DNA of 44,044 nucleotides from a virus: positions 1 to 44,044 of IMG/VR virus record IMGVR_UViG_3300025585_000067; one strand, 5' to 3'. Under the pieces are notes generated by a model that was not told where the DNA came from, searched no databases, and saw only the letters and a list, made by a program, of their open reading frames with translations. The translations under genes and the position numbers were made by a program. Shown here piece after piece: positions 1-44,044 of the stretch (within the stretch, counting starts at the first letter, position 1; each line of letters starts with the position of its first letter).

Positions 1-63
1 CGAGCCGCGAACCTCGAGCCGCGAACCTCGAGCCGCGAACCTCGAGCCGCGAACCTCGAACCT
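1..63. repeat. 14-bp tandem repeat array at the left edge
   Basis: Four perfect head-to-tail copies of the 14-bp unit CGAGCCGCGAACCT occupy 1-56, followed by a half unit CGAACCT at 57-63 and degenerate CGATC/CGACC steps to about 90. The array is cut by the window edge, so its full length is unknown. Each unit junction forms the palindrome CTCGAG. The bases from about 64 to 198 are pyrimidine-rich on the plus strand and hold only a 13-codon minus-strand frame; I see no gene there. The array could be a replication or packaging site, or a repeat that ended assembly of the contig; the sequence alone does not decide. Confidence 0.9.
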
Positions 64-198
64 CGATCTTTCCCCCCGATCCTCGACCCGCGACCCCTGC
101 TCTCTCGCCCCTCTCAAAACGCTCTCCTTCCCCCTACCCCCTAAAACGTCCCAAATCTCACCACAGGAGCCTTAAACGGCATCCCTTGCCCCCGCCTC

Positions 199-501
199 TC
201 AATGAAGCTTCCCGTCCGTGTCCATCACTGCGGCTGCCTTGGCTTTGGCCACCCCGATAAACCCCTCTGTCTCCTCGTCGCGGGTGATATTCCATATCTC
301 GCACAGAGCCCCGAGCAGCGTGCCGGGGTCGATTCCTCGGCACCGGCTGTGGTGAATCAGGCAGGTGGACAGCAGCATCATGACGCGGGTGGGGTCAAAC
401 TGCAGAACCAGCTTTTGCAGTTGGTCGTACTCCTTGTCGAGGGCCTCGAAGTCCAAGCCGGTTAGTTTCGTTAATTTCTCCATCTCCTCGTCTTTCGTCA
501 T
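199..501 (-). CDS. hypothetical phage protein, 100 aa, early cluster
   Basis: Small soluble protein of unknown function, first gene from the left in the minus-strand early cluster (last to be transcribed). It is acidic at the N-terminus (MTKDEEMEKLTKLTG) with a predicted helical middle and no membrane segment. The start is supported by a good Shine-Dalgarno AAGGAG about 7 nt before the ATG and by a 4-nt ATGA overlap with the stop of a 20-codon frame upstream. The segment IDPGTLLGALCEIWNITRDEE resembles small phage proteins usually annotated as hypothetical. No catalytic or metal-binding motif is visible. Confidence 0.75.
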   Translation of the reverse strand: MTKDEEMEKLTKLTGLDFEALDKEYDQLQKLVLQFDPTRVMMLLSTCLIHHSRCRGIDPGTLLGALCEIWNITRDEETEGFIGVAKAKAAAVMDTDGKLH

Positions 502-560
502 CTTGAATCTCCTTTCTTGGGTGTTCTTGTAAATGTTTTTGCGTGTTTAAAATCGGCCAT
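498..560 (-). CDS. possible 20-aa leader peptide
   Basis: A 20-codon ATG frame (MADFKHAKTFTRTPKKGDSR) ends in an ATGA overlap with the start of the 100-aa gene. It is basic and carries no recognisable Shine-Dalgarno of its own, but the ribosome-binding site of the next gene lies inside it. It may only be a chance frame; the stop/start coupling is the main reason to list it. Confidence 0.25.
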   Translation of the reverse strand: MADFKHAKTFTRTPKKGDSR

Positions 561-621
561 GTATGTACAACCAAGCAGTCAGAGGCCATGTGACAACTGC
601 TATGAACAGGAGGTAAGTCAG
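547..621 (-). other. possible 24-aa membrane peptide with a CTG start
   Basis: An open frame LTYLLFIAVVTWPLTAWLYI followed by HGRF and a stop encodes an obvious hydrophobic segment. It has no ATG, GTG or TTG start; the first usable codon is a CTG whose next base completes a CTGA overlap with the stop of the upstream fragment, and an AGGAG sequence lies almost directly before it. It could be a real peptide whose ATG mutated to CTG, a sequencing error, or a relic. Confidence 0.3.
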
Positions 622-746
622 TCTCCTGTCACCACTTCAGCCTCTGTCTCGATCCAGACCTTGGCACCACATGACAACGGATTGTCAGGTCGGTAGACCA
701 CCTTGCAATTGCAATCAATCGGGCCAATTTCATAGGGTTCATGCCT
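618..746 (-). pseudogene. C-terminal remnant of a small conserved phage gene
   Basis: This minus-strand frame reads HEPYEIGPIDCNCKVVYRPD then NPLSCGAKVWIETEAEVVTGD and a stop. It is protein-like but has no start codon: upstream it runs back through the end of the methyltransferase gene. From memory of the family, short phage proteins that begin MKKRIHVNQH end with a segment close to VVYSPDKPLSCGARVWIET, so this looks like the detached C-terminal half of such a gene. The N-terminal half (1902-2051) lies on the other side of the methyltransferase. A frameshifted intact gene is the alternative. Confidence 0.5.
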
Positions 747-790
747 GCCGCTGGCTCTTGGTTCGGAAAGTGCTCGTGCACGTAACGCCC

Positions 791-1867
791 CTAAGAACCG
801 GCGCGGCTTGCCGCGTCCGGTGCGCGCTTTTTGCGCACGAAGTTGCTTGGTTTGTTAGGAGCAGATTCCTCGCGCAAATCTAGACGTGACTGGCGAACGA
901 ACTCATCGATATTAATCGATTCACCGGCGAGAACTTTTTCGTAAATAAAAGTCATTACGTCGACAGGGGTATTTTTATCCAAAAGTCGAAAGGACGAAGC
1001 TGCCACATATTCGGGCGACATTTCGAAAGACATCCATCGGCGACCTTCTTGTTCTGCTACTTGCCCCGTAGTATTGGAGCCACCAAAAATGTCTACAACA
1101 AGATCATTTGGCTCAGTCAACATTCGTATAAAAAACTCAGGAAGCTTTGCGGGAAATCTGGCTGGATGTCCTTTTACTCCTACTGCCTTACATCCGGAAA
1201 GATATAGTCCGTTGGATTCGGAATTTGATATTTGAAGTAAGTTTGGGGGAATAGCTCCACCATTATCTTTGGCGAATCCTTTGCCAATATCGTGCCCTGA
1301 TGGACGAACTTTTGGCGTATAGAATTTATCAGGGTCTTCGATTAGCTTCTTCATTCGTTCACTATATGGTGCGAGCACTTTAGTGATGTCAGATTTCGGC
1401 CATTCGGTTTTGCTGAACCACCACACCGTATTAATTGAATCCTTTACTCGAAGCTTTCTCTTATTCACCCACTCAATCGGACTAGGTAGCTTAGAAGGAT
1501 TGAACCAATAAAAATCTTCAGCAAGAAAATACCCCAGCTCATCAACCAATCGAATTAGCACACGAAAGTTATAGAGACTACGCACCGGGACACCTTTCAT
1601 ATAAGCGCCCCCGAAATCGACAACGAAGCTCCCATCTTTTCGGAGTTTTCTATGAACAATTCGGGCAAATTCTACAAACCAATCGATATATGCATGTTGA
1701 TCCAGGTTGCCATACTCCTTCTGGCGCTGCAGAGCAAACGGTGGGCTTGTGATAACCAGATTGACACTTTCATCTGGCAGCTCACTTAGAAGCTCTATCG
1801 AGTCCCCTATGTATGCACCACCCTTGGCGGTGTAATAAGCGGGCGCGGTTTTTACTTTCATCAACAT
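791..1867 (-). CDS. site-specific DNA methyltransferase (beta class, N4/N6 type)
   Basis: Transfers a methyl group from S-adenosylmethionine to an exocyclic amino group of adenine or cytosine in DNA. The catalytic motif IV is TSPPF (residues 40-44) near the N-terminus and the AdoMet-binding motif I, DIFGGSNTTG (about 259-268), lies near the C-terminus; this order is the beta class. SPPF rather than DPPY leans towards N4-cytosine but does not prove it. A target-recognition region fills residues 90-240. The length, 358 aa, is normal. The start ATG is 34 nt after the upstream 49-aa gene and has a weak ribosome-binding site; ATG at 1861 is an alternative. Base composition is visibly more A/T-rich than the flanks, suggesting recent transfer. 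No restriction endonuclease is adjacent, so it is probably an orphan protective enzyme. Confidence 0.9.
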   Translation of the reverse strand: MLMKVKTAPAYYTAKGGAYIGDSIELLSELPDESVNLVITSPPFALQRQKEYGNLDQHAYIDWFVEFARIVHRKLRKDGSFVVDFGGAYMKGVPVRSLYNFRVLIRLVDELGYFLAEDFYWFNPSKLPSPIEWVNKRKLRVKDSINTVWWFSKTEWPKSDITKVLAPYSERMKKLIEDPDKFYTPKVRPSGHDIGKGFAKDNGGAIPPNLLQISNSESNGLYLSGCKAVGVKGHPARFPAKLPEFFIRMLTEPNDLVVDIFGGSNTTGQVAEQEGRRWMSFEMSPEYVAASSFRLLDKNTPVDVMTFIYEKVLAGESINIDEFVRQSRLDLREESAPNKPSNFVRKKRAPDAASRAGS

Positions 1868-1901
1868 GGGCTGCTACTCATAGTCTGTAGATTCATTGTC
1901 A

Positions 1902-2051
1902 TCATGTGCGCATTATCTGCGTCGGGCCGCGGACCTCGACACTATTGCACAGGGTGTTGCCCTTGTAGGTCTTGACCGTGAGCACGGGCAGCTGGGCGCC
2001 CTTGGCATTGGCGCGGATGTGATGTTGATTGACGTGAATGCGTTTTTTCAT
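1902..2051 (-). CDS. 49-aa protein, N-terminal half of a conserved small phage gene
   Basis: Reads MKKRIHVNQHHIRANAKGAQ then LPVLTVKTYKGNTLCNSVEV and RGPTQIMRT. I recognise the N-terminal block (MKKRIHVNQH, PVLTVKTYKGN, VE..GP) as that of short phage proteins of unknown function. Family members normally continue into a segment like VVYSPDKPLSCGARVWIET, which is missing here; a matching segment is found at 618-746 beyond the methyltransferase gene. The start is fixed by a 4-nt ATGA overlap with the cytosine methyltransferase stop. It may be a truncated gene or still functional in shortened form. Confidence 0.7.
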   Translation of the reverse strand: MKKRIHVNQHHIRANAKGAQLPVLTVKTYKGNTLCNSVEVRGPTQIMRT

Positions 2052-3424
2052 TTCGTCTCTCGCAGTCTGGTTTCTTGATCAATACGACTGCCAATCCACG
2101 CCATCACCGGAACGGCCATTGAATTTCCCAACGCCTTGTATCGCGAGCCGTCCGAGCATTCGTCTGCGGGTTTCTTGCGCCACGGGATGGCGGTGTAGTT
2201 GTCGGGGAAGCCTTGCAGGCGTTCGCACTCCACGGGCGTGAGGCGGCGGACTTGCATGGCGGTACCGACACCGTGCTGCTTCCCAGCCTGCATTGCCACC
2301 GCCGTCGGATTCTTCGCCCCCATCGCTGGCGCAATGTTTTCGGCGCTGGCGTGTTGTGTGGCTGACAGGTTTGCGGGGAAAGCAATGATGGGATGGCCTC
2401 TGCCAGTGCCGTCCTCGCTGCCGTCGAAGCCTTCAGCTTTGAGCGCGTGGGTGCGGTCGCCGGTAACGCAGACAGGCTGCAACACCGCCGTTGGATTCAT
2501 CGCGCCCAAGGCTGGCGACAGGTTTTCTGTGCTGGCGCTTTGCAGTGACTCGTGGAAGACCACCGATGCAACGGCCATTGCGTTGTCACCGGGATCGCTT
2601 CTTATCGTCCCCGTGTGCTCATGATAAAAATGAGTCCCTTCCCTTTTTAATAATCCCGGCTCAAAAGTAATCGACTGCTGAATCACTCCCCCATCGCAGT
2701 CGAAGTCGGTGCCAAGGCCACCGCCGTTAGCGCATCCTGCAATTGTGGGGGCAACTGCTTTCCCCGATTCCCTGCTCGGCGCAGTATCCCGGCGCACGCC
2801 TTCGAACTCAAAAAGAACCGCTGCGGGATCGAACCCGTTTCGAGCACTTGCGACAACGAACACGCGGCGGCGTCGTTGGGCCAAGCCGAAATATTGGGCA
2901 TCGAGGACTCGCCACGCGATTGCCCTTTTGGATCCATACACACAACCAGCGTCCGACCATCTTTTCCCTGCCGGCTGCAGCGGCTCACTTTCTCCGGCAA
3001 GCTCTGCCAAAAAGCATCCGAGGGCGTTGTCTTTTGTGGATAGGACGCCGGGTACGTTTTCCCAGACGATAATGCACTCTGGCTCTCCTCTATTTCTGCG
3101 AACAGTGTCAATTGCATCAGCAAGCTCCAAAAACTTGATTGTTAGTTGTCCCCTATCGTCATCCAGTGACTGACGCAGCCCAGCGACGGAAAACGCTTGG
3201 CATGGCGTACCGCCGACCAGCACATCCGGAGCTTCAATCTCCAGATTATTGACTCTGTCAGCCAAGGCGGTCATGTCTCCGTAGTTGGGTACGCTTGGAT
3301 AATGATGACCTAATACCGCTGAGGGAAACGGTTCAATTTCAGCCAGCCACGCGGCCTCCCACCCAAGCGGGTGCCACGCCACACTTGCTGCCTCAATGCC
3401 ACTACAAACACTACCGTATCTCAT
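2048..3424 (-). CDS. dcm: DNA (cytosine-5-)-methyltransferase, Dcm family
   Basis: Methylates cytosine at C5 in a specific duplex sequence, using S-adenosylmethionine. Motif I (SVCSGIEAASVAW, residues 5-17), the catalytic PCQ loop (GGTPCQAFSVAG, 71-82, nucleophile Cys75), motif VI ENVPG (122-126) and motif VIII QRRRRVFVVA are all intact. The C-terminal motif IX/X region (RLTPVECERLQGFPDNYT) is present. The variable region between about residues 200 and 390 holds two similar segments, ENLSPALGAMNPTAV and ENIAPAMGAKNPTAV, an internal duplication. Length (458 aa) is typical of phage Dcm proteins. The start overlaps the stop of the 67-aa gene by ATGA. It likely protects phage DNA from host restriction. 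Confidence 0.95.
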   Translation of the reverse strand: MRYGSVCSGIEAASVAWHPLGWEAAWLAEIEPFPSAVLGHHYPSVPNYGDMTALADRVNNLEIEAPDVLVGGTPCQAFSVAGLRQSLDDDRGQLTIKFLELADAIDTVRRNRGEPECIIVWENVPGVLSTKDNALGCFLAELAGESEPLQPAGKRWSDAGCVYGSKRAIAWRVLDAQYFGLAQRRRRVFVVASARNGFDPAAVLFEFEGVRRDTAPSRESGKAVAPTIAGCANGGGLGTDFDCDGGVIQQSITFEPGLLKREGTHFYHEHTGTIRSDPGDNAMAVASVVFHESLQSASTENLSPALGAMNPTAVLQPVCVTGDRTHALKAEGFDGSEDGTGRGHPIIAFPANLSATQHASAENIAPAMGAKNPTAVAMQAGKQHGVGTAMQVRRLTPVECERLQGFPDNYTAIPWRKKPADECSDGSRYKALGNSMAVPVMAWIGSRIDQETRLRETK

Positions 3425-3509
3425 ATCCCCTCTCCCTTCGCAGGGTTTCGATTTCGAGCTTTGCGCGGCGCAGTGCCTTCCACGGATTCAGTATTTCTTG
3501 CAGTGTCAT
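3411..3509 (-). CDS. 32-aa phage peptide (MTLQEILNPW type)
   Basis: Reads MTLQEILNPWKALRRAKLEI then ETLRRERGYEIR. It is a short amphipathic, strongly basic helix with a good GGAG ribosome-binding site 7 nt before the ATG. The MTLQEILNPW...LR.A...I..L pattern recurs in small phage proteins of unknown function. It overlaps the start of the cytosine methyltransferase by 14 nt and lies almost wholly inside the 67-aa gene in another frame, so at least one of the two overlapping frames must be under unusual constraint or be spurious. Confidence 0.55.
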   Translation of the reverse strand: MTLQEILNPWKALRRAKLEIETLRRERGYEIR

Positions 3510-3624
3510 GCTTGTCTCCTCTGTGTTTGACCTTGTTCCAGCCGATGATGTAACTGGCGCTCTTGCCTGCCAACAGCTTCTTGTCTTCTTTATCCGGCAC
3601 ACTGCTGGGTCGATTGCTTAGCAT
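3421..3624 (-). CDS. hypothetical protein, 67 aa, overlaps the MTLQ peptide
   Basis: A basic protein starting MLSNRPSSVPDKEDKKLLAG. The start is chosen because AGGAGGT lies 8 nt upstream of this ATG, one of the best ribosome-binding sites in the cluster. The stop overlaps the cytosine methyltransferase start as ATGA, a typical coupling. Its C-terminal 30 codons are shared in a different frame with the 32-aa peptide. The first half looks protein-like, while the tail (ARNTESVEGTAPRKARN) is lower in complexity. Function unknown. Confidence 0.5.
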   Translation of the reverse strand: MLSNRPSSVPDKEDKKLLAGKSASYIIGWNKVKHRGDKHDTARNTESVEGTAPRKARNRNPAKGEGI

Positions 3625-3853
3625 CCAGCTCCACCTCCTGTTGATCCGTTGTGTGTGACCCATCCCCGAGCACACGCATTGTTTTTTCGGTCAGCATGGT
3701 CTTGGCGAACGTGTACGCCATCTTCGCAACCTGCGGAATTGTCAAATGCGTGTGCTCGGGGTTCGCCACAATGCCCTGCAGGGCGGCCGCCGCAAAGTAG
3801 TCGAGCAGGTCAAGTGCGTGAGCATGGTGTATCGTTTCATTGTTGGTCTTCAT
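3590..3853 (-). CDS. conserved hypothetical phage protein, 87 aa
   Basis: Starts MKTNNETIHHAHALDLLDYF. The core (DLLDYFAAAALQGIVANPEH, then VAKMAYTFAKTMLTEK) is the pattern of a widespread small phage protein family of unknown function, in which a DYFAAAALQG.LA motif precedes a helical A..AY..A..ML segment. The start is chosen because AAAGGAGAT lies 6 nt before this ATG; an in-frame ATG at 3889 would add 12 residues and would be coupled to the stop of the 59-aa gene, but has a poor ribosome-binding site. No membrane segment. Confidence 0.75.
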   Translation of the reverse strand: MKTNNETIHHAHALDLLDYFAAAALQGIVANPEHTHLTIPQVAKMAYTFAKTMLTEKTMRVLGDGSHTTDQQEVELDAKQSTQQCAG

Positions 3854-3881
3854 TCTGTGATCTCCTTTATGTGTTTGTTCA

Positions 3882-4061
3882 TCACTCATCTCCCGTACAC
3901 CCGTCCCGTAAATACTCATACTTCAGTATCTCCAGTAGTCCAAGAAGCTGCGCGTAGGATATCCGCCCGTTGTATTTCCTGACCACCTCCCGGATCTCCC
4001 CCCTCAGCTGCTCCTCTGATCTAAACACTGAGCCCAGTACCCTCACGTTGTCACTCACCAC
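3882..4061 (-). CDS. hypothetical protein, 59 aa, GTG start
   Basis: Found by reading the gap on the minus strand: GTG-initiated, MVSDNVRVLGSVFRSEEQLR followed by GEIREVVRKYNGRISYAQLL and GLLEILKYEYLRDGCTGDE. The GGGGAGG ribosome-binding site lies 3-6 nt upstream; either of two consecutive GTG codons (4059-4061 or 4056-4058) could start. It begins directly after the stop of the 127-aa gene. Predicted helical and mixed charge. The I.YAQLLGLLEILKYE pattern looks like a small regulatory or adaptor helix bundle, but I do not recognise a function. Confidence 0.65.
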   Translation of the reverse strand: MVSDNVRVLGSVFRSEEQLRGEIREVVRKYNGRISYAQLLGLLEILKYEYLRDGCTGDE

Positions 4062-4445
4062 TCACCTCCCCTTGCTGCTGTGTCGGCCACCGTGGCCGGA
4101 ACTCCCCCTGCAGCGATTGCCTGACGAGTCTATGTGTGAGCACCGACGAATAGCAGCTGGCGGCACAACGACTTCCTTCCTTTCCTGCTCCTTCAAAACA
4201 GCCATTGCGATATACACAATCGCCCCCAGTGCTTCTTGCACGAACGCATCTCCCTCACGGGTGCTGGCCGCTTCTTCTAACTTCTTAGCTGCCTGCCCGG
4301 TCAAGAACCCCCGACCGTGCATCTTGCCGTAGTGTACCCACGGCTGCTCTAGGAACGGCGTGGTGTCGCCGCCATGTCTTTCGCCTTTGCCCTTGGTGGC
4401 CTGCTGTATCGCTTGGTCAAACACTTGTTGCAGTGGGTGTGTCAT
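4062..4445 (-). CDS. conserved hypothetical phage protein with C-terminal Cys/His cluster
   Basis: 127 aa, starting MTHPLQQVFDQAIQQATKGK. The middle (LEEAASTREGDAFVQEALGA) is helical. The last 30 residues contain CSHIDSSGNRCRGSSGHGGRH, a Cys-x8-Cys...His...His arrangement that could bind one zinc ion. The start has a GGAG ribosome-binding site 7 nt upstream. Function unknown; a small nucleic-acid-binding role is possible from the basic, Ser/Gly-rich, Cys/His-containing tail, but this is inference only. Confidence 0.7.
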   Translation of the reverse strand: MTHPLQQVFDQAIQQATKGKGERHGGDTTPFLEQPWVHYGKMHGRGFLTGQAAKKLEEAASTREGDAFVQEALGAIVYIAMAVLKEQERKEVVVPPAAIRRCSHIDSSGNRCRGSSGHGGRHSSKGR

Positions 4446-4457
4446 GATTGCTCCGTT

Positions 4458-4643
4458 TTAGTTATCTCTTTCTGTTTCATCATTAAGCGACAGTCTCGTC
4501 ACGCCTGCCGGGATTACGGTGATCTTGCCACCGTTAGCAAGGTACTTTTTGATCGCTTCTTCCAATTTCTTTCTTTCTTCGTCAGCGCTTTCTGTCTTTA
4601 CCGCTTTCCTGCTCAGGTTACTATAATAGAGGTTGGCTCTCAA
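4458..4643 (-). CDS. conserved small phage protein, 61 aa, TTG start
   Basis: A helix with K and E residues (EERKKLEEAIKKYLANGGKI) is followed by a short beta element TVIPAGVTR. The AIKKYLANGGKITV pattern is common in small phage proteins of unknown function, often annotated as hypothetical or as transcriptional regulators. The start is TTG, supported by a TTGA overlap with the upstream 102-aa gene and by a GGAG about 8 nt before it. No membrane segment. Confidence 0.7.
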   Translation of the reverse strand: MRANLYYSNLSRKAVKTESADEERKKLEEAIKKYLANGGKITVIPAGVTRLSLNDETERDN

Positions 4644-4948
4644 TTGTTGTCTCCAGTGATTGTGTTCCTGTTCTTCAGCGCCGCCTCGATGTCCACCGCT
4701 ACTGCATAGACGCCTTCATACAACCGCTGATCGGTGATCGTGATGTTGGACTTGATGACGTCCTCCACTTCTTCCAGTGTCAGTCCGATAAATTGTTCAT
4801 GCCGCGTAGCGGCATCATACTGGCGCAGCATCGTGACGTAGGCGCACAGGTCTTCGCGCCGAAACACCACAACCTCCTCGCGGTTTTCGCGTTGCTCGTA
4901 CTGGCCGAAGCACTTTGCTTCAAACCATTCTCTATCAGTAAACATCAT
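4640..4948 (-). CDS. hypothetical protein, 102 aa
   Basis: Begins MMFTDREWFEAKCFGQYEQR. Acidic and mostly helical with a region FIGLTLEEVEDVIKSNITITDQ, then YEGVYAVAVDIEAALKNRN. AAGGAG lies 6 nt before the ATG pair. Its start overlaps the stop of the 59-aa Cys-rich gene (ATGA) and its stop overlaps the TTG start of the next gene, so it is an internal member of a translationally coupled chain. Function not recognised. Confidence 0.75.
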   Translation of the reverse strand: MMFTDREWFEAKCFGQYEQRENREEVVVFRREDLCAYVTMLRQYDAATRHEQFIGLTLEEVEDVIKSNITITDQRLYEGVYAVAVDIEAALKNRNTITGDNN

Positions 4949-5124
4949 CGCGGCTCCTTCTTGGCTGCGCGGAAAATAAAATCAAACAGGCCCGGAGACA
5001 TTTTCAGCGTTACGGGCATATCGGGGTCAGCGCATTCGCACGCTTGCACTTTTTCAAACGTATTTTCCTGCGGCTTGTACGGGACAAGGCACTTTTTGCA
5101 TCTTACTGCGGTAGTGTTCGACAT
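4945..5124 (-). CDS. hypothetical protein, 59 aa, Cys-rich (zinc-ribbon-like)
   Basis: Read by hand between two larger genes: MSNTTAVRCKKCLVPYKPQE then NTFEKVQACECADPDMPVTL and KMSPGLFDFIFRAAKKEPR. The spaced pairs CKKC (9-12) and CEC (29-31) look like a small zinc-binding site. The start has only a loose purine-rich leader but forms a TAATG overlap with the upstream gene, and the stop overlaps the next start by ATGA; this double coupling strongly supports it as a gene. Function unknown. Confidence 0.7.
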   Translation of the reverse strand: MSNTTAVRCKKCLVPYKPQENTFEKVQACECADPDMPVTLKMSPGLFDFIFRAAKKEPR

Positions 5125-5393
5125 TATGTGTTCTCCTTGTCCTCGATGATTGCTTGGATTTCAGCAGGTGGCACAAGGCAATACGCTTGATTGCCGGAGA
5201 CAAGCCCGCTGCGCCATCGCAGCAGAGTTTCGACACTCACAACCCTGTGCGTGTCTGGGATAGCGTAGAGCGGGATGTTATACCCTGACACCATTGCCCC
5301 TTGAATGCTCGATGCCCTCTCTTGTTTTGTTTTCTCTACCGCAGTGATGACACTGCCGCTTGCGTGCATCCACGCCACAGGCTTAATGCTCAT
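5124..5393 (-). CDS. conserved phage protein of the KPVAWM...IPLYA type, 89 aa
   Basis: MSIKPVAWMHASGSVITAVE opens the protein and SGYNIPLYAIPDTHRVVSVE follows; KPVAW..... and ..PLYA are the hallmarks of a very common family of short phage proteins of unknown function. A second part (LLRWRSGLVSGNQAYCLVPP, then EIQAIIEDKENT) is helical. The AAGGAG site is 7 nt upstream. The start overlaps the upstream stop by ATGA and the stop overlaps the next start as TAATG. Confidence 0.8.
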   Translation of the reverse strand: MSIKPVAWMHASGSVITAVEKTKQERASSIQGAMVSGYNIPLYAIPDTHRVVSVETLLRWRSGLVSGNQAYCLVPPAEIQAIIEDKENT

Positions 5394-5722
5394 GATTGCT
5401 TCTCCTTTGCGGCGGCGAGCATGGCGTCTGCCTGCGCATATCTAACCTTTGCGCACAGATCAAACCGACGAGTATTACTAAGCGATTGCCACCACTTATC
5501 AAACCTAAGGTGTTGGCCATCAACCTCTACACATTGCCCATCGCAAGCTACTCCTGCGGCACTGCAAATCTCTGACACTCCGGGCTGCGTGCTATGTACC
5601 GCAAAGTAGTCGCGCAGGGTCATGCCGGGTACGTGCAGGGTGTCGTCTGTCATTGTGCTCGGAAACGCTGGTCCTCCAGCGCAGGTTTCGGCTATAGCGA
5701 GTATTTCTTTTTCTGTTTTCAT
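5390..5722 (-). CDS. conserved phage protein of the GGPAFP...GMTLRDYFA type, 110 aa
   Basis: Carries the family signature GGPAFPSTMTDD...HVPGMTLRDYFAVHS, widespread in phages and prophages and of unknown function, followed by a Cys-containing insert (CSAAGVACDGQCVEV) and a C-terminal helix CAKVRYAQADAMLAAAKEK. Its first 12 codons and ribosome-binding site are almost identical to those of the next gene upstream (5742-5924), see the direct repeat 5687-5736. AGGAGGAAAGCAG precedes the ATG. Confidence 0.8.
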   Translation of the reverse strand: MKTEKEILAIAETCAGGPAFPSTMTDDTLHVPGMTLRDYFAVHSTQPGVSEICSAAGVACDGQCVEVDGQHLRFDKWWQSLSNTRRFDLCAKVRYAQADAMLAAAKEKQS

Positions 5723-5736
5723 CTGCTTTCCTCCTC
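5687..5736. repeat. 50-bp direct repeat, copy 1 (duplicated translation start region)
   Basis: This stretch and 5889-5938 match at 48 of 50 bases. Each copy spans the AGGAGG ribosome-binding site, the ATG and the first 12 codons (MKT-E/K-KEILAIAE) of its gene. The match stops within the coding region, after which the two proteins differ completely. Confidence 0.9.
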
Positions 5737-5741
5737 AACTT

Positions 5742-5924
5742 TCAAGCGCAGGTTAGAGCGGCGGTAATTTCAAGCATTGCTGCGGACACTATAGCGTCTA
5801 CAAAAGCTGTTGCAGCACTATTTTCATACTCCGGTGGATTCTTTAGGAACACGGTGTTCAGTATGAATACGGCCCGCTGCTTTTGTTCTTCGGCTATAGC
5901 GAGTATTTCTTTTTTTGTTTTCAT
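5742..5924 (-). CDS. hypothetical protein, 60 aa, shares its first codons with the neighbour
   Basis: MKTKKEILAIAEEQKQRAVF is followed by ILNTVFLKNPPEYENSAATA and FVDAIVSAAMLEITAALTCA. AGGAGGAAAGCAA directly before this ATG decides the start; longer upstream extensions lack such a site. The start overlaps the upstream membrane-protein stop by ATGA. The N-terminus duplicates that of the 110-aa gene. All-helical prediction, function unknown. Confidence 0.7.
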   Translation of the reverse strand: MKTKKEILAIAEEQKQRAVFILNTVFLKNPPEYENSAATAFVDAIVSAAMLEITAALTCA

Positions 5925-5938
5925 TTGCTTTCCTCCTC
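5889..5938. repeat. 50-bp direct repeat, copy 2
   Basis: Partner of 5687-5736, differing at two positions (one synonymous-like change in the Lys/Glu codon region and one in the ribosome-binding spacer). Conserved ribosome-binding site and start suggest a recent duplication by recombination or template switching. Confidence 0.9.
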
Positions 5939-6112
5939 TGGAATGGCCGTTACAACACACTGCTTATTGCGCGGCAGCGTTTTCTCGCACTCTGCTAAGG
6001 ATTTCACCGCCAGTGATCTGTACGACCCGGGCATCGAATCCAGTAACATAAAGACGACTAGTGTAAGGATTACACCTAGCCAGAACGCCAAAAATATATC
6101 TCTATTGTTCAT
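5921..6112 (-). CDS. small single-pass membrane protein, 63 aa
   Basis: MNNRDIFLAFWLGVILTLVV then FMLLDSMPGSYRSLAVKSLA and ECEKTLPRNKQCVVTAIPEE. One clear membrane segment spans about residues 7-24; the rest is a soluble tail with the pattern LAECEKTLPRNKQCVV, which recurs in small phage inner-membrane proteins. The start is chosen by GGGGAGTGGGT just before the ATG. It sits in the early cluster, not in the lysis cassette, so a holin role is unlikely. Function unknown. Confidence 0.75.
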   Translation of the reverse strand: MNNRDIFLAFWLGVILTLVVFMLLDSMPGSYRSLAVKSLAECEKTLPRNKQCVVTAIPEEESK

Positions 6113-6131
6113 ACCCACTCCCCATTGCGGT

Positions 6132-6659
6132 TCATATCTCAATCCTCAATTCCGGCAGCAGCTCTCGGCAGTCGTCTGCACATAGTTTGTGTTCAGCGTC
6201 CACAGCATCCTCAGCAGCAGCCCGCGTAGCAGCCCACGCAGCAGCCCACGCAGCCTCAGCAGCCTCAACATCAGCCCGCGCAGCAGCCAACGCAGCAGCC
6301 TGAGCTGCCCACGCAGCCCTCTCAGCCTTAGCAGCAGCCCTCTCAGCAACCCGCGCTGACTCAGTATCGGTGATGACCATCCCGCGCAGCCCGTGCTGTA
6401 TGCCAGCACGATCCAGCGCATCAGCGGCGTATCCCATCGCCCTAGTTGCTGCACGATAAGCGACTGGGGCCAGCACCTCAGGTGCGTAGCCGGCCTTGGA
6501 GTAAAACCAAAGTATCCACTCACCCCGTGGACATGCAGCTATCAGCTCCTGCACTGATAGATCAGGGTTCTGGTCGCACCACTGTGCTACCGATAAGCCT
6601 GTGGCGTGAGGGAAGGCGTTTTTGGTTTTTAGCCAATCGTTGAATTCTTGTCTGTTCAT
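6132..6659 (-). CDS. phage protein with C-terminal Ala/Trp-rich repeat domain, 175 aa
   Basis: The N-terminal 85 residues (MNRQEFNDWLKTKNAFPHAT...LSVQELIAACPRGEWILWFY) form a unique domain. The C-terminal part is a long alanine-rich helix with recurring A-A-W-A-A and A-E-A/A-R-A steps, encoded by imperfect GCAGCCCACGCAG-type repeats (6205-6350). The protein closes with the non-repetitive ...EHKLCADDCRELLPELRIEI. The start is set by GGGGGAGTGGGT. Similar two-part proteins with AWAAAWAA tails occur in phages and some bacteria. The role is unknown; the repeat probably forms an extended or self-associating helix. Confidence 0.75.
   Translation of the reverse strand: MNRQEFNDWLKTKNAFPHATGLSVAQWCDQNPDLSVQELIAACPRGEWILWFYSKAGYAPEVLAPVAYRAATRAMGYAADALDRAGIQHGLRGMVITDTESARVAERAAAKAERAAWAAQAAALAAARADVEAAEAAWAAAWAATRAAAEDAVDAEHKLCADDCRELLPELRIEI
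6205..6350. repeat. low-complexity repeat coding for an Ala-rich helix (first gene)
   Basis: Imperfect repeats of GCAGCC / GCAGCCCACGCAG with short spacers. They encode the AAWAA/ARA pattern of the 175-aa protein. Such repeats can change copy number by slippage or by recombination with the matching region at 6712-6895. Confidence 0.8.
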
Positions 6660-6660
6660 A
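6639..6660. repeat. 22-bp direct repeat, copy 1 (MNRQEFN start)
   Basis: Identical to 7234-7255. On the minus strand it encodes the first seven codons, MNRQEFN, of the 175-aa gene plus the base before its ATG. Confidence 0.9.
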
Positions 6661-7204
6661 CCCACTCCCCCGCTTGAAGTATTTCCCGCAGCTTCTTTTC
6701 CTGTGCCCCCCGCGCAGCCCACGCATCCTCCGCAGCAGCCGCAGCAGCCGCAGCAGCCCCCGCAGCAGCCTTAGCAGCAGCCTGAGCTGCCCACGCAGCC
6801 TCAGCAGCCCCCGCAGCCCCCGCAGCCCCCGCAGCCCCCGCAGCAACCTGCGTAGCAACCTGCGTAGCAGCCACCGCAGCAGCCCACGCAGCAGCAATCT
6901 CTTCGTCTGTCGCCTGCCCTTCTGAGTGACGCCACGCGACATCAAGCGCGGCTTTGCTGCGCTCATCTGTCATTAGGTGCTCAACTTGTCGAGCGCACCA
7001 GACGGCGTACTTGCGCCACAGATTTGAGTGATCTTGTCTCACTTTCAAGCACCACAGTGCGTCGTCAAGCCCATTGCTGTCGATAATGTCTGACAGCGGA
7101 AACTGCTCGTTCCAGTCTTCGTTTGTTTTGGACTTAAGCAGAGTTTCCCAGCCGTTTTTGCACGGTCTGTGGTCTCGAATTTCGTTGAGGGATACTGTAA
7201 TCAT
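6656..7204 (-). CDS. phage protein with Ala-rich C-terminal domain, 182 aa
   Basis: The N-terminal 110 residues contain the family segment NGLDDALWCLKVR.....LWRKYAVWCARQVEHLMTDERS and AALDVAWRHSEG-ATDEEI, which I recognise as a common phage/bacterial protein type that continues into an Ala-rich tail. Here the tail runs AAAWAAAVAATQVATQVAAG and AAGAAGAAGAAEAAWAAQAA with more than 40 alanines, then ends KKLREILQAGEWV. The DNA is a dense GCAGCC/CCCGCAG repeat. The start follows a GGGGG ribosome-binding site and overlaps a 17-codon leader by ATGA; the stop overlaps the next gene by ATGA. Function unknown. Confidence 0.75.
   Translation of the reverse strand: MITVSLNEIRDHRPCKNGWETLLKSKTNEDWNEQFPLSDIIDSNGLDDALWCLKVRQDHSNLWRKYAVWCARQVEHLMTDERSKAALDVAWRHSEGQATDEEIAAAWAAAVAATQVATQVAAGAAGAAGAAGAAEAAWAAQAAAKAAAGAAAAAAAAAEDAWAARGAQEKKLREILQAGEWV
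6712..6895. repeat. low-complexity repeat coding for an Ala-rich helix (second gene)
   Basis: Imperfect tandem GCAGCC and CCCGCAGCC units, including four CCCGCAGCC-type units in a row near 6807-6845, encoding GAAGAAGAAG and AAWAA stretches. Confidence 0.8.
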
Positions 7205-7254
7205 ATTACCCCCTGATAAAATCCTGCTTTCGGGTTGAATTCTTGTCTGTTCAT
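7201..7254 (-). CDS. 17-aa mini-frame duplicating the MNRQEFN start
   Basis: Reads MNRQEFNPKAGFYQGVI and stops. Its first seven codons are identical to the start of the 175-aa gene 600 bp away (22-bp direct repeat). It fills the space between two genes exactly: its ATG overlaps the upstream stop (ATGA) and its stop overlaps the start of the 182-aa gene (ATGA). It may serve as a coupling leader, or be the stump of a duplicated gene whose remainder was deleted. Confidence 0.4.
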   Translation of the reverse strand: MNRQEFNPKAGFYQGVI

Positions 7255-7255
7255 A
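7234..7255. repeat. 22-bp direct repeat, copy 2
   Basis: Identical to 6639-6660; lies at the start of the 17-codon frame. Confidence 0.9.
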
Positions 7256-7679
7256 GTTTTACCCATACCGCAGGCTTACACGTCCTGCGCGGCGAATTGT
7301 GTTTTACTTTACGGAACACGTATTCCCAATCTCCCGGACGCCTAGCCTGTCTCCCATACACCGTGCTTTTCGGTATGCCCAGCCTGCGGCCATGCCCCAC
7401 CAGCGTGTCGGTGATTCCGTCCAGTTCGATATAAATGGCAGAAGGGCTGCCCATGTTGTGCTCGCTGCTGTACACGCGATCAGGCTTGCGCGGCAGGTTG
7501 CCCTCAAACCACTTGTCCCAACCCCTGCGCCTGCACAGGCGAATAAACGCAGCGTGACTGGAGTAGCCCAGCAGCAGCGCTGCCTCTGTCATCGTGACCT
7601 GCATCTCTCGGGCGTACAGCCGCACCATCTCTTCAAAGGGCTGTCCGGTGTCGCGCTCGACTTCTTGAATGATTCTCAC
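7251..7679 (-). CDS. DNA-binding protein with helix-turn-helix segments, 142 aa
   Basis: Two helix-turn-helix-like stretches are visible: residues about 23-52, AREMQVTMTEAALLLGYSSH then AAFIRLCRRRG, and residues about 92-115, GITDTLVGHGRRLGIPKSTV then YGRQARR. Between them is a basic region (EGNLPRKPDRVYSS). The second stretch resembles the helix-turn-helix found at the ends of phage HNH endonucleases and regulators, but no HNH motif is present. The start GTG at 7679 is chosen for its AAGGAG site 8 nt upstream; a GTG at 7787 in the same frame is coupled (GTGA) to the preceding stop and would add 36 low-complexity residues. Likely a regulator of this early cluster. Confidence 0.65.
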   Translation of the reverse strand: MRIIQEVERDTGQPFEEMVRLYAREMQVTMTEAALLLGYSSHAAFIRLCRRRGWDKWFEGNLPRKPDRVYSSEHNMGSPSAIYIELDGITDTLVGHGRRLGIPKSTVYGRQARRPGDWEYVFRKVKHNSPRRTCKPAVWVKL

Positions 7680-7783
7680 AGTTGTTCTCCTTTCTAGCTT
7701 TCTGTTTATAAACACTCCCCCCAACTGCTCACCCAAGCGGAAGGGAGGAGCGCCGGCAGGTCCGCTGCCGGACGGTACTGCTC

Positions 7784-7930
7784 TCACAGTTTGGACAGGT
7801 CATAGGAGCGCACCCACGCTTCCCACCGGTGCCGAACCTGTTCCCTACTGTATCCGAAAAAGGTAAGTCTTTCTTCACCGAATCCCACGTCCAGCCTGTA
7901 CCACTTGTCCTTGATCTTCTGTATCGACAT
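7784..7930 (-). CDS. hypothetical protein, 48 aa
   Basis: MSIQKIKDKWYRLDVGFGEE then RLTFFGYSREQVRHRWEAWV and RSYDLSKL. The compact beta-beta-alpha pattern (KDKWYRLDVGF.EERLTFFGYSREQVRHRWE) looks like a small phage-integrase N-terminal or AP2-like DNA-binding fold, but the resemblance is weak. Its first 56 nt overlap the 65-aa gene in another frame. The ribosome-binding site is a loose GAGGAACAGGAAA. An upstream extension to 8062 is possible but overlaps two other genes. Confidence 0.55.
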   Translation of the reverse strand: MSIQKIKDKWYRLDVGFGEERLTFFGYSREQVRHRWEAWVRSYDLSKL

Positions 7931-8072
7931 TTTCCTGTTCCTCACAACATTCGCAACCCGGATGATCCGGGTCTCTGCAGTCCGGGTGGCGGGCCAAGGT
8001 TCGTTTGTATCGTCGCGCATGCCGCCATTGCGCAGACTCGTCTTCATCAGGGTACTCTGCACATGACTTCAT
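7875..8072 (-). CDS. conserved small phage protein with Cys motif, 65 aa
   Basis: MKSCAEYPDEDESAQWRHAR then RYKRTLARHPDCRDPDHPGC and ECCEEQENVDTEDQGQVVQA. The core HP.CRDPDHPGCECC is a signature of small phage proteins of unknown function and could bind a metal through its four cysteines and histidines. The ATG overlaps the stop of the upstream 58-aa gene (ATGA), which fixes the start. Confidence 0.7.
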   Translation of the reverse strand: MKSCAEYPDEDESAQWRHARRYKRTLARHPDCRDPDHPGCECCEEQENVDTEDQGQVVQAGRGIR

Positions 8073-8245
8073 ACAGCATCGCCCACCACCTTTTCCATGT
8101 ACTTGTCTGAGAGGTGTAGCACCGCGGACATCAACTGATCATCCGCCCTTGCCGAGCTGAAAATCTTCACGTCCTCGCGCTGCAGTAGCGCGTGGAAGGT
8201 GACAAGCTGTACCAGTGTGCGGGCATCGTTCATTGCATCGTTCAT
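8069..8245 (-). CDS. hypothetical protein, 58 aa
   Basis: Found by reading the minus strand between annotated neighbours: MNDAMNDARTLVQLVTFHAL then LQREDVKIFSSARADDQLMS and AVLHLSDKYMEKVVGDAV. A GGAG site lies 9 nt upstream; both ends form ATGA overlaps with the flanking genes, strong support for a real coupled gene. Helical, soluble, function unknown. A second in-frame ATG four codons in is possible. Confidence 0.65.
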   Translation of the reverse strand: MNDAMNDARTLVQLVTFHALLQREDVKIFSSARADDQLMSAVLHLSDKYMEKVVGDAV

Positions 8246-8469
8246 TGCAGGGACTCCATTATTTGATCTTCAAGTGTTAACAAGGCACCTTCTTCAAGCA
8301 CACTGAGCACATCGATCTGTCTTCCCTTCTTCTTTCTCTTCAGTATGACTTTCTGGATATCGACTTGTTCTGGTAACCACGGTTCGCCGTCCCTTGTCAG
8401 GGCAGGGAGTATTTTGTACACCACTTCCACCGGCAATTCAAGAAACGTATTATGCTTTGTCAACGACAT
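8242..8469 (-). CDS. hypothetical protein, 75 aa
   Basis: MSLTKHNTFLELPVEVVYKI then LPALTRDGEPWLPEQVDIQK and VILKRKKKGRQIDVLSVLEE. The pattern LPVEVVYKI.PA....PWLPE.V.I..V.L..KKK is one I associate with small conserved phage proteins, function unknown. GGAGGAG sits immediately before the ATG (short spacing). The start overlaps the end of the ribbon-helix-helix gene by 20 nt. Confidence 0.65.
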   Translation of the reverse strand: MSLTKHNTFLELPVEVVYKILPALTRDGEPWLPEQVDIQKVILKRKKKGRQIDVLSVLEEGALLTLEDQIMESLQ

Positions 8470-8737
8470 CTCCTCCGCGTGCTGCACGCACCTCTTCCTG
8501 TTGAATCTTCCAGAGGGTTTTCTTGAACTCGTGTTCCACCAGAACACGGACAACTTCGCCCATGGCAACGTCATGGTGGTCTGCCAGTTCGCGGATCATG
8601 GTGTACACCGGAGCACGCAATATGATCGTGGTCCACGGTTCTTTCCTCCTGCTGGGGGAAGTGGGCTTCCTCCAAGAGGGATCTGGAGGCAGTTTGTCCG
8701 CCTTTTTCCTCTTTGCCTTAGTCCTTGTGCCTGCCAT
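8450..8737 (-). CDS. putative ribbon-helix-helix (Arc/CopG-like) DNA-binding protein, 95 aa
   Basis: A basic unstructured N-terminus (MAGTRTKAKRKKADKLPPDP) leads to TTIILRAPVYTMIRELADHH then DVAMGEVVRVLVEHEFKKTL (residues about 36-75). The pattern of an alternating beta strand (TTIILRAP) followed by two helices is that of the ribbon-helix-helix fold, which dimerises through the strand and inserts it in the major groove. As the first gene after the promoter at 8771-8800 it is well placed to regulate the early cluster, including its own expression. AAGGAG lies 6 nt before the ATG. No toxin partner is adjacent. Confidence 0.65.
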   Translation of the reverse strand: MAGTRTKAKRKKADKLPPDPSWRKPTSPSRRKEPWTTIILRAPVYTMIRELADHHDVAMGEVVRVLVEHEFKKTLWKIQQEEVRAARGGDVVDKA

Positions 8738-8770
8738 TTGCTCTCCTTTCTGATTTACTGCTTTTTATGT

Positions 8771-8800
8771 ATCATATAACACATGAAAAAAGGGGGTCAA
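8771..8800 (-). promoter_or_regulatory. sigma70-type promoter for the early cluster
   Basis: On the minus strand a -35 box TTGACC (8795-8800) is separated by 18 bp from a -10 box TATGAT (8771-8776), about 34 nt upstream of the ribbon-helix-helix start codon. Both boxes match the bacterial consensus at five of six positions. The -35 box lies inside the terminator hairpin that ends the polymerase operon, so termination and re-initiation are overlapped. Confidence 0.65.
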
Positions 8801-8810
8801 GCCCCCCTTT
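8785..8810 (-). terminator. intrinsic terminator after the DNA polymerase gene
   Basis: On the minus strand AAAGGGGG and CCCCCTTT pair around a short loop GCTTGA, followed by a run of Ts. It lies just past the polymerase stop codon, so it ends the replication operon. The hairpin overlaps the -35 box of the next promoter. Confidence 0.7.
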
Positions 8811-8815
8811 GCAGG

Positions 8816-10681
8816 TTATTTTGCAGACCCCCAGTTTTCCCCCACCTCCACGTCTACTACGGAAGGGATGGCCAGCTCCACGGCAGTGGCCATTATCCTG
8901 CCTACCTCTTCTGCCTCCTCACGGGTCTTCACGCTAACCACGATCTCATCGTGCAGCTGTAGCTTGATGTTGAAACCTGCCTCATGCAGCTTGACCATGG
9001 CCATCTTGGTCTGATCGGCAGCAGAGCCTTGGATCAGGCGGTTCAGCCCTTTGTACGTCATTGCCCGTTTGACCCGTGGGCCGTATTCAATGACCGCCTG
9101 TTCATAGGGCAGAGCCTTGTTGACGCCCCACTGCACCGGTTCGAAGAGCGGGAAACGGCACTTGCGTCCGAGCAGTGTACGGATCGCGCCGCCTGATGCG
9201 GGACTTTCGATGCGACGCATGACCGCGTCGATGGTACTGCGCAGGAACGGCACCTTCTGGTGGAAGAGTGTGATCAGCGCACTGGCCTCATCAACGCTCA
9301 TGTCGAGCGAGTCGGCGAGCTTCTGCTTGCCCATGCCATACGTGAGGCCCAAGCCCACTGTCTTCGCCTGCTTGCGTTTGATGCCGGCCATGTCGGCCAC
9401 CATCTGGTGAAAGTCAGTGCGTGGGTCCTTGAGATACGCGGCCTGCATCACCTCGCTGCCCGGCAGCCCCAAGAGCGTGGCGTAGTGGACCAAGAGCCGC
9501 GGTTCTTGCGACGAGAAGTCACACGACGCCCACAGCTCCCCTTCTTCTGGAAGAAAAAGGCTGCGAACAAGCGGGCCAATCACTTCGTGGCGTGCTGGCA
9601 CTTGCTGAAGGTTTGGCGAATTCATACTGAGCCTGCCTGTTACGGTGCCACCGTCATCAGAGCGCAGCTGGTTGATATGTGGGTGAATGCGGCCGTCGTG
9701 TTCAGACAGGTCCAGATAGGGTTGCAGGAACGTGCCATAGGTCTTGTTCAGCTCTCGCGCCTCTACGATGGCCTTCGACAGCGGGTGATCAAGTCCGTCC
9801 AAGAACGTCTTGGTGAAGCTGGGAAGCCCTGTCTCAGTGCGCGGGTAGGCAAGCCCCAGCTTGTCAAAGGCCTTGGCGATGGAGGCGGCGGCCCACACGT
9901 CCACCGGCATCGTGGCTGTGCTTCGAATGTCGGCCAGAAGCTGTTTCTCCCGTGAGGTCATCTCCTCAATCAGGGACAGCGCACGTTCTCGATCAAAGCG
10001 AACCCCCTGCAGCGTCATGTTGACCAGCACAGGCAGCACGCGCGTTTCCAGATCAAACACAGATTCCACGTCCTCACGACGAAGCAGGGGCTTGAAGCAC
10101 TGCCACAGCTTCAGCGTCAGCTCTGCGTCCGCCTCTGCATACTCGCCCACGTACATTGCCGGAAGTCTCCACAGTTCCTTCTTGGGATGCACCCCGAAGT
10201 CCCGGGCCGCGTCCCGCAGGCCTTGCTCACTCTTGGTCTGCTGGAGGTAATCAAACCCCAGTGAGTTAAGGCTGTAGGACATGCGATTCTCGTCCAGACA
10301 GGCCGCGGCAATCATGGTGTCAATGATGGTTCCGTTGACCTTGAAGCCGCAGGCCAGAAGCCAGCCCAAGTCATAGGCGGCGTTGTGCATCACCTTTGGA
10401 CACTCCAGCGCCAGTATCCGGCTCACCCAGCGCTCAACAGCCCCCTTGTCCAGATTGCCTCCTCCCTCATGGGCCACGGGGAAGTACCCGCACCAGCCCT
10501 CCACTGCGATGGCGTATCCGACCACATACCCATCATTACGGGGCCATCCGGGGCCGTAGCTCTCCAGATTCTCGTCCCGTGTCTCAAGGTCGATGGCGAT
10601 TTCTTTGGCACCACTGAGGTCCGGAAAACTGTCCGGGGGAATCCACTCGCAGTGGGGAGGAAAGAGCGGGTTCTGTCTCAC
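8816..10681 (-). CDS. polA: DNA polymerase I, family A, with 3'-5' exonuclease
   Basis: Replicates phage DNA. The exonuclease domain (about 20-200) has ExoI IDLE (Asp31, Glu33), ExoII HNAAYD (99-104) and ExoIII YAEAD (Tyr181, Asp185), so proofreading is intact. The polymerase domain has motif A CDFSSQEPRL (Asp388), motif B KRKQAKTVGLGLTYG (Lys440, Tyr448) and motif C HDE (577-579). The residue matching E. coli Phe762 is Leu444, a substitution reported as common in environmental phage polymerases. 621 aa, without the 5'-3' exonuclease domain of cellular PolA, is normal for phage. The start is GTG, in a GTGA overlap with the helicase stop. Confidence 0.97.
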   Translation of the reverse strand: MRQNPLFPPHCEWIPPDSFPDLSGAKEIAIDLETRDENLESYGPGWPRNDGYVVGYAIAVEGWCGYFPVAHEGGGNLDKGAVERWVSRILALECPKVMHNAAYDLGWLLACGFKVNGTIIDTMIAAACLDENRMSYSLNSLGFDYLQQTKSEQGLRDAARDFGVHPKKELWRLPAMYVGEYAEADAELTLKLWQCFKPLLRREDVESVFDLETRVLPVLVNMTLQGVRFDRERALSLIEEMTSREKQLLADIRSTATMPVDVWAAASIAKAFDKLGLAYPRTETGLPSFTKTFLDGLDHPLSKAIVEARELNKTYGTFLQPYLDLSEHDGRIHPHINQLRSDDGGTVTGRLSMNSPNLQQVPARHEVIGPLVRSLFLPEEGELWASCDFSSQEPRLLVHYATLLGLPGSEVMQAAYLKDPRTDFHQMVADMAGIKRKQAKTVGLGLTYGMGKQKLADSLDMSVDEASALITLFHQKVPFLRSTIDAVMRRIESPASGGAIRTLLGRKCRFPLFEPVQWGVNKALPYEQAVIEYGPRVKRAMTYKGLNRLIQGSAADQTKMAMVKLHEAGFNIKLQLHDEIVVSVKTREEAEEVGRIMATAVELAIPSVVDVEVGENWGSAK

Positions 10682-12183
10682 AGGTGGAAACCTCTTTGTA
10701 CGTTCTTGGGTTGAATGATGTGCAGGCTCTGCCGTGTCCGGGTGATGCCGACGTACAGAATTCGGTTGATGTTGTCAGGGTTGACGGCGTACTCATGAGA
10801 GAACTTGCTGGAGAGGTCCGTAATCAGCAGCACGTTGTCTGCCTCCCCTCCCTTGGCACCGTGGATCGTGGACAGTCGAATCAGGGGCGTGCTGCCGATA
10901 CGGATTCCGCGTCGAAGCATTGCGATGATGTAGCTGCGTTTTTCCTCCCCGATCTTCACCAGCGCCTTGTGCCAGATGTCATCGGTCAACAGGCCATGGT
11001 GTTGCTTGAGGTAGTCCATGGTGTACAGGTTGTCATCGGACAAGGAGGCCACGGGCCGCGATCCGCGCTTCACGTTGCTGCCAAGGTACTTGTAGACTGC
11101 CTTGACCTGTTGGGAGGTAATCGGATTGCCCTTGCGCATAAACTCCCACGCAGAAACTGCCTGCAGGATGGAGTCTGGCAGCGACCGCGTGCCATGTCGT
11201 TCGAACAACAGCCCCTGTGAGAGCAGCCACGCATGCACGTCATTAAGCATGTAGTTGGCAGCGGCCAGCACCAGCCACTCGCCTTTTGACATATCCACGT
11301 GCTCATAGCGGTTGTAGAAGCGCACGTCGCCCTGTTCTTCGCGGGGTTTCCATGTCTTGGGCTGGCGGTGTCGGATTCGTCGCACAACGGTATCAGCGAG
11401 GGCGTGTACTTTTGCGGGCACGCGGTAGGACTGGTCGAGAATAACGACACTGCCGTCACAGGACAGGAAGCTGTCCACGTCGGCCCCGGCCCAAGCGTAC
11501 AGTGCTTGGTCATCATCCCCTGCTATAAAAAAACGCTTGCTACGCCGCGCCAGTGCAGAGACCAGTCTCCACTGTATGCGGGAGAGGTCCTGTGCCTCAT
11601 CGATGATTAGAGCATCCAGTGTAGGCAGGCGCTCTGGCACCTCCAGCAGCTTCTCAAGAAGGTCGGTGAAATCCAGAAGTCCGGTGCGCTGCTTGTACTG
11701 CCGGTAGGCGCGCTCCACGTACTCGAAGTGATACCACTCTATCTCGATTTTGCTGTTGTTGTAGTGCGTGCGAAGGTCTTGTCCGCGAATACGGGCGGTG
11801 TTGATCTGGTTGAGAATAGGGTGGTCAGTATTGACCAGAAAGTCTTCCTCTCCGGCCGACACCTTGATGTCCAGCCCCGTTTCCCGGGCGAACTCATTGA
11901 AGTTCTCCGGCTGCATCATGTCCTTTCTGCTCACCGCCAAGCAGTGGTAGGCCAGACTGTGCAGTGTCCGGAACCACGGAAAGTCATGCTGCGCGTTGAG
12001 CTGTGGGAACTTGGATATTGCCCGGTCTCGAGCCTCGGTCGCCGCTTTGCGGGTGAAAGCGAAGTAGCCGATCTGCAGAGGCGAGGTGCCTTGCTGTAGC
12101 TCCAGCTCGACGACATTGAGCAGGTAGGTGGTTTTCCCGCTGCCCGGAGGGCCAAAGACCTTGGTCGTAGAGGCAGTGTCCAT
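10678..12183 (-). CDS. SF1 DNA helicase (UvrD/Rep-like)
   Basis: ATP-dependent 3'-5' DNA helicase of the UvrD family, probably acting at the phage fork or in recombination. Motifs in order: Walker A FGPPGSGKTT (10-19), motif Ia AFTRKAATEARDR (42-54), DEAQD (195-199), motif III GDDDQALYAWAGAD (222-235), motif IV QSYRVP (251-256), motif V STIHGAKGGEADNVLL and motif VI RILYVGITRTRQSLHII near the C-terminus. At 501 aa it is shorter than cellular UvrD, with a reduced 2B region, as usual for phage. It begins in a TGATG junction with the primase stop and is followed directly by the polymerase. Confidence 0.93.
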   Translation of the reverse strand: MDTASTTKVFGPPGSGKTTYLLNVVELELQQGTSPLQIGYFAFTRKAATEARDRAISKFPQLNAQHDFPWFRTLHSLAYHCLAVSRKDMMQPENFNEFARETGLDIKVSAGEEDFLVNTDHPILNQINTARIRGQDLRTHYNNSKIEIEWYHFEYVERAYRQYKQRTGLLDFTDLLEKLLEVPERLPTLDALIIDEAQDLSRIQWRLVSALARRSKRFFIAGDDDQALYAWAGADVDSFLSCDGSVVILDQSYRVPAKVHALADTVVRRIRHRQPKTWKPREEQGDVRFYNRYEHVDMSKGEWLVLAAANYMLNDVHAWLLSQGLLFERHGTRSLPDSILQAVSAWEFMRKGNPITSQQVKAVYKYLGSNVKRGSRPVASLSDDNLYTMDYLKQHHGLLTDDIWHKALVKIGEEKRSYIIAMLRRGIRIGSTPLIRLSTIHGAKGGEADNVLLITDLSSKFSHEYAVNPDNINRILYVGITRTRQSLHIIQPKNVQRGFHL

Positions 12184-13715
12184 CAGAACGGGGCTCCTGA
12201 TGCGTAAGCGGTGGGGGTATCAAAAGGAGCGCTCTGCTTGGCGAAGACCGGCATGCGCCACAACCTCGTAGCGCGGCCCTTGAGTGACAGGCTTACCGGC
12301 TCGCCATTCAGATCGCGAATGCGCTGTGCAATGCGTGGGGCACTGAGCAGGGTGAAGTTGTTGCGCTTCAGGTGAGCCTCAAGGTCTTTCATGCGGAAGT
12401 ACACCTTGACCTCGTCCTCGTTTATCCAAGGGCGTCCCAACAACATCTCATCGCGGTCCAATGCCTGCTGCAGGTGCGTGGTGAATTCCTCCAGAAGGTC
12501 ATTGAAGCGTCCGGTTACGCTGGTGTCTTCTGGCGCATCCACGATCTGTTCCATCTCCACCATCTCGCGCAGCAGTTGGTTCAGTGTCTGCTCCCAGTCC
12601 TGCCTGCGCAGTGTTGGCGGAAGAAGGTTCAGCCGTTCCATGCACACGCGCTGAAACTGCATCTGGTTGAACAACTGATCGGTGTCCAGCTCCACGCGAC
12701 GGGCGTTGACGTCAAGGAACCACAAAGGGGGTTCAGAGTTGTACTTGGATAACGCCGCCATGCGTGGCGCGTCCGGGGCATCTGCTCCAATGCCGTGCTT
12801 GCGCGTGCGGCAGACCGAAGCGTTGCAGAAACTGTTGATGGGTGCGTCTTTGCACTTGTAGCGGTAGTCCTTCTTCTTCAGCTGCTTGATCACCGTCTGC
12901 ACTTCAGACAGGGACAGCGGCGGGGCCATATAGCTCTGGTTGTACTCAAGCATCTTCTCTTCCCACTTCTCACCGAAGGCCTTGTGCAGATAGATGCCGA
13001 GGTTGAACAGGCCATTATTGCGACTGCCTTCAGGGAACCCTTGTTGACACAGAGTCTGCAGGCAGGGCGGCGCATCCTTCAGAGGAGAGACGGCGGCCTT
13101 TGGTGCATCGGGGATCGTGAGCGGCGCATCCTGCACATAGGTGTCATACAGCTGGAAGAAGTCAGCCATGGACGCGGCAGTGCCGTCATCACGGATGGCG
13201 TAGCGCGTGGTGTTCTCCCCTGCAAAATAGGGAAGGTTCAGAAAGTTGCCGGTGTCGCCCCGCTCTACGAGAATCTCGGTCTGTTTGGGGAATATCTCTC
13301 GCCCAGCTTCTCCCAGCAGGGCAGCGGCACCTTTGAGGTAGTCCTGCATGTCGGCCGCGGGCACTGGGGTCTTCACGAAGAGGAAGCAGTGTGCGCCTCC
13401 ACTCTTGCTGCGGCACACCACAAGAGGCAGCTGCAGTGTTCGAATTCTCTGCACAAGGGCAGCGTGGTCTATGGGGTATTGGTCGATGTCGATGGTGCCC
13501 CACGTGCAGGAGTTATCCGCGCGGATGGGGATAATGCCCAGTGCGGGTTCGATGCCGTTGAGGTGGGCTTCCCATACGTGTGCCACCGGAGGCTGGCGCA
13601 CGACAACTGCCTTGCCTACGCGCTTCCCATTGTCTTTGTCCTTTTCGATGCGGTAGGTCCCGTAAGCGATGTCGAGACCCTCGAAGATTTCCATAAAGCG
13701 CTGAAGCTTCATCAT
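12183..13715 (-). CDS. archaeo-eukaryotic-type primase (TOTE-primase-like), 510 aa
   Basis: Probably primes DNA synthesis. The AEP fold is indicated by WGTIDIDQYPI (acidic pair Asp76/Asp78), the S-x-H-like motif SKSGGAHCFLF (103-113, His109) and the downstream GREIFPKQTE...GNFLNLPYF block, as in TOTE-conflict-system and related phage primases. A Cys cluster CKDAPINSFCNASVC (about residues 283-297) could bind zinc, and the C-terminal part resembles PriCT-type linker domains. No helicase P-loop is fused, but a separate helicase gene follows at once. The start has a poor ribosome-binding site and two consecutive ATGs. Confidence in the AEP assignment is good, in the TOTE label moderate. Confidence 0.8.
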   Translation of the reverse strand: MMKLQRFMEIFEGLDIAYGTYRIEKDKDNGKRVGKAVVVRQPPVAHVWEAHLNGIEPALGIIPIRADNSCTWGTIDIDQYPIDHAALVQRIRTLQLPLVVCRSKSGGAHCFLFVKTPVPAADMQDYLKGAAALLGEAGREIFPKQTEILVERGDTGNFLNLPYFAGENTTRYAIRDDGTAASMADFFQLYDTYVQDAPLTIPDAPKAAVSPLKDAPPCLQTLCQQGFPEGSRNNGLFNLGIYLHKAFGEKWEEKMLEYNQSYMAPPLSLSEVQTVIKQLKKKDYRYKCKDAPINSFCNASVCRTRKHGIGADAPDAPRMAALSKYNSEPPLWFLDVNARRVELDTDQLFNQMQFQRVCMERLNLLPPTLRRQDWEQTLNQLLREMVEMEQIVDAPEDTSVTGRFNDLLEEFTTHLQQALDRDEMLLGRPWINEDEVKVYFRMKDLEAHLKRNNFTLLSAPRIAQRIRDLNGEPVSLSLKGRATRLWRMPVFAKQSAPFDTPTAYASGAPF

Positions 13716-13732
13716 AAGTATCTCTGTCTAGT

Positions 13733-13760
13733 AAAAAGACAGGGGGCCTTGCGGCCCCCC
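13733..13760 (-). terminator. intrinsic terminator after the SSB-like gene
   Basis: On the minus strand GGGGGCC and GGCCCCC arms pair around a GCAA loop, followed by TGTCTTTTT. It lies 8 nt past the stop of the 257-aa gene and 18 nt before the primase start, so the primase operon must be reached by read-through or a promoter I cannot see. Confidence 0.75.
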
Positions 13761-13767
13761 GCTGGGA

Positions 13768-14541
13768 TCAAAACACACTGGATGACTGCATTTCTTCGTC
13801 ATTTGAGTGTTTCACATTTACATTGCCAGAGGCAATGCTCTGTGAGAAGGCGCGTGCGGCGCCGTAGACTTCCATATCAAGCACTGGCCCGAGGTGAGTA
13901 ATCTCCCAGCCGTACCACTTACCCTTGTCGTTGCTCTCTGCCACAGTGGTAAGCAGGTAACGCTGGGAGTACATAGGCGGGGTGAAGTACTGACCAGAGC
14001 TGCCCTGTGACTTCAGGGACATCATCATGGAGTTCCACTTGCGCGACTTCTTCAGCTGCGTGGCTTTCATGGTGATCAGGGCGGCTTCGGGTACATTGTT
14101 GGACAACAGCATCACGTAGTGGTTCGCCGTGTTCTCAATGTAGTTCCCGTTGTCGAGATAGTCCTTGTTGCTGGACTTGTCGCGGGTCGTGCGAGAAAGA
14201 ATATCGCTGGTCGCTGGGTAGACCGCGATAGGCGCTCCTGTCCCCTGTCCACGGGGTGACCACTCAATGTACTGTCGAGTGTATGCACACGGAATGACGC
14301 AGATGCCGACCTTGCCGTCGTACAACTCTCCTGTGACGGTGTTGTAAATCATGCCGGGTAGTGCGCCCTCCAGTTCTCCGATCTCCGGAGAGTTTGCCGC
14401 CAGCAGGCGCAGGAAAGGAAGGGCCATATCCTCCTGCCCCATCCCATCAAAGCCGCCATTGGCATCCTGTTCAAAAGCACCGGCCAGCGCCGGCAGTTGA
14501 GTTTCGGTTTCGGCGTTCTGCATTTCTTGTCTCTTCGTCAT
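13768..14541 (-). CDS. putative phage single-stranded DNA-binding protein, 257 aa
   Basis: I recognise the block ALPFLRLLAANSPEIGELEG then ALPGMIYNTVTGELYDGKVG and ICVIPCAYTRQYIEWSPR as a family conserved in environmental phages next to replication genes, often labelled ssDNA-binding or hypothetical. The C-terminus, HSNDEEMQSSSVF, is acidic and ends in an aromatic residue, as in SSB and T7 gp2.5 tails that contact replication partners. No OB-fold motif can be confirmed by eye. The start has AGGAAA 10 nt upstream. The position just before primase, helicase and polymerase fits an SSB role; this is inference. Confidence 0.55.
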   Translation of the reverse strand: MTKRQEMQNAETETQLPALAGAFEQDANGGFDGMGQEDMALPFLRLLAANSPEIGELEGALPGMIYNTVTGELYDGKVGICVIPCAYTRQYIEWSPRGQGTGAPIAVYPATSDILSRTTRDKSSNKDYLDNGNYIENTANHYVMLLSNNVPEAALITMKATQLKKSRKWNSMMMSLKSQGSSGQYFTPPMYSQRYLLTTVAESNDKGKWYGWEITHLGPVLDMEVYGAARAFSQSIASGNVNVKHSNDEEMQSSSVF

Positions 14542-14556
14542 GATCGCGTTTCCTGT

Positions 14557-15108
14557 TTATGATTTGATGATTGCTTTTTTTCCGATGAAGGCGCCAAAAA
14601 GCTCCGTTGGGAACTCTCTGCCTTTCTCCACCTGCTCCTTCACCCATGCCTTGAGGGTCATGGGCTCAACCTTCTGGACCTGCTCCGGTATGAAGCCCGT
14701 CCCTTTCAGGTTCTGCAGAAGGCGAGCACACAGCTCATCCTCCCCTTTGCCAAACCTCACGGACACAGTGTTCTTGATGATGTCATCGTAACCGTGTTCG
14801 CGAAGCCAAGCGAAAGCCTCTGCCTGACGTTCTGCTTTGATGGATGCCCCGTAAAAGGGCTTGATCTCAATACTGCTGCCATCGTCCATGCGAAAACTCG
14901 ACATGCCCATGGAGGCAAGTGCCTCGGGCAGCGATTCTTCAGTCAGTTTTCGGTAGTTGTCCTTGCGCTCTGACAAGGTCTTCTCGAGGTCCTCGATCTC
15001 CTTGTTAAGCTCCTTGGCTCTTTTTGCCAATCCGGCAACGCCCTTGATGTCGTCATCGGACAGGGTCAATGCCTCGGCGTCCTGTTGGAACATGTCATTC
15101 AATGTCAT
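14557..15108 (-). CDS. conserved phage protein with coiled coil, 183 aa
   Basis: Residues about 25-60 (AGLAKRAKELNKEIEDLEKT...YRKLTEESLP) are a likely coiled coil. The rest carries the conserved pattern MSSFRMDDGSSIEIKPFYGA...ERQAEAFAWLREHGYDDIIK and the ending FGAFIGKKAIIKS. I recognise this as a conserved phage family that travels with the SSB-like gene in replication modules; function unknown, probably an accessory to DNA metabolism. A GGAG ribosome-binding site precedes the ATG; the start overlaps the upstream gene by 14 nt. Confidence 0.75.
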   Translation of the reverse strand: MTLNDMFQQDAEALTLSDDDIKGVAGLAKRAKELNKEIEDLEKTLSERKDNYRKLTEESLPEALASMGMSSFRMDDGSSIEIKPFYGASIKAERQAEAFAWLREHGYDDIIKNTVSVRFGKGEDELCARLLQNLKGTGFIPEQVQKVEPMTLKAWVKEQVEKGREFPTELFGAFIGKKAIIKS

Positions 15109-15430
15109 AACTGTCTCCTTTCTTGAACAGATCCACTTGGATCGGAATATAACGTCGCTCCAGCTTGTCCCACTTCAGACATTTGTAGCGTCCGTTATTT
15201 TTTGCCGCCGCAACTGCGGCAACAATACTGATTGCTGTCGGGTCTCCGATGAACAGCAGGTAATCGTCGTCAGTGAACGCTTCCAGTTTCCTCTTGATCC
15301 GCTGAACGGTAGGAGCAACAGAAAAAGCCACTTGTGCATTGGGTGGAAGAATAGTTACCACACTGCCGAAATCCAGAGCGGTGGTAATGTTGTGCTGTGC
15401 CGTTTCCGACACCACGTAGACTACGGGCAT
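15095..15430 (-). CDS. conserved hypothetical phage protein, 111 aa
   Basis: First gene of the minus-strand replication operon. MPVVYVVSETAQHNITTALD then FGSVVTILPPNAQVAFSVAP leads to DDDYLLFIGDPTAISIVAAV and NNGRYKCLKWDKLERRYIPI. The pattern (LLFIGDP.AI..A...A.....G....LKWD...RRY.P) is conserved among phages in this position and of unknown role. AAAGGAG lies 7 nt before the ATG. It is driven by the divergent promoter at 15462-15489. Confidence 0.75.
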   Translation of the reverse strand: MPVVYVVSETAQHNITTALDFGSVVTILPPNAQVAFSVAPTVQRIKRKLEAFTDDDYLLFIGDPTAISIVAAVAAAKNNGRYKCLKWDKLERRYIPIQVDLFKKGDSYDIE

Positions 15431-15461
15431 TGCTTTCTCCTTTCTTTAACTGAGGGTGAGA

Positions 15462-15489
15462 AGTATACTCAAGGTGTAGTCCTACGCAA
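15462..15489 (-). promoter_or_regulatory. divergent promoter region with a palindromic -10 box
   Basis: On the minus strand a -35 TTGCGT (15484-15489) and a -10 TATACT (15462-15467) are 16 bp apart, 32 nt before the 111-aa gene start. The -10 sits in the 8-bp palindrome AGTATACT (15462-15469), so TATACT also reads on the plus strand (15464-15469), 44 nt before the SNF2 gene; the plus-strand -35 is poor. The 82-bp gap between the divergent start codons has room for both. Confidence 0.55.
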
Positions 15490-15512
15490 CCCCCTAGAAA
15501 GAGATATCGTCA

Positions 15513-16964
15513 ATGGAACAATTTTTGGCTCGCTACCCCTATCGCAACAAGCCGTATCAGCACCAAGAAGCCTTTTTGTCCCGTTTCTGGAAGACCGCTA
15601 ATGTTGGCCTCTTCGCGGACATGGGCACCGGAAAGAGCTTCATGGTCATCAACAACTTCAGCATGCTGTACGACCAAGGGTTCATCAACGCCGTCTTGGT
15701 CATTGCCCCCAAGGGGGTGTACCGCAACTGGACAGGCATAGAAATCCCCAAACACCTTCCAGCACACATTGTTTACCGCACCGCTACGTGGAACCCGTCG
15801 CCCCGAAAGGCAGAGGCCAAGGCATTGGACGAGCTGTTTGATGTGACGGAGGATTTGAAGATATTGGTGATGAACATCGAAGCGCTGTCCACGGACAAGG
15901 GGTTCAAGTTTGCCCAACGCTTCTGCATGTACCACAACACGTTCGCTGCGGTGGATGAATCAACAACCATCAAAACACCAAGCGCGAAACGTGCCAAAAA
16001 TGCAGTAAAAGTCGGTAAATACTGCAAATTCCGTCGAATTATGACGGGCTCCCCGGTGACAAAGAACCCACTGGACTTGTTTCAGCAGTGTCTTTTCCTG
16101 TCAGAGGACTGCCTTGGGCACGATAGCTTCTACACCTTCCAAGCCCGATATGCCGTGCTGGTGGAGCGCCACATGCCCTCGCACACGTTCAAGCAGGTGG
16201 TGTCGTACCGACACCTTGATGAACTCAAGCAGAAGCTTGATCGGTTCAGTTATCGCGTGACCAAGGCCCAGTGTCTGGATCTTCCGGATAAGGTGTACGT
16301 GCGGCGCGAAGTCGAACTGACGAATGAACAGGGGCAGGCCTACATGGACATGAAGAAAATGGCCCTGTCTTTGTTCGAGGACGGCATGATGACCACAACC
16401 AATGCGCTGACCCAGCTGATGCGCCTGCACCAAATCGTCTGTGGCCACGCCAAGCTTGATGATGGGCAGGTCAAGTCACTGCCCAACAATCGTCTGAAGG
16501 AGCTGATGAACATACTGGAAGAGGTGGATGGCAAAGCCATTATCTGGGCCACATACAGACTGGACATCGAAGCCATTCGACTCGAGCTGCAAAAGACCTA
16601 CGGCATGGACAGCGTCGGCACTTACTACGGAGACACGGATGACACAGAACGCAGTCGAGTGGTAAACGACTTTCAGAATCCGGATAGTCCGCTGCGCTTC
16701 TTCGTGGGCAATCCCAGCACCGGGGGCTATGGCCTGACGCTAACTGCAGCACATGTGGTGATCTACTACAGCAACAGTTTCGACTTGGAGAAACGCTTGC
16801 AGTCCGAGGACCGCGCGCACCGCATCGGTCAAACCAACAAAGTGACCTACATCGATCTGATCGCCCCCAAGACAGTGGACGAGCACATCGTGAAGGCACT
16901 GCGGGACAAGATCAACATCGCGAGTGCTGTGCTGGGCGAGGAGATCAAACAATGGCTCTTGTGA
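15513..16964 (+). CDS. SNF2-family DEAD-like DNA helicase/translocase
   Basis: ATP-dependent duplex DNA translocase of superfamily 2. Motif I is FADMGTGKS (34-42), motif Ia VLVIAPKGVYRNW (61-73), motif II VDES (147-150, here DEST instead of DEAH), motif III RIMTGSPVTKNP, motif IV-V with KAIIWATYR, FVGNPSTGGYGLTLTAAHVV, and motif VI QSEDRAHRIGQTNKV, the SNF2 hallmark. At 483 aa it is the compact form typical of phages. It likely remodels forks or assists recombination together with the overlapping PD-(D/E)XK nuclease. One of only two plus-strand genes in the window; GAAAGAG precedes the ATG. Confidence 0.93.
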   Translation: MEQFLARYPYRNKPYQHQEAFLSRFWKTANVGLFADMGTGKSFMVINNFSMLYDQGFINAVLVIAPKGVYRNWTGIEIPKHLPAHIVYRTATWNPSPRKAEAKALDELFDVTEDLKILVMNIEALSTDKGFKFAQRFCMYHNTFAAVDESTTIKTPSAKRAKNAVKVGKYCKFRRIMTGSPVTKNPLDLFQQCLFLSEDCLGHDSFYTFQARYAVLVERHMPSHTFKQVVSYRHLDELKQKLDRFSYRVTKAQCLDLPDKVYVRREVELTNEQGQAYMDMKKMALSLFEDGMMTTTNALTQLMRLHQIVCGHAKLDDGQVKSLPNNRLKELMNILEEVDGKAIIWATYRLDIEAIRLELQKTYGMDSVGTYYGDTDDTERSRVVNDFQNPDSPLRFFVGNPSTGGYGLTLTAAHVVIYYSNSFDLEKRLQSEDRAHRIGQTNKVTYIDLIAPKTVDEHIVKALRDKINIASAVLGEEIKQWLL

Positions 16965-17656
16965 GGTACTCACCCCGCTACACCTACGAGCCCTTGGTGC
17001 GGGTAGACCAGCCTGAGGGCAGGCACTACGTGACTCCTAACGGAAAGGCTCTCCCCAGCGTGACCACGATACTGGATGCGACCAAGGACAAGAGTCAGCT
17101 TGAGGAGTGGAAAAAGCGAGTCGGGGAAGAGGAGGCCGAGCGCATCAAGACAGAAGCGGCCCACGTCGGAACTGCCATGCACCGGGTCATGGAGCACGTG
17201 CTGACAGGAGACAGATTGTTGCCGCCGGTCGATTGGCTTGAAATGCGTGGCTACGAGATGGGGTTTCGTCTGGCGAACGAGTACCTGCCCAGTGTTGATG
17301 AGCACTGGGGGTCAGAAATCCCTCTTCTGTATCCGGACCGATATGCGGGGACCACGGATTTGATAGGCGTGTGGCGCGGCAATCCTGCCATCATCGACTT
17401 CAAGCAAAGCCTCAAGCCCAAGCGAAAGCAGTGGATTACCGACTATTTCCATCAGCTGGCCGCGTATGCCTGTGCGCATGACGCGGTCCACGGAACGCGG
17501 ATCGGGTTCGGAGTGATACTGGTGGCGACGCAGACGGGAGAGAATCAGGTGTTCACCACCACTGGGCCTGAGTTCGAAGACTACAAGGTCCAGTGGCTGG
17601 AACGGGTGGATCGATACTACGCACTCAACGTAGTATCAAAAGGGAACAGCCTCTGA
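16952..17656 (+). CDS. PD-(D/E)XK exonuclease (Cas4/RecB-like), 234 aa
   Basis: Probable phage exonuclease of the RecB-nuclease superfamily. After a beta-rich N-terminus (YVTPNGKALPSVTTILDATK) come GTAMHRVMEH (His of motif I, about residue 74), YAGTTDLIGVW (Asp of motif II, about 134), AIIDFKQS (Asp and Lys of motif III, about 147-150) and HQLAAYA, the QxxxY-type motif IV. No Fe-S cysteines as in Cas4 are seen. The start overlaps the SNF2 end by 13 nt and has GAGGAG 8 nt before it. Its last 40 nt overlap, tail to tail, the end of the large virion gene on the other strand. Likely works with the SNF2 protein in DNA recombination or end processing. Confidence 0.88.
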   Translation: MALVRYSPRYTYEPLVRVDQPEGRHYVTPNGKALPSVTTILDATKDKSQLEEWKKRVGEEEAERIKTEAAHVGTAMHRVMEHVLTGDRLLPPVDWLEMRGYEMGFRLANEYLPSVDEHWGSEIPLLYPDRYAGTTDLIGVWRGNPAIIDFKQSLKPKRKQWITDYFHQLAAYACAHDAVHGTRIGFGVILVATQTGENQVFTTTGPEFEDYKVQWLERVDRYYALNVVSKGNSL

Positions 17657-20600
17657 AGCATTTCTCTGCTTGAGCCCTGAGCCGCGGGCGACGATCCCAG
17701 TGGCCCGGGGGTTGGAGCAGGGGCCGGAGCGGGAGCCGTGAATCCCGGAACTCCGCGCGTGGCCGGGGCTGCAGGCGCCTGCCTTGCCGCGGGACCTGCA
17801 GAAAAGGCTCCCGTCGGCTGGTCTTGCTGCGGAGGCTCGTACTGTAGTGGGTTGATGACCGCAGGTACCGCTACGTTGATGCCGTTGAGACCAAGTTGTG
17901 CGGCCAGTTTGCGTGCTAATTCTTCCCCTGTCTGGGATCGAGGGTCCGCACGCTGGATCAAGGATGCGGCCAACTGGGGGTCTTGCGCGGCCCGCTGCAG
18001 GATATCTTTGATCAAGATGTTGGGCTGTCTGTTGATCAGGTCATCCAGAGCGGAAGCCGTGAATCCCGGGATCTGGATTGACGCTCCAGAGCCCGCTCCA
18101 CTGGCAAGCGCGCTACCGGCTCTGGCGCCCACATACCGAGCTGCCAGCCTTTGCACCGCAGAGGGATTTCCTCCAACCGCTTCACTGATCAGTTGCTTGT
18201 TCGCAACAGCGTTTTCAATCTGAACCATGGGCAGCAGGAGGCGACGCAGGTTGTTCTTTTCCATCTGCGTCATCATGCCTGACTGGGTCATGAACTGAAT
18301 CAACGAAGGCTGGTTTCTGGAGATAGGTTCGAAAAGCGTGTCGTAGTACGCAGCCGGACTGAAGTTCCCGGTCATGCCCCCAGCTGAACTGAAAGCGTAG
18401 TCGTAGAGGATTGATTTGAACCCGTCTACCGACTCCCTTCCACCGCTTCGAGCCAAAGCACTCAGTCTGCGCATGCTTCGAACAGGGTTTTGACCGTTAA
18501 TCGCTTCCGAGACCGCTTTCACGGGGTTTTCCCTGCCAAGCGCCATGGCAAACGCAGCTTGGTTTTTGATTCCCTTGTTGAAGGCGCTGTTTTGGTTAAG
18601 CACCGTCTGCAAGGCGGCTTCTGCCCTGTCCGCGTCCTGAAGGTCATTCAAGAGACCCGCTTCTTGAAGATAGCGCTGATTCTCTGCGATAAAGGTGTTG
18701 AGCTTCCCACGGTTTACCCGCATCTTGTTCGGGTCTGCAGGATCTGCTTCCAGTGCCCTGTTGGCTCCCAGCAGCAGCCACTGACGCTGGGCATCTGCCG
18801 TAGAAACCATGCCTTCCGCAGAGCGTTGAGCGAAGGGAGCAATTTCCAGCACCTGAGGGTGATCTGGCCCAAGTTCGCTCAACAGGCGCTCATAGCGTCT
18901 GTTCAGGTAAGACGTTGAGTTCATTACCTGTGACATACGTTGAGCAGTGATGTCATTGTTGCTGTTGAAAGCACGGGCCACGATTATTTCTGGAGAAAGC
19001 TTGCGCGCCCCTGTGCGCATCGGAGCCGTCAGCTCTCGTGCGTAGGTACGGGTAAACGTGTCATTGAGTTCTCTGGAATACTCACGGGCTCGGTCATAGG
19101 CAGGAAGCTGCAGCTTGTCCATATCGGACATCAGCGCTTCTGCCATGTCGTTGTAGACGCGCGCAGTGTTGACATCCCCAGAGGAAGCAGCCGCTCGAGA
19201 GAGTGAAAGCAGGTCACCACGCGCCTTGACCAAGTAGGACACAGGGACGTTTTTGACATTGGTGACGTACTCATTTGGAACGGCGCCTTCCTGCAGGTAA
19301 GCGGTAGTCAGCTTTCCATTCTCATAGGCTTCTATCGCGCCCTTGTTAATCCCCAGTCGAGACATGATCCCTTGCACGGTGCCATACCCCTGCATCCCCC
19401 GCAGGTACTCGGGGGTGACGCTGGTAATGGCCTCAAGAACACCACGGCTACTGCCCTTGGCGTTAAGCATGCGAGGGGTGACAACAGCGTCATCCAGTCC
19501 CTGCGTTCCGGGAGCTATGTCTACTGCTTCCAGTTCTGCCTGTCGCCACAATGCCTGCTCATACTCGCGCGCATCTGCCAGAGCGTTCTCCACCTCTTCC
19601 TGCAAAATTCGACCTACAGAAGCACGGGTCTCGGGCCTGTCTACTCGAATCCTTGCAATACGGGAAGCAGCGTTCTGTTCAGCAACCATGAGCCTGTTAT
19701 TCAGCAGGCCTTGGAACATGTCCCGCTCCATTCTGGCGGCCGCAGTATAGGCTTCCGGGGTTCCCACATTACGCACGCGATCCACAAGGTTTTGATAAGC
19801 AAGAAAGGCACGTTGCCCTTGAGCCCCAATACGTGTCCCAAACGCAGGATTTTCCCTTGCCAGTGTGTTTTCCAACACCTGAAGAGCAAGACTGCCTGTC
19901 ATTTGCCCTGCAGTCGGAGAAGGAACTCCATCTGGCACGGGCTCCAGAAGTCGATTAACCAGCTTGTTGGGATCTTCCCCCGTCTCACGAAGCAGTGAGT
20001 TGAGGTACGTTGCCGCCATGTTCTCACGGGAATCTTGGCTGAAGCGTGCAGAGATGTTGGACAAGAGGCCTTGAGCATTCTGCGCGCCCGTGAGCAGCAT
20101 CTTCGGGGGAGCGAACATGCCACCAAGGGCCTCTGCTCCAAAGCGAAGACCCTCGGATTCGGGGTTGTATGCCAGTGCAGCTCCGCCAGCAAGGCCTGCA
20201 CCCGTAGCAGAAAACGTCTCTTGGGCAATTGTTGCTTTGGGGGCAAGCCGGGCCTCAGTCCCAATGCGGGACATGAAGTTGGCAACCCGGCCGCCTTGCA
20301 TGACAGGCATCCCAAACGTCAGAGGAGCGGCGCCAATAGTTTCCCCAAAGGTGCGTCCTCCTTGGTAGTACGGCATCAAGCGGCGATCATTCAAATAGCG
20401 CTCTGGCACATTGCTCTCGAGGAGCTGGTTCAGGTAAGAAGATCCTGTCAAACCGATGCCAAAGCCCAGAATCCCCCCTCCAATAATCGCTGGAGTGCGT
20501 GCCGGTGTAGGAAGAGGCAAAGAAGCCCCTATGCGCATGCCGGCTGCGGCTGCGCCTCCTACGGTCAGTCCCGATGCAGCACCTACCCCGGCACCTGTGA

Positions 20601-20784
20601 TAACGGCCCTTCTCATGTCTCGTGGGGTCACCGGAGAGTCAGGACTTGTGGGGGCATTGAACGCCTCTTCCAACGCTTCAGTAAGACTCAAGTCAGAGGC
20701 GTTGATTGTCTTCAGCTGCTCCTCAGGAGTAGGCGCCTTGCTGAACTCCTGATCCAAGACCTGAGCCAAGGTAGGTTCGGCCAT
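17617..20784 (-). CDS. large internal virion (ejection) protein, 1055 aa
   Basis: Last gene of the late operon and one of four large consecutive virion genes. It has a Gly/Ala-rich hydrophobic region near residues 58-115 (AVITGAGVGAASGLTVGGAA, then IIGGGILGFGIGLTGSS) that could insert into membranes, long helical middle domains with many R/E/Q residues, and a Pro/Ala-rich linker (APAPAPAPTPGPLGSSPAAQ) before a short C-terminal tail. Size, composition and position fit podovirus-like internal core proteins ejected into the host with DNA. No transglycosylase motif is seen. The stop lies 40 nt inside the converging nuclease gene. Confidence 0.75.
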   Translation of the reverse strand: MAEPTLAQVLDQEFSKAPTPEEQLKTINASDLSLTEALEEAFNAPTSPDSPVTPRDMRRAVITGAGVGAASGLTVGGAAAAGMRIGASLPLPTPARTPAIIGGGILGFGIGLTGSSYLNQLLESNVPERYLNDRRLMPYYQGGRTFGETIGAAPLTFGMPVMQGGRVANFMSRIGTEARLAPKATIAQETFSATGAGLAGGAALAYNPESEGLRFGAEALGGMFAPPKMLLTGAQNAQGLLSNISARFSQDSRENMAATYLNSLLRETGEDPNKLVNRLLEPVPDGVPSPTAGQMTGSLALQVLENTLARENPAFGTRIGAQGQRAFLAYQNLVDRVRNVGTPEAYTAAARMERDMFQGLLNNRLMVAEQNAASRIARIRVDRPETRASVGRILQEEVENALADAREYEQALWRQAELEAVDIAPGTQGLDDAVVTPRMLNAKGSSRGVLEAITSVTPEYLRGMQGYGTVQGIMSRLGINKGAIEAYENGKLTTAYLQEGAVPNEYVTNVKNVPVSYLVKARGDLLSLSRAAASSGDVNTARVYNDMAEALMSDMDKLQLPAYDRAREYSRELNDTFTRTYARELTAPMRTGARKLSPEIIVARAFNSNNDITAQRMSQVMNSTSYLNRRYERLLSELGPDHPQVLEIAPFAQRSAEGMVSTADAQRQWLLLGANRALEADPADPNKMRVNRGKLNTFIAENQRYLQEAGLLNDLQDADRAEAALQTVLNQNSAFNKGIKNQAAFAMALGRENPVKAVSEAINGQNPVRSMRRLSALARSGGRESVDGFKSILYDYAFSSAGGMTGNFSPAAYYDTLFEPISRNQPSLIQFMTQSGMMTQMEKNNLRRLLLPMVQIENAVANKQLISEAVGGNPSAVQRLAARYVGARAGSALASGAGSGASIQIPGFTASALDDLINRQPNILIKDILQRAAQDPQLAASLIQRADPRSQTGEELARKLAAQLGLNGINVAVPAVINPLQYEPPQQDQPTGAFSAGPAARQAPAAPATRGVPGFTAPAPAPAPTPGPLGSSPAAQGSSREMLQRLFPFDTTLSA

Positions 20785-20785
20785 G

Positions 20786-22732
20786 TCACTGCTCCTGCGC
20801 CGCCAAGGCGTCTTTCATCCCTTGTGTGATAGCCCCCACCCTCATCCCATTGCTGTCAAGCAGGTACAGAGGGGTTCCCACCGGATTGTTTCGAATTATG
20901 TTGTTTGCGCGAGGGTCGGACGATCCGCCTATGTGCAGGGGGGTTCCCACCAGAGCCCTGATCTCATGTATGTCCGCAAGCTTTTGTGCCGCAGCTCGTC
21001 TGTTTTCTGCCGGCATGCCCGTGTTGCGATAGGTGGACAAGGCCGCTTCTTGGAATCCCTGCAGTGCGTCATCCAAGGCAAAAAGCCTTGTCTGGAAAGC
21101 AGCTGGGTTATCTATGACGGTTGCGTCAATGTCCAAATCTTTCAAAAGCTGTTCGCGCTCTGTGTTAGAGAAACGGTCTGTCCCGGCTTGGAACCCTGTC
21201 GTAAGGGCGTTTTTTACGGACTCAATGAACTGTCTACCCTGTGTGATGCTTCCAGCATCGGACGACGCTACCGTGTTCAAGATAGGAGTCTGGAAGACAA
21301 ACGCCTTCAACGCAGGGATGGGGCCTACTGCGGTTGCTGCGTTAAACAAGGAAGGCATGCCCTCCTCGTAGTATGAGTCGGTGCGTGGAGCGACGGACAG
21401 CGGGTTTCTTTGCAGAAGGGTCTGCTCTTCACCTGCTTGCCCACCTGCTGCAGTAGTTTCAGTAGCTACAACCCCTTGCCCAGAAGGCATCCCTGCTGCC
21501 GCCAAGGCATCTTCCACAAAGGCAGGAAGGGTCGGCGTGATGCGCACAGGAAGTCCGGTAATTGGGTCGGTCTCAGTGCGCGGCTGCTGCAAAATGGAAA
21601 CTGCCATCTCAAACTGAGCCTTTTCTTCAGGGGAGAGGAGGCCCTGTGCATACAGGTCATAGTCCTCCGTGACGAGAGCACGGGCGCGGCCCTCCATGGA
21701 GCTGCCAAACGCAGACGATGTAGAACCTGTGGGCGAGCGCGCCAATGAACTCATCAGCGAGCGTTGTTCTTTTGTCAGGTCCAAATTGGCCTCACGAATA
21801 GCCTGCACGTCCTTTTCAGCGGCCTGCAGTGCCGCGAGCCGCACGGCTTGATCCTGCTGCTGTTGGGCCGCGAGCCGCGCACCGATCTGGCCCGGCAACG
21901 CAGAAGCTGCTCCGGCAAGGCGCGCAGCTGCTGACCCGCGCAGGGGCTGACCCTGCGGACCGACGTTTCCAGCATACCCCAGCGCAGTCTGTGCGATGTC
22001 AAACAGCATTGCTGCACGCATGGAGTCCTTATCACCTGTCCCAAGAAGCTTTTCGTACATGGGCAGACGCTCCTGCATGCTTTGCTGCAGCGACGGCACG
22101 GCCATGGGAGTCTGGTTCATGAGGTCGGTAATATAGGCCTGAACCTCGTCGCGATATTGGGAGGCAACGTCATTAGAGAAAGGCGAATTAGAGACAGGGG
22201 TCACGCCTTCCTCATCGGACCCGTCCTGAAAATACTGCACGATGCCGCCTTTGTTCATTTGAAGCGGAACAGAGTCCCCTTGGGGGAGGGAAGCAATGCC
22301 CCCCGCAGGCATTGCTGGAGGAGCGCCAGCAGGCTGCATTTGTGGTGCCGCGGGGACGGGCGGCATGGGGGGCATTGCTTGACCGGGTGCGCCGCCAACA
22401 GGCAGTGAAGCAATTCCCTGACCTGCCAGAACAGGCTGCAGCAGGGCAAGCACTTCCATGGGAGTCTCTGCCGCTGCACGATAACCGACCATGTTGGCAA
22501 GCTCTTCTACTCGCGCATCTACAGAGCGCATGTCCCCGCGCAGGTTGTTCATGAGAATCTCAGGGGAATCGGGCGTGCGGCCCATCATCTTCCCGGCATC
22601 GATGTCGTCGCCCTCTTGCTCATCGTCTTCAAAGATGTCTTCCATGTCATCCATGAAGCCCTGCATGATGCCGACATTCTCGACCTCATCCGGCGACATG
22701 AACATCGGACGCTGTAGTACCTTGCTTTTCAT
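20786..22732 (-). CDS. internal virion protein with GGI motifs, 648 aa
   Basis: An acidic N-terminus (DDMEDIFEDDEQEGDDIDAG) leads to a Pro/Met-rich linker (GQAMPPMPPVPAAPQMQPAG) and three short motifs: GQGIASLP (about 104-111), AGGIASLP (143-150) and NKGGIVQYFQDGS (160-172). A long helical, Ala/Gln-rich region follows (AARLAALQAAEKDV, QQQQDQAVRLAAL). I recognise the GGI.....DG linkers as typical of internal or tail proteins of environmental podoviruses and siphoviruses. It starts 10 nt before the 378-aa gene stop region and is co-transcribed with the other ejection proteins. Enzymatic activity is not apparent. Confidence 0.7.
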   Translation of the reverse strand: MKSKVLQRPMFMSPDEVENVGIMQGFMDDMEDIFEDDEQEGDDIDAGKMMGRTPDSPEILMNNLRGDMRSVDARVEELANMVGYRAAAETPMEVLALLQPVLAGQGIASLPVGGAPGQAMPPMPPVPAAPQMQPAGAPPAMPAGGIASLPQGDSVPLQMNKGGIVQYFQDGSDEEGVTPVSNSPFSNDVASQYRDEVQAYITDLMNQTPMAVPSLQQSMQERLPMYEKLLGTGDKDSMRAAMLFDIAQTALGYAGNVGPQGQPLRGSAAARLAGAASALPGQIGARLAAQQQQDQAVRLAALQAAEKDVQAIREANLDLTKEQRSLMSSLARSPTGSTSSAFGSSMEGRARALVTEDYDLYAQGLLSPEEKAQFEMAVSILQQPRTETDPITGLPVRITPTLPAFVEDALAAAGMPSGQGVVATETTAAGGQAGEEQTLLQRNPLSVAPRTDSYYEEGMPSLFNAATAVGPIPALKAFVFQTPILNTVASSDAGSITQGRQFIESVKNALTTGFQAGTDRFSNTEREQLLKDLDIDATVIDNPAAFQTRLFALDDALQGFQEAALSTYRNTGMPAENRRAAAQKLADIHEIRALVGTPLHIGGSSDPRANNIIRNNPVGTPLYLLDSNGMRVGAITQGMKDALAAQEQ

Positions 22733-22741
22733 GTGTGCTCC

Positions 22742-23878
22742 TTAGCTCGGGAAAAGGCCGATCTGTTTCGCGCCAGCGGCAGCGGACAGCCCTGCGATGC
22801 CAAGACCCAGTGCCGATTGTAGCGGACTTGCCGTCGGGGCGCTTTGCGAAGTCAGTGCCATTTGTGTGGACGGCGCACCGCGGTAGATGTCGCTCGCAAA
22901 GGCCAGCTGCTGGTACGGTGCCATCTGCTCCTGCAACTGCGTTGCACGGATCGCGTCCAGCTGTGCCTGCGCGTTCTGCTGTTCGATCTGACCAAGGCCC
23001 ATGAGCAGGCCGGTGTCGGCCGCGCCCAATTGCTGTGTTGCTTGGCCCAAGGCGCCCATCTGTGTGCCCAAGGAGCCGATTTGCGAGCCAAGGCCTCCGA
23101 GCAGTGATGCACGCTGCAGGTCGATGCCTGCCTGCTGCCCGGTCAGTGCACCGATGCCCTGACCAAGCTGGCCGTACTGCATGGCCGCATTGCCCAGCGC
23201 CTGACTGGACGCCAGTTGACGACCCTGCTGTGCCTCGAAGCCCTGCATCGCGGCCTGCTGCGCCTGCAGATAATTCTGAGCGTAGTCTTGCATGATGCGC
23301 TGCTGCATCTGATCCTGCACGTTACGTTCGAACTCCGCGCGCTGCACGCCCTCGCGAGTACCGCCGAAAGCCCCGGAGCCCACGGCCTGTGCAGCCATGC
23401 CCTGCCGAGCGATATCGGCCTGACGGCGCATTTCCTGCAGGCCCTGCTGTGTGACAGCCTGCTGATAGGGGTTCATGTAAGCAGTAGCGGCATTCGGGTC
23501 ATAGGCCTGCGCCGAGCCAAGAAGACCGCCGATGCCCTGCCCGAGGACAGGCATTGCCCGGCCAAGCACGTTCTGTGCCTCTTGGAACTGCGGGGCGGTC
23601 TGAACACCTCCTGTCAGCAAGGCACCGCGCTGGGCAAGGTCCATGCCCTGCGTCACGGCTTGAGAGGCGCCCTGAATATAGGGTTCAAAGGCGCCAACGC
23701 CCTGCTTGGCAAAGTCGATTGCCTGTACCTGCGTCGGAGACAGGCCAGCTGCCTCGGTGGCGGGGACAAACATCGGCTGCTGCGACAGCTGGCGGGCAGA
23801 TTCAATCAGGCCGAGCTTGTACGCCTCGATCTCAGGAGCTTCTCGAACTATCTGACCTGTGTAGGTAATGTCAGCCAT
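22742..23878 (-). CDS. Gln/Ala-rich virion protein, 378 aa
   Basis: Starts MADITYTGQIVREAPEIEAY. The protein is dominated by Q, A, G and L in long helices (QGIGGLLGSAQAYDPNAATA, NYLQAQQAAMQGFEAQQGRQ) and lacks catalytic motifs. The conserved part MNPYQQAVTQQGLQEMRRQA...GSGAFGGTREGVQRAEFERN is a recurring block in phage internal virion proteins. The ATG at 23878 is chosen; a GTG at 23884 is also preceded by GGAGG at closer spacing. The start overlaps the end of the 590-aa gene by 8 nt. Probably part of the ejected core. Confidence 0.7.
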   Translation of the reverse strand: MADITYTGQIVREAPEIEAYKLGLIESARQLSQQPMFVPATEAAGLSPTQVQAIDFAKQGVGAFEPYIQGASQAVTQGMDLAQRGALLTGGVQTAPQFQEAQNVLGRAMPVLGQGIGGLLGSAQAYDPNAATAYMNPYQQAVTQQGLQEMRRQADIARQGMAAQAVGSGAFGGTREGVQRAEFERNVQDQMQQRIMQDYAQNYLQAQQAAMQGFEAQQGRQLASSQALGNAAMQYGQLGQGIGALTGQQAGIDLQRASLLGGLGSQIGSLGTQMGALGQATQQLGAADTGLLMGLGQIEQQNAQAQLDAIRATQLQEQMAPYQQLAFASDIYRGAPSTQMALTSQSAPTASPLQSALGLGIAGLSAAAGAKQIGLFPS

Positions 23879-25643
23879 TGGCACGGCCCTCCAGTTTTCT
23901 CATGAGCGCATACATGCGCTTGGCGCCCTTGCGCCGTGATCCGTCGCCCATGGCACGCACGGCCTTGGCAGTGAAGACGAACTCACCGTCCGACAGCATT
24001 GCCGGAATGTCGTCCGAGGTTCCCGTCCCGGGGCCGGCAATATGCCCGTTCTTGCGGGGATACTGATCCAGCGCCATGATGCCGCCCTTTGCCACATACT
24101 GCGGGGCGCCGGCGCTGTACAGCCGATTGGCAGAGGTATAGGGGGCACTGGAGATAGTCTGAACCGGGCCAAGGGAAATCCCATAGCGCTCGGGATACTT
24201 CGCCAGTAGTTCGACTCCAGTGGTTCCCTGACCGCCTACCATGCCTTCAAAACCGGGAGGTATTTCAGAAGGCTGCTCTTCAAAGCCCCCTGTCAGTGCC
24301 ATGATCCCAAGGCCGGTAGCCGCCAACGGGCCATACTGGCGCAGCAGCCCTGCATCCGGATTGGCCTCCAGAATCGCTTTCGGAGAAATGGCGTTGATTG
24401 CGCGGCTCATCAAGGAGGGTTCCGGCGTGGCGCCTACAGTGAACCCCTGCTGCGCAGGCTGCCCGAGGTAGTTGGCTGCCGTTGACGCAGGGACTCTTCC
24501 TCCCAACGCATCGAGGTTCACGGTTCCCGCAGGGGGTGTGACGGGAGCCATAGCCATTGCGGCCTGTGCCGGCAGAGGAGCGGGGGCCGCGGTCCGCGTT
24601 CCCATGTCCACTGTGAAGTCCAGTGGTGAGCGTGTCAGATTTGCAGGGGCTGTGGTCGCAGGGGCTGTGGTCGCAGGGGCTGTGGTCGCGGCAACAGGCT
24701 GTTCAAGGGCTGGCAATGCCGCCTCAGTAGTGCCTGCTGTGGCGGGAGCAGCAGTGCCTGCCTTGGGCACGGACTTGAACGCATCGGCGCCCTTGAACAC
24801 GGCCGTGGTGGCACCTGCGGTCAGCCCTCCAATCGCACCTGCCTTGAGAGCGTCTTTGGCATTGCCGCCGGCAAGCAGGGTCGAGCCTGCGCTGCCTACA
24901 AAGCCGGACACGGCTGCGACCGCCGCAGGGGCAGTAGCGCCAATCAGGCCGGCTGCGGCCGGGCCAAGAAAGAACCCCAGTGCTACGGTCGTGACCAACT
25001 TGCCCACCGTGCTGCTGGCGAATTTCTTCACCGCCCTGCCAATGGACTTGAACATCTTCTTCAGGAAGAACTCAGGAGCCCCTGTCCGGGGGTTGATTGT
25101 GCCGCTGCCACCGTAGCGGCGCAGAATCTGGGCTTCAACGGGACTGATGTGGGCGAGCATGGTGTCGCCGTAGCGGCCGGCGGCCGCCATCTCGCGGGCC
25201 ATCGGCTTCAGACTGGCAATGCCGCCTCTGGCGAAGCCCTGCGGAGGAGCCATGGTCCCCGGACCACGGAGCTCGTCCAGCGCCATGTTGAGCGCGGCGA
25301 ACAGGCCTGCATCGAAGACCTCGGGCAGCAGCTCTTCGTCAACGCCCATGGCCATGTATTTCTGGCGAATGGCCGGGTAGTCCCCCGGATTGGCAAGCAC
25401 CTCATCGACCATGGCATTGAGCATGTCGATGACCTCGGGGGCCACCTCCAATGCTGCCAATTCCCGCTTGAACTCGGCCACTGCAACAGGATCGGCCTGC
25501 TCGGCAGCGGACAGCATCTCGCTGTTGAACTCAGTAGGAGAGACCTGCTCACGCAGCTGCTCAAACGCAGCGAGCTGGTCAATGGAAGGTTCAACGGGGG
25601 CCATTTCGGGAGCGCCCATACCCGGCATCATAGGGTCGGCCAT
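23871..25643 (-). CDS. virion protein with membrane-active segment and conserved C-terminal domain, 590 aa
   Basis: Contains RGGIASLK (139-145), a block HISPVEAQILRRYGGSGTIN then PRTGAPEFFLKKMFKSIGRA, a basic amphipathic stretch followed by a hydrophobic one (VTTVALGFFLGPAAAGLIGA), an ATTAP repeat, and the C-terminal domain KGGIMALDQYPRKNGHIAGP then GTGTSDDIPAMLSDGEFVFT with RRKGAKRMYALMRKLE. I know this C-terminal domain (GPGTGTSDDIPAMLSDGEFV) as widespread in environmental phages, always in virion genes and of unknown role. The basic plus hydrophobic segment suggests membrane interaction during ejection. The start is preceded by an AGGAATCCTTC leader. Confidence 0.75.
   Translation of the reverse strand: MADPMMPGMGAPEMAPVEPSIDQLAAFEQLREQVSPTEFNSEMLSAAEQADPVAVAEFKRELAALEVAPEVIDMLNAMVDEVLANPGDYPAIRQKYMAMGVDEELLPEVFDAGLFAALNMALDELRGPGTMAPPQGFARGGIASLKPMAREMAAAGRYGDTMLAHISPVEAQILRRYGGSGTINPRTGAPEFFLKKMFKSIGRAVKKFASSTVGKLVTTVALGFFLGPAAAGLIGATAPAAVAAVSGFVGSAGSTLLAGGNAKDALKAGAIGGLTAGATTAVFKGADAFKSVPKAGTAAPATAGTTEAALPALEQPVAATTAPATTAPATTAPANLTRSPLDFTVDMGTRTAAPAPLPAQAAMAMAPVTPPAGTVNLDALGGRVPASTAANYLGQPAQQGFTVGATPEPSLMSRAINAISPKAILEANPDAGLLRQYGPLAATGLGIMALTGGFEEQPSEIPPGFEGMVGGQGTTGVELLAKYPERYGISLGPVQTISSAPYTSANRLYSAGAPQYVAKGGIMALDQYPRKNGHIAGPGTGTSDDIPAMLSDGEFVFTAKAVRAMGDGSRRKGAKRMYALMRKLEGRANG
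24643..24687. repeat. three perfect 15-bp repeats encoding ATTAP
   Basis: GCAGGGGCTGTGGTC is repeated three times head to tail inside the 590-aa gene and encodes successive Ala-Thr-Thr-Ala-Pro units of a flexible linker. The perfect identity suggests recent expansion by slippage. Confidence 0.95.
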
Positions 25644-25722
25644 GAAGGATTCCTAAGTGTAGTTTAGGGCCTCACAGGGCCGCATGCGCAGGGCATGGAT
25701 TGCGGTAATTATCAAGACTTTA

Positions 25723-26055
25723 TCAAGACCTGTCCACTTCGAGATAGCTTAGATAGAAGTGACAGTCCGAAAGAAGCGACTCCACAGTCAATTCGTCCCC
25801 CTCAAGCAGCACACAGGGCACGCCATTAAACACGTCAAACGTGGTATTTGGGGGTATCGCATACGCCTTGAGCAGGAAATGCTCAGTCGCGCTCCCAGAG
25901 TCGTACTGGGAAACAGTGATCGTGGTTCGCGTGGCGTTGGCATTGGTCACCCGTAGGGACCGCAGGACGCCTGTGGTTGCGGCAGGCACCACGTACAAGT
26001 CGGTCTCGGTTGCGGCCGAGGGGATGATGTTTTTGCGTAGGTATTTGTTGGCCAT
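25723..26055 (-). CDS. conserved small virion protein, 110 aa
   Basis: MANKYLRKNIIPSAATETDL then YVVPAATTGVLRSLRVTNAN and ATRTTITVSQYDSGSATEHF; ends in a beta-rich VLLEGDELTVESLLSDCHFY. The all-beta pattern with ATTGVLRSLRVTNA...T.TV....G......L is that of small phage head or tail beta-sandwich proteins (decoration or head-completion type). The 79-bp gap downstream holds two TCTTGATAA repeats and a weak GGCC hairpin but no convincing promoter. Exact role unknown. Confidence 0.65.
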   Translation of the reverse strand: MANKYLRKNIIPSAATETDLYVVPAATTGVLRSLRVTNANATRTTITVSQYDSGSATEHFLLKAYAIPPNTTFDVFNGVPCVLLEGDELTVESLLSDCHFYLSYLEVDRS

Positions 26056-26058
26056 GTT

Positions 26059-26973
26059 TTACACCAATGACGACACGTATTGCATCGTAACAATTGCAGA
26101 AGGCGTTGCAGGGCGCGTGGGCGAAGCCGCCGTCGGAAGCTGTTGGAGGGACACCTGAATGTCATCGGTATGCCACATGATCTCGATGAAGTCCCCCGGG
26201 TCCATGTCCAAGAAAAAGTTCAGCGCCGCGATCAAGTGCCCATCCACCCCGCCGTGACTGTTCGGAACAGAGAACCGGCTGTTGCTGCTCGCGATGTTCG
26301 TCCCGTTCTTGCGAAACCACACGTCCGTGTCGTGAATCTGCGTGTCGGTGTTAACGAACTGAAAGCTGAACTGCAGGTTATAGATGCCTGCGTAGTCCAC
26401 TGTGACCTTGGACGGGAGCGTGCCTGTAATCGTCGTGCTGGCGACCTCTTGCGAAGTGTTCACCGTGTACGTACCAGTGCCACCACTGCCTGTGCCGTAG
26501 GCCGTGATCCGCGTGCCTGCGGTCACGCCAGTGCCCGTGAGCTGCATCCCAAGCTCAATCGTGCCGGAGGTGACTGCCGTTACATTGAGCACGGTGCCCG
26601 CGCCGGGGGGTGTTCCGTCGTTGATCGTGCCGGTGAAAACAGCCGTACGGTCACTTATGTAGATGCCGTTTGTGTAGTCAGTGGTGTTCAGCCGAACTGC
26701 GTAGGCAGCGGTAGTGGCCCCTGCAATCTGATCAGTATCGTCTTGAAACGCGCCATAGGCCAACAGGATTCCCTGCGTGCCGGACTGCCCTGCGCGGCCC
26801 ACGGTGCCGTCAAACCACGACTGCGCCCCCGCAGTGTCCTGATCCACCACAGAGCCGTAGCTGCTGTTAAGCAGAAGAATCACCTGTTCCAGCGAGCGCA
26901 CCAGCTGGTTGAACTGCTCCGGGCTGTAGGCCGCCGAGGCGTTGGGCAGACGGACGTTATTGATCTTGCTCAT
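26059..26973 (-). CDS. virion protein with jelly-roll-like domain and inserted beta module, 304 aa
   Basis: The N-terminus ([20 protein letters not shown]) is helical and the C-terminal part, [20 protein letters not shown] then [20 protein letters not shown], resembles the C1q/TNF-like jelly roll seen in phage and collagen-tail proteins. Between them, residues about 115-187 ([56 protein letters not shown]) form a Gly/Thr-rich beta module that I recognise as a mobile insertion found inside many unrelated phage structural proteins. It likely sits on the virion surface. Start spacing is normal, with the stop 3 nt before the next gene. Confidence 0.7.
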
Positions 26974-28835
26974 CGCAGACCATCCGGTTGGATATCGACA
27001 CGCAGCGTTCCGAAGCGCCAGAACGAATTCAGCTCGTCGTTCTCAATGCGCAGGGATATCTGTCGCCCACGGGCGCGGGTGTCCACCTTTTCAGTGGTCG
27101 GCGTGATGACATACGGGTCCAAGGAACTCGGGCTGGCAGTGGCCTGCGGATAGGGGCGCAACAACAGGCGTATGGTCAGGTCGCCTACCTGATTCTTGAA
27201 GTCGGGAATGAAGCGCTTCATGTACAGCATGTTGTCGCCATCCCCGATGTCAAAGTAGCCGGACACCAGATAGTTGGGCATCGATACGCCGTTGTCGTTC
27301 GTGCCAGACTCCTGCTGGTACACAATCGCCCGACCGGCAGTCAGTCCGTAGATGGTGCTGATCGTGCTCTGCGTTCCTTCCGGGTAGTACTTCGTGGCCA
27401 CCGGCTTGGGGTACGCGCTCAGATCCACCCATGCCGTGCGGGCCATGGTGCCAATCGACCAGACGTTTTCGAGGTAATTGAAGCTCACATAACGGTCGAT
27501 GTAGTCGCTGGTGAACGAGCAGTACCACCACGTCACCTCGTTGAACTGGCTGTTCAGACCCACATGAACCTTGGTCTTCTGCACCTGATTGAGGTCCTTG
27601 AACACGTAGTCCTGCACCGTACAGGAGAGCTTCTTGACGGTACCGTCGAACACGTAGAAGGCCTCGGTGCCCATCCAGAACGTCACGCCATTGACATCCA
27701 CAGCCGCGTGGGGCCCGATACAGCCGCAGTTGGCGCCCAGCTGCTGGAAGCCGAAGGTGAACGGCGGCCCAAGGAACTGCTGGCCGTGCAGTGAGGTGTC
27801 GGTGAAGATCAGGATCTGGCCGCGCGAGCGCACTGCCGTGACGATCTGGTTGCCGTCCGTGAGCCGTTGACCGCCGGCCGTGTTGGTCGCGCTCTCGACG
27901 AACTGCGTGATGTCCTCCTGATTGGAGAACCGCACGAACATCGGATCCTGTGAGGACGGTGTGCCAATGACGGATTCCGTGCCGAAGCAGACAAGGTGCC
28001 TGTCAGGCGTGGAGACCAGCGCGTACTTGCTCTTGGTCGGAGCGCCCGAGAGCACCGTTGCGCGGGCCGATGTTCCTGCTGACAGGTCCCAGTAATACGC
28101 CGGGCCGTCTACCAGCTGGCAGACCACGTCCTCGCCGTAGTTGTCAAACTGCCAGACGCGGGACTCCAGTGCAGGGGTGGTGCCTGCGGTACGTGGCGTG
28201 CCCCATGTGCTCTGGCCCCATGTGCCGGTGCCCCAGCCGAAGTCGAAGTAGTTGACATCAGATCCGACGGAAATCTGGTAAGCGCCGATCACAGAGGCGC
28301 CGCCGTTGCCTGAATCACTGGCGTTGGCCGCCACAGGCGCCGTGATGGTGTACGCATTGGCGCTGACAATGGAGGTGATTTCGTACTCAGAGTTCAGGAT
28401 GGCAGCGGTGATGTTGCCGCCCAGCGCTACTGCCCCACTGAAGGTAACAAAATCGCCCAACTCGGCCCCGTGGCCCGTGTCGGTCACCATGATGGTGGCC
28501 GAGCCGTCGGTCGCGGCAAAGGTGACTGCACCTGCCGTGGTAGTGTCCCGCAGTGGGGTGATGTCAAACCACAGGCTGCCCGTGGAAACGTAGAGCTTTT
28601 TGGTGGTGCCCACCATGACGTAGGGAATGCCAGACAGGCTCGTCCACGTAAACACCTCGCTGGGCATGCCCACGAGGTAGGTATCTTGGCCCTCGAAGCC
28701 TTCCCAGCCGCCTATTTTCTCAGGCAGGCCGTAACGGAAACGGATGTTGTCCCCGTCCGTGTAGCCGCCCTCGGCACCGTACTCAGTGTTTTGCTTGTCG
28801 ATGCCCGGCTTGATGTTGAGGCGAAAATAGGCCAT
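26970..28835 (-). CDS. tail hub / DNA-stabilization protein (P22 gp10-like), 621 aa
   Basis: Beta-rich virion protein with WD-like repeats. It starts [20 protein letters not shown] then [20 protein letters not shown] and IGGWEGF, and has [16 protein letters not shown].. and [20 protein letters not shown], followed by [20 protein letters not shown]. These blocks are typical of the P22 gp10 / phage stabilization family that forms the tail hub closing the head after packaging. Family assignment is from memory of the pattern. The GAGGGTTAAT leader precedes the ATG. Its presence argues for a podovirus-like tail. Confidence 0.6.
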
Positions 28836-28841
28836 CGGTGA

Positions 28842-29309
28842 TTAACCCTCGGATAAGAACAGCGCCCGTTCCGCTTCTCTGCGCCTTTCAAGTCCTCTTA
28901 AAACAACGCCATTTGACTTGCGCCACTTGAGAAACTCGTCTGCCGCGCCAGAGTAGTCCCCGCGATTGTACCTCATCCGCAAAGTTGACGCCTGAAGATT
29001 TCCTAGCCCCACATTGAACGCAAAGCTGACCAGCGCTGCAAAATGGCGGTCATTATCAGCAGAAGCAGGACATAATCGTAATATCCCAGCCTCAAAGCGA
29101 TGTAAATCCTCCGCAAGAAGCGCATCAATTTCGTCAGCATCCCAGACCCTATTATGCTCAGGCTTGACTGGATAAGAGGCTCTTTCGTCGGCTTTAAGCC
29201 TTGCTTGCTCAGGGTAAAGAACATGGCCGTAACCTACCGTCCAAAGTTTCGCTGGGCATAAATAGGGGGTGTTATGGCACCCCTCAAACGCTTTTATCAA
29301 ATCGCTCAT
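28842..29309 (-). CDS. endolysin, T4-type lysozyme (GH24)
   Basis: Cleaves the beta-1,4 bond between N-acetylmuramic acid and N-acetylglucosamine of peptidoglycan. The catalytic spacing is FEGCHNTPYLCPAKLWTVGY: Glu9, then Cys18 where T4 lysozyme has Asp20, then Thr24, the E-8-C-5-T variant of the triad. The rest is typical (LVSFAFNVGLGNLQASTLRM, then GLERRREAERALF). At 155 aa it is the usual length, and there is no signal peptide or SAR segment. The start is fixed by an ATGA overlap with the holin-like gene, which rules out the longer TTG-initiated frame. Confidence 0.92.
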   Translation of the reverse strand: MSDLIKAFEGCHNTPYLCPAKLWTVGYGHVLYPEQARLKADERASYPVKPEHNRVWDADEIDALLAEDLHRFEAGILRLCPASADNDRHFAALVSFAFNVGLGNLQASTLRMRYNRGDYSGAADEFLKWRKSNGVVLRGLERRREAERALFLSEG

Positions 29310-29791
29310 TTCTTGGAGAAAGCCTGTGACCCGAACCAAAACGCGATAATCGCGGCCAATATGCTCATCTCATCGTCCGAAAAAACCTGATTCATTGCAT
29401 CTGCAAACGCTACTCCGGTTGAATATGCGTACCAGATTCCCGCAACATCAACGGTAATCAAAAGGCCAACAAACAGATATGTGACCACGGGTCTCACACT
29501 GGCGCGAAGGTTGATCACCCAAGTGCTGGCCCCTTCGCCAATCTTCATGTCGTGCTTCCACATCGCCAACTTCTCTTGGGCTTGTGTCTGCATGGCAATC
29601 TGCTCGGTCTTAATTTCTTCGACTTTGGCCTGTGCAATATAACCCTCTTTCGCCAGAGCAATCTCGCGCTCACGCTGCATAGCCATCAATGCCAGCTCGT
29701 GTTTCTTGTCGCCACGGTCTTGGAAAAAGTCGAGAACCTTTGGCAGACCGCCGGAAGCGAAGCCCAGCAGCGTGGAAAGTAGGGTCATCAT
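29306..29791 (-). CDS. putative holin, 3TM type
   Basis: 161 aa: a charged middle helix (ELALMAMQREREIALAKEGY...VEEIKTEQIAMQTQAQEKLA) flanked by an N-terminal hydrophobic stretch (TLLSTLLGFASGGLPKVLDF) and two C-terminal membrane segments (VTYLFVGLLITVDVAGIWYA and SILAAIIAFWFGSQAF). The motif NLRASVRPVVTY before the second segment matches the GTA/3TM holin family (PF11351-like). It overlaps the endolysin start by ATGA, so the two are co-translated. It would form the pore that lets the endolysin reach the cell wall. Confidence 0.65.
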   Translation of the reverse strand: MMTLLSTLLGFASGGLPKVLDFFQDRGDKKHELALMAMQREREIALAKEGYIAQAKVEEIKTEQIAMQTQAQEKLAMWKHDMKIGEGASTWVINLRASVRPVVTYLFVGLLITVDVAGIWYAYSTGVAFADAMNQVFSDDEMSILAAIIAFWFGSQAFSKK

Positions 29792-29793
29792 AC

Positions 29794-30264
29794 TTACATC
29801 CTCATAATCACTATTGCAGCCACAATCGGTATCGCCACTATCAGCGCAATGAGCGCAATGGCGACGGCGTTCAATATCAGTTTCTTGATTTTCCTTGCTC
29901 GAGCATCAACTGCTCTTTTGCGGGCGTCACGAATACTGTTGCGGTCTTTAATCATGTCCCGATACGCATCTACCCCGAATCGGTAAACAATCATCTCTCT
30001 TAGCTCACGCTCTTGCTGCTCAATTTTCTTGCGACGCATCAGGTTCTCAATCGCTTCCTGCTCAACCGAAGACCTAGCAAACATCTTTTTAAAAAGAGGT
30101 GGGTCAGAAGCTTCTTCGTCGGCGGCTTTTACGTCAGCAATCGCACCGAACCACGTTCCCAGTTGCCCGCCCATGTCCTCCAGCTCACGGCCTACCTCGA
30201 TGCCTTTTTTAAGGACATTGTATGCCGAGGTGGCAATCGCCATGGCCGAGACAGGATCGAGCAT
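29794..30264 (-). CDS. conserved phage protein with C-terminal membrane anchor, 156 aa
   Basis: The conserved core GTWFGAIADVKAADEEASDP then PLFKKMFARSSVEQEAIENL and RRKKIEQQERELREMIVYRF is one I have seen repeatedly in phage genomes near tail and lysis genes; function unknown. A long basic coiled-coil-like region is followed by the C-terminal membrane segment LNAVAIALIALIVAIPIVAA (about 130-150). The small size and coiled coil next to the lysis genes could fit a spanin or an antiholin, but the topology (membrane anchor at the C-terminus) is wrong for a classical Rz. Good GGTGAG before the ATG. Confidence 0.65.
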   Translation of the reverse strand: MLDPVSAMAIATSAYNVLKKGIEVGRELEDMGGQLGTWFGAIADVKAADEEASDPPLFKKMFARSSVEQEAIENLMRRKKIEQQERELREMIVYRFGVDAYRDMIKDRNSIRDARKRAVDARARKIKKLILNAVAIALIALIVAIPIVAAIVIMRM

Positions 30265-30266
30265 GG

Positions 30267-30509
30267 TTACTCACCATTGCCGTTGATCTTGTTCCACCCA
30301 CCGAGCATAAGCAGGCCGAGAACGAAAATAGTCCCTGCCCTAGCAATGGTCTGCCAGATAGTTTTTTTAATGCCGCGCCAGTCGGTAATCAGTGAGCGAA
30401 GGTCACGAACATCCGTCCCAGCGTCATCATCGTGCAGCCCGACCTCTTTCAAAGCCGACTTCATTTCCTCGCGGACGATTTGACGTAAAGCGATCTCATC
30501 TATGTTCAC
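30267..30509 (-). CDS. small membrane protein of the lysis region (DUF6127-like), 80 aa
   Basis: MNIDEIALRQIVREEMKSAL then KEVGLHDDDAGTDVRDLRSL and ITDWRGIKKTIWQTIARAGT, ending in one membrane segment IFVLGLLMLGGW. The pattern DVRDLRSL..DWR..K.T.W.T..R..T resembles the phage DUF6127 family. The start is GTG with AGAGGTGA 8 nt upstream, 14 nt inside the CysC-like gene. An antiholin or second holin role is plausible from position only. Confidence 0.6.
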   Translation of the reverse strand: MNIDEIALRQIVREEMKSALKEVGLHDDDAGTDVRDLRSLITDWRGIKKTIWQTIARAGTIFVLGLLMLGGWNKINGNGE

Positions 30510-30966
30510 GGGTCATCACCTCTACTGGCATTTCTACGACTGTTAACCGGCTTTTGAACGCCTTGGCGTGTATCTCCTTGGCGTGGTCAACCGTCGGCTT
30601 GCTGAAATTGATAATCCGGTAATCGTATCGCTTCGGTGGAACGAAGATTGAGTTGGTATCCTTGTATCGGCTGGAGGAAATTGTATCCATCCAGACCACG
30701 AAGTCAGCATCAAACGCCGCCCGAGTTTCTTCTGTCGGGCAGACAAAATCTGCTATCACCGCCTCGCCCCAGCGGGAGGACAGGTTACAAAGATGCCCCA
30801 TCCTGCGAGCCTGCTCAATTCTGTCTTCAGGACTAAAACCAAGGTCTTTGTTGATGTTCTCACGAATGTCGTCGGCATTGAAATGGGTACAGCGCAGGCG
30901 CTCTGCCAGCACTCTTGCAAGAGTAGTTTTACCGCTACCCGGCAGGCCCATGATTAGTATTTTCAC
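30496..30966 (-). CDS. adenylylsulfate (APS) kinase-like P-loop kinase, 156 aa
   Basis: P-loop kinase resembling CysC, which phosphorylates APS to PAPS, the universal sulfate donor. The Walker A GLPGSGKTT is at 7-15. The diagnostic stretch FNADDIRENINKDLGFSPED (29-48) then RRMGHLC aligns with the CysC block LDGDNVRHGL..DLGFS.ADR.EN.RR.GE, and IADFVCPTEETRAAF aligns with AFISPHRAERQMVR. The lid region (SSSRYKDTNSIFVPPKRYDY) is shorter and replaces the CysC DPKGLYKKA segment, so substrate choice is uncertain. A GTG start is coupled (GTGA) to the upstream tail-fibre-assembly-like gene. Adjacent to a sulfotransferase-like gene, it could supply PAPS for it. Confidence 0.75.
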   Translation of the reverse strand: MKILIMGLPGSGKTTLARVLAERLRCTHFNADDIRENINKDLGFSPEDRIEQARRMGHLCNLSSRWGEAVIADFVCPTEETRAAFDADFVVWMDTISSSRYKDTNSIFVPPKRYDYRIINFSKPTVDHAKEIHAKAFKSRLTVVEMPVEVMTREHR

Positions 30967-31364
30967 AGCGCGTCTAGTTCTTCGTGCGTGGTGATTGCAG
31001 CGAGTGCAGTTGTCTTGGTTTCAAACTCTACGCGGGCAGCGTCAACCACGGCAGCGTCGTACTGGGTAGTGGGGAACTCGTCTACCTCTTTACGCATCTC
31101 GTCGTTTACAACCTGCTGGAAGGCTGTTTTGTAGCGTGAGGCATACTGGCCCTTGCGCTCATCGACGCTGATCTCACGCACGCCCCAGACAATCTCTACG
31201 GGGTCTTTGGTCAGATCAAAGCTGTGTTCAGTGTACTGCTGACGGCTGGTCAGAACAGGGCGAACTTCAATGGCAGACTTCCAGCCAGACTCACCGGCAG
31301 GCGGCTGCGTGTCCCAGACCTGAGTTACTTCATTGTTTGCTATTTTGACAAATAAATTACTCAT
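30963..31364 (-). CDS. phage tail protein of the fibre-assembly type, 133 aa
   Basis: MSNLFVKIANNEVTQVWDTQ then PPAGESGWKSAIEVRPVLTS and RQQYTEHSFDLTKDPVEIVW followed by VREISVDERKGQYASRYKTA. The pattern of an N-terminal beta domain and a helix with ISVDERKG resembles small tail-fibre assembly or tail-tip chaperones. It lies between the sulfotransferase fusion and the CysC-like kinase, overlapping both by 4 nt, so it is translated in the same unit. The assignment is tentative. Confidence 0.5.
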   Translation of the reverse strand: MSNLFVKIANNEVTQVWDTQPPAGESGWKSAIEVRPVLTSRQQYTEHSFDLTKDPVEIVWGVREISVDERKGQYASRYKTAFQQVVNDEMRKEVDEFPTTQYDAAVVDAARVEFETKTTALAAITTHEELDAL

Positions 31365-33130
31365 TTTACCCTCCTCAATACTTGCTTCTCGCTAAGACGT
31401 TCTTTAATGCGCTCAAACGGAGCCGTCCAGTCACCGAACACTTCTTGCCGCATGAGCTTCATGGTGTCGTAGTAGGGGCAGGTCTCTCCTTCAAGGGCGT
31501 ACAGGAAGTACGGCATCACCGGAGTCACGACCCACGTCTCCACGCCCATCGCAGCCGACAAGTGGCTCACCGAAGTACACGCAGAGATCACCAAATCACA
31601 CGATGCCGCAGCAGCGCGGGTATCTTCCCAGCTATTCAGCGGAACCTGCTTCACCCATGACGGGCAGAAGTCTGCACCCTCATCACGTTGCAGGGAAATG
31701 AACTCCGCATCTGCGTCCTTCACGGCATCAAACATCAGGTCATAGGGAAACTTCTTCTGGTGCTCGTTCTCGAACGCCATCTGCCCCTGCCAGCGCAGCC
31801 CTATGCGTTTCTTGCGGCCCCTGATTACTTTGGGCTTGGTCAGGTAAGGCTTACCACTCAAGTCGTTCAGTTCAAAGCCCAGAGGCACTACGGCGCTCAT
31901 GCCCTGAACAAAGTAGTCGTGGTAGATACCGAACGAGGCTTCGTGCTGGATGACAGCGGAGACGCCCTCTACACCAACGAACAGGGATGCAAGAGGCCCA
32001 GTGCAGGACACAATGACTTTGCACCCACGATCTGCGATTGCTTTGGCGTACCTGACTTGATGTATCTGATCGCCAAGACCGCCTTCGAGGTAGAGCATAA
32101 CGATGCCCTTGCTCTTGCCATCCCAAGGCGCGGTCGGTACATCAGGGCGCTTGTTGCCAAACACTCCCACGATGCGACCACGATCCATCAGCTGATAGCC
32201 TTTCTGCAGCTTGCCCTGACGGAGCATGTACCAGCCCCGGTTGTAGGCAGCTCGGTGGTTGTCAGGCTCGTCGGCTTCTAGTTTCTGGCACAGTCTCCAG
32301 CCCTCGGCAAAGTCGCCCATGCGGCTGGCGGCAAGTTGCAGATCAAGGTCGTGCAACTCAGGGACGGTGCGCGGGCGATCAAGCCAGAACTCAGGCTGGC
32401 AGAACATTGAATAGTGGTGCTTCAATAAATCCTTGGGGTTGTCGCTGTGCTGTTTTTGCAGGACGGGCTTGATGTCGTGCATGCCTTCGTAGCCGTGCAA
32501 GTTCTCGTCGTCCTCTTTTACCGAGGAGCCGTCGATGTTGCTGAAGTCATAGTCGAACGCGGGCAGGTCGAGGAACGTGTGAATCCGATCCAGCTGCGCC
32601 TTGGCGTCGGCAAGAAGGTCTTCGTACTCCACGAACAGGAAGCACTCGGGGTCGTACTCGTAGCCCTGCTGCAGTGAGATATAGGCGGCTTTCAGGTGAT
32701 CCGCAAGCTGCCCGGAGTACATGAACTCTTCTAGGCTCTCAGGCTTGGCTACCCGCACGAAGGACGCCATGCAGTCAGGTACAGAGCGTACAGTGGCGAT
32801 AATCTTGGGCTTGTGCCCCAGCACCTGCCCCATTGCTTGCATGATGACCGGGATCGGCCACCCACGACCCTTGTCAATTACCACAGGCTTGTCGGTCTCT
32901 CCATAGAACGCATCAATCATCCCGCGCATGGTCTGAGCGAGCTTGGTGCGGTCCTTGTCGTTCTCGTTCAACAGCCCGGCTTGGTGCCATGTCGTTGCCA
33001 GCCCGTCCAGCGCGTGAACCAGCCCTGACGTAGTGGAAACGTGCGTCTGTGGGTTCTGGTTAAGTATCGCCGCCAGCACAGTTGAGCCGGAACGGGGGAT
33101 ACCTGAGAGAAAGTGAAGGGTTTTGTTCAT
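31361..33130 (-). CDS. sulfotransferase-TPR-glycosyltransferase fusion protein, 589 aa
   Basis: N-terminal sulfotransferase-like domain: the 5'-phosphosulfate loop IPRSGSTVLA (11-20), VVIDKGRGWP (83-92), the 3'-phosphate-binding IIATVRSVPDCMASF (110-124) and FVEYEDLL (166-173). Residues about 265-320 look like tetratricopeptide helices (DFAEGWRLCQKLEADEPDNH). The C-terminal part (342-570) resembles GT9/GT41 glycosyltransferases: MLYLEGGLGDQIHQVRYAKA, ISLQRDEGAD and DLVISACTSVSHLSAAMGVE. The two activities are inferred from fold-level motifs; the acceptors are unknown. The start at 33130 has a modest AGTAGGTT site and excludes a longer frame running from the RCC1 gene. It follows the RCC1 tail gene and precedes the CysC-like kinase gene. 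Confidence 0.72.
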   Translation of the reverse strand: MNKTLHFLSGIPRSGSTVLAAILNQNPQTHVSTTSGLVHALDGLATTWHQAGLLNENDKDRTKLAQTMRGMIDAFYGETDKPVVIDKGRGWPIPVIMQAMGQVLGHKPKIIATVRSVPDCMASFVRVAKPESLEEFMYSGQLADHLKAAYISLQQGYEYDPECFLFVEYEDLLADAKAQLDRIHTFLDLPAFDYDFSNIDGSSVKEDDENLHGYEGMHDIKPVLQKQHSDNPKDLLKHHYSMFCQPEFWLDRPRTVPELHDLDLQLAASRMGDFAEGWRLCQKLEADEPDNHRAAYNRGWYMLRQGKLQKGYQLMDRGRIVGVFGNKRPDVPTAPWDGKSKGIVMLYLEGGLGDQIHQVRYAKAIADRGCKVIVSCTGPLASLFVGVEGVSAVIQHEASFGIYHDYFVQGMSAVVPLGFELNDLSGKPYLTKPKVIRGRKKRIGLRWQGQMAFENEHQKKFPYDLMFDAVKDADAEFISLQRDEGADFCPSWVKQVPLNSWEDTRAAAASCDLVISACTSVSHLSAAMGVETWVVTPVMPYFLYALEGETCPYYDTMKLMRQEVFGDWTAPFERIKERLSEKQVLRRVK

Positions 33131-33138
33131 ATAACCTA

Positions 33139-34242
33139 CTAAGAGTTTAATACGCCCATTGTAAAATACCTCCCCGCAGCCGTTTGAAGCCATGTAGTAA
33201 GAGCGCCAACTTGCTTCGGGCTCGAGTAGTAGGTGGTGTTATTTAACCCAAGCTGGCCTGCGTTGTTGGCTCCCCAAACCCACAGTGCCTTGCCGGATGT
33301 AATAGCAGTGGTATAAAACACCCCGCAAGCAGCCTTCTGCCACGTAGTTAGCGCACCTACTTGCACTGGGCTAGAGTAGTTTGTCGTGTTGCCCCTACCT
33401 AATTGCCCTTCGTTGTTTCGCCCCCAACTCCAAAGGGTGCCGTCAGTCTTTATTGCAATGGAGTGTATGCCTCCAGAACTCGGGGTAGCCCATGCAGTCA
33501 ACGCGCCTATTTGTTTAGGGCTTGCGTACTGGTTTATGTTTCCTAGCCCTAACGCCCCTGAGTTGCCAGACCCCCAACTCCAAATGGTGCCGTCTGTTTT
33601 TACCGCAATAGAGTGGTCATACCCACACGAAATATCTTGCCAGTTTGTTAATGCTCCGATTTGGATAGGGCTGTTCCTTGTAACTGTGGTGGTGTTATCC
33701 CCCCGCTGCCCGGAGTTGCCTTGACCCCACGACCATGCTGTTCCGTCAGTTTTTATGGCGATTGAGAAATTACCCCCACAACTTATTTTTGCCCAAGTAG
33801 TAAGCGCTCCAATTTGTACGGGGCTAGAATAATATGTTACGTTTCCAGTCCCAAGTTGTCCGTATTCGTTTCTACCCCATGACCACATGGTGCCGTCTGT
33901 TTTTATTGCAATTGCGTGCCATCCTCCCAAGGCGCAACTTACTCTTGCCCACGTAGTAAGTGCACCAATTTGCTTAGGTGAGGAGTAGTTAGTAGTGTTC
34001 CCCAACCCTAGCTGGCCGTATTCGCTTCTCCCCCACGCCCACATGGTGCCGTCAGACTTGACCGCGCAAGTAAACTGAGAGCCTGCAGAAACTTGATACC
34101 ATGTAGTTAAGGTTCCAACTTGCTTAGGGCTGGAAAAATAACCTATCACTCCTAGTTGACCGTAGGTGTTGTTACCCCACGCATAAAGTGCGGGGCCGCC
34201 AGCAGAAAAACTGGCTAGTAGCCCTTGAAGAATACCGCTCAT
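33139..34242 (-). CDS. RCC1-repeat seven-bladed propeller tail protein, 367 aa
   Basis: Seven repeats of about 50 residues, each with WG....GQLG..........P.Q.G.L.....W....G..(H/F)S.A.K.DG and starting with WGNNTYGQLG, WGRSEYGQLG, WGRNEYGQLG, WGQGNSGQRG, WGSGNSGALG, WGRNNEGQLG and WGANNAGQLG. This is the RCC1 beta-propeller pattern, with a 16-residue N-terminal anchor (MSGILQGLLASFSAGG). In phages, such propellers sit on the tail and probably bind the receptor or carbohydrate. The gene is more A/T-rich than the upstream and downstream structural genes, suggesting a host-range module gained by transfer. Confidence 0.85.
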   Translation of the reverse strand: MSGILQGLLASFSAGGPALYAWGNNTYGQLGVIGYFSSPKQVGTLTTWYQVSAGSQFTCAVKSDGTMWAWGRSEYGQLGLGNTTNYSSPKQIGALTTWARVSCALGGWHAIAIKTDGTMWSWGRNEYGQLGTGNVTYYSSPVQIGALTTWAKISCGGNFSIAIKTDGTAWSWGQGNSGQRGDNTTTVTRNSPIQIGALTNWQDISCGYDHSIAVKTDGTIWSWGSGNSGALGLGNINQYASPKQIGALTAWATPSSGGIHSIAIKTDGTLWSWGRNNEGQLGRGNTTNYSSPVQVGALTTWQKAACGVFYTTAITSGKALWVWGANNAGQLGLNNTTYYSSPKQVGALTTWLQTAAGRYFTMGVLNS

Positions 34243-34243
34243 A

Positions 34244-35608
34244 TCAAGTCAACCCCACTCCAGAAATGATCCATTCCGTCGAAGTCACCTTCACCGCTGT
34301 GGCTACACCATTCGCTGCAAGTGTGCGTGATCCGGTAGTACCAGCCCCTGCAAGACGCATCGTGTCGGTGGTGATAGCAATCGTAATCACACCCGCGCCG
34401 TTCTGGTTGATGAACGTGACCGCTGTGCCGACAGGGAAGGCCACGGAACCGTTGGCAGGAATCGTGAACGTCCTTGCCGTAGTGTCCGCAGAGGGGTGGA
34501 AGATTTGCTTGCCAGCATCCGTCAAAACGAGCGTATAGGCGGCTGACTGCGAAACTTGGGGAATGTTCAGATAGCCCAGCGTTTCATTACTGCCGGGGTC
34601 AGGCAGTGTCAGGGTTCGACTTGCGGACAGCGTGGCTGGAGTCAATGTGATTGCATAACTGCTTGTGCCACCTGCTCGACCAGCAACTACTACGGCATCC
34701 TGTGTTGAGGCCGCTTCAGATCGGATTGCGTTTGCTGCGCGAAAGGTTTGTGCTGCGGTAAATGTCTGTGCAGTGCCAAGGACGGATATAGTATCAGTGG
34801 CATCAGGGAGCGTCAGCGTGCGCGATGCCGTCAGTGTTGTTGGGGTCATCGTTACACGATAAGAGGACGAACCTCCTGCACGCCCAGCAAGAATAATGCC
34901 GTCCTGCGTTGAAGTGGCGGTGCCGAAGGTCTGACCTGTGGCGTTGTAGAACGTATTTGCCCCGGTGAAGGCGTTATTACCCGAAAGCGTAACCCCTGCT
35001 GCCGGGGTTGTTGACTGCCACGTTGTACCATTTGATGTCAGGACGTTACCGTTCGTGCCGGGTGCTACAAACTGAACGGCAGAACCGCCGTTACCGAGGA
35101 TCACGTTGTTGGCAGTGAGCGTGGTTGCGCCTGTACCACCGTTGCCGACAGGTAGTGTGCCTGTAACACCAGAAGCCAAGCTCACCGTGGGGTTTGCCAG
35201 CGTTACTGCTGCGCCGCCGCCCGCACCGTCAGTTACTATCATCGCCTTTGTGCCCGTAGCGATGGTTACCGAGCTGCCTGAGCCTTGCGAGATCGTAATC
35301 GACTGACCGCCTGTGGTGGCGTTCTCGATGATCCAGACCTTGCTGACCGTGTTGGGGGCCAGAGTCACCGTGCGCGTAGCAGACAAAGACACAGCGGAGG
35401 TGAGCTTGAGGTACATGGCCCGCACGCCGTCGGCGGTGCCGTCGGTCATGGTGAACGTCTCGTCCGCATTGGCGGCCAGCTGCTCGGTGCTGTAGCCAAA
35501 CGCATCGGCAATCAGCTCAAGGTTGGTGTTGGTGCTCGTCCCCCAAGTGCCGGACTCGTCGCCTGTTGCGATCTCTTTCAATCGCAGGTTGTTCACATAG
35601 GTCGCCAT
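34244..35608 (-). CDS. tail fibre protein, 454 aa
   Basis: N-terminal block MATYVNNLRLKEIATGDESG then TWGTSTNTNLELIADAFGYS is the conserved virion-binding head of a common phage tail fibre family, followed by ITISQGSGSSVTIATGTKAM and VTGTLPVGNGGTGATTLTAN, a recurrent fibre motif. Two copies of a module (STQD-x-x-V/I-LAGRAGG-SSY...LT.TP.TL.ASRTLTLPD) are seen around residues 225-345. Rich in Thr, Ala, Gly, with few charges, as for beta-helical or triple-stranded fibres. Probably the side fibre. The C-terminus is not a known peptidase or receptor domain. Confidence 0.8.
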   Translation of the reverse strand: MATYVNNLRLKEIATGDESGTWGTSTNTNLELIADAFGYSTEQLAANADETFTMTDGTADGVRAMYLKLTSAVSLSATRTVTLAPNTVSKVWIIENATTGGQSITISQGSGSSVTIATGTKAMIVTDGAGGGAAVTLANPTVSLASGVTGTLPVGNGGTGATTLTANNVILGNGGSAVQFVAPGTNGNVLTSNGTTWQSTTPAAGVTLSGNNAFTGANTFYNATGQTFGTATSTQDGIILAGRAGGSSSYRVTMTPTTLTASRTLTLPDATDTISVLGTAQTFTAAQTFRAANAIRSEAASTQDAVVVAGRAGGTSSYAITLTPATLSASRTLTLPDPGSNETLGYLNIPQVSQSAAYTLVLTDAGKQIFHPSADTTARTFTIPANGSVAFPVGTAVTFINQNGAGVITIAITTDTMRLAGAGTTGSRTLAANGVATAVKVTSTEWIISGVGLT

Positions 35609-35618
35609 AAAATATTCC

Positions 35619-36602
35619 TCAAGCCGCCACGTCTACCTCGACCCAGTTCGGGGTCTGAGCGTCATTTACTTCAATCCAATTCGCGTTCTGCGCATCGTTG
35701 ACTTCCGTCCACCCGCGTATCCTAACCTGTCCTACTGCACCAACACCCTGCACGCCTACGGGGATTACTAAATCGCTTATCTTAAATGATACAGTACCAA
35801 CAGCCCCGCTACAAAAAACTCCTGTAGGTATTACAGTCTTACCTATACCTGTGCTTACGTTGTCTACTGCCCCAGTGCCTTGCACCCCAGTAACTTGGAC
35901 AAACGCGTCGTATACGAGAGCTACGTCCCCTATTGCACCTTGTCCACTTACCCCTACAGGAACAACGCTGGAGTTTATAGACAGCGTTGGAGTGCCGACC
36001 TCTCCGGTACCGGATACCCCTACTGGAACTATAGTTTTACCAAACGAAAGAACTACGTCCCCTACAGCGCCAGTACCAGAAACGCCAGTGACTTCAACCA
36101 AGAGCCCTGCACGAACAGTGACGTCACCAACTGCACCTTGTCCACTTACGCCGACGGGTGTAGCAGTGTTTACTACAGAAGCAGCACCAACCTCGCCAGT
36201 GCCTTGAACCCCTGTAGGGGTCAGCGCAATCAAAGGTAGCGGAGTAGATACTGCGCCAGTCCCAAAAACTCCTTGGACAGCAAACGTCACGTCAAACGTA
36301 ACACTACCAACTGCACCAGTGCCTTCAACCCCAGTAACGGCAATCGAACGATTTACGGCTGTTGTAACAATGCCAACTTGGCCCTGTCCCGCAACGGAAA
36401 CAGAGCCGGTACCAAAAGGAAGCTCTCCCCATCCGGCGCGTCCCCATCCCCCCAAAGGAACTACAACAGCTCCAGTTACTTGGATAGATACATCGCCTGC
36501 CGCACCGGTACCGGAAACTCCAGTAACTGCGACCGTAACAGCGCCCCCAGAGGTAGGTAGGGATGCAAAAGGTACCTCTGAAAAGCTACTGAACCCGAAC
36601 AT
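35619..36602 (-). CDS. repeat-built tail protein (VTGVxGTGAVGxV repeats), 327 aa
   Basis: About ten copies of a 22-28-residue unit such as VTGVSGTGAVGDV, VTGVEGTGAVGSV and PVGVSGQGAIGDV. The start (MFGFSSFSEVPFASLPTSGG) matches the N-terminus of phage tail proteins with this repeat type, and the end WTEVNDAQNANWIEVNDAQT contains a small WIEVNDAQ duplication. Repeats probably form a beta-solenoid shaft. The gene lies between the tail fibre and the tail-assembly chaperone. Function in detail unknown. Confidence 0.75.
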   Translation of the reverse strand: MFGFSSFSEVPFASLPTSGGAVTVAVTGVSGTGAAGDVSIQVTGAVVVPLGGWGRAGWGELPFGTGSVSVAGQGQVGIVTTAVNRSIAVTGVEGTGAVGSVTFDVTFAVQGVFGTGAVSTPLPLIALTPTGVQGTGEVGAASVVNTATPVGVSGQGAVGDVTVRAGLLVEVTGVSGTGAVGDVVLSFGKTIVPVGVSGTGEVGTPTLSINSSVVPVGVSGQGAIGDVALVYDAFVQVTGVQGTGAVDNVSTGIGKTVIPTGVFCSGAVGTVSFKISDLVIPVGVQGVGAVGQVRIRGWTEVNDAQNANWIEVNDAQTPNWVEVDVAA

Positions 36603-37040
36603 TTAAAGTCCTGTTGGGGGGTTGGGCCACACTACAGAAAAAGGAAATCCCGCTTGCTGGGGAACATCTCTCAACGCCTGCCTATACGAAGCCCAAGAAG
36701 TTTGATTGACGGTAGCGTCCGGTATCTGCGTCCAGTCTGATGCTCGTAATTTATCGTCGCGCCGCTCTCTTACATTCTGAGAGGCAGTTTCCACTGGTAG
36801 GTGTGTTACCTCCCATACCTGTTGGTACTTACCTTCGTTACGAACTACAGTATACGTTGCCCGACTTGTTGCCAAATCTACTTCGGGAGGCGGCGTTTCT
36901 GAAACTACCGCTACACCAAACTCATCTAGCACGGCTTGGGTAATAGTCGAAGGGAACGAAGTGTGGGGGTAATCTCGTTGTAGATCAACTAAGTAGTAAG
37001 GAGCTTTGATAGACCCATCTGCCAATAGCTTTGCGTACAT
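36603..37040 (-). CDS. phage tail assembly chaperone-like protein, 145 aa
   Basis: The C-terminal block RDDKLRASDWTQIPDATVNQ then TSWASYRQALRDVPQQAGFP and SVVWPNPP matches the Phage_tail_APC family (PF16778-like), normally encoded next to tail fibre genes and thought to assist fibre assembly. The N-terminal domain MYAKLLADGSIKAPYYLVDL is a beta-rich adapter. The stop meets the start of the repeat protein directly. Confidence 0.75.
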   Translation of the reverse strand: MYAKLLADGSIKAPYYLVDLQRDYPHTSFPSTITQAVLDEFGVAVVSETPPPEVDLATSRATYTVVRNEGKYQQVWEVTHLPVETASQNVRERRDDKLRASDWTQIPDATVNQTSWASYRQALRDVPQQAGFPFSVVWPNPPTGL

Positions 37041-37051
37041 AATAAAAACCC

Positions 37052-38623
37052 TTACAGCGAAAATTGATACACCAACGTGGCCGCAGCTATAAACAGCCTA
37101 GACCCTATGTCATTAAACGCAATCCCCGCTGCTGAAGCAGGACCAGAAGGCTCAAACGCAAAACTCTGACCCGAATAACTTGCTGTACTAACATCCCACG
37201 GTGTGGCGAGTCCGTATTGATACAGTTTAAGCGTACCCCCCCCAACGTACATCACGGTGCCGTCCGGTTTAAAAAACAGCGAAGTCGGGAGTGTTTCCTG
37301 AGTTGCCACTGAAAACACTTGCACATAACTGGCTGTACTTATGTCCCACGCCGTAGAGAGATTATATTCGTTGACATTATCTCCTACAGAACCCATAACG
37401 TACATTTTTGTGCCGTCAGCTTTGAACTGAAGCGCAGTTGGTGCGCCCTCTTGTGTTGCCACAGAAAAACCTTGGCTGTACGTAGCAGTGCTTACATCCC
37501 ATGCAGTAGCTAATGTGTATTCCCGTACAGTGTCATTTGTTTGCCCCACCATGTACATCTTTAGTCCGTCCGGCTTGAAAAACAACCCGGTGGGGACAGT
37601 ATCCTGTGAAGCCACAGAAACACTACGTACATAGGTAGACGTAGTTATATCCCACGGTGTTGATAGGCTGTATTCGTACACTGCGTCATTGCTGGTTGCC
37701 ACGCGATACAAAACTGTTCCATCTGGCTTGAACGAAATTGCTCGCCCCCCACTGGACTGCGAACCAGTAGACATTGAGGTAGGAACTTTGGCTGAACCTA
37801 TGTTCCACGCAGTGGTAAGCAAAAACCTAGATACGGTATCAAACTCAGTTCCCACTACATATAACTGAGTACCGTCAGTAGAAAACGAAAGTCCGCTAGG
37901 CGACCCTTCAGCTGAAGCTATAGAAAGAGTCCTGATATAACTGGCCGTACTTATATTCCATGCGGTACCCAGAGAGTACTGATACACACTAAGGTTAATC
38001 GAACCAACTACATACATCCCTAGCCCATCAGAAGTAAAAAACAACCCCTCCGGATTGGTATCTTGCGCAGATACCGAAAACACTTGCACGTAACTAGCTG
38101 TGCTTATATCCCATGCGGTAGATAATGTGTACTCATTAACGTCGTTCCCTGAGTTCCCCAAAACATACATCTTTGTACCGTCGGGTTTGAAGAAAACGTC
38201 AGTCGGGGTAGTGTCTTGTGTTGCTACAGAAAAACTTCTTACATAACTTGCAGTACTTATATTCCATGCGGTACCTAGAGAATACTGGTACACATTGTCG
38301 TTAGTTTGCCCGACCACATACATACCCAACCCATCGGATGTAAAAAACAATCCTTGCGGAATAGTATCTTGTGAAGCTACTGAAAATAATTGAACGAAAC
38401 TAGCTGTCTGTATATCCCACGCAGAAGAAAGAGTGTACTCATTAACTTCGTCCCCCCCACTTCCTACTATGTACATTTTTGTACCGTCAGGCTTAAAAAA
38501 TAACCCTTGGGGAATACCCTCTTGCGAAGTAACAGAAAACTGCTGTACATATAAATCTGAGTAGGAAGCTAAACTCCAAGTAGCTGGCTGCTGCGTAACG
38601 CTAAGTAGTTTCCCGGTAAGCAT
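37052..38623 (-). CDS. tail protein with ten-fold YVTN-like propeller repeats, 523 aa
   Basis: About ten repeats of ~50 residues: FSV..QD..P.GLFFKPDG.KMY.VG...D.V..Y.LS.AWDISTASYV, alternating between a KPDGTKMY and a TSDGLGMY version. The pattern matches YVTN-type or 7-bladed lactonase-like propellers. Five of the repeats are nearly identical in the protein, pointing to recent internal expansion. Probably a receptor- or glycan-binding tail component, parallel to the RCC1 propeller. The codon use is more A/T-rich than in the adjacent head-tail genes. Confidence 0.75.
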   Translation of the reverse strand: MLTGKLLSVTQQPATWSLASYSDLYVQQFSVTSQEGIPQGLFFKPDGTKMYIVGSGGDEVNEYTLSSAWDIQTASFVQLFSVASQDTIPQGLFFTSDGLGMYVVGQTNDNVYQYSLGTAWNISTASYVRSFSVATQDTTPTDVFFKPDGTKMYVLGNSGNDVNEYTLSTAWDISTASYVQVFSVSAQDTNPEGLFFTSDGLGMYVVGSINLSVYQYSLGTAWNISTASYIRTLSIASAEGSPSGLSFSTDGTQLYVVGTEFDTVSRFLLTTAWNIGSAKVPTSMSTGSQSSGGRAISFKPDGTVLYRVATSNDAVYEYSLSTPWDITTSTYVRSVSVASQDTVPTGLFFKPDGLKMYMVGQTNDTVREYTLATAWDVSTATYSQGFSVATQEGAPTALQFKADGTKMYVMGSVGDNVNEYNLSTAWDISTASYVQVFSVATQETLPTSLFFKPDGTVMYVGGGTLKLYQYGLATPWDVSTASYSGQSFAFEPSGPASAAGIAFNDIGSRLFIAAATLVYQFSL

Positions 38624-39291
38624 TACGCATCACCGACCCTAGCGCCGTAAAGCGTGGTGCTTACTTTCCAAAGTTGGACTATCGTATACCCTGTAGTTTG
38701 TAAAGTGGGGGCGACTCCCCCGTCTGTCTTCCAAGTTACGCTAGGCCATGTAATGGTGTACGCACTACCATCGTCAATCATCAATGACATGGATTGCCCA
38801 GAAGCAAACGAAGATGCCGTAGGTGATCGGTTTGCCCCCAACGTCCATAATTGGATAGTTCCGTTAGCTGGATTTAAATCAACCGAAGCACCGTCAGAAA
38901 TAGTAAATACGTCTTCAGTGTAATTACCGTCAAACACTAGGTTTGTAATTGTTTTACCCGAAAGAGTTTGCGTGGCGTCAGTAGCGACAGCGCGTTCCGC
39001 CGGATAAGTTACAAAAACATCTTTGGAGTTAGAGGAAAAAGAAACCGCACTTCCACCGCTACTAGACTCAAGGACCGTATCCCTAGAAAGGGTCGTACCG
39101 CTAGCCGTATAGGTACCAATACCTATTTCCCACGTATTGGCCGTCCCATCAACAATTGCATAATAGGTAGTGTTACTGTCGCCGATTACGGAAAAAGACT
39201 GATACCCCGCTACGGCTCCGGCCAGCGTAAGCGTGCCTGTACCCGCCGTAGTCGAGGTCTCTTTTACTCTGTCTTTAAGAACCAGCGCCAT
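38623..39291 (-). CDS. tail protein of the MALVLKDRVKE type, 222 aa
   Basis: MALVLKDRVKETSTTAGTGT then LTLAGAVAGYQSFSVIGDSN and TTYYAIVDGTANTWEIGIGT is the N-terminal half of a widespread phage tail fibre/collar protein, with the usual WEVGIGTYTASGTTLSRDTV-like continuation. The C-terminal part (SFASGQSMSLMIDDGSAYTI, then TTGYTIVQLWKVSTTLYGAR) is the other conserved half. It likely links the tail to the fibre. 1-nt junction with the propeller gene. Confidence 0.8.
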   Translation of the reverse strand: MALVLKDRVKETSTTAGTGTLTLAGAVAGYQSFSVIGDSNTTYYAIVDGTANTWEIGIGTYTASGTTLSRDTVLESSSGGSAVSFSSNSKDVFVTYPAERAVATDATQTLSGKTITNLVFDGNYTEDVFTISDGASVDLNPANGTIQLWTLGANRSPTASSFASGQSMSLMIDDGSAYTITWPSVTWKTDGGVAPTLQTTGYTIVQLWKVSTTLYGARVGDA

Positions 39292-39299
39292 AACTTACC

Positions 39300-39758
39300 T
39301 CACGCAATACGAATGATCGCCGTAGCTGCAGCTGCTGCAGGGAACTGAATCTGGAAGTCACCGGAACTCACAGTCTGATCTCCACCAAAGCTCAACACCG
39401 CACACGCAGAGTTTGAGTTGTTGGTGTTATAGATCATCGCCCCACAAGTAGTGAACGACGCGCTGGACCACGTAGTATCAGCAAAGTCAGTGATCGCAGT
39501 GGTGCCGTCAGAAGTCGGAGTGACGTTGGTAAGCGTGTTACCACCAGCCGTGTAGCCGGTGCCGCTGGCCTCGTCGCTGTTGCCGGTGATGTTGGAATAG
39601 TTGGTGCTCGCAGCGCCATAAGTGCCGCTACCTGCAGAAGCAGATTTCAGCAAAGCGATCTTAAATGTATCGCCAGTAGACGCCGTAAAGTCGTGCAAAC
39701 CCTTGAGCAACTCAACTTTGAAGCTGGTGGGCATTGCGGTAGTGACGGTAATAGCCAT
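39300..39758 (-). CDS. conserved phage tail protein, 152 aa
   Basis: MAITVTTAMPTSFKVELLKG then LHDFTASTGDTFKIALLKSA and SAGSGTYGAASTNYSNITGN. The MPTSFK.ELL.G.HDF....D.FKIAL pattern is a familiar small tail protein family of unknown role. The C-terminal half is Gly/Ser/Thr-rich and beta-like. The start has a GAG/AGAG leader; the next gene begins 1 nt after it. Confidence 0.75.
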   Translation of the reverse strand: MAITVTTAMPTSFKVELLKGLHDFTASTGDTFKIALLKSASAGSGTYGAASTNYSNITGNSDEASGTGYTAGGNTLTNVTPTSDGTTAITDFADTTWSSASFTTCGAMIYNTNNSNSACAVLSFGGDQTVSSGDFQIQFPAAAAATAIIRIA

Positions 39759-39759
39759 G

Positions 39760-40047
39760 TTAACTCTCCAGTAATTTCACAAGTTCCGGGTGCCCAGCGG
39801 CGCGGAAACGGTTTGCCAACGTAGTGTGGTTAGACCTCACGGCCTGTCGCATGTAGTGAACTAGCACCCCACGTATTTCATTTTTGAACGCCTCAGCCTG
39901 ATCACGGATGACAGGGTGACTGTTACCGCCAACTGAGATGATCTTGTTAAGCGCCTGCTCGGCCACTTCTTCCGGGGTAAAACCACGGCCAGAGACCAAC
40001 ATGGCTTTTACTTCCCCCAGCTCCGCACCGCCAATAGTACTGATCAT
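39760..40047 (-). CDS. conserved small phage protein, 95 aa
   Basis: MISTIGGAELGEVKAMLVSG then RGFTPEEVAEQALNKIISVG and GNSHPVIRDQAEAFKNEIRG. The pattern FTPEEVAE.AL.KII.VG....P.IRDQA.AF......V...Y...A is one I recognise as conserved between head-tail genes of environmental phages, function unknown. All-helical, no membrane segment. Confidence 0.75.
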   Translation of the reverse strand: MISTIGGAELGEVKAMLVSGRGFTPEEVAEQALNKIISVGGNSHPVIRDQAEAFKNEIRGVLVHYMRQAVRSNHTTLANRFRAAGHPELVKLLES

Positions 40048-40050
40048 GTT

Positions 40051-40707
40051 TTATGGCCCCGGTGATTCTGATTTTACAGGCAGGCGAATCATGCCGTCAC
40101 GGTACTCGTCACGGCGACGGCGACCCTGCTGCTCGATACCCAGACCCTGAATCGCTTGCTGGTAACTTGCCGTGAAGAAATTCAGCATCTCTGTCGGGCC
40201 CTTCGTGTAGCTGTAGGCCTGAATCAGGCAGGCATACAGGAGGGCCTCGGGAGCATTGTTGCTGATCCACGTGGTCGGATTGGTCGAGGACAGCTGCGCC
40301 GGCCGATAGATGTAGCCCAGCTCCACTGAGTAATTGCTGTTCGGCGTCGGCGCCACGTAGAAGGTATTCTGGTCCCAGACCGAGTAGTACTTCGGCACGC
40401 CTGTCTCAGAGCCGTCTGCCCAGTACTCCTTCATGAACGACGTGTCTCGGAAGTCCAAGAATATCTGATCCCCAGAGTTCGTGATCATCATGTACCGATG
40501 AGTCAAGATGTCACTCGGGGCGCTCAGGAACTTGTTGCCACTGGTCATCGTGCCCGTGGATTCTTTTTTGAACACGTCCAGATCAATGTCCCGCAGGATC
40601 CGGTTCTCGGCCATGGTGATGAACGTGTTGATCACCGCGTTGGTGAACACGTTGCTGTCGACCTCGGTGTAGTTCCGAATATTTGTAACCAGCTCGTCGT
40701 ATGTCAT
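40051..40707 (-). CDS. head-tail adaptor protein, 218 aa
   Basis: MTYDELVTNIRNYTEVDSNV then FTNAVINTFITMAENRILRD and IDLDVFKKESTGTMTSGN, continuing with YRPAQLSSTNPTTWISNNAP then EALLYACLIQAYSYTKGPTE. I recognise this as the phage adaptor/tail-completion family (conserved YE..L......R.....DIDLD). It likely joins portal and tail. Ends in a 1-nt overlap with the Zn-ribbon-like gene. Confidence 0.75.
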   Translation of the reverse strand: MTYDELVTNIRNYTEVDSNVFTNAVINTFITMAENRILRDIDLDVFKKESTGTMTSGNKFLSAPSDILTHRYMMITNSGDQIFLDFRDTSFMKEYWADGSETGVPKYYSVWDQNTFYVAPTPNSNYSVELGYIYRPAQLSSTNPTTWISNNAPEALLYACLIQAYSYTKGPTEMLNFFTASYQQAIQGLGIEQQGRRRRDEYRDGMIRLPVKSESPGP

Positions 40708-41057
40708 CAGGTTATCACTATGGTCACACGGCCTACTTGACCCACTCCCAGAACAGCATTCTGCTGCGGGAATGGCCTCATGTTCACGGTATTGGTGGCG
40801 CTGCCGATGCTCTGGAATGCAGAGTCAGCAGGGACTCCCAAGTACACTACCACGGGTTCAATTCTATCAGGTCTGGGATCTCTTAGGGCTATCGCGTCAC
40901 CGCGGTAGTTCAAGGGATCCAGCTGGGGCTCTTTCGGCTCGTAGTCTTCAGGACACACCATGAAGCCACGCCAGTTCTTGCGCAGAACTTGATAGGGGTA
41001 GCGCTGGCCACAGTAGTCACAAAGGCCGAAGGAGAACTTGCCTGTTGCAAATGCCAT
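40707..41057 (-). CDS. virion protein with Cys motif (zinc-ribbon-like), 116 aa
   Basis: MAFATGKFSFGLCDYCGQRY then PYQVLRKNWRGFMVCPEDYE and PKEPQLDP has a CxxC and a CPED.Y..K.PQL pattern, typical of a small structural family conserved next to head-tail adaptors in aquatic phages. The C-terminal half, AFQSIGSATNTVNMRPFPQQ, is beta-like. The start is chosen by the GGGGGG leader right before this ATG; the longer frame (start 41081) runs into the upstream gene. Confidence 0.7.
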   Translation of the reverse strand: MAFATGKFSFGLCDYCGQRYPYQVLRKNWRGFMVCPEDYEPKEPQLDPLNYRGDAIALRDPRPDRIEPVVVYLGVPADSAFQSIGSATNTVNMRPFPQQNAVLGVGQVGRVTIVIT

Positions 41058-41058
41058 C

Positions 41059-41724
41059 TCACCCCCCGAAGTCTGGAACAAGATGAATGCTTGCGGTGTC
41101 CCTGTCCTCTAGTGCGGCACGCTGGAAATCTTCTTCGTACAACTGCTTGAGGCCCGCGGTTCGCTCTGGTGCAAACTTCAAGGAAAGCATATATGCCAAC
41201 CCCGACACAAGGCACGGCAAAAACCGGAAGTTGACATCCGCCGTGTTGGTGTAACCACCGGCATCTTGAATTCGACGAATCCTGTAGTAGACGAACGTAT
41301 AAGGCTGATCGGCAGCAGGGTACAAGAACACTTTTGTGGGGTTGGCCCGCTGAACGTAGTACTGCGCCGGACGGGCCTGCGTCAGCTTGTCAGGGAGCTC
41401 CAAATAATCCTCGCGGCTTATGCGGTCCACGGTGATGTCTGTCTGCTGGCCTTGTTGCGTCAATCGAATAACCGCAGACAAGACGTTGACCGTGTCCGTC
41501 GGCAGCGTCAGCTCACGGCTGCCCTGCACCAGCGCATACGTGGCTTCCTCGATGGTCCAGAGGTTTAAGCCCCTGTTGGCCCAGTCAAGAAACAGCAAAT
41601 TCAAGGAACGACGGGCAGAGGTGAGCTGGTAGCCAGAGGTCATCCTCATGCCACACCGCTCAAACGATTCCTCAACAAGATCATCTATGTTGAGATTGAA
41701 GTCCGTCGTTCCTGAAGTTGCCAT
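41059..41724 (-). CDS. second head-tail adaptor-like protein, 221 aa
   Basis: MATSGTTDFNLNIDDLVEES then FERCGMRMTSGYQLTSARRS and LNLLFLDWANRGLNLWTIEE. This N-terminal helical block followed by a beta domain (YVQRANPTKVFLYPAADQPY, then FRFLPCLVSGLAYMLSLKFA) is a familiar P22 gp4-like/phage adaptor family. It and the 218-aa protein probably form successive rings at the connector. Start overlaps the next gene by 1 nt. Confidence 0.75.
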   Translation of the reverse strand: MATSGTTDFNLNIDDLVEESFERCGMRMTSGYQLTSARRSLNLLFLDWANRGLNLWTIEEATYALVQGSRELTLPTDTVNVLSAVIRLTQQGQQTDITVDRISREDYLELPDKLTQARPAQYYVQRANPTKVFLYPAADQPYTFVYYRIRRIQDAGGYTNTADVNFRFLPCLVSGLAYMLSLKFAPERTAGLKQLYEEDFQRAALEDRDTASIHLVPDFGG

Positions 41725-41939
41725 CAGTCACACGCCATGCCGCCTTTGCGGTACTTCTTGGCCATGCCGCCGCCCATCATGCCCATCGCCATCTTCTTGT
41801 GCTGATTGATGGCCATGCCACCCTTCTTCATCATGACAGGGCCTGTCTTTCGGCTGGTTTCGGAAACCATGCGGTTTTTCGGGCCACTTTCAACGCAACC
41901 GCCGCCTTTGGTAGCGGCACCCATTCCACGTCCAGCCAT
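41724..41939 (-). CDS. small basic Gly/Met/Lys-rich phage protein (KKGGM type), 71 aa
   Basis: MAGRGMGAATKGGGCVESGP then KNRMVSETSRKTGPVMMKKG and GMAINQHKKMAMGMMGGGMA. Two KKGGM/RKGGM motifs (38-42 and 64-68) lie in a positively charged, glycine-rich, probably disordered chain. I recognise this composition as common in environmental podoviruses just before the adaptor genes, function unknown. A basic disordered virion or DNA-contacting protein is a guess. Confidence 0.75.
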   Translation of the reverse strand: MAGRGMGAATKGGGCVESGPKNRMVSETSRKTGPVMMKKGGMAINQHKKMAMGMMGGGMAKKYRKGGMACD

Positions 41940-41940
41940 T

Positions 41941-42114
41941 TTACTTACCTCTTGTCTTCATAGCGCGGCCCTTAACGTCCGCAGTTTTACGCTTCACGGC
42001 ACGGCCCATGTCGTCCGAGGCCATGCCGCCCTTCTTCATCTTGCCTACGCCGTCAGCAGCGAAAGCAGGAACCTTCTTGCCATTCTTCTCGACCATCTTC
42101 ATCTTGTTCTTCAT
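41941..42114 (-). CDS. small basic KKGGM protein, 57 aa
   Basis: Read by hand in the gap: MKNKMKMVEKNGKKVPAFAA then DGVGKMKKGGMASDDMGRAV and KRKTADVKGRAMKTRGK. It shares the KKGGMA motif (27-32) with its neighbour and has 17 Lys/Arg in 57 residues. The start overlaps the DUF5872-like gene stop by ATGA; the 71-aa gene begins 2 nt later. Probably a paralogue of the 71-aa protein. Confidence 0.75.
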   Translation of the reverse strand: MKNKMKMVEKNGKKVPAFAADGVGKMKKGGMASDDMGRAVKRKTADVKGRAMKTRGK

Positions 42115-42353
42115 GACTTGCTCCTGTAGCTACGCACTTTACTTGCGATCTTTTTAGGCTGCTTCGAAAACTGCTTTCCCTTGCTGGTGTCTTCCCGCTT
42201 CTTGCGAGAAGTGGCTGCATATTCCGCCGGGGTCAGGGCATTGATGGCGGCCTCCGGAAGGTACCGCTCCCCGGTCTTGCTCGATGGCTTTCCAGACTTG
42301 GTGCGCCACTTTTGGTCAGTCCATTGCTTCAATGACTGCTGCGTCTTCTTCAT
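42111..42353 (-). CDS. DUF5872-like basic protein, 80 aa
   Basis: MKKTQQSLKQWTDQKWRTKS then GKPSSKTGERYLPEAAINAL and TPAEYAATSRKKREDTSKGK. The block SL..W..QKWRTKSGKPSSKTGERYLP and ..LTP.EYAAT..KK is the DUF5872 pattern, found in environmental phages and giant viruses. Highly basic, no catalytic motif. It overlaps the preceding gene stop by 1 nt and the next by ATGA. Role unknown. Confidence 0.8.
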   Translation of the reverse strand: MKKTQQSLKQWTDQKWRTKSGKPSSKTGERYLPEAAINALTPAEYAATSRKKREDTSKGKQFSKQPKKIASKVRSYRSKS

Positions 42354-42559
42354 CAGTCTCGGTAGCCTCCTCCGGCTTCCTTGTACTTCTTGGCCAGCAG
42401 CTGTGCCTTACGGGCGCTCCACTGTCCTGCGCGGGTGCCTTGAACAGCTTGCCCCTTGATCTGGTTGAAGAGGCGCTCCCGAAGCGCAGGCTTCGTGTAG
42501 TTGCCTGCCGCGTTGACCTTGGACTTTTGGGGAGCGGCCTTCTTCATCAACATTTCCAC
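42353..42559 (-). CDS. small basic protein (NAAGNYTKP type), 68 aa
   Basis: MEMLMKKAAPQKSKVNAAGN then YTKPALRERLFNQIKGQAVQ and GTRAGQWSARKAQLLAKKYK. The pattern SKVNAAGNYTKP..R..LF..IK......GQWSARKAQ.LA..YK..GGGYR is well known in environmental phages and always of unknown role. The start may be M1 or the MKKAAPQK Met at position 5; it overlaps the DUF6321-like gene by 13 nt. Confidence 0.8.
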   Translation of the reverse strand: MEMLMKKAAPQKSKVNAAGNYTKPALRERLFNQIKGQAVQGTRAGQWSARKAQLLAKKYKEAGGGYRD

Positions 42560-42837
42560 CTGCGCCGCGCCTGCCGAAGCCTGCTGTTGGGGTCTTTTGC
42601 TGCTTCTGGGAAATCACGCATCTGACCAGCAGAGCGCGCGCAGAATGACTTGCGGCGCTTGGCGCGAGCAGGGGATGGGTTGTCTTCAGTCACCGCTGTC
42701 TTGAGCTTGCTTCCGGGGTTGGCCTTGCGGTACGCCGCCACGCCCTTCTCCGTCATGCCTGCCCCAGACTTGGTCGGGCGGAAATTACCGCTCTTGACCG
42801 AGGTCTTGATGCCCATGCCCTTGCTTTTGGTTGCCAT
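42547..42837 (-). CDS. DUF6321-like basic protein, 96 aa
   Basis: MATKSKGMGIKTSVKSGNFR then PTKSGAGMTEKGVAAYRKAN and PGSKLKTAVTEDNPSPARAK with RRKSFCARSAGQMRDFPEAA and KDPNSRLRQARRRWKC. The GVAAYR..NPGSKLKTAVT and RRKSFCARSAGQM..FP.AAKDP.SRL..A...W.C blocks are the DUF6321 signature, seen in many aquatic phages. A nucleic-acid-binding role is suggested only by its charge. Confidence 0.85.
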   Translation of the reverse strand: MATKSKGMGIKTSVKSGNFRPTKSGAGMTEKGVAAYRKANPGSKLKTAVTEDNPSPARAKRRKSFCARSAGQMRDFPEAAKDPNSRLRQARRRWKC

Positions 42838-43139
42838 TAGGCAGCCGCTCCGCCTTCAAACAGCAGGGTCACACTGGTTACTTCAACACTGCTGACATCA
42901 ATGAACACCCCGTCTTCAAACAGGATGCCCATGTCTGGGATGATGATGTCGTACGCACCGGCGGCTGCCGGAGTCGTAACTGTCATCTTGCCTGTGCCTG
43001 CTGACGTGGTGCCGTCTTTCAAGACGAAAGACGCTGCCGTGTTGGTGCAGGTGAAGTACACCCCCACCACCCGAGTGCGCCCAACCACAGCAGACGCATC
43101 TGCCGTCTTGGTCACCGATTGGATATTACTGAAGCTCAT
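42837..43139 (-). CDS. small beta-rich virion protein, 100 aa
   Basis: MSFSNIQSVTKTADASAVVG then RTRVVGVYFTCTNTAASFVL and KDGTTSAGTGKMTVTTPAAA ends in YDIIIPDMGILFEDGVFIDV. The all-beta pattern (R.R..G.YF....A..F.L.DG....G......TP) resembles small phage head-decoration or head-completion beta sandwiches. It lies between the lectin-like virion protein and the small basic genes. Confidence 0.65.
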   Translation of the reverse strand: MSFSNIQSVTKTADASAVVGRTRVVGVYFTCTNTAASFVLKDGTTSAGTGKMTVTTPAAAGAYDIIIPDMGILFEDGVFIDVSSVEVTSVTLLFEGGAAA

Positions 43140-43147
43140 GGCTCCCC

Positions 43148-43867
43148 CTATCGGGTCTGCGCGCCGAAGATGTAGTCAAGGGTAGTGGCACGGGTGCCCG
43201 TGGCGCTGCCCGAAACACTCATTGCGGCCAGTGCCAGATTTTCATCATCCGGGATGTCGGTCAGGTGCGTTGCGACCAGCTTGCCGTTGATGAAGAACTG
43301 AACGCTTCCCGTTCCGGTGGCCGCAAATCCAAGCACCACATAGGTGTTGTCTTCCAGATCCACCAAAGAATCCGTGGAAGTCTCAGTGCCGTCCTTTTCG
43401 GTCTTGCACAGGATAGAGGCGTTGCCGTCGTTTACCTGAAACACGATGCGGTCGGCAGCGGTCAACATGGCTTCCGGGTTGGTGGCGAAGTTGACAGTCA
43501 GGCCGACACAGATGTCGGTCTGGTCAGCGTCGTTGCACTTCAACCGGGTCTGGAAGTACAGGACCTTGTCAGCGTCTACCGAAAAGATTTCGTTGCCCTG
43601 AATCGAGGCGCCGTCGTCGTCCGTGGTAGCCGTGGAGGTCAGCGCAACTTCGCCGCCTACCGTGTCTGCCACGATGGCGACAGCGGCACCCGAGTCTTTG
43701 ACCACGGTCCAGCTGTTAGTGGTGTCGATGGCAACACCGACAAAATCATCCAAGAGCGAGAACGTAGACAGGTTGAAGCTCACGGGGAGATCGGCCATGC
43801 CTGCGAAATAGTCGGTTTTGTTGGCGCCAGAATACAGCAGGGGGCCGGAATAGTGCGTACCACTCAT
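43148..43867 (-). CDS. lectin-like virion protein, 239 aa
   Basis: After a short N-terminal segment (MSGTHYSGPLLYSGANKTDY) the protein is all-beta with WTVVKDSGAAVAIVADTVGG, ALTSTATTDDDGASIQGNEI, VLYFQTRLKCNDADQTDICV, FAATGTGSVQFFINGKLVAT. The pattern of regular strands with a hydrophobic core resembles concanavalin-like lectin folds in phage decoration or minor head proteins. GAGAGG is the ribosome-binding site 8 nt before the ATG, and the promoter at 43957-43985 lies upstream. Confidence 0.65.
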   Translation of the reverse strand: MSGTHYSGPLLYSGANKTDYFAGMADLPVSFNLSTFSLLDDFVGVAIDTTNSWTVVKDSGAAVAIVADTVGGEVALTSTATTDDDGASIQGNEIFSVDADKVLYFQTRLKCNDADQTDICVGLTVNFATNPEAMLTAADRIVFQVNDGNASILCKTEKDGTETSTDSLVDLEDNTYVVLGFAATGTGSVQFFINGKLVATHLTDIPDDENLALAAMSVSGSATGTRATTLDYIFGAQTR

Positions 43868-43956
43868 CGTAGATTCCTCTCATGCGAGTTGTGAGGGGCA
43901 GTCTGCATGAAGTCGGCCCGGGCCGTCTGCCACCCAAAGTGTTCCGGGGTTGCGTC

Positions 43957-43985
43957 TTTATATCAGTGTTACGCCAGAGTGTCCA
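43957..43985 (-). promoter_or_regulatory. strong sigma70-type promoter for the late genes
   Basis: On the minus strand a -35 TGGACA (43980-43985) and a -10 TATAAA (43957-43962) are exactly 17 bp apart, each five of six to consensus, and 6 bp after the terminator hairpin. The first gene start is 90 nt further on. It is the best promoter-like sequence in the window and probably drives the late operon. Confidence 0.65.
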
Positions 43986-43990
43986 GCCAA

Positions 43991-44015
43991 TAAAAAGGGC
44001 ACCCGAAGGTGCCCT
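43991..44015 (-). terminator. intrinsic terminator at the right edge
   Basis: The 8-bp arms AGGGCACC and GGTGCCCT enclose a UUCG-type tetraloop (minus strand), followed by TTTTTA. A minus-strand TAA at 44038-44040 is 22 nt upstream of the hairpin, so a gene outside the window (by position, probably the capsid or a neighbouring head gene) ends here. Confidence 0.85.
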
Positions 44016-44044
44016 CTCGGTATTGCCAGAGCAGCGATTAAGCT

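Follow-up and report, generated by a model that had tools for sequence, protein, structure and literature searches.

A phage tail locus encoding an RCC1 protein, a sulfotransferase-glycosyltransferase fusion and an APS-kinase-like protein: a candidate cassette for modifying a receptor-binding protein

Introduction

Genomes of the marine OM43 phages encode Sulfotransfer_3 proteins similar to that of cyanophage S-SRM01, and the role of these proteins is stated as unclear; the parts of the paper available to us mention no link to a kinase, a fusion or RCC1 (PMC10580990). RCC1 proteins of phrog_4219 have been found by mass spectrometry in virions of Escherichia phage W70, where the authors suspect a role in DNA packing, not in the tail. 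The accessible portion of that work likewise mentions no sulfotransferase link (PMC11370258).

The closest gene order is that of S-SRM01 (NC_070963), in which a distal tail fibre gene is followed by RCC1, a hypothetical gene, RCC1, a TPR-glycosyltransferase (TPR-GT), a 2OG oxygenase, four hypothetical genes, RCC1 and a sulfotransferase. AG-345-E08 is arranged similarly; here two genes separate RCC1 from TPR-GT, and the sulfotransferase directly follows an RCC1 gene. RCC1, TPR-GT and sulfotransferase recur as separate genes in contig L147. BUCT-ZZ01 carries a tail fibre, a hypothetical gene, an RCC1 protein with 14 matched repeats and a glycosyltransferase gene. Titles and abstract openings on phage sulfotransferases with APS kinases, or on tail sulfation, revealed no system of the kind described below; most subscription papers fall outside this scope.

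Here we analyse a stretch of 44,044 nucleotides from an aquatic phage (IMG/VR record IMGVR_UViG_3300025585_000067; hereafter the window) that combines genes of these kinds in one block. In blastn the whole stretch matched none of the named phages, and in tblastn none of the named phage records covered 80% of the fusion protein in one place.

Results

Layout of the locus

The block lies behind a tail-fibre-like gene and comprises genes for an RCC1 protein, the fusion, a small protein and a kinase (Table 1). Kinase and fusion are found where the earlier note had placed them. It had also put the two side by side, which is incorrect, as the 133-aa gene separates them. The 4-nt coupling of starts that it described holds for the fusion and the 133-aa gene (ATGA) and for the 133-aa gene and the kinase (GTGA); the RCC1 gene and the fusion are separated by an 8-nt gap. 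An in-frame ATG upstream of the one at 33130 would extend the fusion to 610 aa. We prefer the 589-aa form because relatives, which begin MNKTLHF or MKKQLHF, align from its residue 1.

Table 1. Genes of the block and its flanks in the window
Feature	Coordinates	Strand	Evidence and remarks
Tail-fibre-like gene, 454 aa	34244..35608	-	Upstream of the block; named by position and by eye
RCC1-repeat (beta-propeller) protein, 367 aa	33139..34242	-	RCC1 PF00415, E 8.7e-83, 7 stretches
Fusion protein, 589 aa	31361..33130	-	Sulfotransferase ~1-257, weak TPR-like linker ~258-330, heptosyltransferase-like GT-B ~342-583
Small protein, 133 aa	30963..31364	-	blastp relatives in many cassettes
APS-kinase-like P-loop kinase, 156 aa	30496..30966	-	GTG start; APS_kinase E 8.4e-17
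DUF6127 protein	30267..30509	-	DUF6127 E 2.4e-14; downstream edge of the exchanged block

No Pfam family matched the tail-fibre-like protein. Its N-terminal part is common to a sister phage that lacks the cassette (L202; 79% over residues 1-244). For the 133-aa protein, Pfam, PHROGs and NCBIfam returned nothing useful; from its position it is perhaps a tail-assembly helper.

The fusion protein

The 589-aa protein is a natural fusion of a Sulfotransfer_3 domain, a weak TPR-like linker and a heptosyltransferase-like GT-B domain. Both outer parts of the sulfotransferase-TPR-glycosyltransferase fusion proposed earlier were thus recovered, while its TPR middle proved weak (TPR_16 E 0.015, 16.2 bits against a cut-off of 32.7). 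The model of the whole protein is only fair (pLDDT 71, pTM 0.45), with pLDDT of 35-58 across residues 251-340.

The N-terminal half matched Sulfotransfer_3 (PF13469) at E 8.3e-17, with 62.6 bits against a gathering score of 27, and residues 1-251 matched phrog_27463, for which no function is annotated (E 2e-47). The PAPS-binding pattern pointed out previously is retained: P12-R-S-G-S-T17, R115 and S123 were invariant in 31/31 fusion rows. We take the PRSGxT motif to be the 5'-phosphosulfate loop and the Arg and Ser to be the 3'-phosphate contacts. The sulfotransferase half very probably uses PAPS. Its nearest folds were those of tyrosylprotein sulfotransferases TPST1 and TPST2 (PDB 5wrj, 3ap1), which have the PRSGxT loop in common with it but only 14-17% identity; TPST1 aligned at Z 16.8 (rmsd 3.8, 238 aligned, residues 1-257). 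Tyrosylprotein sulfotransferases carry a catalytic Glu in the loop after PRSGTT. phmmer aligned GEETR of TPST2 with STTSG of the fusion, which sets the TPST Glu pair opposite Thr-Thr, and position 33 is T in 29/31 rows and A in two. As the catalytic Glu is missing in this sole alignment, we do not claim that this half is a TPST in the strict sense.

No Pfam glycosyltransferase family, Glyco_transf_9 included, matched the fusion at E up to 1. Assignment of the C-terminal half therefore comes from its fold and from tblastn links to TPR proteins of cyanophages. WaaC aligned at Z 15.6 (rmsd 3.3, 226 aligned, residues 342-583) and the GT9 protein 3tov at Z 14.7; together with TibC these were the nearest structures. 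An expected GT9- or GT41-like C-terminus is borne out for the GT9-type fold. GT41 (OGT-like) proteins were absent from the 50 VIA rows listed, which does not count against that family. This half is probably a sugar transferase.

Whether the fusion might be a cellular gene was weighed by scanning a genome collection with two short peptide patterns only. The 86 pattern matches included three fusion relatives, all on MAG contigs, and RCC1 adjoined the fusion in 3/3. By eye, the longest of these contigs (28 kb, of which 17.8 kb was read) is phage-like.

The kinase

Profile and fold comparisons both identify the 156-aa protein as a P-loop kinase of APS-kinase-like type. Pfam APS_kinase scored 62 bits against a gathering score of 21.1 over residues 3-84 only, and no Pfam match extended past residue 84. 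A profile built from 23 kinase relatives ranked APS kinases first among PDB sequences, the first non-APS kinase being an adenylate kinase at 7e-05 (very long chains 9d2f and 9fqr aside). The AlphaFold model (pLDDT 89.6) gave the same picture. All 50 Foldseek rows listed were APS kinases, PAPS synthetases or ATP sulfurylases with an APS-kinase-like domain, and VIA rows 1-30 were all chains with an APS-kinase-type domain (Z 16.6-19.0, 126-149 residues aligned, rmsd 1.7-5.2). With APS kinases first in both comparisons, we rejected an unrelated P-loop kinase (polynucleotide, gluconate or adenylate) as the nearest kind. Gluconate kinase was near in fold, its Z of 15.7 falling just short of the lowest value among the first 30 rows (16.6).

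The conserved residues fit this assignment. G7, G12-K-T14, D32, R35, F44 and R49 were invariant in 23/23 rows, and the last four, which align to PAPSS1, were kept in 62/62 rows of a wider set; they correspond to the Asp, Arg, Phe and Arg of the APS site. The position aligned to the APS-kinase Asn is Q in 51 rows, H in 10 and X in one. In APS kinases this Asn belongs to the APS site, and the second half carries a KxLY / FTG lid. Compared with CysC and the PAPSS APS-kinase domain, the window kinase has the P-loop kinase fold in common but is shorter, and its second half and lid differ, with a DTNxxFxPP motif instead. It also falls below the cut-off of the NCBIfam equivalog apsK (TIGR00455; 56.6 bits against 138.7). 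The CysC-like kinase of the earlier note is therefore APS-kinase-like in its first half and in its fold; an orthologue of CysC was rejected on the missed cut-off and the absent Asn and lid features. The kinase is likely to make PAPS.

Association of the kinase with sulfotransferases

Each kinase query was limited to its 80 best stretches, out of 416, 410 and 432 confirmed ones, so the sample leans to near relatives. Sulfotransferases were present in the fetched flank of 64 of the 124 resulting contigs; 15 had a weak sulfotransferase-like match, 31 none and 14 too short a flank. Clustered at 90% kinase identity, these contigs formed 55 clusters (30 with sulfotransferase, six weak, 15 none, four short). 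Calls were made with HMMs that we derived from the loci themselves: 55 sequences went into st.hmm, two into ST2 and three into STC, and ST101, ST176 and RCC1 each had a single sequence entered twice. Divergent sulfotransferases can therefore escape. Among the 31 contigs scored as none, L071, L045 and L180 (the contig of L078) in fact hold a sulfotransferase or fusion end, and L121 breaks off right after its kinase, at the point where near-copies carry a sulfotransferase. Similarly, the contig end truncates the fusion in L042 and L092, which had been scored as short or left uncounted. Two further short cases were followed over their records: L060 has a Sulfotransfer_3 match elsewhere and L084 has none in its whole 24 kb.

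The sulfotransferase was the gene next to the kinase in 39/64 positive contigs. Partners came from different families, namely the fusion, free Sulfotransfer_3 proteins and Sulfotransfer_2 proteins (E 1e-11): 56 contigs had the Sulfotransfer_3 type only, six the Sulfotransfer_2 type only, one two labels, and one (L176) was weak by Pfam. Fused and free sulfotransferases interleaved on a tree of 62 kinases, where well-supported branches force at least seven changes of the fused label and at least six of the free label; five rows of this tree entered via the fusion query and L113 carries a false ST176 label. In 32 whole records chosen mostly for having no nearby sulfotransferase, Sulfotransfer_2 was found in four, including the already counted L105, and Sulfotransfer_3 in 0/32 at E 0.001; an earlier search had found Sulfotransfer_3 in 2/19 records.

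The kinase was missing from 11/19 informative loci found with the fusion, indicating that it is optional; three of the eight fusion loci with a kinase are near-copies of the window. Conversely, 15/51 informative kinase clusters had no sulfotransferase in reach, and by eye several of these kinases have DNA or nucleotide genes around them. Some other phages have a nucleotidyltransferase fused to the kinase, as in L174 and L176, or next to it. NMN adenylyltransferases are the nearest match of this partner, a hint that the kinase has a different substrate in those phages. Relatives of HldE-type heptose-1-phosphate adenylyltransferases adjoin the kinase in L129 (E 4.4e-50) and L144 (1.5e-48), both slightly below the NCBIfam cut-off.

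These observations bear on the alternative that the kinase phosphorylates a nucleoside, a sugar or a nicotinamide riboside-like compound, leaving the sulfotransferase to use host PAPS. The divergent C-terminal half, the replaced Asn, the NMNAT-like partner, the DHFR- and thymidylate synthase-like neighbours seen by eye in L106 and the fusion loci without kinase all speak for it. Against these stand the repeated pairing with sulfotransferases of several families, the retained APS-site residues and the top rank of APS kinases by fold and profile, and we consider another substrate unlikely for the window kinase.

The RCC1 protein and exchange of the block

The RCC1 protein, probably a receptor-binding tail protein and our proposed acceptor, matched phrog_7220 (E 4.2e-46) and phrog_4219 (E 3.4e-44). 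By eye, its N-terminal MSGILQ resembles the MSGILQ or MSGALQ of proteins in the same slot in L049 and L198.

RCC1 lay within 3 kb of 41/42 informative GT-bearing genes (adjacent in 40) versus 0/31 free sulfotransferases, with the cut-off fusion L032 set aside; loci numbered from L200 upwards, which comprise the lysozyme-picked ones, the MAG contigs, S-SRM01 and AG-345-E08, were outside this count. Loci picked by lysozyme only gave a second view. Of 38 informative ones, five had a sulfotransferase, all with the kinase, and 32 had neither; in L042 the kinase is present and the sulfotransferase is cut by the contig end. RCC1 occurred only where the kinase was present. The Fisher value of 1.2e-5 takes no account of relatedness, and L200 and L201 nearly duplicate the window.

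In the sister phage L202, a 640-aa tail-type protein and a 163-aa gene replace the block of RCC1, fusion, 133-aa gene and kinase. Neighbouring genes are kept (DUF6127 100%, g156 98%, g161 99%, lysozyme 94%). Past the lysozyme the two genomes differ, the next gene being at 41%, so L202 is a relative in which parts have been exchanged rather than a near-copy. The 163-aa gene occupies the slot of the 133-aa gene.

The earlier note left the decorated target as host polysaccharide or phage tail; the comparative evidence favours the tail. If the same enzymes modified host surface polysaccharide or LPS, released phage might avoid debris, or other phages might be excluded. The likeness of the GT half to WaaC, an LPS heptosyltransferase, fits such a role, and phage surface-modifying genes are often located near tail genes. 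However, RCC1 accompanies the GT half and not free sulfotransferases, the set swaps as one block with a tail-type protein, Pfam recognised no polysaccharide-export family among the block genes, and protein-modifying enzymes (TPST and TibC) are among the nearest structures of the two halves. A host-surface target is accordingly improbable in our judgement.

Tail loci might also be cargo hot spots, with RCC1, fusion and kinase carried side by side but functionally independent. Gain and loss of the kinase among cassettes and the many modification genes seen by eye near tails in aquatic phages are compatible with this, as is MW202512, one of four named GT records, which has no RCC1 in the 14 kb read and is not among the 28 RCC1 records. 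The presence of RCC1 by nearly all GT-bearing genes and by no free sulfotransferase, and the recurrence of RCC1, TPR-GT and sulfotransferase as separate genes in S-SRM01, AG-345-E08 and L147, make mere co-travel very unlikely. Two metagenome papers class viral sulfotransferases as auxiliary metabolic genes (PMC8290583, PMC12285232), but steering of host sulfur metabolism is scarcely credible for a block that sits inside a tail operon and is replaced by another tail-type protein in L202, and a scan of 20 window proteins turned up neither ATP-sulfurylase nor CysH.

Discussion

We propose that the block is a swappable receptor-binding-protein cassette with which the phage adds sugar and sulfate to its own tail protein and replenishes PAPS, and put the probability of this reading at roughly 0.5. 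The RCC1 beta-propeller would be the tail protein. The GT-B half would place a sugar on it, most likely a heptose-like one from a nucleotide donor, and the TPR-like linker would help to keep the acceptor protein in place. Sulfate from PAPS would then be moved by the N-terminal half onto that sugar or onto the protein, and the kinase would turn host-made APS into PAPS, making sulfation independent of the host pool. We lean towards the tail protein as acceptor, in which case the product would be carried on the virion.

The earlier note had suggested structural comparison and a search for the genes in other phages. The best structural matches are APS kinases for one protein and PAPS-dependent sulfotransferases and heptosyltransferases for the other, with PAPS-site residues kept, and the gene set recurs in many phages. 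On these grounds the interpretation it offered is supported, with the enzyme activities as predictions. Tentatively, a widespread class of aquatic phages may build sulfated glycoprotein tail tips from a cassette of receptor-binding protein, bifunctional sulfotransferase-glycosyltransferase and a PAPS-making kinase of its own. Some lineages may add ADP-heptose genes or a fused kinase-nucleotidyltransferase, which could be a miniature PAPS synthetase.

The cassette may explain the purpose of phage sulfotransferases, whose role the OM43 study calls unclear (PMC10580990). The link of kinase to sulfotransferase, the link of GT to RCC1 and the exchange of the block yield a testable proposal, that phages modify their own receptor-binding proteins with sulfate and sugar. 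If this is true, sulfation would stand beside glycosylation among the modifications of virions, and would affect how hosts are recognised, how stable particles are in water and how defences recognise them. S-SRM01 has a named host strain and is a possible test system.

Parts of the cassette have described counterparts. The GT half has the GT-B fold of the GT9 enzymes WaaC (PDB 2h1f) and TibC (PDB 4rap), the latter of which modifies a secreted protein, but differs in its low identity (9-15%), its lack of a Pfam GT9 match and its fusion to a sulfotransferase. The RCC1 protein has phrog_4219 in common with the virion proteins of W70 (PMC11370258). The closest relative in organisation is S-SRM01. 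It has an additional 2OG oxygenase, beta-1,4-GT and epimerase, and no kinase relative within the 19 kb read. RCC1, TPR-GT and sulfotransferase likewise lie together there behind a distal tail-fibre gene, but the sulfotransferase and the TPR-GT, fused in the window, are encoded separately, and an RCC1 gene immediately precedes each of them.

Gene order and identity of the cassette enzymes

The window record (44,044 bases, linear by IMG/VR class) carries on its minus strand, in order of transcription, a 454-aa tail-fibre-like gene, an RCC1 (beta-propeller-repeat) gene, the 589-aa fusion, a 133-aa gene, the 156-aa kinase, DUF6127, two small genes, lysozyme and a virion structural gene. The coordinates and motifs described in the earlier note for the kinase and 589-aa protein were borne out, but the two are not side by side as it had them: the 133-aa gene, which it did not mention, sits between and shares 4-nt overlaps with both.

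Kinase residues 3-84 matched APS_kinase in Pfam (8.4e-17), with general AAA families ranking behind, and the protein matched phrog_10255 'kinase' in PHROGs (1.3e-34). Its NCBIfam apsK score of 56.6 was below the cut-off (138.7). When PDB sequences were searched with a profile of 23 relatives, PAPSS and CysC chains came out on top; the first non-APS-kinase match had an E-value of 7e-05, two very long chains (adenylate kinase 9 and a cilia protein) being set aside. All 50 rows listed by Foldseek for the AlphaFold model (pLDDT 89.6) were APS kinases, PAPS synthetases or ATP sulfurylases with an APS-kinase-like domain, and VIA gave Z scores of 16.6-19.0 in its first 30 rows, with gluconate kinase next at 15.7. 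Across 62 aligned rows D32, R35, F44 and R49 were invariant, whilst 51 rows have Q and 10 have H at the position aligned to an APS-kinase Asn; we take these positions to match residues with roles in APS kinases. Given these family scores, profile and fold rankings and residue pattern, the kinase is APS-kinase-like and not a CysC orthologue.

Fusion residues 7-192 matched Sulfotransfer_3 above the Pfam cut-off (8.3e-17). TPR_16 was weak (0.015), the C-terminal half had no Pfam match, and in PHROGs the sulfotransferase half belonged to phrog_27463, a family of unknown function (2e-47). In fold comparisons of the model, residues 1-257 resembled tyrosylprotein sulfotransferase (TPST) 1 (Z 16.8; rmsd 3.8 over 238 aligned residues). 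For residues 342-583 the match was WaaC (Z 15.6; rmsd 3.3 over 226 aligned residues); TibC and a GT9 protein scored 14.9 and 14.7 over similar ranges. The model is only fair (pLDDT 71, pTM 0.45), and thus its domain arrangement is not trustworthy. Invariant in 31 fusion proteins were the PRSGST loop, R115 and S123 and, in the glycosyltransferase (GT) half, G351, G353, D354, Q355, C518-T-S520 and H523. We do not claim tyrosine sulfation, because the fusion has Thr-Thr where the TPST loop has its Glu pair.

Recurrence of the kinase-sulfotransferase pair

The best 80 of 416 stretches were kept from the window-kinase query and two further kinase queries brought in distant forms, giving 124 contigs once loci of one contig were merged, with up to 6 kb of flank fetched on each side. 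A sulfotransferase lay in the fetched flank of 64, a weak candidate in 15 and none in 31, the left flank being too short in 14; clustering at 90% identity gave 55 groups, with counts of 30, 6, 15 and 4, respectively. At least four of the 31 contigs (L071, L045, L180 and L121) were scored falsely or cut short. The nearest sulfotransferase was the next gene to the kinase in 39 of the 64, and the gene exceeded 330 aa in 20, as a rule being the fusion.

Sulfotransferases of only the Sulfotransfer_3 type accounted for 56 of the 64 and of only the Sulfotransfer_2 type for six; one contig combined the former with an ST176 label and one (L176) had a sulfotransferase weak by Pfam. The partners ranged from the fusion to free Sulfotransfer_3 proteins lacking the GT half (called at about 247-320 aa) and a Sulfotransfer_2 protein of 195 aa (E 1e-11). 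On a tree of 62 kinases, with unsettled bootstrap and five rows entered via the fusion query, the label 'fused' needs nine changes (seven forced by well-supported branches) and 'free' eight (six forced). These differences in type and label indicate that the kinase has joined sulfotransferases of different kinds several times over.

The link is looser when starting from the fusion than from the kinase. Of the 31 viral loci found by the fusion, 12 were uninformative; the kinase was present in eight, including three near-copies of the window, and absent from 11 in which 3.5 kb or more of downstream sequence was available. These counts fit a kinase that helps the sulfotransferase yet is replaceable by host PAPS, and also fit a kinase with another function.

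The family may include kinases of more than one substrate, since some relatives lie by eye among nucleotide genes, whole-record searches of records chosen for having no nearby sulfotransferase found none in most, and many relatives are fused to or adjoin a nucleotidyltransferase. In human PAPS synthetase the kinase likewise precedes the nucleotidyltransferase, but the phage second part is by sequence nearest to NMN adenylyltransferases, with a single weak ATP-sulfurylase match (0.0065). Its GRxQPxHxGH and ISAT motifs were invariant in 20 of 20 rows. In a number of phages a 204-210-aa protein then follows, its Sulfotransfer_3 match weak at best.

Features of the window and of fetched viral loci (L-numbers; positions are within each locus)
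Positions	Feature	Setting
window:1-53	short tandem repeat; first 25 bases recur, 14-base period	contig end
window:791-3424	two adjoining DNA methyltransferase genes, phrog_67 and phrog_116	close to left end
L115:4857-6572	GT gene	BUCT-ZZ01
L129:6438-7472; L144:6405-7821; L116:6037-7497; L047:2811-3119	ADP-heptose-type sugar-activation relatives	sulfotransferase islands
L153:5992-6824; L158:5992-7456; L174:5989-6777; L176:5989-6771; L112:4992-5732	small HIGH-motif nucleotidyltransferase	beside or fused with kinase
L136:6435-7889; L139:7167-8654	carbamoyltransferase-like genes (by eye)	near kinase, large aquatic phages
L104:8877-9684	start of flavin-dependent halogenase-like protein (by eye)	same stretch as distant kinase relative
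L081:3726-4736; similar genes in L047, L049, L055, L198	tail-type proteins with a common VRAxRRxAV-like end motif (by eye)	upstream of free sulfotransferase and kinase
L147:2-6804	RCC1 genes, free sulfotransferase, separate TPR-GT-like gene, kinase-nucleotidyltransferase fusion	single contig

Association with RCC1 and tail genes

Of 42 informative genes bearing the GT half, 41 had an RCC1 gene within 3 kb, adjoining in 40, vs one of 32 free sulfotransferases, that one (L032) being a fusion cut by the contig end. The 42 take in L147, with sulfotransferase and TPR-GT as separate genes, and the BUCT-ZZ01 gene, from which the sulfotransferase half is absent; two further genes with too small a flank stand outside them. 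RCC1 also adjoined the fusion in all three genome-collection contigs carrying it. Picking by lysozyme alone gave 80 loci, 38 with at least 4.5 kb upstream: five had kinase and sulfotransferase, one had a kinase but, because the contig ends there, no sulfotransferase, and 32 had neither, and RCC1 occurred only where the kinase was present.

In L202, a sister phage without the cassette, lysozyme, g161, g156 and DUF6127 are 94-100% identical to those of the window, and a 640-aa protein and 163-aa gene occupy the slot of RCC1, fusion, 133-aa gene and kinase. Its place and a motif common by eye with a DUF7483 protein of L047 mark the 640-aa protein as a probable tail protein. The gene past lysozyme shares only 41% identity. 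In 11 of 13 loci viewed, the kinase came immediately after a free sulfotransferase, which was itself preceded by a small gene (about 140 aa) and, further upstream, by a different tail-type protein; the one tail-type protein scanned (L081) had fn3 and Lcl_C domains. Those ending in the VRAxRRxAV-like motif are possible variable receptor-binding proteins.

The best RCC1 records among named phages (BUCT-ZZ01, two of Synechococcus phage S-SRM01, and AG-345-E08) were also the best for the GT half. S-SRM01 has a distal long tail fibre, RCC1, a hypothetical, RCC1, a TPR protein, a 2OG oxygenase, four hypotheticals, RCC1 and a sulfotransferase. Of the three RCC1 genes in AG-345-E08, one is followed at once by a sulfotransferase and another, two genes further on, by a TPR-GT. 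In BUCT-ZZ01 a tail fibre and a hypothetical precede a 700-aa protein that matches RCC1 14 times (annotated BNR), and the GT gene comes next. MW202512, the fourth GT record, breaks the pattern: the major capsid gene is three genes away from its TPR gene, RCC1 was not found in the 14 kb examined and the record is not one of the 28 that matched RCC1. Mass spectrometry detected three phrog_4219 RCC1 proteins in virions of Escherichia phage W70, and the authors suspect a DNA-packing role (PMC11370258).

Candidate sugar donor

A relative of the HldE-type heptose-1-phosphate adenylyltransferase adjoins the kinase in L129 and L144 (E 4.4e-50 and 1.5e-48; 169 and 164 bits, the cut-off being 181.5). 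The HldE kinase part also has a relative in L144 and in AG-345-O18. Together with the WaaC/TibC-like fold, these neighbours suggest, but do not show, that ADP-heptose is the sugar donor. Neither HldE part was among the families found in the window cassette, so such a donor would need to come from the host. Sugar-activation relatives in sulfotransferase islands comprised HldE domain II, the HldE kinase part, a cupin and a HAD phosphatase. No sulfotransferase is fused in the BUCT-ZZ01 GT gene; the C-terminal part after TPR-GT instead matches a methyltransferase weakly, below cut-off. The sugar transferase may thus pair with different decorating domains.

Relation to known systems

Viral sulfotransferases have been classed as auxiliary genes in two papers (PMC8290583, PMC12285232) and mentioned in passing in another (PMC13299392), and their role in phage genomes has been called unclear (PMC10580990). 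Within the literature searched, of which coverage was partial, we found neither tail sulfation nor a pairing of phage sulfotransferase and APS kinase described. Glycosylation of phage virions is known. On these grounds we rate the cassette as a probable extension of virion-modification genes, in which the new element would be sulfation together with supply of its cofactor.
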